NCBI RefSeq assembly: GCF_000248075.1
Contig: NZ_BAFB01000182.1
Coordinates: forward strand, 1 to 64,000
Length of the DNA stretch: 64,000 nt
Direction of reading: 5' to 3'
Origin: Gordonia otitidis NBRC 100426
Lineage (GTDB): Bacteria > Actinomycetota > Actinomycetes > Mycobacteriales > Mycobacteriaceae
Of this stretch, positions 1 through 64,000 are shown in pieces. Under the pieces are notes generated by a model. That model saw nothing but the letters and a program-made list of their open reading frames with translations, was not told the origin of the DNA and searched no databases. Each line of letters begins with the position of its first letter. The stretch's first letter is position 1. Both the position numbers and the translations under genes were made by a program.

Positions 1-764
1 GCGTCACCGATCTCGCCGTCGAGGAATCGCAGCGGTTCGTCCGGGTCGCCGAGTGCGGAGAACCCGAGCATCAGCGACCGGGGAAACGGCCATGGTTGTG
101 AACCGAGGTAGCGCGGCGCGTGCACGGTGATGCCGACCTCTTCGTGCACTTCCCGTATCACGCACTGCTCCAACGACTCTCCTGGTTCGACGAATCCGGC
201 GAGCGTCGAATACCAGCGCTCGGGCCAGACGGCCTGACGACCGAGCAGGATACGGTCGGCGCCGTCGTGCACCACGGTGATGATCGCGGGATCGGTGCGC
301 GGGAACTCGTCGACACCGGTCTCCGGATTGCGACGCACCCAGCCGCCGCGCGCGGGCACGGTCAGCGAGCCGTCGACCGGCGAGAACCGCGCTGTCGCAT
401 GCCAGTTGAGGATGCCGAGCGCGGTGGCGAGCAGCCCCGCCTCGTCAGCGTCGAGTCGGGTGGCACCACGTCGCGGGTCGGCGGTCTTGCCGTCGAGCTC
501 GTCGACCCTGATGGTCCACAGATCGGTGTCGGTGTGTGCGAGGAAGACTGCGTCGGTCGGTGGCCGATCACCGAATGTCGACGCGTCGGCCCAACGCAGC
601 GCGCCGTCGGCGTCCACCGGATAGCGACCGCCCCTGTCGACGGGCAGCACACGTGCGGTCGGCCAGCCGGCCACCATCCGGTCGGGTTCGTCACGGATTT
701 CGTCGGCACGGTCGAACGTGCCCCGGGACAGCAGCGGCGGTTGGTCGAAGACAAAGGCGCCCAT
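1..764 (-). CDS. nudC: NAD(H) pyrophosphatase, Nudix family (3' end lies outside the window)
   Basis: Hydrolyses NAD(H) to NMN(H) and AMP and probably removes NAD caps from RNA; cytoplasmic. The reading frame starts at the ATG at 762-764 and runs off the left edge. A full Nudix box (GFVEPGESLEQ, then REVHEEVGI) and the NudC signature SQPWPFPRS are present. Members of the family carry a four-cysteine zinc ribbon before the Nudix fold. Here the first cysteine pair reads FSPVDG and no second pair exists before FPRTDPA, so the ribbon looks metal-free. It is last in the adnA-adnB-channel-nudC run, 100 nt behind the channel gene. Gene order matches mycobacterial nudC. Confidence 0.9.
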   Translation of the reverse strand, partial: MGAFVFDQPPLLSRGTFDRADEIRDEPDRMVAGWPTARVLPVDRGGRYPVDADGALRWADASTFGDRPPTDAVFLAHTDTDLWTIRVDELDGKTADPRRGATRLDADEAGLLATALGILNWHATARFSPVDGSLTVPARGGWVRRNPETGVDEFPRTDPAIITVVHDGADRILLGRQAVWPERWYSTLAGFVEPGESLEQCVIREVHEEVGITVHAPRYLGSQPWPFPRSLMLGFSALGDPDEPLRFLDGEIGD

Positions 765-864
765 GCGACTGTTCTACCCCGATCGCGACGCTCGAGGCAC
801 GCCGGGGCGCATGCGCGGTGGGTCGCAGCGCACCGAGCATGCGGGCCCCCGCCGGACCCCTCCG

Positions 865-1935
865 TCAGTCGGCGGGTCCCTTCCGCACGTACAGCAGTCG
901 ATCGCCCGCTTCGATCTGCTCGACCTCGCTGTCGTCGACGCGATGCAGTACACCGTTTCGGACGACGCCGAGCACGATGTCACGAGTGTGCGCGGGCGAA
1001 CCGCCCGTCTCGGTCGGGTCGACCTCGCGCTCGGCGATGGCGTATCCGGCGTCGGGGGTCAGCAGGTCCTCGATCACCTCGACGACCGACGGCGTCATGG
1101 TCGCGATCCCCAGGAGCCTGCCGGCGGTCTCCGACGAGACGACCACCGAGTTCGCGCCCGACTGCCGCATCAGGTGTGTGTTCTCCGACTCCCGGATCGA
1201 CGCGACGATCTTGGCACGCGGGTTGAGTTCACGGGCTGTCAGCGTCGCCAGCACCGCGGTGTCGTCGCGGTTGGCAGCCACCACGATGCTGGACGCATGG
1301 GCGACGCCCGCGAGCCGCAGCACGTCGGATTTGGTGGCGTCGCCACGGACCGTCACGAGCCCGTCGGCCTCCGCGTGCTCGAGGACTCCCGGGTTGTTGT
1401 CGACGACGACGATCTCCGACGGCTTGATGCCGTCACCGATCATGGCGTCGACCGCGGTGCGCCCCTTGGTGCCGTACCCGATGACGACGGTGTGATTGCG
1501 CAAGTTGTTCCTCCAGCGCTGGATCTTGAGAGCTTGGCGGGACCGCTCGGTGAGCACCTCGAGCGTCGTTCCGATCAACACGATCAGGAACAGCACGCGC
1601 AGCGGGGTGATGATCAGCAGGTTGATCAATCGGGCCGACGGGGTGAACGGTGTGATGTCGCCGTAACCGGTGGTCGACAGCGTCACGGCCGAGTAGTACA
1701 ACGCGTCGAGAAACGAGAGCGGGTTCTCCTGGACGTCGCGGTACCCGCTGCGATCGACATAGACGAGAACGGCGGTGAAGAACAGCGCAACGACCGCGAA
1801 GATGACCCGACGCCCGATCGCGCGCGCGGGACTGTGCTTGAGCTCGGGGATGCGGACGACGCCGACGAGCGCGTAATCGGGCCCCTCGGACAGGTCGTCA
1901 CCGCGCCAACGACGACGGAATCCGCGTCCGGGCAT
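865..1935 (-). CDS. Potassium channel subunit with RCK/TrkA-N regulatory domain
   Basis: A 356-residue two-helix ion channel. After a short basic N-terminus comes one membrane helix (about residues 32-50), a pore loop with the K+ selectivity sequence TTGYGD, a second helix rich in Leu/Ile, and then a cytoplasmic RCK domain starting HTVVIGYGTKG (dinucleotide-binding GxGxxG) followed by a small TrkA-C-like tail. It probably conducts K+ under ligand control at the cell membrane. The ATG at 1935 was chosen because it gives the usual short N-terminus; an open frame continues upstream without family similarity. It lies 55 nt behind adnB on the same strand, as in M. tuberculosis (Rv3200c position). 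Confidence 0.88.
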   Translation of the reverse strand: MPGRGFRRRWRGDDLSEGPDYALVGVVRIPELKHSPARAIGRRVIFAVVALFFTAVLVYVDRSGYRDVQENPLSFLDALYYSAVTLSTTGYGDITPFTPSARLINLLIITPLRVLFLIVLIGTTLEVLTERSRQALKIQRWRNNLRNHTVVIGYGTKGRTAVDAMIGDGIKPSEIVVVDNNPGVLEHAEADGLVTVRGDATKSDVLRLAGVAHASSIVVAANRDDTAVLATLTARELNPRAKIVASIRESENTHLMRQSGANSVVVSSETAGRLLGIATMTPSVVEVIEDLLTPDAGYAIAEREVDPTETGGSPAHTRDIVLGVVRNGVLHRVDDSEVEQIEAGDRLLYVRKGPAD

Positions 1936-1990
1936 CAGCGCAACCACCTTTGCTTCACAGGGTGTGAATCTAATGCATCGGCCGGGCGTA

Positions 1991-4900
1991 TCAGTGCTCC
2001 GACTCTCGCGCGAGCAGCGCGCGGAGGTCGTCGTGGTCGGGCAACACGTCGGGTTCGAGCGTGTAGTTGTGCCGAACGTAGTGGAAGGCGGCTCTGACCC
2101 GGTCCACCGGGACACCCGCGAGCTGTGCCCATGCGAGTCGATACGCGGCGAGCTGGATGTCGACGGACTCACGCTGCGCACCCGTGGGGGCGGCCTTCGA
2201 CGATCCGTCGCCCCGAGAGCCGGGCACCGCACCGGTCTTCCAATCGACGACGACCCACGAACCGTCGGGCTCCGCGAACACCGCATCGATACGGCCACGG
2301 ATCACGGTGTCGCCGATGACGGTCTCGAACGGGACCTCCACCTCGCTGGGAGTGCGCGAGGCCCATGGCGACGCGAGGAACGCCTCGCGCAGCGCATCGA
2401 GGTCGGCGTCGGGTGACGCCGAGGAATCGGCGGCGCCCGGGAGTTCATCGATGTCGAGCAGTCGGGTCGCACCGAACCACCGCTCCACCCAGGCGTGAAA
2501 CGCCGTGCCACGCCGCGCCGTCGGATTGGGCCGGAACGGCGTCGGGCGGCGCAGGCGTCGGGCGAATTCCCTTTCGTCGGAATCGAGTTCGACGAGCTGG
2601 CTGACCGACAGGTGCGTCGGCAACGCGACGTCGACGACAGCCTGGTTACCCCGATTGTGCTCGGCGAGGAGCGCATCCACCTCGGCACGCCATGCGGCGA
2701 TCTCGGAGTGCTCACCCTCGTCCGCCGGTGGATCGTTGTCCGCAGCGCCGTCGCCCGCGCGAGTCGGTTGCTCCGCCGTTCGCATACCGGACACCTCGCC
2801 GCCCGGGGTGTCGAACAGTGCCGGGGCATCTCTGGCCGCGATCGCATCGAGCACGAGCCGCGCCGCGGCGTCGACCCCTTCGCGCCGACCGCCGAGGCGA
2901 TCCGCGGGCCACTGCGCACGTACGACCTGCTCGGCCAACGGATTCGTCGCGCCGTCGTCAGGTGGCGGCGCGAGTTGGTCGATCGCGAGGCCGTCGGAAT
3001 CGACGGCGGGATCGTCGACAGCGTCGGAGACGATGGCGACCAGCTCGTCGAAGAACTCCGATCCGCCGCGCGGTTTGTCGCCGGTCTCACCCCAGTGGTG
3101 AGCGGACACGAGAAGATCTTGGCGTGCGCGCGTCAGCGCGACGTAGAGCAGACGACGATCTTCCTCGAGCCGACGCTCGTCGATGGCCTCCTTGTGCAGC
3201 GTGAGCGCCTCGGCGAGTTCTTTACGGTTGGTGATCGCACCGCTGACGTCGAAAGTCGGGAATCCCTCCCCCGTGCCGCGCTCCGCCAGGTCGCCCCGCA
3301 GCGGCCCGGGGAGTTCCTTGGCGCTGCGCATCCACGTCGTGTCGGCACGCCCGCCGGGGAAGATCCGCGCGGCGAGATGCGGCAGCGCGACAACGTCCCA
3401 CTCGAGTCCCTTCGCCGCGTGCACGGTGAGGATCTGCACGCGTTGTTCGGCGACCTCTATGCGGCCGGGCTCGAGGCCCTTCTCGATGGTCTCGGCCGTG
3501 TCCAGAAAAGCCAGGAGGCCCGGCAGATTCGCGCCTTGCCGCTCCGCGTACGCGGTGACGTACTCGGCGAATGCGTCGAGATGCTCGCGACCCGTGATGG
3601 CGCCGCGCATGCGACGTGCGCGGATCTGCGCCTCGATACCGACGCCGATCGTGTTCTCGACGTCGGCGACCAACTCCGGTAGCGGCTGCCCGATACGTCG
3701 GCGCAGCGCTTCGAGCTGTGCACCGAAAGAACGGATGCGCGCATAGCCCTGCGGTGAATAGGCGTCGGCATCGCCCGGGTCGACGAGCGCGTCGGCTATG
3801 CCGGCACGGTCGACGACCTCGGTCGGCAGCACGGCGTCGAGTGCCGCGTCGAGTTCTTCACGACTGGTGACCGTGCCACCCGACGCCGCGAAGTCCTCGG
3901 CTGCGAGGTTGGTGGCTCGCCGCCAGAGCGCGGCGATGTCGGCTGCACCCAATTGCCACCGCGCGCCCGTCAGGAGGCGCATCGCGGCCGTCCCCGCCAT
4001 CGGGTCGGCCATCAACCGCAGGGTGGCGACGACGTCCTCGATCTCGGGTACGTGGAGCAGACCGCCGATGCCGATCACCTCGGCCGGGATGCCCCGACTC
4101 TCGAGTTCGGCCGCCAGCGGCGCCGAATCCTCGTTGCGTCGCACCAGGATCGCGACGGTCGGCGGATCGGTGCCGGCTCGCTCGGCGTCGCGGTAGTGGC
4201 GCTCGATGTGGTCGGCGACCCATGCCCGTTCGTCGACGACGGTGTCGGTGAGGGCAATCGACACGGTGCCTGCCGGGGCATCGGGTCGCGGGCGGAGCAC
4301 ACTGACCGGAATCCCTCTGCGCCGCAACTCCTCCGACGTACGGTTCGCCAGGTCGAGGGTGTGGGACGGATTGCGCCAGCTGGTCAGCAACTCGAGTCGC
4401 TGTGACGGTCGACCGTCGCCGCGCGGGAAGTCGGCGCTGAATCGTGGCAGGTTGGCCGCCGACGCCCCACGCCAACCGTAGATGGACTGGATCGGGTCAC
4501 CGACCGCCGTGACCGCGATGGTCGGGCTCTGCGCACCGCTCGAGTTCTTCGCTGTCGATCCCGCTGTCGCGCGGAAACCTCCACCGAACAGTGTGCTCAA
4601 CAGAATCCGCTGCGAATGCCCGGTGTCCTGGTACTCGTCGAGCAACACGGCACGGAACATCCGCCGCTCTGCCGCGGCGACCTCCGGATTGCGTTGCACC
4701 AGTTGCGCAGCCAGAGACATCTGACTGCCGAAGTCGAGCGCCGACTGTTCGCGCATCGCCGCCCGCAACGCCGCCACCATCGGCAGCAGTTCGCGACGCT
4801 CGTCGATGACCTCCTGGATCCTGACGAGATCCCTGCTCGGCGTTGCGTGCTGCCGTGGCCCCGGCGGCAGCGTGTCGACCATCGACCGCAGGTCGTCGCC

Positions 4901-5506
4901 CCACGCGGTCACTGTGTCCAGGTCGACGAGGTGCTCCGCCATCTCGCCGTGCAGCCGCAGTACGGCTTCGGTCACGCCGGAGGGCACCTTGGTGGTGTGC
5001 AGCGGCCCCGTCCACGTGGACACGATGGAGAACGCCAGCTGCCACAGCTCGGTCTCGCTCAGCAGTGTCGAACTCGGCTCGACGGGCAGCAGCAAGCCGT
5101 AGTCGGCGATGAGTCGTCCCGCGTACGCGTGATAGGTGCTCACCTCGGGATCGGCGGAGCGCAGCCGGGCAGCCAGCACGCCGTCGGGGTCCCAGTTGAC
5201 CAGCGCGGGCGAGCCCGCCAGCATCGACAGACGACGCCGGATGCGCACCCCGAGTTCACTGGCCGCCTTCCGTGTGAACGTCAGTCCCAGGATCTCGTCA
5301 GGCGCGACGAGTCCGTTGGCGACGAGCCAGACGACCCGCGACGCCATGGTCTCGGTCTTGCCCGCACCCGCACCCGCGACCACGAGCAACGGCTCGAGCG
5401 GAGCCTCGATGACAGCGACCTGTTCGGCGGTCGGCGTGGGCAGTCCGAGCGCAGCGGCCAGCGAGGTCGCCGAGACGCGTGTGCGCGAGATGTCGGGGTC
5501 AGTCAT
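1991..5506 (-). CDS. adnB: ATP-dependent helicase-nuclease AdnB, lead motor of the AdnAB resection machine
   Basis: 1171 residues. AdnAB is the mycobacterial-type heterodimer that unwinds and resects DNA double-strand ends. An N-terminal UvrD-like motor shows Walker A AGAGAGKT (about 44-51), motif II DEYQD (290-294) and motif III GDPIQSIYGWRG (336-347). The C-terminal 100 residues form a RecB-type nuclease: RGRID (Asp about 1074), VVDWKTG (Asp about 1089, Lys about 1091) and a QLAAY motif IV. The start codon at 5506 overlaps the end of adnA by 8 bases (ATGACTGA), which implies translational coupling and equal amounts of the two subunits. All motor and nuclease residues look intact. Confidence 0.95.
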   Translation of the reverse strand: MTDPDISRTRVSATSLAAALGLPTPTAEQVAVIEAPLEPLLVVAGAGAGKTETMASRVVWLVANGLVAPDEILGLTFTRKAASELGVRIRRRLSMLAGSPALVNWDPDGVLAARLRSADPEVSTYHAYAGRLIADYGLLLPVEPSSTLLSETELWQLAFSIVSTWTGPLHTTKVPSGVTEAVLRLHGEMAEHLVDLDTVTAWGDDLRSMVDTLPPGPRQHATPSRDLVRIQEVIDERRELLPMVAALRAAMREQSALDFGSQMSLAAQLVQRNPEVAAAERRMFRAVLLDEYQDTGHSQRILLSTLFGGGFRATAGSTAKNSSGAQSPTIAVTAVGDPIQSIYGWRGASAANLPRFSADFPRGDGRPSQRLELLTSWRNPSHTLDLANRTSEELRRRGIPVSVLRPRPDAPAGTVSIALTDTVVDERAWVADHIERHYRDAERAGTDPPTVAILVRRNEDSAPLAAELESRGIPAEVIGIGGLLHVPEIEDVVATLRLMADPMAGTAAMRLLTGARWQLGAADIAALWRRATNLAAEDFAASGGTVTSREELDAALDAVLPTEVVDRAGIADALVDPGDADAYSPQGYARIRSFGAQLEALRRRIGQPLPELVADVENTIGVGIEAQIRARRMRGAITGREHLDAFAEYVTAYAERQGANLPGLLAFLDTAETIEKGLEPGRIEVAEQRVQILTVHAAKGLEWDVVALPHLAARIFPGGRADTTWMRSAKELPGPLRGDLAERGTGEGFPTFDVSGAITNRKELAEALTLHKEAIDERRLEEDRRLLYVALTRARQDLLVSAHHWGETGDKPRGGSEFFDELVAIVSDAVDDPAVDSDGLAIDQLAPPPDDGATNPLAEQVVRAQWPADRLGGRREGVDAAARLVLDAIAARDAPALFDTPGGEVSGMRTAEQPTRAGDGAADNDPPADEGEHSEIAAWRAEVDALLAEHNRGNQAVVDVALPTHLSVSQLVELDSDEREFARRLRRPTPFRPNPTARRGTAFHAWVERWFGATRLLDIDELPGAADSSASPDADLDALREAFLASPWASRTPSEVEVPFETVIGDTVIRGRIDAVFAEPDGSWVVVDWKTGAVPGSRGDGSSKAAPTGAQRESVDIQLAAYRLAWAQLAGVPVDRVRAAFHYVRHNYTLEPDVLPDHDDLRALLARESEH

Positions 5507-8500
5507 CGATCACCGCCTTCCCACGCAGCTGCGCAGGGCAGCTCGTGTGCAGCGCGCAGTGTCCGCAGCCGGGATTGGGCGTCGCGTCGAACACCGGCCC
5601 GACGCTGGCCTTGGCGGCCGACCGCACCACCGCGATCCACTCGTCGAGCAGTTCGGGGGTGAGCGGGGGCTGGACACGTTCGGTCGCTCCGGTCGACGCG
5701 TTGCTCGCTGAGACGAACACGAGTCGCCCGCCGCCCGGCTCGAGAGTCCCGTCCGACCCGGGAGGGAACTGCGCCGCGCCGCCATGTGCGAGTGCCACCT
5801 GGTAGGCGGCGAGCTGCGCGTGTTCCTCGGCGTCGGCCCGCGACACCGCCGTCTTCGCGGTCTTCACATCGACCACGACCGGCCTGCCGGCCGAGTCGGC
5901 TTCGAGGCGGTCGACACGACCGCGCAGCCGGACGGACGGATCGTCGTCGACGCCCGGCAGAGTCGCATCGATGGCCGACTCGACGCCCCGCTCGTCGAGG
6001 TCGTCGCGCGACACGCGTAACCAGTCGCGGAAATTGGTCAACATGTCCTCGGCGCGGGCGAGCTCGTGCGCCGAGTACCACGCCGCACCGGTGTCGACGC
6101 GTTCCCAGATGTCGCGCAGTGCGCCGGTCACCTCGGCCGGGTCGATGTTGCCTGCGACCGCCTGCACGAGCGTGTGCACGAGGCTGCCCGCGATCGCCGG
6201 TGTCGCGTCGCCGTCGCGTCCGCCGTTTCGCTCGAGCAACCAGCGCAACGAGCATCTGCTCAGGCTCTCGATGTTCGACGGCGACAGCGTGATCGGCCCG
6301 TCGTCCGCACGCCACAGCGGAGCGTCGCTGCTCACCTGACCGAGTCCGAACCACTCACGCGGGTGTGCCCCCGGGATGTCGGAATCAGCCAGTGTCGCGA
6401 GGAGTTCTGCTGCCGCCCTGGTGCGCTCGTCGGGTTCGGGGCCGCCAGCACCCGCGACCACGACCGAACGCAGTGTCGCCACCAATGACGGAAGCGACAG
6501 CACGCGGTCGACGCCGGGATCGAGCGGAACACCGTCGAGTGCTTGCGGCGCAGAGTCGGCGACGTCGGATTCGCTGCCGAGCGCGGAGGCGATCTCGGCG
6601 ATGAACCTCGACGGCGACGCGTCGCCGCTGCCGTCCTCGACCGCGGTGACCAGAAGTCGACGCCGCGCGCGGGTACACGCCACGAGTAGCAGGCGCCGTT
6701 CGTCTGCGAGCGCGCCGGCTCCGCGGGTGACCACGTCGATCCCCTCGGGGGCGACGCCGTCGAGGAGGTCTATCAGCTCGGCGGTGGCCAGCACACTGCC
6801 CCGGCTCCGCAACGAGGGCCACAGTCCGTCGAGCACGCCGGCCACTGAGACGACCTCCCATTCGCGGCCCGCTGCGGCGTGCGCCGACAACACGGTCACC
6901 GCATCGGCCGCCGCGGTCGGGGTCCGGGAGTCACGCGGGATCTGCAACTGGCTCAGATAGTGCACGAACGCCGCGGGCCCGGCCGACGGGAGCGTGTCGG
7001 CGAAGTCGCCCGCAGCCTCGAACATCGCCATCACCGCGTCGAGGTCGCGGTCGGCCTGCTCACCGGCGGGTCCCCCGCGGATCGCACTGCCCACCCACCG
7101 ACGCTCGAGCCCGCTGGCCTGCCACGCAGCCCACAGGGTCTCCTCGACACCTCGTCGGGCGAGATCTGCCCGACGGGCCGCCGCGATCACGTCGAGCGCC
7201 CGGCGCAACGGTGCGGCCTCGGTGTCCGAGAGCGCGCGCACGTAGCGCTGCGCGACCTCGTCATCGAACAGCGCGTCACGCAGGGACGTCAGCGAATCCC
7301 GCGCAACCGCGGCATCGTCGCCGGATGGGCCGCCTGCGGAGGCCGCAGCGCGCTCGGCCTTCTCGTCGCATCTGCGGATGCCGCGACGGAGTCGGCGCAT
7401 CGCGCCGGGATCGGCGCCACCGACCGGGCCGGTCAACAACGCAACGGTGTCGTCGATGGAGAAGATGTCGTCGGATGACGTGGTCACGTCGGACGACGCG
7501 TCGCCGCTACGGGGGTGCTCACCGCGTGCCGCGACCGCGCGCAGCACCGTCATCAGCGCCGCAACCGAACGCTGCCGGTGGATCGGCAGGTCGGACGTCG
7601 GCGTCGACAACGGCACACCCGCGGATCGGAATGCCCGCCGCAGCGCGGGCAGCGCGAGGTGAACCGATCGAACGATGACAGCCATGTCGGACCACGGAAC
7701 GCCTTCGAAGAGGTGCGCACGCCGGAGCAGGTCGGCGATGGCCGTCGCCTCCTTGGCCGCCGACGAGAACACCCGCACCGAGGCGGCAGCACCGTCGGAC
7801 TCGGCGTCGGCGTCCGCAACCGACGCCGGCCGTGGGTAGGGGTGCGGACGGGCGCCTGGCAATCGCGCGGCCAGTGCGCGCCCCACACGGCCGATCTCGG
7901 GTCGGGAGCGCACGTTCTCGATCAGGACGATGTCGCGTTCGGAACCCGTATCGGCGAGTCCGTCGGCGAACCGGGGACTCGCGCCGCGGAATCCGAAGAT
8001 CGACTGGTCGGTGTCGGCGGCGATGATCGTCGACTCCGTTCCCGTACCGACGAGTCGCACGAGCTCAGCGGCCTGCGGGTCGAGATGCTGCGCGTCGTCG
8101 ACGATCAGATGGCGGATGCGGTTGCGCTGACCGGCGAGCAGGTCGGGATCGGTGGCGAACGCCGAGAGCGCGGAGCCGACCAGTTCCGCGGCGTCGACCG
8201 CGGGCGCCGACGCACCGGGGGTCGCGAGACCGACGGCACCGCGTAACAGCATGTTCTGCTCGTATTGCGCGTACGCCCGCGCAGCCGCCACCCACTCGGG
8301 CCGACGGTGTGTCCGTCCGAGCGCCGCGAGTTCCTCGGGCCCGACCCCACGCTCGGCCGCGCGCATCATGAGGTCGCGCAGCGCCTGCGCGAATCCATCG
8401 GTACCCAATGCGGGACGGAGCAGCGTCGGCCAGTATTCGGCACCGTCTTCGATGTCGCCCGCGAGGAGTTCACGCAGTACGACGTCCTGCTCCGAACCGG

Positions 8501-9092
8501 TGATCAGTCGGGGTGGCGGATTGCCGTGGGCGTTGGCCTGTAGCCGCAGGATGGCGAACGCGTAGGAGTGGACCGTGCGCACGAGGGGCTCACGCAGTGC
8601 ACCGCCGGCCCCGGTCCCGAACCCGCCGGACGAGGCCAGTACCCGTCGCGTGATCTGTTCGCGTAGCGAGACCGCTGCGCGTCTGCTCGACGCGAGTACG
8701 AGGATCGACTCCGGATCGGTGCCGTCGGTGAGCAGCCGCACGACGGCCGCGTCGACCACGAGGGAGGTCTTGCCGGTACCCGGGCCGCCGTGCACACGCC
8801 AGGGTCGCCATCCGGAGCCGTCGTCCTCGGCAGGCGTGGCACCGTCGATGACGGCCTGCACGTCGGCAGGCCAGCTTCTCGGTGCGGCGCCGTCGCCGTT
8901 GTGCGCACCGTCGACGGTGGTCGACGAGACGAGGTGGGTGCGCAGGGCCGTGCCCCCGCCCATGCCCCCGCCCCGAGGCCCCCGCTGTCGTTCGGCCCGG
9001 GGTTGCTGCCTGCGGGAATGTTGCATGCGGGAATGTTGCGTGCGGGAGTGCTGCGTGCCGGACCGGTCCGGTTCGCTCTGTCGTCGAACCAC
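5499..9092 (-). CDS. adnA: Helicase-nuclease AdnA, partner subunit of AdnB
   Basis: 1197 residues from the GTG at 9092; an in-frame ATG at 8963 (residue 44) is an equally possible start because the first 43 residues are low-complexity and lie on a 15-bp tandem repeat. Walker A GGPGTGKT is at about 102-109. Motif II reads VDDAQ (331-335) instead of DExQ, which fits the weaker, divergent motor reported for AdnA. The C-terminal nuclease has RGRVD, VVDVKTA and QLAAYQ. A Cys in SLSRCSLRW and the trio CGHCALHTSC near the end match the AddB-type four-cysteine Fe-S cage. First gene of the adnA-adnB-channel-nudC run and divergent from the lipV-like gene. Confidence 0.92.
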   Translation of the reverse strand: MVRRQSEPDRSGTQHSRTQHSRMQHSRRQQPRAERQRGPRGGGMGGGTALRTHLVSSTTVDGAHNGDGAAPRSWPADVQAVIDGATPAEDDGSGWRPWRVHGGPGTGKTSLVVDAAVVRLLTDGTDPESILVLASSRRAAVSLREQITRRVLASSGGFGTGAGGALREPLVRTVHSYAFAILRLQANAHGNPPPRLITGSEQDVVLRELLAGDIEDGAEYWPTLLRPALGTDGFAQALRDLMMRAAERGVGPEELAALGRTHRRPEWVAAARAYAQYEQNMLLRGAVGLATPGASAPAVDAAELVGSALSAFATDPDLLAGQRNRIRHLIVDDAQHLDPQAAELVRLVGTGTESTIIAADTDQSIFGFRGASPRFADGLADTGSERDIVLIENVRSRPEIGRVGRALAARLPGARPHPYPRPASVADADAESDGAAASVRVFSSAAKEATAIADLLRRAHLFEGVPWSDMAVIVRSVHLALPALRRAFRSAGVPLSTPTSDLPIHRQRSVAALMTVLRAVAARGEHPRSGDASSDVTTSSDDIFSIDDTVALLTGPVGGADPGAMRRLRRGIRRCDEKAERAAASAGGPSGDDAAVARDSLTSLRDALFDDEVAQRYVRALSDTEAAPLRRALDVIAAARRADLARRGVEETLWAAWQASGLERRWVGSAIRGGPAGEQADRDLDAVMAMFEAAGDFADTLPSAGPAAFVHYLSQLQIPRDSRTPTAAADAVTVLSAHAAAGREWEVVSVAGVLDGLWPSLRSRGSVLATAELIDLLDGVAPEGIDVVTRGAGALADERRLLLVACTRARRRLLVTAVEDGSGDASPSRFIAEIASALGSESDVADSAPQALDGVPLDPGVDRVLSLPSLVATLRSVVVAGAGGPEPDERTRAAAELLATLADSDIPGAHPREWFGLGQVSSDAPLWRADDGPITLSPSNIESLSRCSLRWLLERNGGRDGDATPAIAGSLVHTLVQAVAGNIDPAEVTGALRDIWERVDTGAAWYSAHELARAEDMLTNFRDWLRVSRDDLDERGVESAIDATLPGVDDDPSVRLRGRVDRLEADSAGRPVVVDVKTAKTAVSRADAEEHAQLAAYQVALAHGGAAQFPPGSDGTLEPGGGRLVFVSASNASTGATERVQPPLTPELLDEWIAVVRSAAKASVGPVFDATPNPGCGHCALHTSCPAQLRGKAVIDD
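9000..9059. repeat. 15-bp tandem repeat, 4 units, at the adnA N-terminus
   Basis: Four successive units, of which the two middle ones differ by one base (GGAATGTTGCATGCG and GGAATGTTGCGTGCG) and the outer ones are diverged. The period is five codons, so on the minus strand it encodes RTQHS, RTQHS, RMQHS, RRQQP-type blocks in the adnA frame. It lies in a stretch that may or may not be translated, depending on which adnA start is used. Confidence 0.85.
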
Positions 9093-9204
9093 GAGTCCAT
9101 CGAATCACGCACCCCCGACACACGATCCCGCGACTTCCCACCGGGCCACGACGTCGGGGTGTGGCGCGCACGGTGGCGTGCACTCGGCGAGGCATGATGT
9201 CTGC

Positions 9205-9987
9205 ATGGCACCACTGCACACCTACGTCTTTGGTCCGCCCGACGGCACGCCGGTCGTCGCGCTGCACGGTCTCACAGGCCACGGCCGACGGTGGGAACAC
9301 TTCTGCGAAACCCGTATCCCCGGGCTTCGGGTGATCGCGCCCGACCTCCTCGGACACGGGAGGTCGCCGTGGCGGCCACCGTGGGGAATCGACGATCACG
9401 TCGAAGCCGTCGCCGATGTCGTGGCGATGCATCTCGGCGACGCGGTGCGATTCGTGCTCGTCGGGCACTCGTTCGGTGGCGCGATCGCGACGCGCCTCGC
9501 GGTCGGCATGCCCGACCGGATTCGTCGACTCGTCCTGCTCGACCCGGCGCAGGGCCTCAACCCGGTGTTCGCACTCGAAGCCGCCACGGACACGCTCGAC
9601 AACTGGGACTATGCGAACGCCGGCGCCGCGCGTGCCACGAAGCTCGCCGAGGGCTGGTCGGAGGTCCCGGCCGACGATCTCGACCGCGAACTCGAGGAGC
9701 ACCTCGTCGAACGGCCGCACGGACGAGTCGGCTGGCGCATCAGTGAGCCCGCAACCGCGACAGCATGGGGTGAGCTGGCTCGACCGTTCGTCCTGCCGCC
9801 TGCAGGCGTGGACACACACCTCGTCGTCGCCGACCGTGTCGATCCGCCCTTCGTGACGAAGGCGTTCGTCGACGCGTGCACGACTCAGCGCGACGGGGAC
9901 GTCGCGGTCCACCACGTCGACTGCGGGCACATGGTGCCGTTTCTCGAACCCGACCTGTGCGCGCGGCTGATCACCGACGGGGCGTGA
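9205..9987 (+). CDS. Alpha/beta hydrolase (esterase or lipase, LipV-like)
   Basis: 260 residues. Alpha/beta-hydrolase fold with the oxyanion-side motif ALHGLTGHGRRW, nucleophile elbow GHSFG, an acid in the VADRVDPPF strand and the catalytic His in DCGHMVPF. It should hydrolyse a short ester; no signal peptide is visible, so it is cytoplasmic. The ATG at 9205 gives the usual short N-terminus before the first strand; no good ribosome-binding site is seen. Divergent from adnA and followed after 7 nt by the alkyltransferase-like gene. The position equals lipV (Rv3203) in M. tuberculosis, an inference from order. Confidence 0.82.
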   Translation: MAPLHTYVFGPPDGTPVVALHGLTGHGRRWEHFCETRIPGLRVIAPDLLGHGRSPWRPPWGIDDHVEAVADVVAMHLGDAVRFVLVGHSFGGAIATRLAVGMPDRIRRLVLLDPAQGLNPVFALEAATDTLDNWDYANAGAARATKLAEGWSEVPADDLDRELEEHLVERPHGRVGWRISEPATATAWGELARPFVLPPAGVDTHLVVADRVDPPFVTKAFVDACTTQRDGDVAVHHVDCGHMVPFLEPDLCARLITDGA

Positions 9988-9994
9988 CAGTCGC

Positions 9995-10300
9995 ATGGCG
10001 GCGGTGACCGACGCCGACATCGAACGGGTGCGTGCCCTCGTCGCCGCGATCCCCGAGGGTTCGGTGAGCACCTACGGCGATCTCGCGTCCGCGGCGGACC
10101 TCCCGTCGCCGCGCATCGTCGGATGGATCATGCGCACCGACACCGCCGACCTCCCGTGGCATCGGGTCGTGCCGGCATCGGGTCGGCCCGCGCCACATCT
10201 CGCGGCGCGGCAGCTCGAACGGCTACGCGCGGAGGGCGTTCCGATGCGCGACGGTCGCGTCGTGCTGCGCGACTGCCGGTGGGCCGTGCCGACGCGGTGA
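9995..10300 (+). CDS. Alkyltransferase-like (ATL) DNA-damage sensor protein
   Basis: 101 residues, the DNA-binding half of O6-alkylguanine alkyltransferase. The family active site PCHR is replaced by PWHRV (Trp55), so it cannot accept an alkyl group. Proteins with this change bind O6-alkylguanine and hand the lesion to nucleotide-excision repair (known for ATL proteins). Other seen motifs: VSTYGDLA with the helix-turn-helix Tyr27, and the recognition helix SPRIVGWIMR. It is translated just 7 nt after the hydrolase gene, so the two are probably co-transcribed, and it sits beside the AdnAB break-repair genes. Confidence 0.85.
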   Translation: MAAVTDADIERVRALVAAIPEGSVSTYGDLASAADLPSPRIVGWIMRTDTADLPWHRVVPASGRPAPHLAARQLERLRAEGVPMRDGRVVLRDCRWAVPTR

Positions 10301-10401
10301 TGCTCGCTGAACGTGCGTGGAATCGACGAATGCGGGTGCTGCAGCACACACATCGGGCGGTTCGACCCGCATGTCGATGCCGCGACGGCCGAACGGACGC
10401 G

Positions 10402-11256
10402 TCAGAGCATCATCCGCACGATGTCGACAACGCGGGCGAGTCCCGGCAGCGCGCCAGCGGTCGAGCGCGGATGCAATGCGTGTACCGCGAGTCGGAACAT
10501 CGTGGCCCGCAACATCATCTGGGCCCACTCGGGCTGATCTGCCCAACGTTCCACGAGATCGTCGTCGGCTCCGCCCCATGCGAGCGAGTCGACGACGACC
10601 ACCGCCGACGCCCAGGCCGCAGGGCGCCAGTAGGGCACGATGTCGGTGATACCCGGTGCGGCAGCACCCGCGAACAGGACGGTGCCGAACAGATCACCGT
10701 GCACGACCTGTGACGGCACGTCGACGGGTTTCCGCAGGGTCGCGAGGGTCTTGAGCATGTCGACGCTGCGCTTGCCGTCCTCGGAGGTCGGTTCACTCAT
10801 GCCCGCGGCACGCGCGGCCCGTAGCGGCACGTCCTCCCACGCGGCGCGATCGGCCGCGGCGAACACGTCGACGTCGGTGTGCGGCGGCGCGGGCTGCTGC
10901 AGCAGGAATCGTGGGCGTTCGAGGTCGGCGAGCACTTCGTGGAGCCGATCGCAGACCGCGAGAACCTCGTCGTGGCGCGGTTCGGGACAGCCCGCGATGT
11001 AGGTGTCTGCGCGCCAGCCGGACACGACATAGCGGCCGTCGGTGGCGCGGAACGGTCGCGCGATCCGCAGGCCCTCGACGTACAGGTTCTCGCGGACCGA
11101 CGCCGACCACGCTGCGCGAGCGTGGTCGGGAACGAGGGACAAGACCACCTCGCCGACCCGCCACCCGCCCACCCAGGTGTCGCCCATCGCGATGGGCGGG
11201 TGAGCGGTGAGCCCGAACGTGTTGAGCACGTGATCGGGCGGTTGCGGATTCTGCAC
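10402..11256 (-). CDS. Conserved actinobacterial protein with aminoglycoside-phosphotransferase-like fold (TIGR02569 type)
   Basis: 284 residues from the GTG at 11256, chosen because it precedes the conserved-looking PPDHVLNTFGL; the open frame continues 20 codons upstream. The sequence VVHGDLFGTVLF followed by ITDIVPYWRP resembles the catalytic HGDLxxxN and IDxxP parts of small-molecule kinases of the APH/choline kinase type, but the catalytic Asn is absent, so activity is uncertain. It corresponds by order to Rv3205c. The substrate is unknown. Convergent with the alkyltransferase-like gene and upstream of nothing obvious; moeZ ends 149 nt away on the same strand. Confidence 0.7.
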   Translation of the reverse strand: MQNPQPPDHVLNTFGLTAHPPIAMGDTWVGGWRVGEVVLSLVPDHARAAWSASVRENLYVEGLRIARPFRATDGRYVVSGWRADTYIAGCPEPRHDEVLAVCDRLHEVLADLERPRFLLQQPAPPHTDVDVFAAADRAAWEDVPLRAARAAGMSEPTSEDGKRSVDMLKTLATLRKPVDVPSQVVHGDLFGTVLFAGAAAPGITDIVPYWRPAAWASAVVVVDSLAWGGADDDLVERWADQPEWAQMMLRATMFRLAVHALHPRSTAGALPGLARVVDIVRMML

Positions 11257-11405
11257 GTCTGCAGAGATTACCGAGCACACCGCACTATCGGCCGCAGCGA
11301 CGCGGACCCTGATCAAAGCGTTCTGCGCGAGATTCCCGCTCGATCATTCGCACACCGCTCCACGGACGGGTGACGATGACCGGGCCGGAAGGTCCACCCG
11401 GAGGC

Positions 11406-12578
11406 TCAGTAGACGGGCAGTTCCTTGTCGACCTGGTTGGCCCACGCCGTCACGCCGCCCTGCAGATGGGTGGCGTCGGCGAAGCCCGCACGCTTCAACG
11501 CGGCAAGTGCCTCGGCCGAGCGGATACCCGTCTTGCAGTAGAGCACCGTCGGACGATCCTGCGGGATCTCCGCGAGTGCCGCGCCCGAGAGGATGTCGCC
11601 CTTCGGGATCAGCGTCGCGCCGTCGATGTGCACGATGTCCCACTCGACGGGTTCGCGGACGTCGATCAGCGCGAGTTTCTCGCCGGAATCGATCCGCTCC
11701 TTGAGTTCGCGTGGGGTGAGTGTCGAACCGTCGGCCGCTTGGGCGGCCTCGTCGGAGACGACCCCGCAGAACTCTTCGTAGTCGATCAGCCCCGTGATAC
11801 GTTCGCCCTCCGGATCCTTGCGGATCTTGATGGTGCGATAGGTCATGTCGAGAGCGTCGTAGACCATCAGGCGTCCGAGGAGTGGTTCCCCGATCCCGCA
11901 GATCAGCTTGATCGCCTCGGTACCCATGATCGAACCGATGGATGCGCACAGGATGCCCAGGACGCCGCCCTCGGCGCAGGAGGGAACCATCCCGGGCGGC
12001 GGAGCCTGCGGATAAAGGTCGCGGTAATTGATGCCGCGACCATCGGGGGCATCCTCCCAGAACACGGAGGCCTGGCCCTCGAAGCGGTAGATCGATCCCC
12101 ACACGTACGGCTTGTGTGCGAGCACAGCGGCGTCGTTGACCAGGTAGCGCGTGGCGAAATTGTCGGTGCCGTCGATGATGAGGTCGTAGGTGGAGAACAA
12201 CTCGATCGCGCCCTCTGGCTCGAGTCGTTCGTCGTGGATGTTCACCGTGACATACGGGTTGATCTCCTGGATCGAATCGCGTGCGCTCTCGGCTTTCGGT
12301 CGGCCGATGTCGGACTGCCCGTGGATGACCTGCCGCTGCAGGTTGGACTCGTCGACGACGTCGAATTCGACGATGCCGATGGTGCCCACGCCTGCTGCGG
12401 CGAGGTAGAGCAACGTCGGAGACCCGAGGCCACCTGCACCGATCACGAGCACTCTGGCGTTCTTCAGACGCTTCTGCCCGTCCATCCCGACATCGGGAAT
12501 GATCAGATGCCTGCTGTAGCGGGCGACTTCGTCATTGGACAGTTCTGCCGCGGGCGCGACAAGCGGTGGCAAGGACAC
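11406..12578 (-). CDS. moeZ: Adenylyltransferase/sulfurtransferase MoeZ
   Basis: 390 residues. The N-terminal E1-like domain has GAGGLGSP (about 47-54) for ATP and activates the C-terminal glycine of small sulfur-carrier proteins such as MoaD-, ThiS- or CysO-like partners. The Cys in VPSCAEGGV is the likely adenylate-attack residue. The C-terminal rhodanese domain has the persulfide loop YCKTGIRSAEA. The enzyme therefore adenylates and then sulfurates carriers used for molybdopterin, cysteine and thio-cofactor synthesis in the cytoplasm. The length matches full MoeZ/MoeBR proteins. Orthologous position to Rv3206c. Confidence 0.93.
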   Translation of the reverse strand: MSLPPLVAPAAELSNDEVARYSRHLIIPDVGMDGQKRLKNARVLVIGAGGLGSPTLLYLAAAGVGTIGIVEFDVVDESNLQRQVIHGQSDIGRPKAESARDSIQEINPYVTVNIHDERLEPEGAIELFSTYDLIIDGTDNFATRYLVNDAAVLAHKPYVWGSIYRFEGQASVFWEDAPDGRGINYRDLYPQAPPPGMVPSCAEGGVLGILCASIGSIMGTEAIKLICGIGEPLLGRLMVYDALDMTYRTIKIRKDPEGERITGLIDYEEFCGVVSDEAAQAADGSTLTPRELKERIDSGEKLALIDVREPVEWDIVHIDGATLIPKGDILSGAALAEIPQDRPTVLYCKTGIRSAEALAALKRAGFADATHLQGGVTAWANQVDKELPVY

Positions 12579-12699
12579 TACGACGCCTCCGTCTGGTGTG
12601 TTTTCGACTCACCTTGGCAACGGTCCGCGGTGCACAGGCATTCCCTGCCGCCATTCCTGCCTCATCGTCGTCACGGGGAGGAACGTCGCGAGAGCGCGA

Positions 12700-14718
<2,019 letters not shown>

Positions 14719-14736
14719 CTCCAGGGGCTCTCGCTG

Positions 14737-14967
14737 TCAGCTACCGAAACCCACGCGTCGGATTTCCGAACTCCCCACCTCGACGTAGGCGATCTTGGTC
14801 ACGGGAATGAGAAACCGAGAGCCCTTGTCGTCGGTCAGGGTCAGCAGTGACTCCTTGCCGGCGAGCGCGGACTCCACGGTCGCCAGCGCCTTGTCACCGG
14901 TCAGGGTCGATTGGATGGACAGTTCTCGCGGGCTGTCGGTGATGCCGATCTTCACTTCGACGGACAT
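14737..14967 (-). CDS. DUF3107 small protein (TB9.4-like)
   Basis: 76 residues, start ATG at 14967 with GGAAGGG upstream at proper distance. The protein begins MSVEVKIGITDSPREL and ends in an acidic/hydrophobic mix typical of the DUF3107 family, known in mycobacteria as the 9.4-kDa antigen Rv3208A. The function is unknown. No signal peptide. It is convergent with the TetR gene, with only 18 nt between stop codons. Confidence 0.85.
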   Translation of the reverse strand: MSVEVKIGITDSPRELSIQSTLTGDKALATVESALAGKESLLTLTDDKGSRFLIPVTKIAYVEVGSSEIRRVGFGS

Positions 14968-15167
14968 GGCCACCCTTCCGTGGTCGATGCCGCGCGGGAC
15001 TCGCGCGACGGGGCCTTCCAAGACACCAGCGCCCGATCACTCGGGCGCCGCAGAGCCTGTGGCACAAGGCTAGTGCAGTGCCGCCGACCGCGGACACCCG
15101 CTCCGCTGACAGCGAACTAACCCGACCGACAGCGAACCAACCCGGCCTCGGGCGCCGCTGTGCCGTC

Positions 15168-15869
15168 TCAGCCGAGCCCGAGGTCGGCCATGCGCGCGCT
15201 GTGCCGGTCGGCGACGACGTCGAAGAACCCTGCCATGCCCTGCAACGATGCCGCGCCCGAGAAGAGCAGGCCGGTGACCTCCTCCTCGGCAGCGAGCACC
15301 CACTGCGCGTGCGTGATGGCCTCGCCCAGCAGTCGCCGCCCCCACAGCGTCAGCGGCGACCGCAGTGCGGGGTTCGCGTCGATGGCTGCGCGCACCTCGT
15401 CGCGGGCGAACGACGAGCTGCCCGTCGCCGACATCACCTCGGCGACCACCGCGCGCGGTGCGGGTGGCAGAGCACCCGAGACCTCTGCATAGAAATCGGC
15501 TGCCAGACCATCGGCGATGTACGCCTTCACCAGTGCTTCGTACCAGGTCTTGGGATTGGTGACGCGATGGTATTCGTCGAACACCGCGCTGTAGCGCACG
15601 ACGGCCTCCGCCGGGTCGAGGCCACAACGACTCACCTGTTCCGAGAGCTTCTCGAAGTGGGCGATCTCCGAGGCGACCATGCGTGCGATGTTGATGCGTC
15701 CCTGGACGTCGGGCGCCATCGCCGACTCCTCGATCAGGCGGTGGAACGCGGCGAACTCGCCCGCGAGCAGCACCGAGTAGAGCTTGCCGATCGCCGGGTC
15801 CTCCGGATCGATCGACGTGGTGGACGACGGTCCGGAAGTGGGCTCGGAGGAGGGCGCAGCAGACGACAT
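15168..15869 (-). CDS. Ferritin-like fold protein
   Basis: 233 residues from the ATG at 15869. After a Ser/Pro-rich start the protein is all helical. The helices carry LLAGEFAAFHRLIEE, MVASEIAHFEKL and AITHAQWVLAAEEE, which resemble the E..ExxH carboxylate ligands of ferritin-like di-iron proteins (Rv3210c family, sometimes likened to tRNA hydroxylase MiaE). Whether it binds iron is not settled, because the first motif has Glu and His but the pairs are irregular. It is divergent from rhlE across a 330-nt gap. Confidence 0.75.
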   Translation of the reverse strand: MSSAAPSSEPTSGPSSTTSIDPEDPAIGKLYSVLLAGEFAAFHRLIEESAMAPDVQGRINIARMVASEIAHFEKLSEQVSRCGLDPAEAVVRYSAVFDEYHRVTNPKTWYEALVKAYIADGLAADFYAEVSGALPPAPRAVVAEVMSATGSSSFARDEVRAAIDANPALRSPLTLWGRRLLGEAITHAQWVLAAEEEVTGLLFSGAASLQGMAGFFDVVADRHSARMADLGLG

Positions 15870-16199
15870 GAGGCGATGGTAGGCGGGGCTCGATCTCTTC
15901 ACCAAGTACACTTGACAACGGTGCACTGACGCGAACGTGACATGTCGGCACGCCGGACTCGTCCGCGCGGAACCGATACCGTCACCGCGACACCGCGGAA
16001 ACGCAGGCAGCGAGATAAACGGCCACCGACCGCGGGGCACCAGACATTGCGCGCGCACTCATCGAGCCCACGCCTTCGCAGGCCGGACTGTTCCGGATAT
16101 GCGGAGAACCGCATGTCATCGCCGACATGATCGGGGTGACCTTCTCAGTGGAGCCTTTTCGTGCGTGCTGGAACAGATGCGAAAGGCACACAAGAAAAC
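15870..16199. promoter_or_regulatory. 330-nt intergenic region with rhlE leader hairpins
   Basis: No gene is supported here. A TTGACA hexamer lies at 15912-15917 without a clear -10 partner. Close to rhlE the leader can form two hairpins that share bases: ATGCGG-AGAA-CCGCAT (16099-16114) and CATGTC-ATCGCC-GACATG (16112-16129). Only one can form at a time. DEAD-box helicase genes often have long, structured leaders that sense cold or their own product; that link is inference. Confidence 0.45.
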
Positions 16200-17840
<1,641 letters not shown>

Positions 17841-17889
17841 GCGTCAACTGATCCGGTACTGAGGTGATCAATCCGCGCGCGGGGCGCCC

Positions 17890-19176
17890 GTGAGACGTAT
17901 CGCCCCTGAACGACGCACCCGCGTCGACCTGGTGGTGACCGCTGTCATCGTCGTGGTCGTCATCGTGGTCAGTGTCGTGGTGTGGTCGGTCAGTCCCGTC
18001 CGCCACGCCGACAGCGCCCAGGCGTCGGCGCCTGCACCCGAGGTCGCACCCGCGACGGCCGTGCCGCGCGGTCTGCGCGTCGCGTGGACCGCTCAGTCGG
18101 GCGCGACGACCGTTCCCGCTGTCTCTAGGTCGGTCGTCGTGTCAGCCGATCACGGCACGGTTGTCGGGCATGATCCGACGACGGGGCGACAACTGTGGCG
18201 ATACGAACGCAACCTCTCGTTGTGCTCGGCGGTCGCGGCCTGGCCGTCGAGCAGCGACGAGGTGCTCGCGGCGTACCGCAACTCGCGTGGATGCTCTGAG
18301 GTCACCGCGCTGGCCTCGTCGACCGGACAGCGTAAGGGTGCACGCACCTCCGACGCGGACGACAACATGACGCTCGTCGCCGACTCGGGTTACGTGCTCG
18401 CCCTCGGCGATCGGCGCCTCGAGACATGGGGATCGAACCTGGTGCGCGGGATCGAATACGGCCGCGTGAGCGCACCGGTGAAGCCCGGGACGCAACCCGG
18501 TCGCGTGGACTGCAGGTTGTACTCGGGGTCCGTCAGCGGCGACCGCGTCGCGGTGATCGAACGTTGTGAGAACGACCCCGGTTATCGCCTCACGGTCCTC
18601 GGTGCCGTGCTCGACAGTGACGAGAAGGTCAAGCAGTACGGGTCGTCGCTGATCACCGACACTGCATTGGGGCCGCCACCGGTGGTGGTGGCCATGAGCA
18701 CCTCGGCGATTGCCGTCTACGACGGCGGAGCCGACCCGTCGACGACCTCGGGGCGGGGCGACGTCCGGCCCGAGGGCGCAACCATCCGCGGGTTCGACTC
18801 CGACGGTGCACCCGGCCCGGTGAGCACCGTGCAGGGGCCTGTCTCCCCGCCGTCGGACAGTGTTGCGCTGACCAGCGAAGGGCTGGTCACCTTCTTCACC
18901 GGATCGGCGACGATCGTCCTCGACGGGCAGACGATGCGACCGATCTACCAGGTACCGCAGACCCTCGGGCCGGGCGAGACCATGGCGGGGCAACTCCTCC
19001 TCCCGACGAGGGCGGGCATCAGTGTCCGCGACCCGGCGACCGGGCGCGAGACGAGCACCATCGGCTTCCCCCGCGACGACGCAACCGCCACCACGAGCCT
19101 TCGGGTCATCGGCAACGAGGTCGTCGAACAACACGGCTCGACCATCCGCGCGCTGGTGTCCACCGACCCCAACTGA
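17890..19176 (+). CDS. Membrane-anchored beta-propeller-like protein (Rv3212 type)
   Basis: 428 residues from the GTG at 17890. Basic N-terminus, then one long Val/Ile helix (LVVTAVIVVVVIVVSVVVW), then a mostly beta extracytoplasmic domain. Repeats of the type HGTVVGHDPTTGRQLWRYE look like a PQQ/WD-type propeller blade. Two cysteine pairs (LSLC/RGC and DC/ERC) may be disulfides. The role is unknown. It lies 49 nt behind rhlE, likely in the same transcript. The stop codon is inside a 17-bp tandem repeat that continues downstream. Confidence 0.78.
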   Translation: MRRIAPERRTRVDLVVTAVIVVVVIVVSVVVWSVSPVRHADSAQASAPAPEVAPATAVPRGLRVAWTAQSGATTVPAVSRSVVVSADHGTVVGHDPTTGRQLWRYERNLSLCSAVAAWPSSSDEVLAAYRNSRGCSEVTALASSTGQRKGARTSDADDNMTLVADSGYVLALGDRRLETWGSNLVRGIEYGRVSAPVKPGTQPGRVDCRLYSGSVSGDRVAVIERCENDPGYRLTVLGAVLDSDEKVKQYGSSLITDTALGPPPVVVAMSTSAIAVYDGGADPSTTSGRGDVRPEGATIRGFDSDGAPGPVSTVQGPVSPPSDSVALTSEGLVTFFTGSATIVLDGQTMRPIYQVPQTLGPGETMAGQLLLPTRAGISVRDPATGRETSTIGFPRDDATATTSLRVIGNEVVEQHGSTIRALVSTDPN

Positions 19177-19239
19177 CCACAGGTGCCCACTGACCACCGA
19201 CGCCAACCGACCACAGGCGCCGACTGACCATAGTCCCGC
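19172..19239. repeat. 17-bp tandem repeat, 4 units, starting on a stop codon
   Basis: Units ACTGACCACAGGTGCCC, ACTGACCACCGACGCCA, ACCGACCACAGGCGCCG and ACTGACCATAGTCCCGC follow each other without gaps (starts 19172, 19189, 19206, 19223). The TGA stop of the preceding gene is in the first unit, and two further units keep the TGA. The repeat fills the gap between two convergent genes. Confidence 0.9.
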
Positions 19240-19260
19240 CCCGTGTGATCGGAGTCCAGG

Positions 19261-20052
19261 TCAGCTCGGGTCGAAGGTCCGGACCTCCTCGCCTGCTTCC
19301 CAGTGCTTCCAGAGATTCTCGGCCAGGTCGCGATATGCGTTGGCGCCCTTGTTCTTTCGCCCTCGCATCACCGACGCTCCGGACGCCGACGCCTCGGCGA
19401 AACGTACCGTGCGCGGGATCGGCGGATCGAGCACCGGGAGGTCGTAACGGTCCGAGACGTCGGAGAGCACGTCCCGACTGTGCGTGGTGCGGGCGTCGAA
19501 CAGCGTCGCCACGGCACCGAGCATGGTGAGGCCGGGATTGGTGATCTGCTGTACCTCGTTGACCGTCCGCAGAAGCTGGCCGACGCCGCGGTGCGCGAGG
19601 GTCTCGCACTGCAACGGGACGATCACCTCGTCGGCCGCGGTGAGACCGTTGAGCGTGAGAACACCCAATGAGGGCGGGCAGTCGATCAGGATGACGTCGT
19701 AATCCTCGGCCACTTCGGCGAGCGCGCGTTTCAACGCGTATTCGCGCCCCGGTCGCATCAACAGCAACGCCTCTGCGCCCGCGAGGTCGATCGTCGCGGG
19801 CAGCAGTGTCACGTTGTCGGACGTGTCGAGGAGGACATCGGCGATCTCCTCGTCACCGAGGAGTACGTCGTGCACCGAGGCCTCGAGCTGATCAGGATCG
19901 TGCCCGAGCGAAAACGTAAGGCACCCTTGTGGATCGAGATCGACGACGAGCACCGACGCGTCCAGATCGGCGAGCGCGGCGCCCAATGACTCGACGGTGG
20001 TGGTCTTGGCGACCCCACCCTTCTGATTCGCTACCGCCAGCATCCGCGTCAT
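19261..20052 (-). CDS. ParA/Soj-family ATPase
   Basis: 263 residues. The deviant Walker A box KGGVAKTTT (11-19) with the signature lysine, the Walker B VILIDCPPSLG and VVDLDPQG define a ParA-type dimerising ATPase. These act in positioning or partition of cargo. No ParB-like gene is adjacent, so this is probably an orphan ParA-like protein (Rv3213c slot), not the chromosomal segregation ParA near oriC. The C-terminus contains RGRKNKGANAYRDLAENLW. Downstream gene is convergent. Confidence 0.88.
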   Translation of the reverse strand: MTRMLAVANQKGGVAKTTTVESLGAALADLDASVLVVDLDPQGCLTFSLGHDPDQLEASVHDVLLGDEEIADVLLDTSDNVTLLPATIDLAGAEALLLMRPGREYALKRALAEVAEDYDVILIDCPPSLGVLTLNGLTAADEVIVPLQCETLAHRGVGQLLRTVNEVQQITNPGLTMLGAVATLFDARTTHSRDVLSDVSDRYDLPVLDPPIPRTVRFAEASASGASVMRGRKNKGANAYRDLAENLWKHWEAGEEVRTFDPS

Positions 20053-20168
20053 GCGCTCACTCTACGACCCGCCCGGTCACAGCGTCTCGGGCGCACGCGG
20101 TTGTCACACACTATTTCCACGGTGTGACCGACATCAACTGTTCTGCCGCTGTGCTCACGCGGTCTCAG

Positions 20169-20229
20169 CTCACTCCGCCCCGTCCTCACACCGCCCCGTC
20201 TCACTCCGCCCCGTCTCACTTCGCACCGT
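20169..20229. repeat. 15-bp tandem repeat, 4 units, over a stop codon
   Basis: Units CTCACTCCGCCCCGT, CTCACACCGCCCCGT, CTCACTCCGCCCCGT and CTCACTTCGCACCGT, with one extra C between the first and second. The stop codon of the membrane-protein gene (TCA on the plus strand, 20216-20218) is in the fourth unit, and the other units lie downstream of that gene. Confidence 0.88.
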
Positions 20230-20698
20230 CGAGTTCGCCCGAGATCCATCGCACCGATGCCGGATGGAAGAGCAGCACCAGGGTGACGACCGCCGCGATC
20301 GCCAACGGAATGGCGAAGCCCACCTGGTGGCTCGTGAACAGGTAATAGGCGACGGGAAGGAGCAGGATCTGCGCGACCAACGAGATGGCCCGACCCCAGC
20401 GCCGTCCGCGCATCAGCGCGACACCGCCGACCAGGACACCACCGAAGATGATGCCGAACCAGGCTGCGGTGCCGTATCCGCTGATGGCGGCCTCGTGATG
20501 TCCCGCGGCAGCTCGGATCACCAGCACGATCGCGAAGATCACCGCGATCGCTCCTTCGAGCGCGGTGATGGCACCTGCCACCCGCAGTTGAACCGGGCAG
20601 CGCGCAGTCACACTCGACGCCGCGCCGGCCGGTGGCCGACCGGCGCGCTGTGCCGACGAGCGTCCTTGTCGGTCGGCTGGGCCCTGCTCTTTGCTCAC
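20216..20698 (-). CDS. Small integral membrane protein (Rv3217c-like)
   Basis: 160 residues. A charged N-terminal 35 residues are followed by four predicted membrane helices: AGAITALEGAIAVIFAIVLV, AAWFGIIFGGVLVGGVALM, ISLVAQILLLPVAYYLF and FAIPLAIAAVVTLVLLF. No catalytic motif is visible. Divergent from the lipid kinase gene, with 76 nt between starts, as in the Rv3217c-Rv3218 pair. Function unknown. Confidence 0.8.
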   Translation of the reverse strand: MSKEQGPADRQGRSSAQRAGRPPAGAASSVTARCPVQLRVAGAITALEGAIAVIFAIVLVIRAAAGHHEAAISGYGTAAWFGIIFGGVLVGGVALMRGRRWGRAISLVAQILLLPVAYYLFTSHQVGFAIPLAIAAVVTLVLLFHPASVRWISGELDGAK

Positions 20699-20774
20699 CC
20701 GTCCAGACTATGGGGTGCTCGGAGCAAGGGGTCGCAGGGTGGGCGATCGTGGCGACCCCATATCCTCGGGAGTC

Positions 20775-21707
20775 GTGCGCGTCATGCTCATCGTCAACCC
20801 CTTTGCGACCGCGACCACGGCCGCGGGTCGCGACGCGCTCGTCAACACCCTCGGCGCCCACGTACCCGTCGACGTCGAACACACCACCCATCGTGGCCAC
20901 GCGGGCGAGCTCGGCGCGCGGGCCAGACGTGAGGGATACGACGTGGTCGTCGTGCACGGTGGCGACGGCTCGGTCAACGAGGTGACCAACGGCCTTCTCG
21001 GCACTCCGGCAGAGTTCGATCCCACCCTCACCCGCCCCGCGCTGGCCATCATCCCCGGCGGAAGCGCCAACGTGTTCGCGCGCACACTCGGCGTCGATTC
21101 GGATCCGTTGCGCGCGACACGCCAACTCATCGATCTCCTCGACGCGTCGTCGATTCACCGAATCGGACTGGGGCACACAGATACTCGATGGTTTCTGTTC
21201 AACGCGGGCATGGGTATGGATGCCGTCGTGGTCCACGCGATGGAGGACAAACGCCACTCGGGAAAGGCGGCCACACCCGGCCGCTACCTCTGGACGACGA
21301 TCAGTTGTTTCGTGCGCGGATCGTCGAATCAACCCGCCTTCCGGGTGCGGTTCGACGGGCACGACCCGGTCGACGGTGTGCGTTTCGCCTTCGTGAGCAA
21401 CACCACGCCGTGGACATTTCTGGGTAACCACGAGATCAGGACAAATCCCCACACCGACCTCACGAGCCGACTCGGAGTGTTCGCCGCGACCTCGACGGGG
21501 GTGATGCGCAACATCGGACTCGCGACCCGCCTGCTCACCCATCGCGAGCCCAGGGCACCCCACCTGATCCGGGACGACGACGTCGAATGGGTACAGTTCG
21601 ACGCCGACGAGCCCATCGACGTCCAGATGGACGGGGATTACGTGGGAGAGTTCACGTCGATTCGCTTCACCCATCGCGAGGGCGTCCTCGACGTCGTCGC
21701 CCCCTGA
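20775..21707 (+). CDS. Diacylglycerol kinase-family lipid kinase
   Basis: 310 residues from the GTG at 20775 (an ATG at 20784 is possible). The fold signature is complete: LIVNPFATATT at the start, VVVHGGDGSVNEVTNGL (GGDGT-type nucleotide motif with Ser for Thr), IIPGGSANVFARTLG, and a C-terminal beta-sandwich ending in MDGDYVGEF. It phosphorylates a lipid or sphingoid substrate at the membrane; which one cannot be told. TATCCT at 20761-20766 lies eight bases before the GTG, so a leaderless transcript is plausible. whiB1 follows after about 500 nt. Confidence 0.87.
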   Translation: MRVMLIVNPFATATTAAGRDALVNTLGAHVPVDVEHTTHRGHAGELGARARREGYDVVVVHGGDGSVNEVTNGLLGTPAEFDPTLTRPALAIIPGGSANVFARTLGVDSDPLRATRQLIDLLDASSIHRIGLGHTDTRWFLFNAGMGMDAVVVHAMEDKRHSGKAATPGRYLWTTISCFVRGSSNQPAFRVRFDGHDPVDGVRFAFVSNTTPWTFLGNHEIRTNPHTDLTSRLGVFAATSTGVMRNIGLATRLLTHREPRAPHLIRDDDVEWVQFDADEPIDVQMDGDYVGEFTSIRFTHREGVLDVVAP

Positions 21708-22028
21708 CGACATCTCCGGATCCGCGGTCGCGCCTCCCCTTTCGCCCCACGGGTCGCCGCGACTCCGAGAGGCGGACCCGACGGCCGGCCGTCGGCGTCG
21801 ACAACGCCGCCGACCTCGGTGCTTCCTGACCCGGGAGTCAGATGAAATTCCGATTACGCGCAGGCTGACGGCAATAGTCGGGTGCCCGATGTCACGCCCT
21901 GATGCGCCAGAATGCGATCTACGCCACTAGCTGCGGAAACATAACGGCAATAATCGAACAACCGGCGTAGCATAGAACATTGGCACGGACGCGGGTGCAC
22001 CACCCCCCTCCCGCAAGGGGCCACGGAG

Positions 22029-22044
22029 AGTGATATTGCACACG
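22029..22044. promoter_or_regulatory. Candidate Crp (cAMP receptor) site 1 upstream of whiB1
   Basis: AGTGA-TATTGC-ACACG. The half-sites and 6-bp spacing resemble the Crp site that I recall for M. tuberculosis whiB1 (AGTGA-N6-CCACG). Binding is inferred from sequence only. Confidence 0.5.
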
Positions 22045-22076
22045 TGTCGATGAACACCATTGACTTCGGCTGGATT

Positions 22077-22092
22077 CGTGAAAGTATTCACA
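22077..22092. promoter_or_regulatory. Candidate Crp site 2 upstream of whiB1
   Basis: CGTGA-AAGTAT-TCACA, a full match to the actinobacterial Crp consensus YGTGA-N6-TCACR, and also a perfect GTGAA-N4-TTCAC palindrome. It is 114 bp before the whiB1 start, between site 1 and the gene. Confidence 0.62.
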
Positions 22093-22205
22093 AGCAACAG
22101 CACGGAAACATTTGGTGTGTCTACGTGAACTGATGGTTACAGCCACAAGAAGCAAGATTTCGATGACGAGTGGTGCGCGTGATACGCGCGCCTGAAGGAG
22201 AAGGA

Positions 22206-22460
22206 ATGGACTGGCGTCACAAGGCAATCTGTCGCGACGAGGACCCCGAGCTGTTCTTCCCTGTGGGAACCAGCGGTCCGGCAATCGCTCAGATCGCTGA
22301 TGCGAAGCTCGTCTGCGCGCGGTGCCCCGTCACCGCCGAATGCCTGTCCTGGGCTCTCGAGTCCGGTCAGGACGCCGGTGTGTGGGGCGGCATGAGCGAG
22401 GACGAGCGCCGTGCGCTCAAGCGTCGCACTGCACGCACGCGGACACGCAGCAGCGTCTGA
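22206..22460 (+). CDS. whiB1: WhiB1 iron-sulfur transcription regulator
   Basis: 84 residues, the standard WhiB1 length. Four cysteines (9, 37, 40, 46) hold a 4Fe-4S cluster that reacts with nitric oxide; GVWGG (58-62) and the basic tail RRALKRRTARTRTR are the turn and DNA-binding part. WhiB1 binds the principal sigma factor region 4 and is an essential regulator in mycobacteria. The ATG at 22206 follows AAGGAGAAGGA. The upstream region has two Crp-like sites, and a strong terminator follows. Confidence 0.97.
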   Translation: MDWRHKAICRDEDPELFFPVGTSGPAIAQIADAKLVCARCPVTAECLSWALESGQDAGVWGGMSEDERRALKRRTARTRTRSSV

Positions 22461-22475
22461 TCGATTCAGACCACG

Positions 22476-22532
22476 GTCCCCGATCACTGCGGGGACGACA
22501 AGTTGACCCGGCCGAGTGCCGGGTCTTCTTGT
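22476..22532 (+). terminator. Double-hairpin terminator after whiB1
   Basis: First hairpin GTCCCCG...CGGGGAC (22476-22496). Second hairpin GACCCGGC-CGAGT-GCCGGGTC (22505-22525) followed by TTCTTGTCT. It separates whiB1 from the convergent pdtaS gene. Confidence 0.8.
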
Positions 22533-22609
22533 CTGTTCTCGTTGTCAACGTGGGACTGCGCTCCTTGTTGCACATGAGCCCGACACGATCGGCCCCTTCT
22601 GCGACAAGC

Positions 22610-24124
22610 TCACGCGGGCGTGCGCGCATGCAATGGCACCGTGATGCGCGCTTGTGCTCCCTGCCCTTGCGGGTTCGGGCCTAGTTCCAGCGCGCCACCG
22701 AGTTCGATGTTCACGAGCGTCTGGACGATCTGCAGGCCCAGTCGTTCGGAGTCGTTGATCGAGAAGTTGTCGGGCAGCCCGGTGCCGTTGTCGCGCACGG
22801 TGAGCACCATGCGACGCACATCGCGGTCGGCCGAGATCTCGATACGCGCGTCGTCGCGCGGCTGCGCGAAGCCGTGTTCGACGGCGTTCTGGATCAGTTC
22901 GGTCAACACCATCACCAGTGGCATCGCCAGTTCTGCCGGCAGTACGCCGAGCCGGTCGCGGTGGCTCACCGACACCGGCGTCTCCCCTGCCGCGACGTCG
23001 ACCATGCTCGGGAGCAACCTCGACACCGCCTCGTCCATGTCGACCTCTTCGTCGACGCTGCCGGACAGCAGCTCGTGCACGGTCGCGATGGCCGCCACCC
23101 GCCGCACAGCCTCCACGAGAGCCGATCGAGCTTCGTCGTTGGACGTCCGCCGCGCCTGCAGGCGTAGCAGCGCCGAAACCGACTGCAAGTTGTTCTTGAC
23201 CCGGTGATGTATCTCGCGGATCGTGGCGTCCTTGCTGATCAGCGCGAGATCGCGGCGCTTGACCTCCGTGACGTCACGGATGAGCACCACCGCTCCGGAA
23301 CTCACCCCTCGCGGACGAAGGGGCACCGCCCGCAGGAGCACGGTCGCCCGACGCGCATCGGCTTCCATGCGCATACCCACGTCGGGATACGGCCCCTCGG
23401 GCGGAACGAGGACACCGGCCGCGACGTCGATCATGGTCGCCGCGTCATGCGACTCGAACGCGTCGGTCAACAGCGACGTCGTCACGTCGGACAGTCGCCT
23501 CCCCGACAACTCCGAGGTCCACCCCATGCGATGAAACGCCGAGAGCGCATTGGGGCTCGCGTACACGACGACGCCACGCTCGTCGACGCGGACGAAGCCG
23601 TCGCCCGCGCGCGGTGTCGACAGACCCCTCGGATTGGCCTCGAGTCGCGCGAACGTACCGTCGGCGACCATCTGACACAGATCGTTGGCGGAGTCCTGGT
23701 ACGCCAGCTCCAACGGCGACGGAAGTCGCGGATGGGTGAGATCGACGGCCCTGGTGAGCACGCCGATCACATCACCGGAGAATCCCACCGGGACCGCCTC
23801 ACGTCGGATCGCGACCGACCCGAGCCATGTGGGATCCTCCTCGCGCAGGATGTGCCCCTCGTCGAATGCGCGGACGGCCTGCGGATCGGCATCGGCGTCG
23901 ACGACCATGCCGACCTGATCGCTGGGGAACACCGTCGACGCCGTGTTGGGGCGGCATTGCGCGACCGTCACCACTTCGCCGCTCTCCGCACGTACCGCGA
24001 GCAGGAAGTCGGCAAAGGAGAGGTCGGCGAGGAGTTGCCATTCGGCGACGAGTCGCTGCAGGTAGGCCGCAGCGCGGTCGGACAGTGTGGTGTGTTCGGC
24101 GAGGAGATCCGCCAGCGTCGACAT
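22610..24124 (-). CDS. pdtaS: Sensor histidine kinase PdtaS
   Basis: 504 residues, cytosolic. An N-terminal GAF-type domain (about 1-155) and a PAS domain (about 170-290) precede a HisKA_2 dimerisation helix with the phospho-acceptor EIHHRVKNNLQS (His306/307) and an HATPase_c domain showing LTELIQNAVEHGF, DNGTGLPD and LGLQIVQTL. In mycobacteria PdtaS phosphorylates the RNA-binding antiterminator PdtaR; the partner gene is not next to it here. It ends just after the whiB1 terminator on the opposite strand, and the biotinyl carrier gene lies 28 nt upstream. Confidence 0.92.
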   Translation of the reverse strand: MSTLADLLAEHTTLSDRAAAYLQRLVAEWQLLADLSFADFLLAVRAESGEVVTVAQCRPNTASTVFPSDQVGMVVDADADPQAVRAFDEGHILREEDPTWLGSVAIRREAVPVGFSGDVIGVLTRAVDLTHPRLPSPLELAYQDSANDLCQMVADGTFARLEANPRGLSTPRAGDGFVRVDERGVVVYASPNALSAFHRMGWTSELSGRRLSDVTTSLLTDAFESHDAATMIDVAAGVLVPPEGPYPDVGMRMEADARRATVLLRAVPLRPRGVSSGAVVLIRDVTEVKRRDLALISKDATIREIHHRVKNNLQSVSALLRLQARRTSNDEARSALVEAVRRVAAIATVHELLSGSVDEEVDMDEAVSRLLPSMVDVAAGETPVSVSHRDRLGVLPAELAMPLVMVLTELIQNAVEHGFAQPRDDARIEISADRDVRRMVLTVRDNGTGLPDNFSINDSERLGLQIVQTLVNIELGGALELGPNPQGQGAQARITVPLHARTPA

Positions 24125-24152
24125 CGGCTTCGCTCAACAGTGTCGCGGGCGA

Positions 24153-24368
24153 CTACTCGTAGGTGGCGATGACGTCGCCCGCCTGGATCACGTCGCCGAC
24201 CTGCACCTTGACGTCGGCGAGGGTGCCCGACTCCTCCGCGAGTACCGGGATCTCCATTTTCATCGATTCGAGCAGGACGAGTGTGTCGCCGATCTCGATC
24301 TGCTGACCGGGCGTTGCCCGGACTTCGAGAACACTCGCCACGATCTCGGCGACCACGTCTTCTGCCAT
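24153..24368 (-). CDS. Biotin/lipoyl attachment protein (TB7.3-like)
   Basis: 71 residues, a free-standing biotinyl domain. The modification site LESMKMEIP places the biotinyl lysine at 37, flanked by the two hairpin strands VAEIVASVLEV and VGDVIQAGDVIATYE. It probably serves as the carboxyl carrier of an acyl-CoA or other biotin carboxylase encoded elsewhere. The ATG at 24368 gives the same length as Rv3221c. It lies close upstream of pdtaS. Confidence 0.92.
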   Translation of the reverse strand: MAEDVVAEIVASVLEVRATPGQQIEIGDTLVLLESMKMEIPVLAEESGTLADVKVQVGDVIQAGDVIATYE

Positions 24369-24471
24369 GGGCTCAAATCTAATCCACCACTGTGCCCCGA
24401 CAGCAGAACACCCGCGAGCGAACCACCCGACCATCAGAGAGTTCGACGCGGGCCCGCCGGCTCGGGGCACG

Positions 24472-24521
24472 AAAAAGCCCGGGCGGACGCGGTCGATGTG
24501 ACCGACTGTCACGCTCCGGGC
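24472..24521 (-). terminator. Terminator downstream of the bL37 gene
   Basis: Stem of GCCCGG (24477-24482) with CCGGGC (24516-24521), extended by GCG/CGC and an inner CGGTC/GACCG hairpin. Five A residues on the plus strand give a T5 tract after the stem on the minus strand. Confidence 0.75.
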
Positions 24522-24540
24522 GTTTCGTCTGGCACGCAGC

Positions 24541-24615
24541 TCAGGCGTTGGGGCGCTTGCCGTGGTTGGCAGCACTCTTCTTGCGTGCGCGCTTCTTGCG
24601 TCCGCGCTTACCCAT
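24541..24615 (-). CDS. 50S ribosomal protein bL37 (24 residues)
   Basis: A 25-codon frame from the ATG at 24615: MGKRGRKKRARKKSAANHGK plus RPNA, stop at 24541. It has a near-perfect Shine-Dalgarno AAGGAGG placed seven bases before the ATG and its own terminator. The sequence matches the actinobacterial ribosomal protein bL37, recognised in mycobacterial ribosome structures as a very short, basic peptide of 24 residues. Easily missed by gene finders because of its size. Confidence 0.9.
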   Translation of the reverse strand: MGKRGRKKRARKKSAANHGKRPNA

Positions 24616-24744
24616 GACGGGCCTCCTTCGTCTCCGATGTGCTCAGTGATTGTCCCACGTCGGCCCCCCATTCCGGGAATCGGTGCCGGTGGGGAGTGAT
24701 CGGTACCCGGCAGGATGCGGCGTCTCGGTCGCCCGAGACGGGCG

Positions 24745-25059
24745 TCATTCGCCGCCGGAGTACCGCGTTTCGCGTACGACGACGGTCTTGCGGATCTCGA
24801 CGCGGAGTCGGTCGCGCAAGCTGTCCGGCGCACGATCGCCACCGCATTTGCGGTTGATCAGCGCCTTCAGCTGTCGCTCGATGCCGTAATGCGCCAGGCA
24901 CGACGGGCAGTTGTCCAGATGCTGCTGCAACCGGGCGCGGGCGGCGGCGTCACACTCGTTGTCGAGGACGAGCCATACCTCGGCGATCACCGCAGAACAA
25001 TCGAGCGAGGTGAACTCCGGGTCGTCGGCCTGCGTCACCTCGGGAATCGAGTCGCTCAT
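24745..25059 (-). CDS. rshA: Anti-sigma factor RshA (zinc-binding, redox-sensing)
   Basis: 104 residues. The ZAS motif HLDNCPSC (His47, Cys51, Cys54) plus Cys21 forms the zinc/redox site that releases SigH on oxidation. Start codon overlaps the sigH stop by four bases (ATGA), so the two are made together. It holds SigH inactive in reducing conditions. The tail after [10 protein letters not shown] is basic and charged, as in other SigH/SigR anti-sigma factors. Confidence 0.93.
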
Positions 25060-25967
25060 CGTGCCACCCCGCTCTTTGAGGCCGGCTCGCGGATGAAGCC
25101 GCGGTCGCGGGCCACATCGGTCAGCAGTTCGCGCAGCTGACGGCGTCCACGGTGCAGACGCGACATGACGGTGCCGATCGGGGTGTCCATGATCTCGGCG
25201 ATCTCCTTGTACGGGAGACCCTCGACATCGGCGTAGTACACGGCCATCCGGAAATCCTCGGGAAGTGCCTGCAGCGCCGCTTTGATCTCGTCGTCGGGCA
25301 GTGCGTCGAGAGCCTCGATCTCGGCAGATCGCAGACCGGTCGACGTGTGCTCGGCGTTGGCTGCGAGTTGCCAGTCGGTGATCTCGTCGGTCGGGTACTG
25401 GGCGGGCTGGCGCTGCTTCTTGCGGTACCCGTTGATGTAGGTGTTGGTGAGGATGCGGTACAGCCAGGCCTTGAGGTTGGTGCCCTCACGGAACGAGGCG
25501 AACGCCGAGAACGCCTTCACGTAGGTTTCCTGCACGAGGTCTTCCGCATCGGCCGGATTGCGCGTCATCCGCAGTGCGGCGCCGTACATCTGGTCGAGCA
25601 ACGGGAGCGCGTCGCGCTCGAACCGTTCGGTGAGGTCGGCATCGGTTTCCGACGGATCGGCACGACGCGGCGCCGCCGAGCCGGCCGCGGTGGATGCCGA
25701 TTCCTGGGTGACGGACTCTTCTGTGGTCGACTCGGCTGTGGTCGACTGAACTGGGGTCGACTCACCTGGGACGGTGTCGCTTGTCCGGTCAGCACCGCCG
25801 GCAGAGTCGGGGGACTCGGGAGAAGCCACGTAATTCCCTTCGCTGATGACTCCGGTACCGCGAACCCCGCTGAAGGGCGTCGCAGATGCACCGGTGATGT
25901 CGATCAAGCTTACCGACCCCGCTTGCGTTCCGAGTTTCCCAGGTCGTTCGAGCACCATTGCTCCCAT
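25056..25967 (-). CDS. sigH: ECF sigma factor SigH, N-terminally extended form
   Basis: 303 residues from the ATG at 25967 (strong site GAGGAGG). Region 2 ([11 protein letters not shown]...[14 protein letters not shown]) and region 4 ([21 protein letters not shown]) closely match mycobacterial SigH and Streptomyces SigR, which direct the thiol-oxidative and heat stress response. A second usable start, GTG at 25829 with AAGGGA before it, would give a 257-residue form. The first 110 residues are disordered, Ser/Thr/Glu-rich, and lie on a 15-bp tandem repeat. A SigH-type promoter lies upstream of the long start. Co-translated with rshA. Confidence 0.94.
25702..25776. repeat. 15-bp tandem repeat, 5 units, in the SigH N-terminus
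   Basis: Diverged units of the form TCxxCTGxGGTCGAC, starting at 25702, 25717, 25732, 25747 and 25762. In the sigH frame they encode [25 protein letters not shown]. The period equals five codons, so changes in copy number keep the frame. Confidence 0.8.
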
Positions 25968-26075
25968 CGACGATCCACCTCCTCGATCTGTCCTGTTGTC
26001 CTGTACTTATCCGGTCCACCAACATGTGAACCACCCGCTGAGCAGCGGTGGGGCAGCGCCCTGACATTGTTGGTC

Positions 26076-26101
26076 AACAGGGTGGCGCCGACAATTGTTC
26101 C
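26076..26101 (-). promoter_or_regulatory. SigH-type (autoregulatory) promoter upstream of sigH
   Basis: On the minus strand: -35 GGAAC (26097-26101), 18-bp spacer, -10 GTT (26076-26078). This equals the SigH/SigR consensus GGAAY-N18/19-GTT. Transcription would begin near 26068, about 100 nt before the long sigH start. Confidence 0.68.
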
Positions 26102-26109
26102 GCGCATGT

Positions 26110-26145
26110 CCGATTTGTTGGCGCACACTGATCTGTTGGCGCACG
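26110..26145. repeat. 18-bp tandem duplication upstream of ybaK
   Basis: GATTTGTTGGCGCACACT followed directly by GATCTGTTGGCGCACGCG: two copies, four mismatches, in the gap between sigH and ybaK. Confidence 0.75.
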
Positions 26146-26166
26146 CGACACACACGGGAGGTTCCG

Positions 26167-26655
26167 ATGGCAGCGACTCCAGCACTCACTGCGCTCGCCA
26201 AGGCGGGGGTGCCACACGACGTGCACAGCTACGCGCACGACCGGAAGTCCGACGCCTACGGAGCGGAGGCGGTCGACGCGTTGTCGTCGCTCGGCGTGTC
26301 GCCGGAACAGATCTTCAAGACACTCGTCGTGTCGCTGACCGGCGGACCAGGTGGGCTCGCCGTCGCCGTCGTGCCCGTACCGCACAAGCTGTCACTCAAG
26401 GCCATCGCGGCGGCCCTCGGGGCATCCAAGGCTGTCATGGCCGACGCCAAGGCCGTCACCCGATCGACCGGTTACGTGCTCGGCGGCGTGTCACCACTGG
26501 GACAGCGCACAGCCCTGCCGACCGTCGTCGACTCGTCGGCACTGGCCTGGGACCGAGTCCTGTGCAGCGCAGGTAAACGCGGCCTGGAGGTGGAGCTGTC
26601 GCCGACCGACCTCGTGGCGGCGACCTCGGCGGTCACCGCCGACATCGCTGTCTGA
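26167..26655 (+). CDS. ybaK: Cys-tRNA(Pro)/Cys-tRNA(Cys) deacylase YbaK (EbsC)
   Basis: 162 residues. YbaK proteins hydrolyse cysteine wrongly loaded on tRNA(Pro). Seen motifs: FKTLVV (with the essential Lys), VVPVPHKLSLKAIAAALG, TGYVLGGVSPLGQR and PTVVDSSAL. The ATG at 26167 follows GGGAGG at the right distance and matches the normal length; the in-frame upstream start adds a Cys/Trp-rich stretch unlike the family. Thirty-two nt separate it from the SRAP gene, so they may be co-transcribed. Confidence 0.92.
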   Translation: MAATPALTALAKAGVPHDVHSYAHDRKSDAYGAEAVDALSSLGVSPEQIFKTLVVSLTGGPGGLAVAVVPVPHKLSLKAIAAALGASKAVMADAKAVTRSTGYVLGGVSPLGQRTALPTVVDSSALAWDRVLCSAGKRGLEVELSPTDLVAATSAVTADIAV

Positions 26656-26687
26656 GTCGTGTCGGTACCGCGTGACAGCATGGAGTC

Positions 26688-27497
26688 ATGTGCGGACGTT
26701 TCGCGGTGACCACCGACCCTGCCAAGCTCGCGGCCGAGATCGACGCGGTGAACGAGGTGCCCGCGTCGTCGGCGACTGGTTCCACCGAAAGCGCTGATGG
26801 CGACGCGACCGGCACCGAACAGACGGACTCCACGAGTGACGAGCGCAAGTCGCGACCGCTCGGCACGAATTACAACGTGGCGCCGACGTCGACGATCCTG
26901 ACGGTCGTCGAACGTCATTCCCACGACGACCCACACGACGATCCGCGCCTGCGTATCCGCCCGATGCGGTGGGGGTTGGTCCCGTCCTGGGCCAAGGAGG
27001 TCGGCAAGGGGCCGCTGCTGTTCAACGCTCGCGCTGAGACGGCCGCGGAGAAGAGTTCGTTCCGCAGTGCGGTCAAGTCGAAGCGCTGCCTCGTTCCGAT
27101 GGACGGCTGGTACGAGTGGAAGGCCGGTCCGGATAACAGCAAGGGCAAGCCGACGAAGATCCCGTTCTTCATGTCACCGAAGGACGGCACCCGGCTGTTC
27201 ATGGCCGGGCTGTGGTCGACCTGGCACGACCGTTCCGACCGCGACGCCCCTCCCCTGCTGAGTTGCACGATTCTCACGACCGATGCCGTCGGCGAATTGC
27301 GCGAGGTCCACGACCGTATGCCCCTGATCATGCCGTTCGACAACTGGGACGCCTGGCTCGACCCCGACCATCCTGCCCCGACCGAGCTGTTCTCACCCCC
27401 GAGTCACGAGGTGGCGGACGCGATCGGAATTCGCGAGGTGTCGCCACTGGTCAACCGGGTCACCAACAACGGCCCGGAACTGCTCGCGCCTGCCTGA
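26688..27497 (+). CDS. SRAP (SOS response-associated, HMCES/YedK-like) abasic-site protein
   Basis: 269 residues. The catalytic Cys2 in MCGRF crosslinks covalently to abasic sites in single-stranded DNA. Further active-site residues are seen in YNVAPTS (Asn), GWYEWK (Glu) and EVHDRMPLI (His), all as in HMCES/YedK. A low-complexity acidic insertion of roughly 35 residues (about 23-58) separates MCGRF from the NVAPTS strand and is unlike the compact bacterial proteins. It follows ybaK on the same strand and is convergent with the alcohol dehydrogenase gene. Confidence 0.92.
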   Translation: MCGRFAVTTDPAKLAAEIDAVNEVPASSATGSTESADGDATGTEQTDSTSDERKSRPLGTNYNVAPTSTILTVVERHSHDDPHDDPRLRIRPMRWGLVPSWAKEVGKGPLLFNARAETAAEKSSFRSAVKSKRCLVPMDGWYEWKAGPDNSKGKPTKIPFFMSPKDGTRLFMAGLWSTWHDRSDRDAPPLLSCTILTTDAVGELREVHDRMPLIMPFDNWDAWLDPDHPAPTELFSPPSHEVADAIGIREVSPLVNRVTNNGPELLAPA

Positions 27498-27508
27498 CCT
27501 CCGCGTGG

Positions 27509-28513
27509 TCAGTCGTCGGGGACGAGCACGGCGGCACCGTCGAACCGGCCTGCCTCCAGATCGGCGAGCGCATGGTCGGCCCTAGAGAGCGGATACCTGT
27601 GCGTGGTGGCGGCGATCCCGTATCGGGCCGCGAGTTCGAGGAATTCACGGCCGTCGTCGCGCGTGTTGGCGGTGACCGAGCGGATCTCTTTCTCGTAGAA
27701 CAGTTCTCGCTCATAGTTCAGCATCGGGATGTCCGACAGGTGGATGCCCGCTATCGAGAGCACGCCACCGCGGTCGAGTGCGCGCATCGCCACCGGGACG
27801 AGTTCTCCGACGGGCGCGAAGGTGATGGCGGCGTCGAGCGGCACCGGCGGCGCATCGTAGGCGCCGTTGACCGAGGCCGCCCCCAACGATCGGGCGAGTT
27901 CCTGCGCTTTCTCTCCGCGGGTCATGACGTGGACCTCCGCGCCCTGCGCGATCGCCAGTTGCGCGCACAGGTGTGCGCTGCCGCCGAATCCGTACAACCC
28001 CAGCCTGCCGCCGTCGGGCAGTGATGCCCGTACCAGTGCGCGGTAGCCGATGATTCCCGCGCAGAGCAGCGGGGCGAGCGTGACGTCGTCGACGCCGTCG
28101 GGCAGTCGGTAGGCAAAATCGGCAGGAACCGTCGTGTACTCGGCGTAACCCCCATCGACGTCCCAACCGGTGTATGTCGATGCCGGACAGAGATTCTCAT
28201 TGCCTCGTCTGCAGTACTTACACGTTCCGTCGGTGTGGTGGAGCCAGGCCACCCCGACGCGGTCGCCGCTGTCGAAGCCGCGCACCTGCTCACCGGAGTC
28301 GACGACCTCACCGACCACCTCGTGTCCCGGCGTGACGCCTGCGCGATGAACCGGGAGGTCACCCTCGGTGACATGCAAATCGGTACGACAGACACCACAG
28401 GCACGCACCTTGACCAGCAATTCGTCCGGGCCCGGCGTAGGCACGGGTTTGTCGACCAATTCGATGGGGTGGCCGCCGATCGGCCCGGGGCGGGTGACTG
28501 ACCATGCGCGCAT
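27509..28513 (-). CDS. Zinc-dependent alcohol dehydrogenase, AdhA-like
   Basis: 334 residues from the ATG at 28513. Catalytic zinc ligands lie in [10 protein letters not shown] (Cys42) and [10 protein letters not shown] (His64, Glu65); the structural zinc cluster is [12 protein letters not shown]. The nucleotide site is [16 protein letters not shown], the form usual in AdhA-type enzymes. It oxidises a primary alcohol or reduces an aldehyde with NAD(P) in the cytoplasm. A longer upstream frame of 200 codons is low-complexity and not part of the enzyme. Divergent from the DUF1345 gene, with only 42 nt between the starts. Confidence 0.9.
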
Positions 28514-28555
28514 GTCCCCACTGTAATTTCGTCGCGCCCGGTGTGTACTTGGTCC

Positions 28556-29308
28556 ATGAATGCCGACCGAACGAGTGCCGATCAAGGAAGCTCCGGGCAA
28601 GGAGCCTCTGGACCGACGAGTTCTGGACCGTCGAGTTCTGGACCGTCGAGTTCTGGACAGTCGAGTTCTGGCTGGGGCTGGCTCCGGATGCCCCATCGCG
28701 GCGACGCGCCTGCGATCGTGCGGCTCGCGGTGAGTATCGCGGTCGGAGCTGCGGCCGCCGTCGGCATCGCGCAGGAGATCCCCCGGGGGGCTCCGCTCGC
28801 CGGGTGGGCGATCGGCGCGGGCCTGTTCGTGATCTGGACGTGGCTGGCGCTGTGGCCGATGGACAACACTGCCACCGAAACCCACGCCAGCAAGGAGGAA
28901 CCGACGCGATTGGGTGCGTTCGCCATCATTCTCGTCGCCGCTTTCATGAGCCTGATCGGCATCGTCGAGGTGCTCTCCCGGAAGGACCCGGTGCTGCTCC
29001 TCGTCGCACTTCTGTCCGTCGTCGCCTCGTGGGCGGCGATCCACACGATGTACGCCATGCACTATGCCCGCGCGTATTTCGGGACCGACGGTCCTGCCGG
29101 CGTCGACTTTCACCAGGACGATCCCCCGCGCTACAGCGATTTCGCCTACATGGCGGTCACGGTCGGCATGAGCTACGCGATCTCCGACACCGACATCGGA
29201 TCGTCGAAACTACGCCGAGTCATCGTCTTCCACGCGTTGCTGAGCTACTTCTTCGGCACGGTGATCGTCGCGTTGTTGATCAATCTCACCGCGAACGTCG
29301 GGTCCTGA
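28556..29308 (+). CDS. DUF1345 membrane protein
   Basis: 250 residues from the ATG at 28556. The first 40 residues are Ser/Gly/Pro-rich and encoded by a 15-bp tandem repeat. Then come about five membrane helices with the family motifs [14 protein letters not shown] and [22 protein letters not shown], followed by [25 protein letters not shown]1345 proteins are uncharacterised; the conserved pore-like segment recalls small ion channels, but that is speculation. Shares a very short intergenic region with adhA. Confidence 0.85.
28595..28669. repeat. 15-bp tandem repeat, 4-5 units, in the DUF1345 N-terminus
   Basis: GGACCGACGAGTTCT, GGACCGTCGAGTTCT twice, and GGACAGTCGAGTTCT (starts 28610, 28625, 28640, 28655), preceded by a diverged unit at 28595. 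Two units are identical, so the expansion looks recent. In frame it encodes GPSSS blocks. Confidence 0.92.
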
Positions 29309-29341
29309 GCACGTTCGATCGGCCGCGCTGGCTACACACGC

Positions 29342-30880
29342 TCAGTCGTAGCTGTAGGAGTTCAGCGGATAGCTGCCCATCTCCCGCAGTGTCGTCAACG
29401 TCGAATTGGGGCGCAGCAATGTCGCTTCTCCGTGCGGATCGAAGTAGTAACTGCGCGACGTCGCACAGTTGCCGCGATAGAACACCGACGATTGCAGGTG
29501 GTCGGTGACCTCGGCCAGAAATCGGTCGTTCGCCTCGTCTGTGACCTCGAACGTGTCCGCATCGCGACGCCGGAGTTCGGTGAACAGTCGAGCGATGTGC
29601 CGCATCTGCGACTCGATGGTGGTGAAGTACGAGAGCCCGCTGTAGGAGTAGGGACTGTTGAGCGACAAGAAGTTCGGGAACCGCGGGATGGTGATGCCCT
29701 CGAATGCCTGAAAGCGGTTCTCGCGCCACCACTTTCCCAGATTCCTACCGCCGCGACCGACGATCGTCATCGCGGGGAAATTGGTGTCCCACAGGTCGAA
29801 CCCGGTCGCGAGCACCAGCGTGTCGATCGGGTGACGCGTTCCGTCCGCGCTGACCACGGCATCTGCTTCGAAGTGACCGATGCCGCCGGTCTCGAGCGTG
29901 ACGTTTCGCCTCGCGAAAGCACGGAAGTACTTGTTGGAGAATGTCGGTCGCTTGCAGCCGAAATCGTAGTCCGGCGTCAGGGCGCGCCGCGTCGCGCGGT
30001 CGGGCACCTGCGCTCGCAGGTGTGCACGCGCAAGCAATGCCGCGGCCTTGTTCCCCGGTCCGAACTGCTTGAAATGCAGCACCCCGAACACCATCAGCAC
30101 TTCCAGTAGCGACGTGTTGACGAGCCGGGCTACGCGCTGAGTGGCCGGAGCAGTGGCAAAGATCTTCTGCAGCGCAGCGGGTATCGGGAAATCGACCTTG
30201 GGTACCACCCAGATGGGGGTTCGCTGGAACACCGTGAGTGCGGCAGCATCCCTGGCGGCTTCGGGGATCAACTGGACCGCGGTGGCGCCGGTGCCGATCA
30301 CGGCGACACGACGTCCGGTGAAGTCGAATCCGTCCTCCCAGTCGGCGGTGTGCAACACCTTTCCCGCGAACGAGTCGAGGCCGGGAAAATCGGGAATGTG
30401 CGGCTGCGACAGAAACCCTGTCGCGGTGACGAAGTAACGGCAGGTACGACTCGAACCGTCGGCGGTGTAGACCGTCCACAGGTGCGTGCGCTCATCCCAC
30501 TCAGCGCGCTCGACGCTGGTGGAAAATTCCATGTGCCTCTTGAGGTCGTACTTCTCGGCGACGTGTTCGGCGTAGCGCTTGAGCTCAGCACCGGGTGCGA
30601 ACAGGCGCGACCAGTACGGATTGGGTTCGAAGCTGTAGGAGTAGGTGACCGACGCGATATCGACAGCGAGCCCGGGATAGTGGTTCACATGCCACGTCCC
30701 GCCGAGGTCGTCCTCTCGCTCCAGAATCGCGATCGACTCGATCCCCTGGCGCCTGAACTCGATCGCCCCACCCATTCCGCCGAAGCCTGCGCCGACGATG
30801 ACGACCTCGTGGTCCGGCTGCATCGAACCGCCCGCGCCCGACCCGCTCGACCCCGTCGTTGTGCTCGACTGCACCACCAT
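29342..30880 (-). CDS. Flavin-dependent monooxygenase, Baeyer-Villiger type
   Basis: 512 residues. FAD site VVIVGAGFGGMGGAIEF, NADP site VAVIGTGATAVQLIPE, and between them FAGKVLHTADWED, a form of the Baeyer-Villiger fingerprint FxGxxxHxxxW(P/D). Such enzymes insert oxygen next to a ketone or oxidise heteroatoms; the substrate is unknown. An N-terminal Ser/Thr/Gly stretch of 20 residues precedes the fold; an ATG near 30820 (MQPDHE) is an alternative start. It lies 102 nt downstream of the ATP-grasp gene on the same strand. Confidence 0.88.
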   Translation of the reverse strand: MVVQSSTTTGSSGSGAGGSMQPDHEVVIVGAGFGGMGGAIEFRRQGIESIAILEREDDLGGTWHVNHYPGLAVDIASVTYSYSFEPNPYWSRLFAPGAELKRYAEHVAEKYDLKRHMEFSTSVERAEWDERTHLWTVYTADGSSRTCRYFVTATGFLSQPHIPDFPGLDSFAGKVLHTADWEDGFDFTGRRVAVIGTGATAVQLIPEAARDAAALTVFQRTPIWVVPKVDFPIPAALQKIFATAPATQRVARLVNTSLLEVLMVFGVLHFKQFGPGNKAAALLARAHLRAQVPDRATRRALTPDYDFGCKRPTFSNKYFRAFARRNVTLETGGIGHFEADAVVSADGTRHPIDTLVLATGFDLWDTNFPAMTIVGRGGRNLGKWWRENRFQAFEGITIPRFPNFLSLNSPYSYSGLSYFTTIESQMRHIARLFTELRRRDADTFEVTDEANDRFLAEVTDHLQSSVFYRGNCATSRSYYFDPHGEATLLRPNSTLTTLREMGSYPLNSYSYD

Positions 30881-30982
30881 CGACCCCGTTCCCGCATTTC
30901 TCCGCGACTGACCGCGCAGCGTTGTCTGTGACTCGAAGACACAGTAACGCAGATCACCCTCGACCAGGAAGGGTGAGCCGCC

Positions 30983-32173
30983 TCAGGTGATCGCCGATCC
31001 GTCGTAGAGCACATCGAAGAACTGGGTGGCGACGAGTTGTTCGCCCTTCTTTCGATTGACCCCCAGCTGTCTGCGGTACTTGGCGACATGCTGCAACGAC
31101 AACGCGGAGTACAGCAGCGGCAGGTGGTCCTTGCGCTGGTCGTAGACGCCCGCTGCCCCCTTGGCGGCGAGACGATTGGCCTGCCAGTGCGACGGATGCA
31201 TCAGGACGTCGCGGATGACAGCCGCCTTGATCATCTTCTTCCGACCCGGCGGGACGACCACCAGCTCACCCGGATCGAACAGGGCCACATCGAACTCTTC
31301 AGGCGTGGCGACGGTGCACCCCGCCGTCGGACGTGGATTGCACTCGACCATGTGGTGCACGCCGTCGTCGGTCATGAGGAAGTCGAAGCTGATCTGACCG
31401 TGCCAGTTCAGCTCGCGGGCGATCGTCTGCGCGGCGTGCAACGATTCCGGCGAGTCGACGGACTCGAACACGATCCCGCCGCGGTTGTCGATGGCCAGAG
31501 GGTGCTCGTAACACGAGTGCAAGACCACCTCGCCGTGGTGGACCACGCTCCAGCTACAGCGGTCGACACCCTTCAGGTACTCCTGCACCAACCAGGGATC
31601 GTCAGCGGTGGGATGCACGGCGTCGAGGCTCGTCTCGGATGCGAGCGGTCCGGTGTTCGTCACCACGTCGAGTCCACCCCTGCCGTAGGCCGCGCGGGCG
31701 AACCAGTGTTCCCAGTGCGTCGTCGCCGCGCGCAGCTCCTCCTGCGAGGTCGCCGTGATGGAGTCGGCGACGGGCAGGTCCAGCGATCGGCACAGTTCGC
31801 TGAAGCTCACCTTGTCGTGCACGCGGTGCAGGGTGTCGAAGTCAGGGAAGAACAGCTCGAGATCACGATGGCCCGCCATCAGACGGTCCCGGTGATACGC
31901 GAGGTAGAACACCTCCTCGAACATCGGTAGCAGCCAGGTGACATCCTCGGCGTCGATGATGTCGACGATCGCCGAGATGAATGCTTCGGTCTCCTGGGTC
32001 GGCGCAGGCACGGTGTAGTGCTTGCGCGCGCCGCGCGAGTGACTACCCGGCGCGGAGCGGAAGGTGTCGGCGGCGATCACCCGCCTGCCGGTCACACCGA
32101 GCTTGTGGATCTCGTCGACGGCGAACGGCATCCGTGAGGTGGTGACAAGGATCGTGGGATCGATGGCTGGCAC
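30983..32173 (-). CDS. ATP-grasp domain protein
   Basis: 396 residues. The pre-ATP-grasp start reads ILVTTSRMPFAVDEIHKLG, the grasp domain has WFARAAYGRGGLDV and EYLKGVDRCSW, and the metal/phosphate end is VECNPRPTAGCTV. ATP-grasp ligases join a carboxylate to an amine or thiol through an acyl phosphate. A second, mostly helical C-terminal part of about 100 residues (RKKMIKAAVIRDV onwards) has no assigned role. The substrate cannot be read from sequence. Possibly operonic with the following flavin monooxygenase; divergent from an MFS exporter. Confidence 0.8.
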   Translation of the reverse strand: MPAIDPTILVTTSRMPFAVDEIHKLGVTGRRVIAADTFRSAPGSHSRGARKHYTVPAPTQETEAFISAIVDIIDAEDVTWLLPMFEEVFYLAYHRDRLMAGHRDLELFFPDFDTLHRVHDKVSFSELCRSLDLPVADSITATSQEELRAATTHWEHWFARAAYGRGGLDVVTNTGPLASETSLDAVHPTADDPWLVQEYLKGVDRCSWSVVHHGEVVLHSCYEHPLAIDNRGGIVFESVDSPESLHAAQTIARELNWHGQISFDFLMTDDGVHHMVECNPRPTAGCTVATPEEFDVALFDPGELVVVPPGRKKMIKAAVIRDVLMHPSHWQANRLAAKGAAGVYDQRKDHLPLLYSALSLQHVAKYRRQLGVNRKKGEQLVATQFFDVLYDGSAIT

Positions 32174-32341
32174 GGATCAACCCTAACGGCGTGTGGGATG
32201 GCGTGCGCCGAACTCGACGTCCACGGCACATATACCGCCCATTGCGGCGCAAGCCGACTCCATCGTCGGCACCCCACTCGCCGGACGGATCACCGTCCGC
32301 CCGTCCGGAATACCGCAGGGGGTTTCGACGCTGGGTCACGT

Positions 32342-33586
32342 ATGACGCAGAGGCCTGACGCACGATCGCCCGGGACGACGGCATCGACGAGCGAACCCCG
32401 GTCCGGGGCGCGTTCGTTCGTCGCAGCCATCGCGGCGTTCGCCGTCGTGATGCTCGGCACCACACTGCCGACCCCGCTCTACTCGATCTACGCCGAGGAA
32501 CTCGGCTTCGGTGTCACCACGACGACCGTCATCTTCGCTGTCTACGCGGCCGGGGTGATCGTTGCGCTTGTCTGTTTCGGACGATGGTCGGATGTCGTGG
32601 GTCGGCGGCCACTGCTGATCGCTGGCGCGATCCTGTCCGTCGTGAGCGCCGTGGTCTTCCTGACCGCGGGGCCGGTGTGGCAGCTGATGATCGGCCGCGT
32701 GCTCTCGGGACTGTCCGCGGGCATCTACGCCGGCGCGGCCACAGCGGCGGTCATCGAACTCGCACCACCGAACTGGCGTGACCGCGCGCCGGCACTCGCA
32801 ACCGCGGCGAACATCGGCGGATTGGGGCTCGGACCACTCATCGCGGGACTGCTCGCCCAGTTCGCGCCACTGCCGCTGCGCCTGTCATTCATCGTCGACC
32901 TGGTACTGCTCGCCATCGTCTTCGTCGGGATCTGGTTCATGACCGAACCGGTCACGCGCACACCGGGAGCCCGCCTCTCGGTGCAGCGACTGTCGGTCCC
33001 GCCGGAGACCAGGGGCGTCTTCCTCCGAGCGGCTATCGCGGCGTTCGCGGGTTTTGCGGTGATGGGAACGTTCACCGGTGTGACACCGGCATTCGTGTCG
33101 CAGGTCCTCGGCATCGATTCCCACGCGTTGGCGGGCATCCTGGTGTTCCTGCTGTTCGGCTCGTCCGCAGCGGCACAGATCGCCGGTCGGTCTGTGCCGA
33201 CCGAACGCGCACTCGTCGCCGGTTGTGCGTTGCTGTTGGTCGGCATGATGGTGCTCGTCGCAGGGTTGCTGGCGGCGTCGTTCGCCCTGCTCGTCATCGG
33301 CGCGCTGGTCGCCGGTGCCGGCCAAGGACTCTCGTTCAGCAAGGGTCTCGCGTCGGTGGTCGGTGCGAGTCCTGCGGATCGACGGGCAGAGGTGACCTCG
33401 ACCTTCTTCGTCGTCGCCTACGTCGCGATCTCGATCCCGATCGTCGGCGAGGGCTTCGCGGCGTCCCACTGGGGCCTGCGGACGTCGGGGGTGGTATTCA
33501 ACATCGCGGTCGGCGTCCTCGCACTCGTCGCGCTGGTGCTGACCGCGATCGCCGTGCGCCGGGAGAACGCACGCGCCTACTCCTGA
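32342..33586 (+). CDS. MFS transporter (12-helix, DHA1-like)
   Basis: 414 residues with twelve hydrophobic segments. The motif-A loop between helices 2 and 3 reads GRWSDVVGRRP, and the helix-5 region has AANIGGLGLGPLIAG, like motif C of drug:H+ antiporters. It exports an unknown compound. The ATG at 32342 was taken because the N-terminal basic/Ser stretch before the first helix then has a normal length. It is convergent with malQ and divergent from the ATP-grasp gene. Confidence 0.85.
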   Translation: MTQRPDARSPGTTASTSEPRSGARSFVAAIAAFAVVMLGTTLPTPLYSIYAEELGFGVTTTTVIFAVYAAGVIVALVCFGRWSDVVGRRPLLIAGAILSVVSAVVFLTAGPVWQLMIGRVLSGLSAGIYAGAATAAVIELAPPNWRDRAPALATAANIGGLGLGPLIAGLLAQFAPLPLRLSFIVDLVLLAIVFVGIWFMTEPVTRTPGARLSVQRLSVPPETRGVFLRAAIAAFAGFAVMGTFTGVTPAFVSQVLGIDSHALAGILVFLLFGSSAAAQIAGRSVPTERALVAGCALLLVGMMVLVAGLLAASFALLVIGALVAGAGQGLSFSKGLASVVGASPADRRAEVTSTFFVVAYVAISIPIVGEGFAASHWGLRTSGVVFNIAVGVLALVALVLTAIAVRRENARAYS

Positions 33587-33611
33587 ACCACCGGTGACGC
33601 CCGCGGCCGTC

Positions 33612-35792
33612 TCAGTCCTTGCCGCCCGCACCCCTGGCTGCCCCGACACCCTCACCGGCGAGAGCCGATACCAGATCTGAGAACCGACGACTGCTCGCGA
33701 GGTCCTCCACGAGCACGGCGGTGCCGCCGTCGTCGGCAAGCGGAATGCACCAGTTGGGATATTGATCGCTGTTGGTGCCGGGCTGATTCTGAATCCGCCG
33801 CTCGCCGACCGCGTCGACGAGCGCGACACCGAGCAGCACAGACGGCGTCGCAGCGATGAGCCGATAGAGCGCCTCCACGGTCTCCGGGCTCGTGAGTTCG
33901 GCGTCCGGGTCCAGGAGCCCACGCGCTCGTGCCATGTCGAGGATGGCATCGCGATCACGCGCATCGCGGGCGCGTTCGTCGGCCTCCGACGTCTCGAGGA
34001 GTCCGAGTTCTGCACGCAGGTCGATGTGCTCGCCCGCCAGATAGCCGACGGTCGGCGGCAGATCGTGGGTCGTCACCGACGTGAGACAGAGTTCGCGATA
34101 ATCCTCCGGCGGGATAGGCGCGTACGGCCCGTGTTCGAACCACAGGATCGACGTGCCGAGGATGCCCCGCTGTGCCAGCGCGGTCTGCACGGTCGGCTCG
34201 AATACGCCGAGGTCTTCACCGATCACGACCGCACCGGCGCGCTGAGCTTCGAGGGCGAGAATGCCCAGCAGCGCGTCGTGGTCGTAGCGGACGTAGGTCC
34301 CGCCCGCGGGCCCCATGCCGTCGGGAATCCACCACAGCCGAAAGAGTCCCAGGATGTGGTCGACCCGCAGTCCCCCCGCGTGGCGCATGACCGTGCGCAG
34401 CATGTCCCGGTACGGTACGTAACCCGCGTCGGCCAGCCTTCCGGGATGCCACGGCGGCTGATCCCAGCCCTGCCCCTGCTGGTTGAACCCGTCCGGCGGT
34501 GCTCCGACCGTGGCACCCGAGGCCAGAACGTCATCGAGCATCCATGCGTCGGCTCCGTGACGGTCGACGCCGACTGCGAGATCGGTGATGATCCCGATAC
34601 TCATACCCGAAGCGATCGCAGAGTGTTGTGCGCTGGCCAACTGTTCGTCGCAGATCCACTGCAGCCACATGTAGAAGTCGATGCGGTCGCCGTACTTTCG
34701 GCGTAACCGCTTGAGATAGCGCGCATCGCTGGCCTTCTCCGGCCAGTTGTCGCTGTCGACGCCGAAGCGCTCGACGAGCACGCACCAGGTGGCGAAGCCC
34801 TTGAGTCCCTCTCCTTCTCTTTTGCAGAATCTGTCGAAGGCATGGTCACGGCGCTTGCTCCGCGGGACGTCGTGGATGAGCTCGAGTACGTCGAGCTTTG
34901 CTCGATACGACTTGTTGCGCTTGATCTCCGACGCGTCGAGGTCGTCGGTGAAGAACTCCTTCTGCAGCGCCTTGATCCACTTGCGCTGGGGTTTGGGAAG
35001 CTCGTCGGCTTCGGGGATCTCCTCGACCCTGATGTAGAGCGGGTTGACGAAACGCCTCGTGGCGGGCAGATACGGCGACGCTTCGATCGGCGGACGTGGC
35101 GCGGCCGCGTGCATCGGATTGACCTGGACGAAGTCGGCGCCGTAGACACTGCCCGCGATCTCGCAGATGCGCGCGAGGTCGGCGAAGTCACCCACACCCC
35201 ACGACCCCGCGGACCGTACCGAATACAGCTGCAGCGCGAGACCCCATCGCCTCGTGCCGAGGAGGTCGTCGGCCGTCGAGAGTCGGCGCGGGGTGACGAT
35301 CAGGGGTGCGCTCGCGTAGGTGTCATGGGCCGGATTGGCGGCGACGATCTCGTGATAGCCCTGCGGCAGTCCACCCGGCACAGCGAAGGTCGCACGCCCG
35401 GTCAGTACGCCGTCGACGTCACGCGGCTGCGTCCACACATCGAGCTGGGTCGGCGTGACCGTGTCGCCGGATTCGGTGCGGATGCTGACGGCGACCGGAT
35501 CACCGTGCGGAACGTGCACGGCGAACGTCGCCTGCGTGTTCGCCGACTCGTCGGTTTCGGTGACCACGGTGACCGATGGCAGGAATCGACGCCATTCCGC
35601 GACGTCGAGTTCTGCCAGGGACTGTTCGATGTGATCGTCGGTTCCGGCCTCGACGTCGAGGGATGCGAGCACCCTGACCAGCGTGTCGCGCGAGACCTCG
35701 TGATACTTCTGATCCCACCCGGTGTAGCCGACGCTCACTCCGCATCGTTGTGCGAGCTCCGCCAGCCGGTCACTCACCTGATCGGTCGTCAC
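33612..35792 (-). CDS. malQ: 4-alpha-glucanotransferase (amylomaltase), GH77
   Basis: 726 residues, the size of mycobacterial MalQ with its extra N-terminal beta domain (about 1-165). The GH77 catalytic residues are visible: nucleophile Asp in LRVDHILGLFR, acid/base Glu in VIGEDLGVF, and the transition-state Asp in TTHDLPPT. It transfers maltodextrin segments between alpha-1,4-glucans in the cytoplasm, part of glycogen/maltodextrin turnover. No other glycogen gene is nearby. Stop codon lies 25 nt from the convergent MFS gene. Confidence 0.95.
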   Translation of the reverse strand: MTTDQVSDRLAELAQRCGVSVGYTGWDQKYHEVSRDTLVRVLASLDVEAGTDDHIEQSLAELDVAEWRRFLPSVTVVTETDESANTQATFAVHVPHGDPVAVSIRTESGDTVTPTQLDVWTQPRDVDGVLTGRATFAVPGGLPQGYHEIVAANPAHDTYASAPLIVTPRRLSTADDLLGTRRWGLALQLYSVRSAGSWGVGDFADLARICEIAGSVYGADFVQVNPMHAAAPRPPIEASPYLPATRRFVNPLYIRVEEIPEADELPKPQRKWIKALQKEFFTDDLDASEIKRNKSYRAKLDVLELIHDVPRSKRRDHAFDRFCKREGEGLKGFATWCVLVERFGVDSDNWPEKASDARYLKRLRRKYGDRIDFYMWLQWICDEQLASAQHSAIASGMSIGIITDLAVGVDRHGADAWMLDDVLASGATVGAPPDGFNQQGQGWDQPPWHPGRLADAGYVPYRDMLRTVMRHAGGLRVDHILGLFRLWWIPDGMGPAGGTYVRYDHDALLGILALEAQRAGAVVIGEDLGVFEPTVQTALAQRGILGTSILWFEHGPYAPIPPEDYRELCLTSVTTHDLPPTVGYLAGEHIDLRAELGLLETSEADERARDARDRDAILDMARARGLLDPDAELTSPETVEALYRLIAATPSVLLGVALVDAVGERRIQNQPGTNSDQYPNWCIPLADDGGTAVLVEDLASSRRFSDLVSALAGEGVGAARGAGGKD

Positions 35793-35906
35793 GTCTGCAT
35801 CGTCTCACCGATTGGGCGGGGATGCGCGTTCACCGACGACCTTGCGCGGCGGGCCGTCGCGCAGTTGAATTCTTGTGACCCCGATCACCGCCTGCTGGGA
35901 GTACCC

Positions 35907-36524
35907 ATGTCCGACGACGCACTGACACTCGATCCCACAACCACTGCTCTGGTGCTCATCGAGTTCCAGAACGAGTTCACCACCGACGGTGGTGTCCTGC
36001 ACGATGCCGTCGCCGAGGTCATGGATTCGACGGGGATGCTGGCCAATACCGTCACCCTGGTCGACAAGGCACGTGCCGCCGGCGTCACCATCATGCACGC
36101 GCCGATCACCTTCGCCCCCGGCTACGGGGAACTGACCCGGCACCCCTACGGAATCCTCAAGGGCGTCGTCGACGGCAATGCCTTCGTGAAGGGAACCTGG
36201 GGTGCTGCCATCGTCGACGACCTCACCCCGACCGAAGGAGACATCCTCATCGAGGGCAAGCGCGGCCTCGACACGTTCGCGAGCACCAACATCGATTTCA
36301 TCCTGCGCAGCAAGGGAATCGACACGATCATCCTGGGCGGATTCCTCACCAACTGCTGCGTCGAGTCGACGATGCGGTCGGGCTACGAGAACGGCTACCG
36401 GGTCATCACACTGACCGACTGCACCGCGGCGACGTCACCGGCCGAGCACGAGAACGCCATCACGTTCGACTACCCGATGTTCTCACTGCCCGTCGACTCG
36501 TCGGCGGTGCTCGCGGCCCTCTAG
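35907..36524 (+). CDS. Cysteine hydrolase of the isochorismatase superfamily
   Basis: 205 residues from the ATG at 35907 with GGGAG six bases upstream. The triad positions are Glu19 in LIEFQNEF (most family members have Asp), Lys118 in IEGKRGLD and Cys151 in GFLTNCCVEST. The family hydrolyses amides, ureido groups or vinyl ethers; the substrate is unknown. The Glu at the acid position is seen in one branch of the superfamily and may signal a different substrate. Convergent with an MHS transporter, stops 17 nt apart. Confidence 0.87.
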   Translation: MSDDALTLDPTTTALVLIEFQNEFTTDGGVLHDAVAEVMDSTGMLANTVTLVDKARAAGVTIMHAPITFAPGYGELTRHPYGILKGVVDGNAFVKGTWGAAIVDDLTPTEGDILIEGKRGLDTFASTNIDFILRSKGIDTIILGGFLTNCCVESTMRSGYENGYRVITLTDCTAATSPAEHENAITFDYPMFSLPVDSSAVLAAL

Positions 36525-36541
36525 CCGAGTTCCGGGGTGAC

Positions 36542-37924
36542 TCAGAAGAACTGGTCGCGACGCCGGATCAACGACGTCGCGGCTGCGCTGATGACACCGG
36601 TCAGGACCAGGTAGCCCGCAGCCAACCAGGGTGTGCCGCCCGACGCCCCGAGGAGTGCGGTCAGGATCAGCGGGGTGAGCCCCGACGCGTAGATGCCGGA
36701 GAACTGGTAGACCACCGACAGCCCCGTGTAGCGCACCGGCGTCGGGTACAGGCTCGCGAACAGCGTGCCCTGCGCGCCGTAGAACAGCGCATGGACCACA
36801 CCGAAGACCACCACGAGTCCCACCGTGAACCAGACGAGATCTGAGGTCCCGAAGAGCACGAACACCGGGTACACCGCGACCGCGTAGGCGACCATTCCCG
36901 CGAGATAGACCCGTCGGGGGCCGAACCTGTCTGTGAGCAGACCCGACACGGGCAGCAGAAGCGCCATCACCGCCGAGGCGATGGTCACCGAGATCAGGAC
37001 AGACACCTTGGGCAGGCCGAGTTGCGTGGTCGCATAGGCGATCGCGAATACGCCCCAGGTGTTGAACGCCGAACCCTCGCCCCATCGGGCGAGCAGGCCG
37101 AGCACCGTGTTGCGTGTATACGGTTGCCGGACAACCTCCTTCAACGGAGCCGACGACTTCTGCGACAGCTCGTCCACCTCCCGGAACGCCGGGGTCTCGT
37201 CGACCCTGAGACGCACGACGAAGCCGATGACCACGAGCACGATGCTGCCGAGGAAGGCGATACGCCAGCCGTAGGCGAGGAACGCATCGTCGTCGAAGAC
37301 CACCTGAAGCAACGCGAAGATCGCCGTACCCAGGGCGAGGCCGAGAGCGAGGCCGATCTGCGGGATCGAACCGAAGAAACCGCGACGCCCGCGCGGGCTG
37401 TGTTCGACGGCGAGCAGCACCGCACCCGCCCACTCGCCGCCGAGCGCGAACCCCTGCACGATGCGCAGCAGGAGAAGCAGGATCGGTGCGAGTACGCCGA
37501 CCTGCGCGGCAGTCGGCAGCGCACCCATGGCTGCGGTGGCGAGCCCCATCATGACCATCGTCAGCGCGAGGGTCTTCTTCCGGCCGATCCGGTCGCCGAT
37601 ATGGCCGAACACGACCCCGCCGATCGGACGTACCACGAACCCCACGGCGAACGTCGCGAACGTGAGCAGTGTGCCGACGAACCCGCTCTGGTGCGGGAAG
37701 AACACCGTGCTGAAGACGAGACTCGCTGCGGTGGCGTAGAGGAAGAAGTCATACCACTCGACCGTCGTACCCAGCAGGCTTGCCAGAGCGACGGTTCGCA
37801 GTCGTCGACGCCGTTCGGCGTCGCTCTCGGAGTCGACGCCTCGCGTGTCGAGTGACGTGCTGCCATCCGCAGCCGTCGCAGAACGGATGCTTGTGGCGGT
37901 CGAGCGCGTAGATGTCACGGTCAC
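36542..37924 (-). CDS. MFS metabolite:H+ symporter (MHS family)
   Basis: 460 residues, twelve membrane helices. The MHS signatures are clear: TTVEWYDFFLYATAASLVF at helix 1, GHIGDRIGRKK after helix 2 and RIVQGFALGGEWAGA in helix 4-5. Members import organic acids, shikimate, proline/betaine or similar. The first 45 residues are Ser/Thr-rich and charged. Same strand as the secreted lipase 125 nt upstream; the substrate is unknown. Confidence 0.9.
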   Translation of the reverse strand: MTVTSTRSTATSIRSATAADGSTSLDTRGVDSESDAERRRRLRTVALASLLGTTVEWYDFFLYATAASLVFSTVFFPHQSGFVGTLLTFATFAVGFVVRPIGGVVFGHIGDRIGRKKTLALTMVMMGLATAAMGALPTAAQVGVLAPILLLLLRIVQGFALGGEWAGAVLLAVEHSPRGRRGFFGSIPQIGLALGLALGTAIFALLQVVFDDDAFLAYGWRIAFLGSIVLVVIGFVVRLRVDETPAFREVDELSQKSSAPLKEVVRQPYTRNTVLGLLARWGEGSAFNTWGVFAIAYATTQLGLPKVSVLISVTIASAVMALLLPVSGLLTDRFGPRRVYLAGMVAYAVAVYPVFVLFGTSDLVWFTVGLVVVFGVVHALFYGAQGTLFASLYPTPVRYTGLSVVYQFSGIYASGLTPLILTALLGASGGTPWLAAGYLVLTGVISAAATSLIRRRDQFF

Positions 37925-38049
37925 GGTTGATCGACGCTACGCAGCTCACGCGAGGCTGCCCAGATCAACAATCACCGTGATCACAACTGCCGCGGGTCGG
38001 CGGGACCGGACTCGGGTGGTGGACTCGCGTAATGGTCGCAGCCGTCACC

Positions 38050-39075
38050 TCACCGCGCGACGCATACCGGGGGTAGCTGCGCCCCGAGTCCGCGCAGCGC
38101 GAGTGACTGCGCTCGCGGTGAGTACGTGAAGTCGGTGTGTTCGGTGTGATCTGCCGGGCAGCCGTCCTGGATGACGATGTCGTCGACGTGTGCGCCGGGG
38201 CCGGCGGTCAGAAAGCTCGCGGTGTACGGGGTGGAGACCTCGTCGTATGTCGTGGTGAGCACGGTGTAGTCGAGTCCCGGCATGGTGTCCCCGCCGCTGT
38301 TGAGTCGCGTGATGAACTCCGACCCCTGCTGCTGATCGGCGCCGGCCGGACCCGACGCCGCAGCGACCTGTGGCCCGATGTCGACACCTTCCGCGCGCAT
38401 GTCGTGCTCGAGATCGACGAGCCCGTCCATCGTCGTGCCGTGGTTGGTCGCGGCCATCGTCACCACGCGGGACACCTTGTTGCCCAAAGGATTCGATGCA
38501 TCCGCTCCACCGTGGAACCTCAGATACGCCCGTGCGATGACGCCGCCCTGCGAGTGCCCCACCAGATCGACCTGCCTCGCTCCGGTGACCCGCAGCACGC
38601 GCTCGACGAAAGCGCCCAGTTGGGCGGCCGACTCGTCGACGTGGCCCGCGCCGTATTCGCCACCGGACTGCAGTGCGGGGACACCACCCCCGGCCGAGGT
38701 GGGCAGAATGCCGAGTTCCGGGGCGAACACACAATATCCGTGACGCGCGAGCACCGGCGCGAAGCCGGCCCACGTCTGATACGCCGACTCCCAGGTGCCA
38801 TGCACCAGCACGACCGGTCGAGGGTGGGCCTTCGACGGCTTACACGCCCAGTCGTCGGCCCCGGGCGGAATCGCCTCGGGGTGTGGATACCTCGCGGCCG
38901 CACGGAAGTCGGACTGCACCGGTCCTGATCCCACCGGGTCGGCGGAACCGCTCGCCGCACTCGCGGGCGGGGCGGTCGCCGCGACCGCACACACGACCGC
39001 GACGACCAGAACGGACACCATCGCGGACGCACGGGTGAAACGAATCGGACATTTGCGAAATACCTTGCGTGCCAA
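38050..39075 (-). CDS. Secreted lipase/esterase, alpha/beta hydrolase
   Basis: 341 residues. A signal peptide with basic start and hydrophobic core ends at PPASA-AS (about residue 41). The mature enzyme has VVLVHGTWESAY (oxyanion side), the nucleophile elbow LVGHSQGGVIAR, and a late DHTEHTDF segment with the catalytic His. The two cysteines DWACKP and GYCVF (and DGC/PVC) may form disulfides. It resembles the triacylglycerol lipase family 2/LipB group of actinobacteria. Exported, likely acting on lipids outside the cell. Confidence 0.88.
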   Translation of the reverse strand: MARKVFRKCPIRFTRASAMVSVLVVAVVCAVAATAPPASAASGSADPVGSGPVQSDFRAAARYPHPEAIPPGADDWACKPSKAHPRPVVLVHGTWESAYQTWAGFAPVLARHGYCVFAPELGILPTSAGGGVPALQSGGEYGAGHVDESAAQLGAFVERVLRVTGARQVDLVGHSQGGVIARAYLRFHGGADASNPLGNKVSRVVTMAATNHGTTMDGLVDLEHDMRAEGVDIGPQVAAASGPAGADQQQGSEFITRLNSGGDTMPGLDYTVLTTTYDEVSTPYTASFLTAGPGAHVDDIVIQDGCPADHTEHTDFTYSPRAQSLALRGLGAQLPPVCVAR

Positions 39076-39315
39076 CAGCTCCCCCTTGATCAGTGTGTCG
39101 GGGTGAGCTTATTGCGGACAGCGACGCAGCGGCCCTGGTTGTGAGTGTCCAGCCCATCCGGTGGCGCTGTGTCCGTGAGCGCACCACGCGCACCGAGGGA
39201 TGACGGCGACACCCGTCACGTCGAGTAGTGGGCGACACCTTCGGCGGATCGTCGGAGCCACCTCACGATGTCACGGCGATGGCGTGATTCGACACCTGTC
39301 ACCGTGAAGCCCCGA

Positions 39316-39972
39316 TCACGCAGGCTTGATGGCCTCGGCGATGGGGGTCGATCCGTCATTGAATTCGATGAACGCGCCGATCGTCGACGGCTCGGAGATC
39401 ACGTCCGCAGCAACCTCGGCGACGTTGTCACGGCTCGTGTTCCCCTTCTTCCAGTCACCCTTGTGTGTGACGTCGATGCGGCCGGTACCCGGGTCATCGG
39501 TGAGCGCGCTCGGTCCCAGGATCGTCCACTCGAGGTCGGTCTTCTTGAGGTACTCGTCAGCCTCCGCCTTCGATTCCGCGTACGCGTAGAACGGATCGTC
39601 CTCCGGGACACCGTGATCGGGACCAGCACCGAAGTACGACACCATGATGTAGCGGTCGACGCCTGCCGACTGCGCCGCATCCATCGAACGGATGGCGGCA
39701 TCGCGGTCGACGGCGTAGGTGCGCTTCGGGTCCCCACCACCGGCACCCGCGGACCACACGACGACATCCTGGCCGGCGAGCACGGACGCAAGGCCCGCGG
39801 TGTCGAGTTTCTCGACATCGGCGAGCAGTGGTTGCGCACCGGTCGCGGTGACGTCGTCGGATTGCGCGTCATTTCGGATGAGCGAAGTGACCTCGTCGCC
39901 CCGACTGTGCAAGATCTTGGCCAGCCTGAGTGCGATCTTCCCGTGTCCGCCGATGATGATCACCTGTGTCAT
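39316..39972 (-). CDS. NAD(P)-binding protein, atypical SDR (NmrA/SDR_a5-like)
   Basis: 218 residues from the ATG at 39972 (GAGGG upstream). Rossmann start VIIIGGHGKIALRLAKIL, then DVVVWSAGAGGG and YIMVSYFGAG, as in the BVMO-less NAD(P)H-binding group near YtfG/HSCARG. The canonical catalytic Tyr-Lys pair is YAYAESKAEAD. It is likely a redox sensor or small quinone/aldehyde reductase. It is divergent from a marR gene across 283 nt and may belong to the same regulon. Confidence 0.85.
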   Translation of the reverse strand: MTQVIIIGGHGKIALRLAKILHSRGDEVTSLIRNDAQSDDVTATGAQPLLADVEKLDTAGLASVLAGQDVVVWSAGAGGGDPKRTYAVDRDAAIRSMDAAQSAGVDRYIMVSYFGAGPDHGVPEDDPFYAYAESKAEADEYLKKTDLEWTILGPSALTDDPGTGRIDVTHKGDWKKGNTSRDNVAEVAADVISEPSTIGAFIEFNDGSTPIAEAIKPA

Positions 39973-40142
39973 GAGAGCCCTCGATTCGTCGATGAATGGA
40001 TCCGTCAGGATTCGCCGAGTCGATGGATTCGTCTCGACAAACGCCGCACTCCATCCAACGTACCGACGCTCCGCCCACCGCAGGTGCACGCGGCACCGCT
40101 CTCACGGAATGCAGGCGAAACCGGTCACCGGATCTTCTTTGC

Positions 40143-40181
40143 AGTTTACGATTCGATTACTTAGCATCAAGCAACTATATT
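40143..40181. promoter_or_regulatory. AT-rich bidirectional promoter between the SDR and marR genes
   Basis: On the minus strand TTGATG (40165-40170), 16-bp spacer, TAAACT (40143-40148) forms a good promoter for the SDR gene. On the plus strand TATATT (40176-40181) is a candidate -10 for marR. GCAA-N9-TTGC straddles it and could be a MarR operator; only four-base arms, so weak. Confidence 0.4.
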
Positions 40182-40255
40182 CATTGCGTGTTGGTCTTTC
40201 GACCAGCAGTTCTCGACGTCCAGACATTCGCCCCCGGAATTCCACGAAGAAGGTG

Positions 40256-40738
40256 ATGATCGTGCCCAACTCCGCTTCGCTCGCCGACGACACCGTCGAC
40301 GCGGAAGCCGCAGACACCAGCGATGTGGCGGTGCTGCATCACCATCTGGTGCGGGTCACCCGTGCACTCCGCACCTCAGGAACAGACAACAACCTGAGCG
40401 TGGGAACCGCGTCGGCGCTCTGGACGATCAACGCCCACGGACCGCTGCGGATGTCGGCTCTCGCCGAACGCGAGGCGGTCGCGCTCCCGACAGTGTCACG
40501 TCTCGTGGCCGGACTCGAGCAACTCGGGTACGTCACGAGGACACCTGACCCCGATGACCGGCGTGCGCGACTTCTGGTGGCGACACCGGAGGGAGCCGAT
40601 GTCATCACCCATGCCCGCTCCAAGAAGGCCCAGTTGCTCCGCGCAGCAATGGACCGCATGGACTCGCAGCAACAGCGGCGCGTACACGCCGCGATCGAAG
40701 ATCTGGCCGATGCCCTCGCAGAAGAGATATCGACCTGA
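40256..40738 (+). CDS. MarR-family transcriptional regulator
   Basis: 160 residues from the ATG at 40256 (a GTG at 40262 is possible). Winged-helix region: MSALAEREAVALPTVSRLVAGLEQLGYVTR with the wing DPDDRRARLLVATPEG. MarR proteins repress neighbouring efflux genes until a phenolic or drug ligand binds. The EmrB-type exporter starts 57 nt downstream on the same strand, and the SDR gene is divergent, which fits a local repressor. Confidence 0.9.
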   Translation: MIVPNSASLADDTVDAEAADTSDVAVLHHHLVRVTRALRTSGTDNNLSVGTASALWTINAHGPLRMSALAEREAVALPTVSRLVAGLEQLGYVTRTPDPDDRRARLLVATPEGADVITHARSKKAQLLRAAMDRMDSQQQRRVHAAIEDLADALAEEIST

Positions 40739-40795
40739 CCGGATCACCCCTGCATCGCCCTCTCCCAGCACTTCCGATCTCGTAGAAGGACTTCC

Positions 40796-42640
40796 ATGAC
40801 CACTGCGGTTAACGACGCCGGGTCCGCCGACTCCGCACGGCCGACGCCCGCACCCACCCACGATCCGCACTACAAGTGGATCGCGCTGTCGAACACGACA
40901 CTCGGCATGCTCATCGCCACGATCAACTCGTCGATCGTGCTCATCGCCCTGCCCGACATCTTCAAGGGCATCAACCTCAATCCCCTCCTGCCCGAGAACA
41001 CCAGCTACCTGCTGTGGATGATGATGGGGTTCCTGGTCGTCACCGCCGTTCTGGTGGTGAGCTTCGGACGACTCGGTGACATGTTCGGTCGCGCCCGGAT
41101 GTACAACATGGGCTTCGCCATTTTCACCGTCTCGTCGATCCTGCTGGCGATCACCTGGTTCGACGGCAGCGAAGCAGCGATCTGGCTGATCTTCTGGCGC
41201 ATCATCCAAGGTGTCGGCGGCGCGTTCCTCATGGCCAACTCGTCGGCCATCCTCACCGACGCGTTCCCGCCGAATCAGCGCGGACTGGCCATGGGTATCA
41301 ACGGTGTCGCCGCGATCGCAGGCTCGTTCCTCGGCCTGCTCGTCGGCGGCCTGCTCGCGCCCATCCAGTGGCACTACATCTTCCTCGTCTCGGTGCCGTT
41401 CGGGGTCGTCGGAACCATCTGGGCCTACCTGAAACTCCGTGACACCGGTGTGCGCAAGCACTCCAAGATGGACTGGTGGGGCAACATCACCTTCGCGGTG
41501 GGCCTCGTGGCAATCCTCGTCGCCATCACCTACGGCATCCAGCCGTACGGAACCTCGAACATGGGATGGACCAATCCGTGGGTGCTCGCAGGTCTCATCG
41601 GCGGTGTCATAGTCCTCGCGCTGTTCGTGCTGATCGAGACAAAGGTCGCCAGCCCGCTCTTCGAGCTCTCACTGTTCCGCAATCGCTCGTTCGCATTCGG
41701 CAACCTCGCCAACCTGATGGGCTCCATCGGCCGTGGTGGTCTGCAGTTCCTGCTCATCATCTGGTTGCAGGGCATCTGGCTGCCGCAGCACGGCTACGAC
41801 TACAGCCGGACCCCGCTGTGGGCCGGCATCTACATGGTGCCGATGACGATCGGCTTCCTGCTCAGCGCCCCGATCTCCGGCGCACTGAGTGACAAGCTGG
41901 GCACCAAGTGGTTCACCACGCTCGGCATGCTCATCACCGCGGGCACCTTCGCCGCACTCATCGCTATCCCCGTCGACTTCGACTACTGGGTGTTCGCACT
42001 GATCCTGCTGATCAACGGCATCGGCATGGGCCTGTTCGCCTCGCCGAACCGCGCAGAGGTCATGAACAGCCTGCCCATCACCTCTCGAGGGTCGGGTGCC
42101 GGCATGATGACCACGTTCCAGAACGCAGCGATGGTGTTGTCGATCGGCCTGTTCTTCTCCCTGATGATCGCCGGGCTGAGCCAGCATCTGCCGACCGCCA
42201 TGTACAGCGGACTCACTGCGAACGGTATGCCGTCGGAGGCTGCGAACGGTATCGCGCACCTGCCGACGGTCGGCATCCTGTTCGCCGCGTTCCTCGGGTA
42301 CAACCCGATCAAGGAGGTCGGCGGCCAGGCGCTGCAGTCACTTCCGCAGTCCAGTGTCGATCACCTCACCGGACTCGACTTCTTCCCGCACCTGATCAGC
42401 GATCCGTTCTCCGACGGTCTGACCGCTGCGTTCACGTTCGCGTTGATCTGCTGCGTGATCGGCGCCATCGCGTCGCTGTTCACCGGTAGCAAGAAGATGA
42501 AGGTCGAGTCGGTTGACGGGGAGCCGAGCACATCGGCGACGCCCGCCGAGTCGCTCGGTGAGGAACTTGCTGCCGTCGCCGCCGACGCCAGTGAGATGCC
42601 CGGCGAGCTGGTCACCCCGGACTCGTCGCGCCGTTCCTGA
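40796..42640 (+). CDS. 14-helix MFS drug exporter (EmrB/QacA, DHA2 family)
   Basis: 614 residues. Helix 1 contains LIATINSSIVLIALPDIF (the DHA2 motif with Asp/Asn), motif A is FGRLGDMFGRARMY, and motif C is VAAIAGSFLGLLVGGLL. Fourteen hydrophobic segments plus a soluble, acidic C-terminal tail of about 60 residues. It exports hydrophobic compounds by proton exchange. It follows marR in the same direction and ends at a perfect 14-bp hairpin. Confidence 0.92.
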   Translation: MTTAVNDAGSADSARPTPAPTHDPHYKWIALSNTTLGMLIATINSSIVLIALPDIFKGINLNPLLPENTSYLLWMMMGFLVVTAVLVVSFGRLGDMFGRARMYNMGFAIFTVSSILLAITWFDGSEAAIWLIFWRIIQGVGGAFLMANSSAILTDAFPPNQRGLAMGINGVAAIAGSFLGLLVGGLLAPIQWHYIFLVSVPFGVVGTIWAYLKLRDTGVRKHSKMDWWGNITFAVGLVAILVAITYGIQPYGTSNMGWTNPWVLAGLIGGVIVLALFVLIETKVASPLFELSLFRNRSFAFGNLANLMGSIGRGGLQFLLIIWLQGIWLPQHGYDYSRTPLWAGIYMVPMTIGFLLSAPISGALSDKLGTKWFTTLGMLITAGTFAALIAIPVDFDYWVFALILLINGIGMGLFASPNRAEVMNSLPITSRGSGAGMMTTFQNAAMVLSIGLFFSLMIAGLSQHLPTAMYSGLTANGMPSEAANGIAHLPTVGILFAAFLGYNPIKEVGGQALQSLPQSSVDHLTGLDFFPHLISDPFSDGLTAAFTFALICCVIGAIASLFTGSKKMKVESVDGEPSTSATPAESLGEELAAVAADASEMPGELVTPDSSRRS

Positions 42641-42655
42641 CGACTGATCGCTCCG

Positions 42656-42699
42656 ACACCGCCCCGAGCCGCCGACACCGAAGGCGCTCGGGGCGGTGT
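42656..42699 (+). terminator. 14-bp perfect hairpin after the drug exporter
   Basis: ACACCGCCCCGAGC (42656-42669) pairs fully with GCTCGGGGCGGTGT (42686-42699), loop of 16. There is no T-tract, so it may act in both directions or as an RNA-end stabiliser. It touches an 18-bp tandem repeat. Confidence 0.7.
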
Positions 42700-42751
42700 G
42701 GTCTCAGCTGTGGAAGTGGTCCCAGCCGTGGCAGTGGTCTCAGTCGTGGAA
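42698..42751. repeat. 18-bp tandem repeat, 3 units, over a stop codon
   Basis: GTGGTCTCAGCTGTGGAA, GTGGTCCCAGCCGTGGCA and GTGGTCTCAGTCGTGGAA (starts 42698, 42716, 42734). The stop of the minus-strand gene (TCA at 42740-42742) is in the third unit, and the rest lies downstream of that gene. Confidence 0.9.
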
Positions 42752-43030
42752 TTCGTTCTTGGGGAGCCGTACTCGCGCGTCGGCCGACCACCGCGCGGCG
42801 CGAACCCGCAGGTTCCACCGCGCGGGCGGCACGGTGAACTCCATCCACCGGCCGTCGCCGAGCCAGAGCGACCACAGGTCCTCGTCGGGGAAGTCGCCCA
42901 TCCGGACGTAGATCTGTTCACCCGCAGCCGACGCGGTCAGCCAGCCCTGGTCGCCGGGGTCGTCGACGAACTCGGCCTCGGCGGCGAGAACCGCCTCCAG
43001 GTCGACGACGCGATCGCCGCGACTCACCAT
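42740..43030 (-). CDS. Small hypothetical protein, 96 residues
   Basis: Not recognised. It is acidic, with no signal peptide or membrane helix. The centre (QIYVRMGDFPDEDLWSLWL) is Trp-rich and alternates like a compact beta fold; EFTVPPARWNLRV and LPKNEFHD close the chain. ATG at 43030 with GGGGGAAGAGCAATG upstream suggests translation. The stop codon is within an 18-bp repeat. It is followed upstream by the 307-residue protein on the same strand, so an operon is possible. Confidence 0.6.
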   Translation of the reverse strand: MVSRGDRVVDLEAVLAAEAEFVDDPGDQGWLTASAAGEQIYVRMGDFPDEDLWSLWLGDGRWMEFTVPPARWNLRVRAARWSADARVRLPKNEFHD

Positions 43031-43099
43031 TGCTCTTCCCCCTCGTTGCTCCCGCGCGTGAGTGTGCTCGACCGACTGCCCGAGTCACCCGACCGACCG

Positions 43100-44023
43100 T
43101 CAGTCATCCAGCCGCACACTGCTGACCGCTGTGACGATCTCACGGCAGAATTCCCTGCCCGCGCGCAGCGGCACGAGACCCGTCGTGTGCACCAGGTATG
43201 CGACGTTTCCGCGCGCGAACACCTCATACCTCAGCGCACAGAACCTTCGCTCCCCCGTGTCCAGATAGGTCCCGGTCTGCAGCGAGGCCCCCTCTGTGCG
43301 GAAGCCGCGCGGGGTGGCGACCACGTCGTCCTCGACCCAGTCAGGTAGCGCACGCGCCTCGACGGGCGCATGGTCGAGTAGTGCGGAGAGATCTGTGTGA
43401 TGGTCGACGATGAATCGGGTGAGCACGATCGCGATTGTGCCCTCACTGCCGTGTCCCGAAACGAAGAGGCGCAGGCAACCGGGTGACTGCGCGGCTTGCC
43501 AGGAGTCGTCGAGGTCGATGGTGATCTCGCCGGGCACCGACATCGGATCGGTGACGTGATGTGCCGACACCGCCATTCGAGTGAGCCTCTCGAGTATCGG
43601 GATCGTCGTTCCCGGGGCGGACACGACCGTCTCGGTTAATCGTCGACGGTGCGCCGCGCGCGTATCTCGGGTCCGGTGAGGGAATTCCTCGGCGAGGCGC
43701 GCTGTCCCGGCCGCAGACGGGCGGGCTCGACTGGTCATCCGGGTGAAGAACTCACCCGTACGCGTGTCGATCTCGCCCGTGCAGGCGCCGATGTCGACCG
43801 CGGCCCTGATATCGGCCGGTCCCGCGTTGCCCACCGAAGCGACCGACTCGGTCGACTCGATCGCATCGGGGCCACTCGGATGCAACGCATCCCGGTTCGG
43901 GGCATCCCGGTTCGGGGCGGCCGGGCTCTGGGCATCCGGGCTCTGGGCATCCGGGCTCTGGGCATCCGGGCCGGTCTGCACGAGAAGCCGGGTCACCGGT
44001 ACGGCATCGCTGTCAACGGACAC
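43100..44023 (-). CDS. Hypothetical protein with repeat-rich N-terminus and LpqN-like C-terminus
   Basis: 307 residues. Residues about 20-50 are PDAQS/RDAPN blocks from a 15-bp tandem repeat. A basic linker (RTRDTRAAHRRRLTE) follows. The C-terminal 100 residues (VVATPRGFRTEGASLQTG, then ALRYEVFARGNVAYLVHTTG) resemble the beta fold of mycobacterial LpqN/LpqT proteins that assist secretion, but the match is by eye and uncertain. No signal peptide, so it would be cytoplasmic unless the real start is further downstream. Confidence 0.5.
   Translation of the reverse strand: MSVDSDAVPVTRLLVQTGPDAQSPDAQSPDAQSPAAPNRDAPNRDALHPSGPDAIESTESVASVGNAGPADIRAAVDIGACTGEIDTRTGEFFTRMTSRARPSAAGTARLAEEFPHRTRDTRAAHRRRLTETVVSAPGTTIPILERLTRMAVSAHHVTDPMSVPGEITIDLDDSWQAAQSPGCLRLFVSGHGSEGTIAIVLTRFIVDHHTDLSALLDHAPVEARALPDWVEDDVVATPRGFRTEGASLQTGTYLDTGERRFCALRYEVFARGNVAYLVHTTGLVPLRAGREFCREIVTAVSSVRLDD
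43877..43966. repeat. 15-bp tandem repeat, 6 units, in a gene N-terminus
   Basis: CGGGCTCTGGGCATC three times without change (43922, 43937, 43952), preceded by CCGGTTCGGGGCATC, CCGGTTCGGGGCGGC and a diverged CGGATGCAACGCATC. Three identical units point to recent copy-number change. Encodes PDAQS in the 307-residue gene on the minus strand. Confidence 0.93.
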
Positions 44024-44157
44024 CGGACAATGGTACGCACGTCACAATCCCGGTGACCATCTCACGCACTGGTTGCCCACCACGCGCCGCCGTCGAATTC
44101 GATGATCTGAATCAGTCTGTCTAACTGGCGAATTCACGGGCGAGCGCTTGAGTGAAG

Positions 44158-44397
44158 TCAGAAACCCGTGGAGCCTCGGTCCGACTTCGAGGACCGTGAC
44201 GACCGGAAGAGCATGTAACCGCCGTAGATCGCGAGAACGACGAGTCCGATCCAGAAGAGTCCCTTGAGGATCGGACCGAGAAGTGCGAGCGCGATCAGCG
44301 TTATGACAACGATGCCGAGGACCTTCCAGAAGCCCATTCCCGAGCCGTTGCCGTTGTTGTTCGATGATGTGCCGGTGCTGTCGTATGAAGTGGTCAT
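44158..44397 (-). CDS. Small membrane protein, 79 residues
   Basis: Start ATG at 44397 with AAGGTGGAG upstream. A Ser/Asn/Gly-rich beginning (about 20 residues) is followed by two hydrophobic segments: GFWKVLGIVVITLIALALLG and LFWIGLVVLAIYGGYMLF. It ends in a basic/Ser tail. No recognised family. The upstream open frame is not needed. Same strand as its neighbours. Confidence 0.65.
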   Translation of the reverse strand: MTTSYDSTGTSSNNNGNGSGMGFWKVLGIVVITLIALALLGPILKGLFWIGLVVLAIYGGYMLFRSSRSSKSDRGSTGF

Positions 44398-44459
44398 GAC
44401 TCCACCTTGCGCGTGTGCGGTACGGAAAGCACCTGTTCGGCGGGCAGTTGGGGGAAAGA

Positions 44460-44918
44460 TCAGGGGCATCCCCGAGCCGGCTGCGGCGCGGTGTAGCTCC
44501 ATCCCATCGAGTCGGGAGAGGGCCAGGCGCATCGATCCCGGAACCAGCCGATGCACACATCTGCGATGAGCTCGGCGGAATCACTGGTGAGGTAGCCGTG
44601 AGTGCAGTCGTCGAAACTGTCGTCGAGGTGCCATCGGTGTCGGGCCGACCGAGGCACCGAGTAGCCGGCCAACCGGGGGCGCCCCATCAGCCCTGTCGAG
44701 AGTCGCACCAGGTAAACGTTGCCCTGCAGGACATGTATCTGCGCACATTCCACGTCGGCGTCGGCATCGGCGGCGGCGTCGTGTCCAGCGGGTCCGAGGT
44801 CGAGCACGGCCGCTGACGGCATCACCCGTAGCTCGGTGACCAACCACTCTCTGGCGGCTGTCCAGGCGGACTCGGCGGATGGGCGGTGGGACACATCGTG
44901 TGGGGTGGGATCGTTCAT
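44460..44918 (-). CDS. Hypothetical protein, 152 residues
   Basis: Not recognised. Taken from the ATG at 44918. Mixed alpha/beta composition, acidic, no signal or helix segment. Motifs to search: QIHVLQGNVYLVRLSTGLMG and SAELIADVCIGWFRDRCAWP. The weak ribosome-binding site and a longer upstream frame leave the start unsure. The charge and size recall small actinobacterial chaperone-like proteins, but no family can be named. Confidence 0.5.
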   Translation of the reverse strand: MNDPTPHDVSHRPSAESAWTAAREWLVTELRVMPSAAVLDLGPAGHDAAADADADVECAQIHVLQGNVYLVRLSTGLMGRPRLAGYSVPRSARHRWHLDDSFDDCTHGYLTSDSAELIADVCIGWFRDRCAWPSPDSMGWSYTAPQPARGCP

Positions 44919-45109
44919 GCGGCCAGGCCTCGTCTCGGCGATCGGATGCGCTGTGTGCCGTTCATCCGCGACACACGGCGCCGCGCGCATGTTCAGTGGC
45001 TCAATGCGGCGCACATGACAGTGAAGCACCGCCCACCGACAGATTCGCCGCACACGGGCGTTGACCCCGCACCGTGTCGCACGCGTCCGTCGTCGACGAC
45101 CGGACGGGC

Positions 45110-45439
45110 CTACGTCGGCGGTGTGTCGTCGCGCCCCAGGGCGGCGTCGCTCTGCGCGTCCGAATAGCCGGGTTTGACCACCCAATTGGCCGGTAACCCG
45201 TCTGCGCGCTTCTGCGCCTCGTACTCCTCTGCGATGTTCTCGTCGTTGACGGTGACCAGCGGCTGTCCGCCGAATTCGCGATACAGCGCGAAGGCGACGA
45301 GTACGAGACCGAGCGCTGCACACACCCATGTGCTACCGGGAACGCTCGACCAGCCGCGATCGATGACGTCGACGATCGCCCACACGATCCCGATCAGTCC
45401 GATCGCGACCAACGCCACGAAAACACCTCTACCACGCAT
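45110..45439 (-). CDS. Small membrane protein, 109 residues
   Basis: Start ATG at 45439 with a purine-rich GGTGGTAGG upstream. Two membrane helices (FVALVAIGLIGIVWAIVDVI and TWVCAALGLVLVAFALY) and a polar acidic C-terminus of about 50 residues (DENIAEEYEAQKRADGLPAN). Topology predicts both ends inside. No recognised family. Confidence 0.65.
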   Translation of the reverse strand: MRGRGVFVALVAIGLIGIVWAIVDVIDRGWSSVPGSTWVCAALGLVLVAFALYREFGGQPLVTVNDENIAEEYEAQKRADGLPANWVVKPGYSDAQSDAALGRDDTPPT

Positions 45440-45591
45440 CGCCTACCACCTTTCGCCTGCGCATCCGGCCCGTGACCGATCCTGCCATGCGCCCGGCGCA
45501 GGAGATCACGGTCAGACTCGGCCGACGTTGCGACGCGACCGCCGTCGGCGCGGACAGGTCGACGTGCTCGTAGTGTCACCACCACGGCAAG

Positions 45592-46074
45592 ATGGTCGCC
45601 ATGCCCATCCCCGAATTCATCACCGACCTGCGTTCCCACGTAGGGCACGCGCCGCTGTGGCTCTCCGGTGTGAGTGGCGTGGTCCGTGACGATCACGGGC
45701 GCATCCTGCTCACCCATCGCGCCGACACCGCGGAATGGGCGGTCGTCTCGGGCGTGCTCGAGCCCGGCGAGGAGCCTGCGCGTGCCATCGTTCGCGAGAT
45801 CGCCGAGGAGACCGCCGTCGACGCCGAGGTGGTACGGCTGACCAGCGTCGACGTCACTCCGATGGTCACCTACCCCAACGGTGATCAGACTCGCTACCTC
45901 GACGTGTGCTTCCTGGTCCGCCACGTCGCCGGAACACCACGCGCGGCCGACGACGAGAACACCGAGGTCGCGTGGTTCGCGCCCGATGACCTACCCGCGA
46001 ACCTCGCCGAGACGTCGAGGCTCCGCATCGAGAAAGCACTGAGTGACGCCGCGGAGGCATGGTTTCGACGCTGA
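45592..46074 (+). CDS. Nudix hydrolase
   Basis: 160 residues from the ATG at 45592; an in-frame ATG at 45601 (MPIPEF) is equally possible. The Nudix box is SGVLEPGEEPARAIVREIAE followed by ETAVDA: all metal-binding Glu residues are present but the usual EExG reads EETA. It hydrolyses a nucleoside diphosphate linked to another group; the pattern VTYPNGDQTRYLDVCFLV is that of house-cleaning Nudix proteins with nucleotide substrates. Followed by a QOR-like gene on the same strand. Confidence 0.88.
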   Translation: MVAMPIPEFITDLRSHVGHAPLWLSGVSGVVRDDHGRILLTHRADTAEWAVVSGVLEPGEEPARAIVREIAEETAVDAEVVRLTSVDVTPMVTYPNGDQTRYLDVCFLVRHVAGTPRAADDENTEVAWFAPDDLPANLAETSRLRIEKALSDAAEAWFRR

Positions 46075-46219
46075 GCGGAGCCGGGTGATGAGTGTCGTGT
46101 CACTCACGCCGCGAGTGGCGGGGTCGAGGCCTGCCTGTTCGTCGGAGTTAGCGCGATCGACACCGGACGGTGACCTTCGGATCGGAATAGCACCGCAGCG
46201 ACTGCGCCTTGAACCAGAT

Positions 46220-47257
46220 ATGGCCGATGCAACGAACACAGAGTCCTCGAACACTGGCTCAGCGAAGACACCGACCAACGAGAACACCCTCGACATAGAG
46301 TCGGCTGCCGTCACCGCGCGGCAAGCCGTGGCAACCGCATACGGTGATCCCACCTCCGTGGTGGAGATCGTGAAGGCCGAACTCCCCCTCCCCGACACTG
46401 GCCAGGCGGTCATCGACGTGACCGCGATCGGGGTCAACCCGATCGATGCGAAGACCGTCTCCGGAGCCATGGGCGGCGACACATCGAAGCTGCCCCTGCC
46501 CATCGGACATGAACTCGCGGGTGTCGTCCGTGCGGTCGGCAGTTCGACCGGCGACACCCCGCCGACCACCTTCACTCCCGGCGACGAGGTCATCGTCTAT
46601 CCGGCACCCGGCGCGTTCGCCGATCACGTCGTCGTCGATCTCTCCTCCGTCCATTCCCGACCCGCAGGGCTCGACGCCGAGCACGGCGCAGGACTTCTCC
46701 TCGTGGGAGTGACGGCAGCCGACGTGGTGGCCACCGCCGCGATCACGCCAGACGACACCGTCCTGATCCATGGGGGCGCGGGTGCCGTCGGGTCGATCGC
46801 GGTCCAGCTCGCACTCAGAATCGGCGCGACGGTGGTCGCCACCGCCTCACCTGCCAACCACGAGTACCTGCGTGAACTCGGCGCCACCCCGGTGGCGTAC
46901 GGCGACGGTCTGCCCGACCGGGTCCGTGCCGCGGCGCCCGACGGCGTCACCGCGGCGATCGACACCGTGGGCACGGACGAGGCGATCGACGTGTCGCTCG
47001 AACTCGTCGCCGATCGCGCGCGCATCGTGAGCATCGCAGCGTTCGGACGTGGCGAGGACGGCATCGTCCTGGTCAACGGCAGCACTCCCCAGAGCAAGGA
47101 GAACCGGGCGGCCGCCGTCGACGGACTGATCGCCGACGCCGCTTCGGGAGCTCTGGTCACCGACATCGCGGCGACCTATCCCCTGGATCGAGCGGGACAA
47201 GCACTCGAGGATCTCCTGACCTCGCATCCCCGCGGCAAGTTCGTACTGTTGCCCTGA
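46220..47257 (+). CDS. NADPH:quinone oxidoreductase-like medium-chain dehydrogenase
   Basis: 345 residues from the ATG at 46220. Zinc ligands are absent; the nucleotide site is VLIHGGAGAVGSIAVQLAL, as in quinone oxidoreductases (QOR/zeta-crystallin type). The catalytic fold also shows GVNPIDAKTVSG and LPIGHELAGVV. The first 40 residues are polar and Thr/Asn-rich. Probably reduces quinones or alpha,beta-unsaturated carbonyls with NADPH. Two redox reductases in tandem with the aldo/keto reductase next door suggest detoxification. Confidence 0.85.
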   Translation: MADATNTESSNTGSAKTPTNENTLDIESAAVTARQAVATAYGDPTSVVEIVKAELPLPDTGQAVIDVTAIGVNPIDAKTVSGAMGGDTSKLPLPIGHELAGVVRAVGSSTGDTPPTTFTPGDEVIVYPAPGAFADHVVVDLSSVHSRPAGLDAEHGAGLLLVGVTAADVVATAAITPDDTVLIHGGAGAVGSIAVQLALRIGATVVATASPANHEYLRELGATPVAYGDGLPDRVRAAAPDGVTAAIDTVGTDEAIDVSLELVADRARIVSIAAFGRGEDGIVLVNGSTPQSKENRAAAVDGLIADAASGALVTDIAATYPLDRAGQALEDLLTSHPRGKFVLLP

Positions 47258-47382
47258 ACCGGCACCCATGGGAGTAGCCGCGCTGGTTGCCCCTGCTGAG
47301 CCACACCCCGATCCCGCTCGCGGATGCAGACCGCGCGTCCTGACGGCCCCGGGATCGATCCCAACGAAGTGAAAGGTGTTCC

Positions 47383-48213
47383 ATGACAGTGCCACTCATC
47401 ACCCTCAACAACGGGCTCCAGATTCCCCAGCTCGGATTCGGCGTGTTCCAGATCGAGCCGGAGAAGACCGTCGACGCCGTGCGCACTGCGCTCGACGTCG
47501 GCTACCGCCACATCGACACCGCCGAGATGTACGGAAACGAGAAGCAGGTCGGCGAGGGCGTGAACGGATCGGACGTCCCACGCGATCAGGTGTTCATCAC
47601 CAGCAAACTGAACAACAACCACCACGACTACGACGATGCGATCAAGGCGACAGATCAGACGCTGGCCGATCTGGGCGTCGACGCCGTCGATCTGTTCCTG
47701 ATCCACTGGCCGCTGCCAGAGGTCGGCGATTTCGTCGACACATGGAAGGCCATGGAGAAGATCTACGCCGACGGCAAGGCGCGCGCGATCGGCGTGTCCA
47801 ATTTCCAGAAGCACCACCTCGAGCGACTCTTCGCCGAGACGGAGATCGTGCCCGCTGTCAACCAGATCGAGGTTCATCCGTACCTGACGCAGGACGACCT
47901 GCGCGCGTTCAACGCCGATCACGGCATCGCGACCGAAGCGTGGTCGCCGATTGCACAGGGCGACGTCCTCGACGACCCGGTGTTGAAGAAGATCGCCGAG
48001 GAGAAGGGCAAGTCGACTGCCCAGGTGACACTACGTTGGCACATCCAGCGTGGCGACATCATCTTCCCCAAGTCGGTCACCCGCTCGCGCGTCGAGGAGA
48101 ACTTCGACATCTTCGACTTCGAGCTGACCGGCGACGACATGGCCGCCATCGACGGCCTCAACAAGAACAAGCGACGCGGACCCGATCCGGACACGTTCAA
48201 CTACGTGCCCTGA
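47383..48213 (+). CDS. Aldo/keto reductase
   Basis: 276 residues. The AKR tetrad is intact: Asp45, Tyr50, Lys75 and His108 (in LFLIHWP). NADPH site residues follow in KSVTRSRVEENFDIF. Similar to the 2,5-diketo-D-gluconate reductase/Rv2971 group that reduces small carbonyls such as methylglyoxal. The ATG at 47383 has GAAAGGTG upstream. It ends at a strong terminator, so the NUDIX-QOR-AKR run may end here. Confidence 0.93.
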   Translation: MTVPLITLNNGLQIPQLGFGVFQIEPEKTVDAVRTALDVGYRHIDTAEMYGNEKQVGEGVNGSDVPRDQVFITSKLNNNHHDYDDAIKATDQTLADLGVDAVDLFLIHWPLPEVGDFVDTWKAMEKIYADGKARAIGVSNFQKHHLERLFAETEIVPAVNQIEVHPYLTQDDLRAFNADHGIATEAWSPIAQGDVLDDPVLKKIAEEKGKSTAQVTLRWHIQRGDIIFPKSVTRSRVEENFDIFDFELTGDDMAAIDGLNKNKRRGPDPDTFNYVP

Positions 48214-48235
48214 ACCGCTACGCGTTCACCAATCT

Positions 48236-48273
48236 CGCTCCCGCTCACCTCATCCGGTGAGCGGGAGCGCTTT
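48236..48273 (+). terminator. Terminator after the aldo/keto reductase
   Basis: CGCTCCCGCTCACC (48236-48249) pairs perfectly with GGTGAGCGGGAGCG (48256-48269), loop TCATCC, then CTTTG. Confidence 0.85.
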
Positions 48274-48456
48274 GTGCGGTAGGTCGACCGCCGATCGCGC
48301 CGCGTGGACGTTGTGGCGGACCTCGCGGCTGCAACCTCCGTTGATCGGCCCGCGCGTGGGCTCAGGAGGCATCCGAGCAGAGGTCAAACGCCCGCCGATC
48401 AAGTATCAAACGCCCCGGCGATCGGGTCCTCGAACGTCGGCGCGCAGAATGACCTC

Positions 48457-49644
48457 ATGAAGATCTCGCACCGCGCGCAGCAGGTCGCTCCGTTCTACGC
48501 GATGGAGTTCGCGAGCAGGGCCGTCGCCGTCGAGTCGCGGGGGCGGCGCGTGATCCGACTCAACATCGGCGAACCCGACTTCGGTGCACCACCCGCGTTT
48601 CTCGCCGCGGCACGGGAGGTTACCGACGGTCGACCGCTGACCTACACGGGCGCGCTCGGCCTGCCGGAGTTGCGTGAGTCCATCGCCGATTTCTATCGTC
48701 ACCACTTCCGCGCTGACGGAGTCACCGCGGCGAACGTCGCGGTGACCTCCGGAGCGTCCGCAGCACTGCTCCTCGCATGCGCGACCCTGATCGACGAGGG
48801 CGACGACGTACTGATCGGCGATCCGTCGTACCCCTGCAATCGACAGTTCGCCCAGGCATTCGGCGCGCGCGTGCAACTGGTGCCCACCGGGGTTCCCGAA
48901 CGGTTCCAACTCACGGCTGACGCAGTCGACGCCGCGTGGAGCGATGACACCCGCGGCGTCATCGTGGCGTCGCCATCGAATCCGACCGGCACATCGCTGC
49001 GTCACGACGAGCTCACCGACCTGTGCCACCGTGTCTCCGCGCGCGGCGGATGGAGCATCGTCGACGAGATCTATCTGGGGTTGTCGGATCCCGGTGCCGA
49101 CGGCCGCCCGCCGCGCAGCGTCCTCGCCGATCAGTCACTGTCGTCGGACGTCGTTGTGGTCAACAGCTTTTCGAAGTACTTCGGCATGACCGGTTGGCGA
49201 CTCGGGTGGTGCATTCTGCCAGCGGACGTCGTCGACGCCGTCGAACGTCTCGCGCAGAACTTCTACGTGTGCCCGCCCACCCCTGCGCAGTTCGCCGCGC
49301 TGAGTTGCTTCACCCCCGAATCGCTTGCGGTGTGCGAGGACCGGCGGCGCCAGTTCGTTCAGCGGCGCCAGCTCGTCCTCGACGCGCTCACCCCGACGGC
49401 GCTGAAGATACCGGTGGCCCCCGACGGCGCGTTCTACGTCTACATCGATGTTTCCGAGACGGGACTCGACTCGTGGGAGTTCTGCGAGCGCGCACTCACA
49501 GAAGCACATGTAGCCCTCACTCCCGGAAAGGATTTCGGCATCGCGACAGCTGACCGTTATGTGCGGCTCTCCTATGCCGCGTCGACCGCCGACCTCACCG
49601 AAGGCCTGGACAGGATCGCACACTTCGTCGAAGGACTCGCATGA
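48457..49644 (+). CDS. Class I/II pyridoxal-phosphate aminotransferase
   Basis: 395 residues. The PLP lysine is in VNSFSKYFGMTGWRLGW; further fold-type I residues are seen in NIGEPDFGAPP, SGASAALLLA and SPSNPTGTSL. Similar to aspartate-type aminotransferases of mycobacteria. The substrate is not fixed by sequence. The ATG at 48457 is preferred over a long upstream frame because it begins MKISHRAQQVAPF, the usual family start. Its stop overlaps the next gene's start by four bases. Confidence 0.88.
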   Translation: MKISHRAQQVAPFYAMEFASRAVAVESRGRRVIRLNIGEPDFGAPPAFLAAAREVTDGRPLTYTGALGLPELRESIADFYRHHFRADGVTAANVAVTSGASAALLLACATLIDEGDDVLIGDPSYPCNRQFAQAFGARVQLVPTGVPERFQLTADAVDAAWSDDTRGVIVASPSNPTGTSLRHDELTDLCHRVSARGGWSIVDEIYLGLSDPGADGRPPRSVLADQSLSSDVVVVNSFSKYFGMTGWRLGWCILPADVVDAVERLAQNFYVCPPTPAQFAALSCFTPESLAVCEDRRRQFVQRRQLVLDALTPTALKIPVAPDGAFYVYIDVSETGLDSWEFCERALTEAHVALTPGKDFGIATADRYVRLSYAASTADLTEGLDRIAHFVEGLA

Positions 49645-50834
49645 GCATCAGTACGGCCACGATCACCGCGACCGTCGACGACCACCTCGACCACCTCGAT
49701 CTCGGACCGTCCGGACTCCCCGGGGTCATCGCCGGGGTCAGCACCACCGCCGAAACCCAATGCGTCGCAGCCCGTGGCGAGAAGTCGACGGGCACCGGTG
49801 AACCTATTGCGACCGACGCGATCTGCTCGATGTATTCGGTGACCAAGTCGCTGACGGCGACCGTCGCCGTCCAGCTCGTCGACGACGGCCTGCTCGACCT
49901 CGATGCCCCGGCCGCCGAGTACGAACCACGACTGCGCGACGTCGCGGTGCTCGCCGGCTTCGACGGCACGGGCACACCGATCCTACGGGCTCCGCGGACT
50001 GCGATCACGACCCGACAATTACTCACCCACACTTCAGGTTTCGGCTACACCTTCTTCGACGAGGACACATCGCGCGCAGCGAAGGCACTGTCGGTCCCCG
50101 ACGTCGCCACCGGGAGCATCGAATCGCTGCGTACACCGTTGGTGTTCGACCCCGGCAGCGCGTGGCTCTACGGCATCGGTCTCGACTGGGTCGGCCTGGT
50201 GATCGAGGCCATCGCGGGCACACGTCTGGGCACGGTGATGGGCGAACGCCTCCTCACCCCACTCGGTATGCGCGACACGACGTTCGCGCGTGACGAGGCG
50301 AAACTCGAGCGCGCGTCGACGATCCACGCGCGGATGCCCGACGGTTCGCTCAAGCCCCTGCGTCGGCCGACCGCGCCCGATACCCCGGCCGTCGACCTCG
50401 GCGGACAGGGGTTGTACTCCACCGTCGGCGATCTTCTGACGTTCCTGCGCATGTGGCTCGCCGATGGCCGCTCCGACGACGGCGAGCAGATCCTGCACCC
50501 CGACACCGTGCGCTCCGCGACCCGCAACCAGCTACGTTCCGGTGCCGTCACCGCGCTGCCCGGCGTCGACCCACGCCGAACCCACAGCATGGAGTTCTTC
50601 CCCGGCATCGCCAAGGGTTGGTCGCTGGTCGGGATGACCAACGAGCAGGATGCGCCGACCGGGCGATCCGCGGGCAGCTTCGGCTGGGCCGGGCTCGCCA
50701 ACATCTACTTCTGGGCGGATCGTCGGGCGGGAATCGCGGGCGTGTGGGCCACGCAGTTGTTCCCGTTCGGGGATCCGGCGGCGTTGTCGGCGTATCTGCA
50801 GTTCGAGAAGGCGGTGTACGACTCGTTGCGCTGA
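49641..50834 (+). CDS. Serine hydrolase of the beta-lactamase (class C/EstB) superfamily
   Basis: 397 residues. The active-site SVTK (Ser66, Lys69) is the SxxK motif; the Tyr of the second motif is in WLYGIGLDW, and the third motif region is around AGSFGWAGL. No signal peptide, so it is cytoplasmic, more like an esterase or amidase than a lactamase. The start overlaps the aminotransferase stop (ATGA). The last 19 bases of the gene, including the stop codon, are repeated immediately downstream. Confidence 0.88.
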   Translation: MSISTATITATVDDHLDHLDLGPSGLPGVIAGVSTTAETQCVAARGEKSTGTGEPIATDAICSMYSVTKSLTATVAVQLVDDGLLDLDAPAAEYEPRLRDVAVLAGFDGTGTPILRAPRTAITTRQLLTHTSGFGYTFFDEDTSRAAKALSVPDVATGSIESLRTPLVFDPGSAWLYGIGLDWVGLVIEAIAGTRLGTVMGERLLTPLGMRDTTFARDEAKLERASTIHARMPDGSLKPLRRPTAPDTPAVDLGGQGLYSTVGDLLTFLRMWLADGRSDDGEQILHPDTVRSATRNQLRSGAVTALPGVDPRRTHSMEFFPGIAKGWSLVGMTNEQDAPTGRSAGSFGWAGLANIYFWADRRAGIAGVWATQLFPFGDPAALSAYLQFEKAVYDSLR

Positions 50835-50853
50835 GTACGACTCATTGCGCTGA
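50816..50853. repeat. 19-bp tandem duplication over a stop codon
   Basis: GTACGACTCGTTGCGCTGA is followed at once by GTACGACTCATTGCGCTGA (one mismatch). The TGA stop at 50832-50834 ends the first copy; the second copy repeats the last codons and the stop outside the gene. Confidence 0.93.
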
Positions 50854-51241
50854 ACCCAGCGGCCGTCGACGTGCCGTGGCCGCACGGCTCATCCGACCGA
50901 TCTCACCCATCGCACACGCTCCGACGGCACCGTCTCGAGCACCGTGGTGTCGAATCCGCGACCGGCGGAAACGGAATTCGGGCACCCCACCCGAGTCACG
51001 ACTACCGCTCACGTCCTCCGTCTACCAGCCCGCGAGTCCGTCGGTGGTGGTCAACGCCTGATACACATCCTGTGTAGTGGCGCCGTCGATGCCGACTCTG
51101 TGCGGGATGTCGCTTATCGGGCACTCCCTGTCTCGTGTGAAGGTGTCGTGATGTCGTTCGGAAGGCGTCGTGAAGGATCGAGACCTGAGAGCGAGGTCGT
51201 CTCACTGCGCCGAAGCGGGTGCACGGGCTACGGTCGAAGAC
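50854..51241. promoter_or_regulatory. 388-nt gap before the class II aldolase gene
   Basis: No gene is supported. A perfect 15-bp palindrome TACACA-TCC-TGTGTA (51062-51076) lies about 165 bp before the aldolase gene and could be an operator. TACGGT at 51229-51234 is a candidate -10 element seven bases before the aldolase GTG. Confidence 0.4.
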
Positions 51242-51898
51242 GTGGACATCGTCGATCAGCGGGTACCCCTGTGCGTCGCCGCGCATCACCTGGCGGCGGC
51301 AGGCAAGTCGCTGAGCACTGGCGGAAACCTGTCGGTGCGCGTCGGCGATCACGTTCTGGTCACCCCGTCCGGTGCCCGACTCGACTCCGTACAGCCCGGT
51401 CAGTTGGTCGTCGTCGACATGAACGGCACTGTCGTCGTGGAGACCCGCTACCGCCCGACCGCCGAGCTGCAGTTCCACCTCGACCTGTACCGGTCGACGT
51501 CGGCGTCGGCGATCGCTCACGCACACCCGCTCGCGTCGGTAGCGGTGTCGGCGATCACCGAGGTCCTCCCGCCCATCCACTACGACGCCGCGATGGTCGG
51601 CGGCTCGGTCAGGGTCGCACCCTATGCGGTGTTCGGCAGTCCAGAATTGAGCAAGTACGTCGTCGACGCGCTGTTTGAACGCACCGCCGCACTCATGCGA
51701 AACCACGGCTCGGTCGCCATCGGCGGCAACATCGAGACCGCATGCGAGCACCTCGGCGTCGTCGAATGGCTCAGCGAGGTCTACCTCAAGGCCGTCAGCG
51801 CCGGCGCGCCCGCTGTCCTCGGCGACGAGCACCTCACCGAGGTCGTCGCCACCGCCGCGCGCCGGGCCTACCGCCCCTACCCCGGCCACGATCGCTGA
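51242..51898 (+). CDS. Class II aldolase/adducin-family protein (L-fuculose-phosphate aldolase-like)
   Basis: 218 residues from the GTG at 51242, the size of FucA-type enzymes; an upstream in-frame GTG at 51170 adds 24 residues without family look. The zinc ligands are HAHP in the AIAHAHPLASVAVS segment and a third His in MRNHGSVAIG. It cleaves a sugar phosphate to dihydroxyacetone phosphate or glycolaldehyde products. The -10-like TACGGT directly before the start points to a leaderless transcript. It precedes the catabolic operons. Confidence 0.85.
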   Translation: MDIVDQRVPLCVAAHHLAAAGKSLSTGGNLSVRVGDHVLVTPSGARLDSVQPGQLVVVDMNGTVVVETRYRPTAELQFHLDLYRSTSASAIAHAHPLASVAVSAITEVLPPIHYDAAMVGGSVRVAPYAVFGSPELSKYVVDALFERTAALMRNHGSVAIGGNIETACEHLGVVEWLSEVYLKAVSAGAPAVLGDEHLTEVVATAARRAYRPYPGHDR

Positions 51899-51945
51899 CC
51901 CTGCGAGCTTCGGCGGCACCCGTTCGATCTCGAGTCGGCACGCTA

Positions 51946-51962
51946 CATCGGTTCAATAGATG
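51946..51962. promoter_or_regulatory. Candidate LysR box 1 (operon FMO-ridA-DUF1028-M20-aspA)
   Basis: CATCGGTTCAATAGATG, an ATC-N9-GAT (T-N11-A) LysR-type box, 89 bp before the monooxygenase start. The outer bases extend it to TACATC-N9-GATGTA. It matches boxes 2 and 3. Confidence 0.65.
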
Positions 51963-52050
51963 TAATACCTCTGTTATGCCCGCTGTACAGATGCAGTCGA
52001 CGCGGCGATCATTGACTGGACGGCAGACGAACCGAACAGCGGAGGTAGAG

Positions 52051-53394
52051 ATGGTCGGCAACACCACGACGACACAGGTCGAGGTTCTCATCGTGGGTGC
52101 GGGCCAGGCAGGCATCGCGATGAGCGAGCACCTCAGCGCTCAGGGCATCGGTCATCTCGTGGTCGAACGCGACCGCGTCGCGGAGCGATGGCGCACCTGG
52201 CGTTGGGACTCACTCGTGGCTAACGGCCCGGCGTGGCACGACCGGTTCCCCGGAATGCAGTTCGCGGTCGATCCCGACGCCTTCGCGACGAAGGACCAGG
52301 TCGCCGACTACCTGAACGCCTATGCGCAGCAGATCGGTGCACCCATCCGGACCGGTGTGGAAGTAACGTCGGTTCGCAAGAAGCAGGGCGACAACGGTTT
52401 TCACGTCGAGACGTCCGACGGACCGATCGAGGCGGGGTTCGTGGTGGCAGCCACCGGCGCATTCCAGACACCTGTCATCCCCGACGTCGTGCCGCGCGAG
52501 GCGCCCCTGCATCAGATCCACTCGAGCGACTACCACAATCCCGAAGAACTGCCTGACGGCGGCGTCCTCGTGATCGGCGCCGGATCGTCCGGCGTACAGA
52601 TCGCAGCCGAACTCCGCGCCTCCGGTCGCCCGACCCATCTCGCCGTCGGCCCGCACGATCGACCTCCGCGCAGCTATCGTGGCCGCGACTTCTGTTGGTG
52701 GCTGGGTGTTCTCGGAAAATGGGACGCTGCCGCACCGCCCGTCGGGGCAGAGCACGTGACCATCGCCGTCAGCGGTGCAGGCGGCGGGCACACCGTCGAC
52801 TTCCGTGACCTCGCGGCGAGCGGCATCACCCTGCTCGGCCGCGCAGAACACTTCGACGGCACGACGATGACCTTCGCACCGGACCTGCGCACGAACATCG
52901 AGAACGGCGATGCAAGCTACCTTGCGATGCTGCGCGAAGCCGACGACTACATCGCCCGCAACGGACTCGACCTGCCCGCCGAACCGCAAGCGCATCAACT
53001 CGGGCCACTCCCCGACTGTGTCACGGACCCGATCTCCCATCTCGACCTCGCCGCGGCCGGGATCACGACCATCGTGTGGGCCACCGGGTTCGCCTACGAC
53101 TACAGCTGGCTCCGCGTCGACGCATTCGACGACCGGGGCAGGCCGATCCACCAGCGCGGCGTCTCCCCCGAATCCGGCGTGTACTTCCTCGGGTTGCCGT
53201 GGTTGTCGCGGCGTGGATCGAGCTTCATCTGGGGCGTGTGGCACGACGCCAAGTACCTGGCCGACCAGATCGCCATCCAGCGCGGCTATCTGGCCTACCG
53301 CCCGGATCGTCACCAGGAGAGCATCCCGGCACCGACACAGACATCGGCACAGCACAACGACTCCGATGCTCTTGCCACACAAGCAATGTCCTGA
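52051..53394 (+). CDS. FAD/NAD(P)-dependent monooxygenase or oxidoreductase
   Basis: 447 residues. Two dinucleotide folds, EVLIVGAGQAGIAMSEHL (start) and VLVIGAGSSGVQIAAEL (about 173), define a CzcO/FMO-like flavoprotein monooxygenase. The ATG at 52051 has the ribosome-binding site GGAGG eight bases upstream. First gene of an operon with RidA, DUF1028, an M20 hydrolase and aspartase. It could hydroxylate a nitrogen heterocycle such as imidazole acetate; that is an inference from the pathway, not from the sequence. Confidence 0.85.
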   Translation: MVGNTTTTQVEVLIVGAGQAGIAMSEHLSAQGIGHLVVERDRVAERWRTWRWDSLVANGPAWHDRFPGMQFAVDPDAFATKDQVADYLNAYAQQIGAPIRTGVEVTSVRKKQGDNGFHVETSDGPIEAGFVVAATGAFQTPVIPDVVPREAPLHQIHSSDYHNPEELPDGGVLVIGAGSSGVQIAAELRASGRPTHLAVGPHDRPPRSYRGRDFCWWLGVLGKWDAAAPPVGAEHVTIAVSGAGGGHTVDFRDLAASGITLLGRAEHFDGTTMTFAPDLRTNIENGDASYLAMLREADDYIARNGLDLPAEPQAHQLGPLPDCVTDPISHLDLAAAGITTIVWATGFAYDYSWLRVDAFDDRGRPIHQRGVSPESGVYFLGLPWLSRRGSSFIWGVWHDAKYLADQIAIQRGYLAYRPDRHQESIPAPTQTSAQHNDSDALATQAMS

Positions 53395-53430
53395 CCCGGT
53401 CCACCCATCTCAGCAGGAGGAGCATCCCGT

Positions 53431-53883
53431 ATGAGCGCAGCAGTCAGCCCTGACGTCACACACACCCGCATCCGACCCTTCAACACCCGTGACACCTACC
53501 CGGAGCAGAATCTCGACAACGACCTGTGCCAGGCCGTCGTCGCGGGCGGCGTGGTCTATCTGCGCGGTCAGATCGGGCAGGACCTCGACACCCGCGAGTC
53601 GGTCGGCATCGGCGACGTCGAGGCGCAGGCAGAGAAGGCGATGAGCAACATCGCCATGCTCCTCGACGAGGCGGGCAGTTCTCTGCGCGACATCGTCAAG
53701 GTCACCGTCTACCTCACCGACATCCGCTACCGCGAGACGGTCTATCGCGTGATGGGCCGGTGGCTCAAGGGCGTGTACCCGGTCTCGACCGGTCTCGTCG
53801 TCGACGCGCTTGCACGGCCGGAATGGCTCGTCGAGATCGACGCAACCGCCGTACTCAGCGAACAGGCGGGCGCAGAGCGATGA
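53431..53883 (+). CDS. RidA/YjgF/Rid-family enamine/imine deaminase
   Basis: 150 residues. Rid-type trimer-forming fold with conserved GGVVYLRGQIGQDL, DIVKVTVYLTDIRYRE and GLVVDALARPEWLVEIDATAV. RidA proteins hydrolyse reactive enamines/imines formed by amine-releasing enzymes. GGAGG lies eight to ten bases upstream. Its stop codon overlaps the start of the DUF1028 gene by four bases. Confidence 0.93.
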   Translation: MSAAVSPDVTHTRIRPFNTRDTYPEQNLDNDLCQAVVAGGVVYLRGQIGQDLDTRESVGIGDVEAQAEKAMSNIAMLLDEAGSSLRDIVKVTVYLTDIRYRETVYRVMGRWLKGVYPVSTGLVVDALARPEWLVEIDATAVLSEQAGAER

Positions 53884-54554
53884 CGATGTCCCTCGTCGCC
53901 CGCGACGCGGAGAGCGGCGCGTTCGGCATCGTCGTGTGTTCGTCGAGCCCCGCGGTTGCCGCTCGCTGCGCCCACGTACGCCCGGGTGTGGGTGTCGTCG
54001 CCTCACAGAATGTCACCAACCCGGCACTCGGCCCCGCGGTCCTCGACGGTCTGGCCGACGGACTCGGCGCCGAGAAGGCACTCGCCACAGCACTGTCGGA
54101 AGAGTCGCACGCCGAGTACCGCCAGGTCACCGTGGTGGACGCCAACGGGGCGACAGCGCTGCATTCGGGACCTCGTAGTCTCGGCATTTACGGCGGCCTC
54201 GAGGGCGATCAGGCCGTTGCAGCGGGAAACATGCTCGCCGACGTCGCGGTGCTCGACGCTCTGATGTCCGGTTATGCACAGAGCACGGCGGATGCTCTCG
54301 AGCGGCGATTGCTCGACGGGCTCCGCACCGCGCTGGAGGCGGGAGGCGAGGAGGGGCCGGTACATTCGGCGGGCCTCGTCGTCGTCGAGGACGTTGCGTG
54401 GCCGGTGACGGATCTGCGTGTCGACTTCGCCGACGACCCGCTCGCCGATCTCAGCGCGCTGTGGGATATCTGGCGTCCGCAGAAGAACGATTATCGCGTG
54501 CGCGGTGTCGACCCGACCCGCGCTCCCTCCTACGGGGTTCCGGGGGACCTGTGA
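53880..54554 (+). CDS. DUF1028 Ntn-hydrolase-like protein
   Basis: 224 residues, MTMSLVARDAESGAFGIVVC at the start, then ARPGV-type GVGVVASQNVTNPALG and GIYGGLEGDQAVAAGNML. DUF1028 proteins have an Ntn-hydrolase-like fold and are of unknown activity; they often sit beside RidA and M20 hydrolases in catabolic clusters. The stop overlaps the GTG of the next gene (GTGA). Strict co-translation with its neighbours suggests a shared pathway step. Confidence 0.88.
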   Translation: MTMSLVARDAESGAFGIVVCSSSPAVAARCAHVRPGVGVVASQNVTNPALGPAVLDGLADGLGAEKALATALSEESHAEYRQVTVVDANGATALHSGPRSLGIYGGLEGDQAVAAGNMLADVAVLDALMSGYAQSTADALERRLLDGLRTALEAGGEEGPVHSAGLVVVEDVAWPVTDLRVDFADDPLADLSALWDIWRPQKNDYRVRGVDPTRAPSYGVPGDL

Positions 54555-55804
54555 GCACCGTCGACGACGCACTGCGTACCAGGACAGACAGATCGCACGC
54601 CGACCTGATCGCGCTCTCCCACGATCTGCACGCGCACCCCGAAACCGCCTGGGAGGAAACCTATTCGGCCGCGCGGGTCGCCGGCGCGCTCGCCGACTCC
54701 GGTTTCACTGTCGCAGAAAGCTGGTGTGGACTCGACACCGCGTTCACCGCGAGCATCGGCAACGGCGACCTGCACATCGCCCTTTGCGCCGAATACGACG
54801 CCCTGCCGGGCCTCGGCCACGCGTGCGGGCACAACCTGATCTCCGCGATCACGGTCGGCGCAGCACATGCACTGGCTCCACTGGTCGACGATCTCGGAGT
54901 CACGTTGACCGTCATCGGCACCCCTGCCGAAGAAGGCGGCGGCGGCAAGATCGAACTGCTGGAGCGGGGCGGGTTCGACGGTCAGCACGCCGCCGCGATG
55001 GTCCATCCCGGCCCGGCCGACGTTGCCCGTGCGCGACCTTTCGCTGTGTCGCACAGCCACATCGACTACCGCGGAAAGTCGGCGCACGCCGCGGCATACC
55101 CCGAGCGCGGCGTGAACGCCGCGGACGCCTTCACCATCGCACAGGTGGCCATCGGGCTGCTGCGGCAACAACTCCCGTCCTCCGTTCGCGTGCACGGCAT
55201 GATGACGCGCGGTGGCGAGGCCCCCAATTCCATCGCCGAACACACCGAGGGACGCTGGTACGTACGCGCCGAGACGCTGGCCGAACTCGCCGAGGTCGAA
55301 CCCCGCGTCATGCGGTGCTTCGAGGCTGGAGCACTCGCCAGCGGAGCGTCGCTGACGGTGACCCCCGAATCCAAGCCGTACGCCGAGTTCCGCACCGACG
55401 AGGAGCTTCTCGGCTGCTACGAACGGCGCGCTCTCGCCGCTGGACGTCGATTCGGCTCCGGCCCCGACGCCACCATGGCGCGCGCGTCGACCGATATGGG
55501 CAACGTCTCGCAGGTTCTTCCCTCGATACACCCCTACATCGGGATCGATTCGCTTCCCGCAGTCAATCATCAGCCCGAATTCGCAGCCGCGACGCTCACC
55601 GCCGCGGCCGAGGCCGCCATCGCTCAGGGTGCTCTGGCGCTCGCGGGCACAGTGGTCGATGCCGCACAGGTCGACTCGATCCGCACGCGGCTGATGACGC
55701 AAGGGACATTGAGCACGCAGGATGCAGAGCTCTCAGACGGCACGGAGTATCCGGGGATCGCCGTGCGCGCGGGCCGCACAGCACGATTCGAGTCCGACAC
55801 ATGA
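54551..55804 (+). CDS. M20-family amidohydrolase/metallopeptidase
   Basis: 417 residues from the GTG at 54551 (GGGGG upstream). Metal ligands are visible in ALPGLGHACGHN (Cys92-Gly-His94) and GTPAEEGGGG (Glu127/128); an insertion with the dimerisation domain follows. The family removes acyl, carbamoyl or formyl groups from amino acids or cleaves p-aminobenzoyl-glutamate-like amides. A longer upstream frame runs through the previous gene but lacks a suitable start. Ends with an ATGA overlap onto aspA. Confidence 0.9.
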   Translation: MSTVDDALRTRTDRSHADLIALSHDLHAHPETAWEETYSAARVAGALADSGFTVAESWCGLDTAFTASIGNGDLHIALCAEYDALPGLGHACGHNLISAITVGAAHALAPLVDDLGVTLTVIGTPAEEGGGGKIELLERGGFDGQHAAAMVHPGPADVARARPFAVSHSHIDYRGKSAHAAAYPERGVNAADAFTIAQVAIGLLRQQLPSSVRVHGMMTRGGEAPNSIAEHTEGRWYVRAETLAELAEVEPRVMRCFEAGALASGASLTVTPESKPYAEFRTDEELLGCYERRALAAGRRFGSGPDATMARASTDMGNVSQVLPSIHPYIGIDSLPAVNHQPEFAAATLTAAAEAAIAQGALALAGTVVDAAQVDSIRTRLMTQGTLSTQDAELSDGTEYPGIAVRAGRTARFESDT

Positions 55805-57219
55805 TCGCTGACGGCCGCGATGCTGTGCGCATCGAACACGACCTGCTCGGCGACCGCGAGGTACCCGCCGATGCGTACTACGGCGTGCACACCGTCCGGG
55901 CGATCGAGAATTTCCCCATCAGTTCCGTACCGATATCGACCCACGCCGACCTCGTAGTCGCGCTCGCGGCGGTGAAACAGGCTGCCGCAGAGACGAACCG
56001 GGCGCTCGGAACTCTCGATCCGAGGATTGCCGACGCCATCGTCGCGGCATGTGCCGAGATCCGTTGCGGAGCACTGCACGAGCAGTTCGTCGTCGACCAG
56101 ATCCAGGGTGGGGCCGGGACATCGACGAACATGAACGCCAACGAGGTGATCGCGAACAGGGCGCTCGAACTGCTCGGCCACTCCCGCGGCGAGTACCAGG
56201 TGGTACATCCGCTCGAGCATGTGAACCTCGGTCAGAGCACCAATGACGTCTATCCGACAGCGGTGAAGGTCGCGCTCGGCGCCGCTGCAAGCGACCTGTC
56301 GGCTGCGCTGCGCGCGCTCGCCACCGAGTGCTCGGAGAAATCCCTCGAGTTCGGCGGAATACTCAAACTCGGTCGCACGCAACTCCAGGACGCGGTGCCG
56401 ATGACGCTCGGTCAGGAGTTCGGTGCGTTCGCGGTCACGATCGGCGAGGACGCCGACCGGATCGACGAGGCCATCAGCCTCATCGCCGAGATCAACCTGG
56501 GCGGCACCGCGATCGGCACCGGACTCAACACCCATCCGGCATACGCTGCGGGTGCGTGCGAACGTCTGCGACGCATCACCGGTCTGCCGTTGACCACCGC
56601 GGGCGACCTCGTCGAAGCGACGTCCGACGTGGGATCCTTCGTGCAACTGTCGGGCGTCACCAAACGCGCCGCCGTCAAGCTGTCGAAGATCTGCAATGAC
56701 CTGCGTCTGCTGTCGTCTGGTCCACGAGCGGGTTTCGGCGAGATCGTGCTACCGCCGGTGCAGGCCGGATCGAGCATCATGCCGGGCAAGGTCAATCCGG
56801 TCATCCCCGAGGTTGTCAACCAGGTCGCTTTCGAGGTGATCGGCAACGACCTCACCGTCACACTCGCCGCCGAGGCAGGACAGTTGCAGCTCAACGCATT
56901 CGAGCCCGTCATCGCCCGCGCGCTGCTGTCGTCTCTGACGCACCTGAGCGCCGCGGTGCGCGTCCTCGGTGAGCGGTGTATCCGCGGGATATCGGCTCGC
57001 GAGGAACGCATGCGTGATGCGGTGTTCACCTCCGCGAGTATCGCGACAGCCCTGAACCCGGTCCTCGGCTACGAGGCCACCACAGCACTTGTCGCCGAGG
57101 CGATCGCCACAGGCTCGTCGATCCCCGACCTCGTCCGACGTTCGGCTCTACTCGACGACGACGCACTCGAGCGGGCGTTACACCCCGACAACCTGTGTCG
57201 ACCGCGCACGGTCGAGTAG
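55801..57219 (+). CDS. aspA: Aspartate ammonia-lyase (fumarase/aspartase superfamily)
   Basis: 472 residues from the ATG at 55801. The signature GSSIMPGKVNP and the catalytic-Ser loop, GGAGTSTNMNANEV, GQSTNDVYPT and LGRTQLQDAVP place it with class II aspartases: L-aspartate to fumarate and ammonia. (Fumarase C has a similar GSSIMPGKVNP, but the overall fit is to AspA.) It is last in the operon and would feed aspartate from a catabolic route into the TCA cycle. Start overlaps the M20 stop. Confidence 0.9.
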   Translation: MIADGRDAVRIEHDLLGDREVPADAYYGVHTVRAIENFPISSVPISTHADLVVALAAVKQAAAETNRALGTLDPRIADAIVAACAEIRCGALHEQFVVDQIQGGAGTSTNMNANEVIANRALELLGHSRGEYQVVHPLEHVNLGQSTNDVYPTAVKVALGAAASDLSAALRALATECSEKSLEFGGILKLGRTQLQDAVPMTLGQEFGAFAVTIGEDADRIDEAISLIAEINLGGTAIGTGLNTHPAYAAGACERLRRITGLPLTTAGDLVEATSDVGSFVQLSGVTKRAAVKLSKICNDLRLLSSGPRAGFGEIVLPPVQAGSSIMPGKVNPVIPEVVNQVAFEVIGNDLTVTLAAEAGQLQLNAFEPVIARALLSSLTHLSAAVRVLGERCIRGISAREERMRDAVFTSASIATALNPVLGYEATTALVAEAIATGSSIPDLVRRSALLDDDALERALHPDNLCRPRTVE

Positions 57220-57231
57220 CCGACGTCGCGG

Positions 57232-57846
57232 TCACGGCGCGAGCGTGCCGGCCAGGGCCGGGCAGTTCAGTGCCGTTTGCAGATACGTTGTGACCGCCGA
57301 TCGCGCACGCTTCGCGTCGAGTGCGCCGTTGTGTCCGACGACATGGATGCCGCAGCCGTCCTCGAGGGCCACCACGGTCGTGGCGATGAGGTCGCTGTCG
57401 ACCTCGGCGAAGACCTTCATCGAGATACCCGCGTCGATCACTTCGCGGTACAACGAGGATTCGAGTTCGAACAGCGACGACATCAGCTCTGCGTGGGCAC
57501 TCACCCGTGCGCTGTGCAGATGGAGTTCGTAGAGTGCCGGCGACATCGGGTCCTCGGGATCGCAGATGCCGAGATCGATCAGAATGCGCAGGCGGGTGAC
57601 GGGATCGGAACTCTGCGCGATCGCCGTCCGCCGACTCTCGTAGAAGCGGTCGACGGCCGCTTCGTGTACCGCGAGCAACAATTCCTCGATACCGGGGAAG
57701 TAATAGCTGATCAGTCCGGGCGAGAGCCCTGCGGCGTCGGCGATGTCCTTGAGACGCAGCCCGATCAAGCCGCGCGCTGCGATGGCCGTGGTCGCGGCAT
57801 CGACGATCTCGACGCGGCGCGCCTGTTGATTTCTGGGGCGTGCCAT
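57232..57846 (-). CDS. TetR-family regulator, operon-adjacent
   Basis: 204 residues from the ATG at 57846 (MARPRNQQARR); an ATG at 57870 would add eight. HTH region LKDIADAAGLSPGLISYYF and the all-helical C-terminus with four cysteines. It faces aspA convergently and is divergent from the amine-dehydrogenase gene. The best candidate operator is ATTCTTTG-N10-CAAAGAAT at 58055-58080. Likely represses the dehydrogenase operon until an amine or aldehyde ligand binds. Confidence 0.88.
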   Translation of the reverse strand: MARPRNQQARRVEIVDAATTAIAARGLIGLRLKDIADAAGLSPGLISYYFPGIEELLLAVHEAAVDRFYESRRTAIAQSSDPVTRLRILIDLGICDPEDPMSPALYELHLHSARVSAHAELMSSLFELESSLYREVIDAGISMKVFAEVDSDLIATTVVALEDGCGIHVVGHNGALDAKRARSAVTTYLQTALNCPALAGTLAP

Positions 57847-57960
57847 GGTTTCCGATAGTGCCCTGCCCATGCGGCAACGAGCAACCCCGCCCGAGTCCAG
57901 AACCCCGACGCTGCTTCCGGAGTCCGGATATCGGGTGTCGGGTCTCGAGTTGCCGGGTTA

Positions 57961-57977
57961 CATCGGTTCCGCCGATG
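57961..57977. promoter_or_regulatory. Candidate LysR box 2 (amine-dehydrogenase operon)
   Basis: CATCGGTTCCGCCGATG, a near-perfect palindrome ATC-N9-GAT. Only two bases differ from box 3, and CATCGGTTC and GATG agree with box 1. Confidence 0.68.
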
Positions 57978-58054
57978 AATCGGATCGGAAGTTCGCACGA
58001 CGAGATGTCCGTAACAGGGCTGCCCTACATGTCGATCCGCGATACCGTCAGATC

Positions 58055-58080
58055 ATTCTTTGCGATTGACATCAAAGAAT
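58055..58080. promoter_or_regulatory. Inverted repeat ATTCTTTG-N10-CAAAGAAT, candidate TetR operator
   Basis: Perfect 8-bp arms separated by ten bases, about 100 bp upstream of the dehydrogenase start and 209 bp from the TetR start. TTGACA lies between the arms, so binding would block a promoter. Confidence 0.5.
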
Positions 58081-58179
58081 CGCCCGGGTCCGACGCGTTC
58101 GGCTTCGGACGAGCAGCCCGCTTATCGACCCAGCCGGCCGACACTTCCTGTGTCGCAGCCATTCTCGACGGAGACACCC

Positions 58180-60282
58180 ATGCGCGACCCTCGCTACGAC
58201 GTTCTATTCGAACCGGTCACGATCGGACCGGTCACGGCCCGCAACCGCTTCTTCCAGGTGCCGCACTGCAACGGGATGGGATACCGCGATCCGTCAGGTG
58301 AGGCAGCGATGCGGCGTGTGAAAGCCGAAGGCGGGTGGGCCGTCGTCTGCACCGAACAGGTCGAGATCCATCCGACCTCCGACATCGGACCGTTCATCGA
58401 GCTGCGGCTCTGGGACGATCAGGACATGCCGGCGATTGCGCGTATCGCCGAGCAGATCCACGAGGGTGGTGCACTCGCAGGAATCGAGCTGGCACACAAC
58501 GGGCTCAACAGTCCCAACCTGATCAGTCGGGAGACTCCACTCGCTCCGCAGCATCTGCCGGTCGTCTCCTGGAACCTCGATCCGGTGCAGGCACGCGCGA
58601 TGACCAAGTCCGATATCGTCGATCTGCGCAAGTGGCATGCCGACTCGGTCCACCGGTCGCTGAAAGCCGGCTACGACATCGTCTATGTCTACGCCGGTCA
58701 CGCCATCGGCGGACTTCACCACTTCCTGTCCCCCCGATACAACAACCGCACCGACGAGTACGGCGGCAGCCTGGAGAACCGCGTGCGTCTGATCCGCGAG
58801 ATCCTCGAGGACACCCGCGAGATCGCCGACGGGAAAGCCGCAGTCGCGTGCCGTATCTCGGTCGACGAACTCCTCGGCGACGAGGGGATCACCCGAGCCG
58901 AGATGGAAGAGGTCTTCGGTCTGATCGGGGAGCTCCCCGACCTGTGGGATCTGGTGTTGGGCAGTTGGGAAGATGATTCGGTCACTTCACGATTCGGCCC
59001 CGAAGCCGAGCAGGAACCGTTCGTCACAGGTCTCAAGCAGCTCACCACGAAGCCGGTCGTCGGCGTCGGACGGTTCACATCCCCCGACACCATGGTCCGT
59101 CACGTACGCAGCGGCGTACTCGACCTGATCGGAGCCGCGCGACCGTCGATCGCAGACCCGTTCATGCCCAACAAGATAGAACGCGGCGATCTCGCGGACA
59201 TCAGGGAATGCATCGGGTGCAACATCTGCGTATCCGGCGACTTCACGATGTCACCGATCCGCTGCACCCAAAATCCAACTATGGGCGAGGAGTTCCGACG
59301 CGGCTGGCATCCCGAACGTATCGCGGTCAAGGGTTCGGATTCGTCGGTGCTCATCGTCGGTGCCGGGCCGGCAGGCCTGGAAGCCGCTCGCGCACTGGGT
59401 AATCGCGGCTACTCGGTGACCGTCACCGAGGCGAGTCGAACGCTCGGAGGTCGTGTCGCGCGGGAATCCAAGCTGCCGGGACTGTCAGCGTGGATTCGCG
59501 TGATCGACTATCGCCTCCAGCAACTCGATCGGCTCGACAACGTCGACGTCTACCGCGAGTCACCGATGACCACCGACGACATTCTGGAGTACGGATTCGA
59601 TCACGTCGTGATCGCCACGGGGGCGTCGTGGCGATCCGACGGCGTCGGTCGCTGGCACACACATCCCATCGAGGTCGATTCGGCTGCAGAGGTTCTCACC
59701 CCGGACGACATCATGGCAGGCACACGTCCGCGGGGACCACGTGTCGTCCTCTTCGACGACGACCATTATTACCTCGGTGCGGTGATCGCGGAACTGCTCG
59801 CCAAGGAGGGCTATGCCGTCACCCTCGTGACGCCGGTTCCCCAGGTCTCCCAGTGGACCACCAACACCATGGAGGCACACCGCATCCGAGCCAGGATCAT
59901 CGAGGCGGGCGTCGAGGTCCGCACCGACACCGCGGTCACGGCGGTCTCGTCGAACGGTGTCACAACCGCCTGCAGGTTCACCGGGCGTACAGGCCATCTC
60001 GACGCTGACGCCGTGGTCATGGTGACCGCCCGCCTCCCCCACGACGAGTTGTACACCGAACTGCACTCGCGTAGTGACGACTGGTCTGCGGCGGGGGTGC
60101 GCGGCGTGACCGGCATCGGCGACGCCTGGGCTCCGTCGACCATCGCGGCGGCAGTCTGGTCGGGGCACCGCTTCGCCGAGGAACTCGACGCTCCCCGCAA
60201 CGATGATCCGGTGCCCTTCCGGCGGGAGGTCACCCAAATGTCGATCGAGCCCATATTCGGATCACCTGCTCCGGTCTCCTGA
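58180..60282 (+). CDS. Amine dehydrogenase, 6-S-cysteinyl-FMN/4Fe-4S type (histamine dehydrogenase-like)
   Basis: 700 residues, colinear with trimethylamine dehydrogenase (TMADH): an N-terminal TIM barrel holding FMN, then a Rossmann FAD/NAD-fold domain (VLIVGAGPAGLEAARALG). Cys30 in VPHCNG is the flavin-linking Cys, and Cys344-347-350-362 (CIGCNIC then CTQNP) hold the 4Fe-4S cluster. The TMADH substrate bowl (Tyr60, Trp264, Trp355) is here Gln60, Trp263 and Asp354. As I recall, the same replacements occur in histamine dehydrogenase (Gln65, Trp267, Asp358). It would convert a primary amine such as histamine to aldehyde plus ammonia, passing electrons to ETF. The ATG at 58180 matches the family start. 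Confidence 0.92.
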   Translation: MRDPRYDVLFEPVTIGPVTARNRFFQVPHCNGMGYRDPSGEAAMRRVKAEGGWAVVCTEQVEIHPTSDIGPFIELRLWDDQDMPAIARIAEQIHEGGALAGIELAHNGLNSPNLISRETPLAPQHLPVVSWNLDPVQARAMTKSDIVDLRKWHADSVHRSLKAGYDIVYVYAGHAIGGLHHFLSPRYNNRTDEYGGSLENRVRLIREILEDTREIADGKAAVACRISVDELLGDEGITRAEMEEVFGLIGELPDLWDLVLGSWEDDSVTSRFGPEAEQEPFVTGLKQLTTKPVVGVGRFTSPDTMVRHVRSGVLDLIGAARPSIADPFMPNKIERGDLADIRECIGCNICVSGDFTMSPIRCTQNPTMGEEFRRGWHPERIAVKGSDSSVLIVGAGPAGLEAARALGNRGYSVTVTEASRTLGGRVARESKLPGLSAWIRVIDYRLQQLDRLDNVDVYRESPMTTDDILEYGFDHVVIATGASWRSDGVGRWHTHPIEVDSAAEVLTPDDIMAGTRPRGPRVVLFDDDHYYLGAVIAELLAKEGYAVTLVTPVPQVSQWTTNTMEAHRIRARIIEAGVEVRTDTAVTAVSSNGVTTACRFTGRTGHLDADAVVMVTARLPHDELYTELHSRSDDWSAAGVRGVTGIGDAWAPSTIAAAVWSGHRFAEELDAPRNDDPVPFRREVTQMSIEPIFGSPAPVS

Positions 60283-60305
60283 GCACTGGCCACCCCAGGG
60301 AGCAC

Positions 60306-61961
60306 ATGATGTATGCCGATCACATCGTCACCAATGCCATGGTCTGGCAACCGCCGGGCGTCGCGCCCGCAGACACGGTGGCGATTGCCGATGGCGTCAT
60401 CGTCGCCGTGGGCACCGGCGTCGACCGCGATCTCGTTGCCGCAACGACCGAGATGCATGACCTCGGCGGAGCGAGTCTGCTACCCGGCTTCATCGACGCC
60501 CATGTGCATCCGGTGGCGGGCGGGCTCGCGGCGCTTCGCTGCGATCTGTCGGAGTTGGCGCACGATCGCCGCGGCTATCTCGACGCCGTCGCCGCGTTCG
60601 CCAGATCGCATCCCGAAGCACCTGTCATCACCGGGAGTGGTTGGTACGGAGATGCTTTCGAGGGCGGGCTACCCACAAAGGCAGACCTCGATGCCGTCGT
60701 CGACGATCGCCCCGTCGTTCTCTCGAGTCACGACGGTCACGGTGTGTGGGTCAACGGGATCGCGCTGCGGATCGCCGGCATCGACCGCCATACCCCTGAC
60801 CCGACCGGCGGCCGGATCGAGCGTGACGCCGACGGAGAACCGACCGGTGTGTTGTTCGAACGGGCTGCCGACGCAGTGCAGGCCCTCACGCCGGCGATCG
60901 ACGACGCGACGTTGCGTGAGGCGCTGCTGGTCGCGCAGCGTCGACTGCACTCGGTGGGTGTCACCGGCTGGCAGGACGCAGGCGTAGACATCCCCGCCTT
61001 CGGCCTCTCGGACACTCTCGCCACCTATCTCGCCGCCGACGAGGCGGGCGAGCTCACTGCCCGTGTGTGCGGAGCTCTGTGGTGGGCCGCAGCGTCGGGA
61101 GCCGGTCAGATCGACACGCTGCGCGAGCGGCGGGACGCGGCTCGGACGGGGCGCCGATTCCATGTCGACACGGTCAAGGTGATGCAGGACGGAATCTGCG
61201 AGAACTGCACTGCGGCAATGCTCTCCCCGTACTCCGAACTACCGTCGGGTGCCGATGCCATGGGACTGTCGTTCCTCGAGCCGGACGAGCTGAACGAGAT
61301 CTGCTCGCTTCTGGCGACCGACAGGTTTCACATCCACATGCATGCGGTAGGTGACCGGGCGGTCCGCGAGTGCCTCGACGGTCTCGCGGCAGCGCGGACC
61401 GCGAATCCACGGTTCGCGGCGGTACATCAGATCGCGCATCTCGATGTCGTCGACCCGAACGACATCCCGCGGTTCGCGGCGCTCGACGTGATGGCCAACA
61501 TCCAGGCGCTGTGGGCCCGCCGTGACACCGAGATCATCGAGCGCAAGCTGCCGCTGCTGGGTCCCGGCCGCGAGCGCTGGCACTTCCCGTTCGGTTCGAT
61601 CAGCGCGGCCGGCGGTGCGCTCGCGATGGGCAGCGACTGGCCGGTCACCGACCCCAACCCGCTCTGGGCGATCCACACGGCGGTCAATCGCACCGGCTCG
61701 CAGTCGGATCCGCACGCGATCGGCGACGAGGCCCGCACCGTGCCGCTCGTCAGAGAAGAAGCGTTGTCGCTGCGCACCGCGGTGGACGCGTACACGATCG
61801 GAGCGGCCCGCGCCGCACACTGCGCGGACCGCTCCGGGTCGATCGAGGTCGGCAAGGACGCCGATCTGGTGGCGTTGTCGGGAGACATCACCGCGGTCGA
61901 CGACATCGGTTGCCTGAGCGCGCGTATGACGATGGTCGGCGGAGCAGTGGTGGCCCGATGA
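60306..61961 (+). CDS. Amidohydrolase, YtcJ/N-substituted formamide deformylase-like
   Basis: 551 residues. Metal site LLPGFIDAHVHP (His66-x-His68), HIHMHAVGDRAVRE (two His) and MGSDWPVTD (Asp) form the amidohydrolase-3 centre. The YtcJ group contains N-substituted formamide deformylase, which fits removal of formyl or formimino groups in an imidazole pathway; this is inference. ATGATG at 60306 follows GGGAG. It lies 23 nt after the dehydrogenase gene, so it is co-transcribed with it. Confidence 0.9.
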   Translation: MMYADHIVTNAMVWQPPGVAPADTVAIADGVIVAVGTGVDRDLVAATTEMHDLGGASLLPGFIDAHVHPVAGGLAALRCDLSELAHDRRGYLDAVAAFARSHPEAPVITGSGWYGDAFEGGLPTKADLDAVVDDRPVVLSSHDGHGVWVNGIALRIAGIDRHTPDPTGGRIERDADGEPTGVLFERAADAVQALTPAIDDATLREALLVAQRRLHSVGVTGWQDAGVDIPAFGLSDTLATYLAADEAGELTARVCGALWWAAASGAGQIDTLRERRDAARTGRRFHVDTVKVMQDGICENCTAAMLSPYSELPSGADAMGLSFLEPDELNEICSLLATDRFHIHMHAVGDRAVRECLDGLAAARTANPRFAAVHQIAHLDVVDPNDIPRFAALDVMANIQALWARRDTEIIERKLPLLGPGRERWHFPFGSISAAGGALAMGSDWPVTDPNPLWAIHTAVNRTGSQSDPHAIGDEARTVPLVREEALSLRTAVDAYTIGAARAAHCADRSGSIEVGKDADLVALSGDITAVDDIGCLSARMTMVGGAVVAR

Positions 61962-61999
61962 GAACCGATCACGCTACGGTGCCAGCGGCCCACCATGTC

Positions 62000-62941
62000 T
62001 CAGCGAGAGGCCGCTGCGGCGCGGGATGCGGAGTCGCCGAACAGATCACGGCACAGTTCGGCGACCACCGCGGCGCGCCGCGTCGGCCGCGCGGCGATGG
62101 CGTTCAACAGGACCATGGTCAACGCGGGTGTCTCGTCGGCGATGGGTACCGCAGCGACCGGATGCCCGTCGAGAGCCGTCGGGACCGCCGACTTCAGGTT
62201 GAGCACCGTGTAGGCCAGCCCGCGTCCGACGAGTGCACGGCACGTCTCCACCGTGGTCGACCGATACCGCACGAGGGGTTCCACGTCGGCGCTGGCGAAC
62301 ACCTGCCGGAAGTAGTCGCGGCTGTGCGGGAGGTCGAGCAGCGCCATGGGCTCGTCTGCCAACTCGGCGAGCCGGATCTTCCGACGATTGGCCAACCGGT
62401 GCGAACCCGCGAGGAGTACGTAGGGCGGAACCCGCCGCAACGGCCAGCGCTTCAGGCGCGGGTCGTCGACGAGGTCGTATCCGATGCCCATCTCGAAGGT
62501 TCCGTTCGCGACACCTTCCGCGAGATCGGCGAGATCGACCTCCGTCGTCAGCAGTTCCAGGTTCGGAAGCTTCTCGGCGGCAACGGACAACAGTTCCGGA
62601 AGCAGGTAGGGAGCAATGACCTCGAAACATCCGATGCTGAGGGTCCCGGTGAGCGACCCGCCCAGTCCGTGTGCGACAGAACGAAGATCAGCCGCCGATG
62701 CCAACAGTTGACGACTCGCGACAAGGAGTTGACGGCCCGCTGGAGTCAACGTGATCCCCTTGGCGTGATGCCGTACCAGAAGCTGGATTCCGAGCGCGGC
62801 CTCCAGATCCGTCAGCGCCGTCGACATCGCCGACTGGGACAGATGCACCGCCGAGGCCGCGCGCGTGATGCTCCCGGCCTCGGCCACGGCGACGAAGTAC
62901 TCCAATTGTCGCAACGTGTAGTCGGCCACGACGCCCCTCAC
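62000..62941 (-). CDS. LysR-family transcriptional regulator
   Basis: 313 residues from the GTG at 62941, with GAGGA five to nine bases upstream; ATGs at 62953 and 62959 would add four and six residues but lie inside the palindromic LysR box. N-terminal HTH: LRQLEYFVAVAEAGSITRAASAVHLSQSAMSTAL. The C-terminal part is a periplasmic-binding-like inducer domain (VPPYVLLAGSHRLANR). Convergent with the amidohydrolase and divergent from the permease; it is the natural owner of the three ATC-N9-GAT boxes. Confidence 0.88.
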   Translation of the reverse strand: MRGVVADYTLRQLEYFVAVAEAGSITRAASAVHLSQSAMSTALTDLEAALGIQLLVRHHAKGITLTPAGRQLLVASRQLLASAADLRSVAHGLGGSLTGTLSIGCFEVIAPYLLPELLSVAAEKLPNLELLTTEVDLADLAEGVANGTFEMGIGYDLVDDPRLKRWPLRRVPPYVLLAGSHRLANRRKIRLAELADEPMALLDLPHSRDYFRQVFASADVEPLVRYRSTTVETCRALVGRGLAYTVLNLKSAVPTALDGHPVAAVPIADETPALTMVLLNAIAARPTRRAAVVAELCRDLFGDSASRAAAASR

Positions 62942-62950
62942 TGAGATCCT

Positions 62951-62979
62951 CATTGGCATCGGCTCCGTCGATGCCAATG
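62951..62979. promoter_or_regulatory. Candidate LysR box 3, a 29-bp perfect palindrome
   Basis: CATTGGCATCG (62951-62961), spacer GCTCCGT, CGATGCCAATG (62969-62979): 11-bp arms without mismatch. The core CATCGGCTCCGTCGATG (62957-62973) is ATC-N9-GAT. It overlaps possible lysR starts, so it could also control lysR itself; the permease starts 109 bp further on. Confidence 0.72.
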
Positions 62980-63087
62980 CCGCACAACCTCGACTCTACA
63001 GAATTCTCATCCGGTCCGGACGCAGTCCGGTCACCGCACCGCAACCACATCAGACGCCGTCGCGTCGATACACACAGGAGCACGACC

Positions 63088-64000
63088 ATGGGAATTACCC
63101 ACAGCGATGTCGGAGCGTTGACCCCCGACATCGCCCAGACACATACCGATCTCCGACATTCGTTGCGGCGCTTCGATGTTCCTATCATGATCCTGTCCGC
63201 CCTCATCAGTCTCGACATGGTCGGCGAGATCTCGTCGTTCGGCGGCGAGACGTTCACCTGGCTCGTGGTGTTGGCACTGCTGTGGATGGTCCCTTACGGC
63301 CTGGTGACGTCGGAGTTGGGAAGCGCGTTTCCCGACGAGGGCGGGCTGTTCGAATGGGTCAAGCGGGCGTTCGGTCGTCTACCCGCATCCGTCGCCACGG
63401 TGATGTACTGGTCGATCAATCCCCTGTGGATCGGCGGCTCTCTCGCCTTCATCAGCACCGAGGCATGGAGTTCGTTCATCCATCCCATCGACGCCGGCAC
63501 CGGCGGCGACTACGTCTTCAAAACCGTGTTCGTGCTGATCGCCGTCGCCGTCACCCTGCTATCGATGCGCCAGGCCAGGGCAGTACTCAAACTCGGCACC
63601 TATCTGAAGTTGATCCTGGCCGCGGTGTTCCTGGTGACCACACTGGTCTACGGGATCCAGAACGGATTTCACGGGATCGGCTCTGTCACCTGGTCACCGA
63701 CCCTCGGCGGATTCCTCGGTCTGGTACCCCTGCTCCTGTTCTCACTCGTGGGTTTCGAGGTTCCCAGCCAGGCAGGCGGGGAAATGCAGAATCCCCAGCG
63801 CGACGTCCCGCGCGGCATCGCGATGAGCGGATTCGTCGGCCTCCTCGTGTACGCGCTGCCCGTCCTAGCGCTGCTCCTGGTTCTGCCGACCGACAAGATC
63901 ACCGGTATCGGCGGTTTCATGGCGGCACTCGACACCGTGTTCGGCGTATACGGCTCTGCGGCATCGATCCTGGTGAAGATCGCGGTCATCGCGTTCATCG
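63088..64000 (+). CDS. APC-family amino acid/amine permease (3' end outside the window)
   Basis: At least 304 residues from the ATG at 63088 (AGGAG upstream). Helix 1 region PIMILSALISLDMVGEISSF, then SELGSAFPDEGGLFEWVKRAFG (the APC Gly-containing unwound region) and GFEVPSQAGGEMQNPQRDVP, the APC signature between helices 6 and 7. It imports an amino acid or a biogenic amine. Next to lysR and the amine-catabolic genes with a shared LysR box, so it probably feeds that pathway. Truncated at the right edge. Confidence 0.92.
   Translation, partial: MGITHSDVGALTPDIAQTHTDLRHSLRRFDVPIMILSALISLDMVGEISSFGGETFTWLVVLALLWMVPYGLVTSELGSAFPDEGGLFEWVKRAFGRLPASVATVMYWSINPLWIGGSLAFISTEAWSSFIHPIDAGTGGDYVFKTVFVLIAVAVTLLSMRQARAVLKLGTYLKLILAAVFLVTTLVYGIQNGFHGIGSVTWSPTLGGFLGLVPLLLFSLVGFEVPSQAGGEMQNPQRDVPRGIAMSGFVGLLVYALPVLALLLVLPTDKITGIGGFMAALDTVFGVYGSAASILVKIAVIAFI

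Follow-up and report, generated by a model that had tools for sequence, protein, structure and literature searches.

The window analyzed here is a stretch of 64,000 nucleotides of Gordonia otitidis DNA. An earlier note had placed an ORF at 58180–60282 on the plus strand, and both the coordinates and the strand were correct. The ORF encodes 700 aa and starts with ATG, and the MRD start of its product was aligned with the start of Rhizobium sp. 4-9 histamine dehydrogenase (HDH; 6de6). The product matched the Pfam family Oxidored_FMN. The neighboring ORFs were called by GC3 scoring (Table 1).

Table 1. Genes in and next to the dehydrogenase cluster of Gordonia otitidis
Feature	Position	Strand	Remarks
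FAD-dependent monooxygenase (FMO), HinF-like (putative imidazoleacetate monooxygenase, EC 1.14.13.5)	52051..53394	+	Start codon uncertain, alternative 51976
RidA-family enamine/imine deaminase, HinL-like	53431..53883	+	Score below the cut-off of the nearest NCBIfam model
DUF1028 protein, HinH-like ('amidase')	53880..54554	+	By operon order
M20-family amidohydrolase, HinG operon position	54551..55804	+	Start codon uncertain
Aspartate ammonia-lyase, HinI-like (aspartate to fumarate)	55801..57219	+	703 bits to NF008909, above the cut-off of 510
TetR/BetI-type regulator, divergent from the dehydrogenase	57232..57870	-	Family match
Histamine dehydrogenase-like flavoprotein (OYE/TMADH fold), 700 aa	58180..60282	+	Sequence alignment, residue reading, fold match
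YtcJ-type amidohydrolase (Amidohydro_3)	60306..61961	+	23 bases after the dehydrogenase
LysR regulator, putative HinK-like	62000..62953	-	Inferred
APC-family permease, putative HinA-like importer	62971..63999	+	Continues past the window to contig position 64608
Aldehyde dehydrogenase	C92:67945-69267		Outside the window, some 4 kb beyond its end

The best NCBIfam model for the FMO was TIGR04046, at 366 bits, below the cut-off of 498. The aspartase scored 620 bits against the AspA equivalog TIGR00839, also below the cut-off (681). The nearest solved structures to the M20 protein were Xaa-Arg dipeptidase and HmrA, of another subfamily than the ArgE-like Pseudomonas protein at the HinG position. 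An aminotransferase gene lies at 48304–49644 of the window. The gene cluster was absent from the earlier note, and it carries most of the evidence; the gene neighborhood is the strongest evidence for a histamine role.

Cofactor and pocket residues

The earlier note had described the cofactor scaffold of trimethylamine dehydrogenase (TMADH), and this was found as numbered. Cys30, the predicted site of 6-S-cysteinyl FMN, was aligned with the corresponding Cys of TMADH and of histamine dehydrogenase (HADH), and the 4Fe-4S cysteines C344, C347, C350 and C362 formed a C-x2-C-x2-C-x11-C motif. Gln60, Trp263 and Asp354 were also present at the claimed numbers. Tyr171, His174 and Asp266 aligned with the catalytic Tyr, His and Asp of 3k30 and 1djn, and presumably have the catalytic role of these residues in TMADH. 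The Asp266 column contained a Cys in 6de6.

The best match in the PDB was Nocardioides simplex HADH (3k30), with 67% identity and 1050 bits, a score far beyond chance. Identity was 56% to Rhizobium HDH, 48% to 6l6j and 41% to TMADH. As the earlier note had stated, Q60, W263 and D354 aligned with Gln65, Trp267 and Asp358 of 3k30. Cys30, the four cluster cysteines, the catalytic triad, and Q65, I74, F77, E79, N115, W267 and D358 of the N. simplex enzyme were all conserved. The cluster loop was aligned without gaps (CVSGDFTMSPIRC in the Gordonia protein and CVSGDLTMSPIRC in 3k30). The differences were Ile176 for Tyr181, and Asp265 for a Gly.

For N. simplex HADH, eight residues have been proposed to form the histamine site (PMC10180351). 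The pocket of the Gordonia protein (Q60, I69, F72, E74, N110, I176, W263 and D354) was identical at seven of these, the exception being Ile176. Rhizobium HDH shares Gln60, Ile69, Phe72, Glu74 and Asn110 (designated QIFEN), together with W263, D354 and D265, and differs in having Phe176 where the Gordonia protein has Ile. According to PMC10180351, the vast majority of the Rhizobium clones substituted at Phe176 were inactive, which counts against the histamine assignment. Among QIFEN proteins, site 176 was occupied by Tyr, Phe, Leu or Ile, and Ile or Leu was common among the relatives linked to the module described below. These natural Ile176, Leu176 and Phe176 variants are on offer for sensor enzymes.

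The predicted structure was compared with 3k30 (VIA Z 45.5, 635 aligned residues, whole-chain rmsd 21.5 Å). The whole-chain rmsd was about 21 Å to all listed full-length relatives, which points to domains displaced relative to each other in the model. The model was rejected as proof of pocket geometry, as residues 265–271 and 344–379 had pLDDT below 50.

An ordinary 2,4-dienoyl-CoA reductase or TMADH would have the same fold and the same Pfam match, and TMADH (1djn, 2tmd) has the cofactor cysteines and the Tyr, His and Asp at 171, 174 and 266 as well. This reading can practically be dismissed. The reductase 1ps9 scored 111 bits against 1050 for HADH, and at the five pocket sites Y/D/R/S/H of TMADH was replaced by Q/I/F/E/N, with Gln in place of Tyr60. 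The earlier note had further stated that Trp355 of TMADH is Asp in this protein. Asp354 is indeed there, but its equivalence to Trp355 depends on where the gap is placed. The TMADH loop with Trp355 is one residue longer; in the HMMER alignment Trp355 faced a gap, and the residue facing Asp354 was Glu356 with HMMER and MAFFT alike.

Another heterocyclic or N-methylated amine might be the substrate of a dehydrogenase or demethylase of this kind, as in 6l6j. This protein has the same fold and the Fe-S cysteines and is titled HisD in the PDB, yet it is the 6-hydroxypseudooxynicotine amine oxidase of Pseudomonas geniculata N1. Family similarity alone is therefore insufficient to assign a substrate. 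Such a function appeared highly improbable for the Gordonia protein, which has the HADH residue set and Hin-like neighbors, whereas 6l6j has Ala30 in place of Cys30 and E/H/L/D/S at the pocket sites.

Discriminating residues and linked genes

The earlier note had taken Gln, Trp and Asp as the exact mark of HADH. In a MAFFT table of 80 relatives, down to 54% identity, Asp354 was present in 79 and Trp263 in 77. The single gap in each column came from L020, whose tblastn alignment contained both residues. Since these two were near-universal, only Gln60 of the three discriminated, and the triad was rejected as a diagnostic. It was found in 27 of the 80 relatives, 20 of them QIFEN. The other seven (L017, L030, L032, L062, L063, L065 and L069) differed at other pocket sites, and RidA/DUF1028 was not found in their fetched stretches. 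Judged from sequence, it is QIFEN, common to both solved HADHs, and not the triad that discriminates the putative histamine-type relatives.

Percent identity was rejected as a guide, too. L022 and L024, at 64%, had neither the signature nor the module, and several signature-less relatives were more identical to the Gordonia protein than Rhizobium HDH, which has the signature at 56%. Within the loci read, QIFEN was a better guide to the presence of the pathway genes than percent identity was. The earlier note had expected a generic annotation to hide the role, and the names that annotated relatives bore among the 25 plasmid rows listed were indeed 'FAD-dependent oxidoreductase' and 'NAD(P)-binding protein'. 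The five-residue signature would allow enzymes now bearing the former name to be renamed.

RidA/DUF1028 genes were found in the fetched flanks of 16 of the 21 QIFEN homologues and of none of the 59 others. Among the five QIFEN misses, L010 had the module about 16 kb off, L023 and L060 lay on contigs shorter than 4 kb, and the L034 gene was at the first base of its contig; L026 was a real miss. Nine plasmid loci were read afterwards, from the 25 rows listed of 105 records, one row having already shown an argE gene. Both RidA and DUF1028 were found in all eight QIFEN loci, and neither in the single non-QIFEN locus (S. meliloti, 55.8% identical).

Homologues of other genes of the cluster were also counted. 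The LysR regulator was found at 23 of 29 QIFEN and 0 of 60 non-QIFEN loci, and at 10 of a further 12 loci that were read for the module. The APC permease (8/29 against 0/60) and the YtcJ protein (7/29 against 0/60) were less frequent. The aldehyde dehydrogenase was unspecific to QIFEN (18/29 against 13/60), and the TetR homologue was confined to two Gordonia loci (E 1e-15, 60% length). ETF genes adjoin one QIFEN locus, L136.

The co-occurrence is in part shared ancestry, and kinship inflates these counts. A tree-based test gave only three well-supported independent pairs, with 2.6 on average in the same direction and 0 in the opposite (sign test, p 0.25). The paired test kept 73 rows, leaving out L034 and loci shorter than 7 kb; L010 was entered both ways, with the same result. 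Both trees were built without L020, whose gene has an early in-frame stop and whose residues were taken from the tblastn alignment; the second tree also excluded 1djn and 6l6j.

A RidA search at E 1e-40 matched three of 296 genomes of the phylum, namely Gordonia otitidis itself, G050 and G208. The stretch read around the RidA–DUF1028 genes of the latter two (L130, L131) contained no FMO or HpaB homologue. In G050, homologues of M20 and of flavin reductase were found as well. The Klebsiella plasmid locus L148 contained RidA–DUF1028–ArgE, and no FMO or HpaB homologue was found nearby. These three cases indicated that the RidA–DUF1028 pair alone is unspecific to imidazoleacetate. Neither monooxygenase homologue was found within the 26 kb of Shinella L135.

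The enzyme may instead be a broad biogenic amine dehydrogenase for which histamine is a side substrate and an aliphatic amine such as agmatine or putrescine the main one. Agmatine and putrescine are reported as substrates of N. simplex HADH (PMC10180351), and Ile176 makes the Gordonia pocket unlike that of both solved enzymes. ABC transporters with a solute-binding protein, polyamine type by look, adjoin the QIFEN or near-QIFEN loci L030, L044, L134–L138, L140 and L146. We nevertheless considered this unlikely, as the ring monooxygenase, RidA, DUF1028 protein, amidohydrolase and aspartase next to the gene are unneeded for aliphatic amine routes. Moreover, in Arthrobacter sp. ERGS1:01 the same five-gene module adjoins a primary-amine oxidase instead of the dehydrogenase, and in P. 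paracarnis (L126) no dehydrogenase relative was found in the 14 kb read around it.

A predicted histamine pathway

We interpreted the 58180–60282 product to be, with high probability, a histamine dehydrogenase catalyzing the entry step of histamine degradation. The earlier note had proposed an amine dehydrogenase whose active site resembles that of histamine dehydrogenase, and the 67% identity to N. simplex HADH, the seven shared pocket residues of eight (list in PMC10180351) and the Hin-type neighborhood all agreed with it. By homology, histamine would be oxidized as a primary amine at the covalently bound FMN, yielding imidazole acetaldehyde and ammonia, and the 4Fe-4S cluster would pass the electrons on to an electron-transferring flavoprotein. 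The aldehyde dehydrogenase could then produce imidazoleacetate. The products of the FMO–RidA–DUF1028–M20–aspartase operon (52051–57219) would hydroxylate and open the imidazole ring, leading to aspartate and then fumarate. The LysR protein is the likely sensor of imidazoleacetate, and the APC permease its likely importer. Every enzymatic step here is inferred, whereas the sequence and its residues, the order of the genes, their conservation and their co-occurrence were observed directly. Because the dehydrogenase adjoins genes for the use of a histamine breakdown product, G. otitidis can probably live on histamine.

The dehydrogenase is a further member of a known enzyme family, and the cluster is one for which we saw no description among the papers listed in the literature search. 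Among the matches listed, no title concerned a histamine dehydrogenase gene cluster in Gordonia, Rhodococcus and others, and many histamine dehydrogenase titles concerned measuring histamine in food. Nothing on DUF1028 was found in the search. Placement in a complete catabolic cluster would assign histamine dehydrogenase a role in cell physiology and suggest an electron acceptor that can be tested.

The order FMO–RidA–DUF1028–M20 of the window was the same in P. paracarnis (L126), and equal to the operon order hinF-L-H-G published for Pseudomonas. Between the window and P. paracarnis, the FMO, RidA and DUF1028 proteins were 67%, 63% and 49% identical. These values resemble those given for HinF (60–63%), HinL (61–65%) and HinH (48–50%) between P. 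putida and Brevibacterium (PMC6467879). By operon order and enzyme class, the window genes are putative equivalents of hinF, hinL, hinH and hinG. By enzyme class, putative counterparts of HinD, HinA and HinK (aldehyde dehydrogenase, APC permease and LysR) are present. The best reading is that the predicted histamine dehydrogenase feeds a Hin-type pathway, replacing the aminotransferase HinC.

The hin genes of P. putida U and P. aeruginosa PAO1 (hinFLHG, hinI, hinK, hinA and hinCD) are similar in enzyme classes, operon order, aspartase, LysR and APC permease. They differ in having HinC where Gordonia has the putative dehydrogenase. Gordonia has another M20 subfamily, the extra TetR and YtcJ genes, and everything in one cluster. 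In Brevibacterium, a histamine-growing actinobacterium, HinADFGHIL homologues are present, but entry is via a HinC-like aminotransferase or a copper histamine oxidase, and histamine dehydrogenase is unmentioned in the accessible text (PMC6467879).

Histamine degradation may be a modular system across Actinomycetota, Pseudomonadota and SAR324, a possibility that we put forward only tentatively. The entry enzyme (QIFEN dehydrogenase, copper amine oxidase or HinC) and the ring hydroxylase (either a one-component FMO or an HpaB-like oxygenase that forms a two-component system with a flavin reductase) would be interchangeable around a constant core of RidA and DUF1028, the latter opening imidazoloneacetate or cutting formiminoaspartate. 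The five pocket residues would then be enough to pick true histamine dehydrogenases from a large unassigned amine dehydrogenase family.

Two reviews state that sequenced Gram-positive bacteria lack hin genes. The predicted Gordonia cluster qualifies this claim, although Brevibacterium was reported earlier (PMC6467879).

The dehydrogenase and its pocket

The frame at 58180–60282 encodes a flavoprotein of 700 amino acids, and its translation contained all the residues named in the earlier note (Cys30, Gln60, Trp263, Asp354 and Cys344/347/350/362). The best solved match was the histamine dehydrogenase (HDH) of Nocardioides simplex (3k30, 1050 bits), followed by the Rhizobium HDH 6de6 (875 bits), 6l6j (681 bits) and trimethylamine dehydrogenase (TMADH; 543 bits). 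Alignment bore out the likeness to the N. simplex enzyme that the note had proposed, with 67% identity to 3k30 and 41% to TMADH; identity was 56% with 6de6 and 48% with 6l6j. The protein belongs to an already known enzyme family. Because the PDB title of 6l6j is 6-hydroxypseudooxynicotine amine oxidase HisD, family likeness by itself cannot settle the substrate. Among the 80 top-scoring relatives, out of at least 591, the nearest came from Gordonia jacobaea (93%) and from G. polyisoprenivorans (90%). The predicted structure was weak at the cluster loop, which we counted against the reading of this protein as an HDH feeding a Hin-type pathway.

The histamine site proposed for the N. simplex enzyme in PMC10180351 (2023) consists of Gln65, Ile74, Phe77, Glu79, Asn115, Tyr181, Trp267 and Asp358. 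The window counterparts were Gln60, Ile69, Phe72, Glu74, Asn110, Ile176, Trp263 and Asp354, of which seven of eight are identical. The replacement of Tyr181 by Ile176 also counted against the HDH reading.

Pocket residues were tabulated for the same 80 top-scoring relatives (of at least 591), all of them from named records. Asp354 was present in 79/80 and Trp263 in 77/80. Therefore, two of the three residues by which the earlier note had recognized an HDH are not diagnostic; Gln60, found in 27/80 (28 counting L020, a Burkholderiales MAG locus), held up as a marker. In the table L020 showed a gap at Asp354 and Trp263; aligned separately, it had D and W there. Its dehydrogenase gene (L020 10001–12064) had one early in-frame stop, either a sequencing error or a pseudogene.

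Both solved HDHs share Q60/I69/F72/E74/N110 (QIFEN), which was carried by 21 of these 80 loci. Site 176 was not fixed among QIFEN proteins: N. simplex has Tyr, whereas the Rhizobium HDH shares Phe with seven plasmid proteins and two SAR324 loci. Eight loci of Gordonia, Rhodococcus, Hoyosella and mycobacteria had Ile, and the remainder had Leu. Most of L032–L085 formed large sister groups of amine dehydrogenases that keep Trp263 and Asp354 in an otherwise different pocket (EVYET, EFYES, MVYET, ENAES and others).

Gene neighbourhood and the predicted route

Genes around the dehydrogenase (the window is the first 64,000 bases of the 82,949-base contig; C92, the same contig including the part beyond the window)
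Feature	Position	Strand	Remark
Class II aldolase/adducin	51170–51898		Immediately upstream of FMO
FAD-dependent monooxygenase (FMO)	52051–53394	+	Upstream of dehydrogenase, same strand
RidA	53431–53883	+	Upstream of dehydrogenase, same strand
DUF1028 (PF06267)	53880–54554	+	Upstream of dehydrogenase; solved relative 2imh
M20 amidohydrolase	54551–55804	+	Upstream of dehydrogenase, same strand
Aspartate ammonia-lyase	55801–57219	+	Upstream of dehydrogenase, same strand
TetR	57232–57870	-	Between FMO-to-aspartase genes and dehydrogenase
Dehydrogenase	58180–60282	+	700 amino acids
YtcJ amidohydrolase	60306–61961		Downstream of dehydrogenase
LysR	62000–62953	-	Downstream of dehydrogenase
APC permease	62971 onward		Downstream of dehydrogenase
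GMC oxidoreductase	C92:64672–66213	-	Beyond window end
NCS1-type permease	C92:66210–67646	-	Beyond window end
Aldehyde dehydrogenase	C92:67945–69267		Beyond window end

The aldolase/adducin gene had its sole homologue, among the neighbourhood loci compared, in G. jacobaea (L006).

From homology and gene context, the most likely route would begin with oxidation of histamine at the cysteinyl-FMN, the electrons leaving through the 4Fe-4S cluster to electron transfer flavoprotein (ETF). ETF is the electron acceptor of TMADH. At plasmid locus L136, ETF genes adjoined the cluster, which fits ETF as acceptor of the dehydrogenase. Imidazole acetaldehyde would be set free and then oxidized by the aldehyde dehydrogenase, and the imidazoleacetate would be hydroxylated by FMO. 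Ring opening and removal of nitrogen and formyl groups may be carried out by the RidA, DUF1028 and M20 enzymes (no order of action implied), and conversion of aspartate to fumarate would be the last step.

According to PMC8231116, Pseudomonas imports histamine by HinA, makes imidazoleacetate by HinC and HinD, and turns this into aspartate by way of HinF, HinL, HinH and HinG; fumarate is then formed from the aspartate. Imidazoleacetate is sensed by HinK, a regulator of the LysR type. PMC6467879 describes HinF as an FAD-monooxygenase (EC 1.14.13.5), HinL as an enamine deaminase, HinH and HinG (EC 3.5.1.8) as amidases and HinI as aspartate ammonia-lyase. P. paracarnis (L126) carried FMO, RidA, DUF1028 and an ArgE-like M20 in the exact HinF-L-H-G order, the first three being 67%, 63% and 49% identical to those of the window. 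We infer that the window FMO, RidA, DUF1028 and M20 are the equivalents of HinF, HinL, HinH and HinG. The window M20, however, differs in subfamily from the ArgE-like protein, and the window FMO and RidA scored below the cut-offs of the nearest NCBIfam models; both points counted against the Hin-type reading. Among the publications listed, most subscription papers lying outside the search, none linked HDH to hin-type genes in its title or the opening of its abstract, which gives weak support for novelty.

Co-occurrence of QIFEN with the module

A RidA or DUF1028 homologue was found in the fetched flanks of 16/21 QIFEN loci versus 0/59 others (Fisher p 8e-13, relatedness among loci being disregarded). 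Where the sequence covered was at least 15 kb, the counts were 13/15 versus 0/39. Five QIFEN loci were misses. At L010, the module lay about 16 kb off on the same contig; L023 and L060 were on contigs of 3.1 and 3.7 kb, and at L034 the dehydrogenase gene lies at the first base of the contig. For the fifth, L026, a search of the genome at 1e-40 gave no match to FMO, and the matches to DUF1028 were all distant.

QIFEN rows did not form one clade in the best tree, and E60-type proteins lacking the module were interspersed (L021, on a 9 kb contig, L022, L024 and L028). A tree-based paired test pointed in the same direction as the counts, with three supported pairs (p 0.25), a sample too small for significance.

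A second sample comprised nine plasmid loci with the dehydrogenase, one per genus (9/25 rows among the matches listed, 105 records); an argE gene was already visible in one row before the choice. Eight of the nine were QIFEN, and all eight had RidA and DUF1028. FMO was present in seven; the exception, from Shinella (L135), had no FMO or HpaB. The S. meliloti locus, the ninth (55.8% identical, pocket E/L/A/E/H), lacked RidA, DUF1028 and FMO. FMO, HpaB and the dehydrogenase were searched by tblastn in L126–L132, L135 and L148, and site 176 was recounted; this left the confidence in each reading as it was.

DUF1028 accompanied RidA at all module-bearing QIFEN loci (16/16 in genomes, 8/8 on plasmids), and its functional assignment seems reachable. 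A LysR homologue lay near 23/29 QIFEN versus 0/60 non-QIFEN loci; aldehyde dehydrogenase was less specific (18/29 versus 13/60). YtcJ, GMC oxidoreductase and NCS1 permease were near 7, 6 and 6 of the 29 and none of the 60; among 12 further loci with the module, the corresponding counts were 1, 1 and 4. In Mycobacterium sp. AZCC_0083 (L132), a single 20 kb stretch held FMO, RidA, DUF1028, M20, aspartase, LysR, APC permease and the dehydrogenase.

Variants of the module

Seven of the 16 module-bearing genome loci had FMO, and nine had an HpaB-like oxygenase in its stead (L009, L011, L012, L019, L020, L025, L031, L040 and L044). Three of these oxygenases, tested against TIGR02309, scored 213–226 bits, under the cut-off of 480. 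Six of the nine loci had a flavin reductase homologue nearby. The HpaB-like oxygenase may represent a second kind of imidazoleacetate hydroxylase; L136 had both oxygenases.

In Arthrobacter sp. ERGS1:01, the FMO-RidA-DUF1028-M20-aspartase block had genes for a primary-amine oxidase and for an aldehyde dehydrogenase as neighbours. Arthrobacter globiformis is reported to have a copper histamine oxidase (cited in PMC6467879). Plasmids of Mycolicibacterium arabiense, Pseudonocardia, Streptomyces, Acetobacter and Burkholderia multivorans had the module and no annotated dehydrogenase or amine oxidase in the stretch read.

Two observations counted against the Hin-type reading. The conjugative Klebsiella pneumoniae plasmid NZ_CP107433 (L148) had RidA-DUF1028-ArgE and no FMO or HpaB homologue within 12.7 kb, and two other genomes of the phylum (G050 and G208) had RidA-DUF1028 with neither oxygenase in the stretch read. 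A DUF1028 homologue was present at E 1e-40 in 105 Klebsiella plasmid records.

In Pseudomonas, Burkholderia and Acetobacter (L126, L128, L144 and L147), hin-like modules had relatives (45–56%) of the NCS1-type permease beside them. This permease is possibly an importer of imidazoleacetate or histamine.
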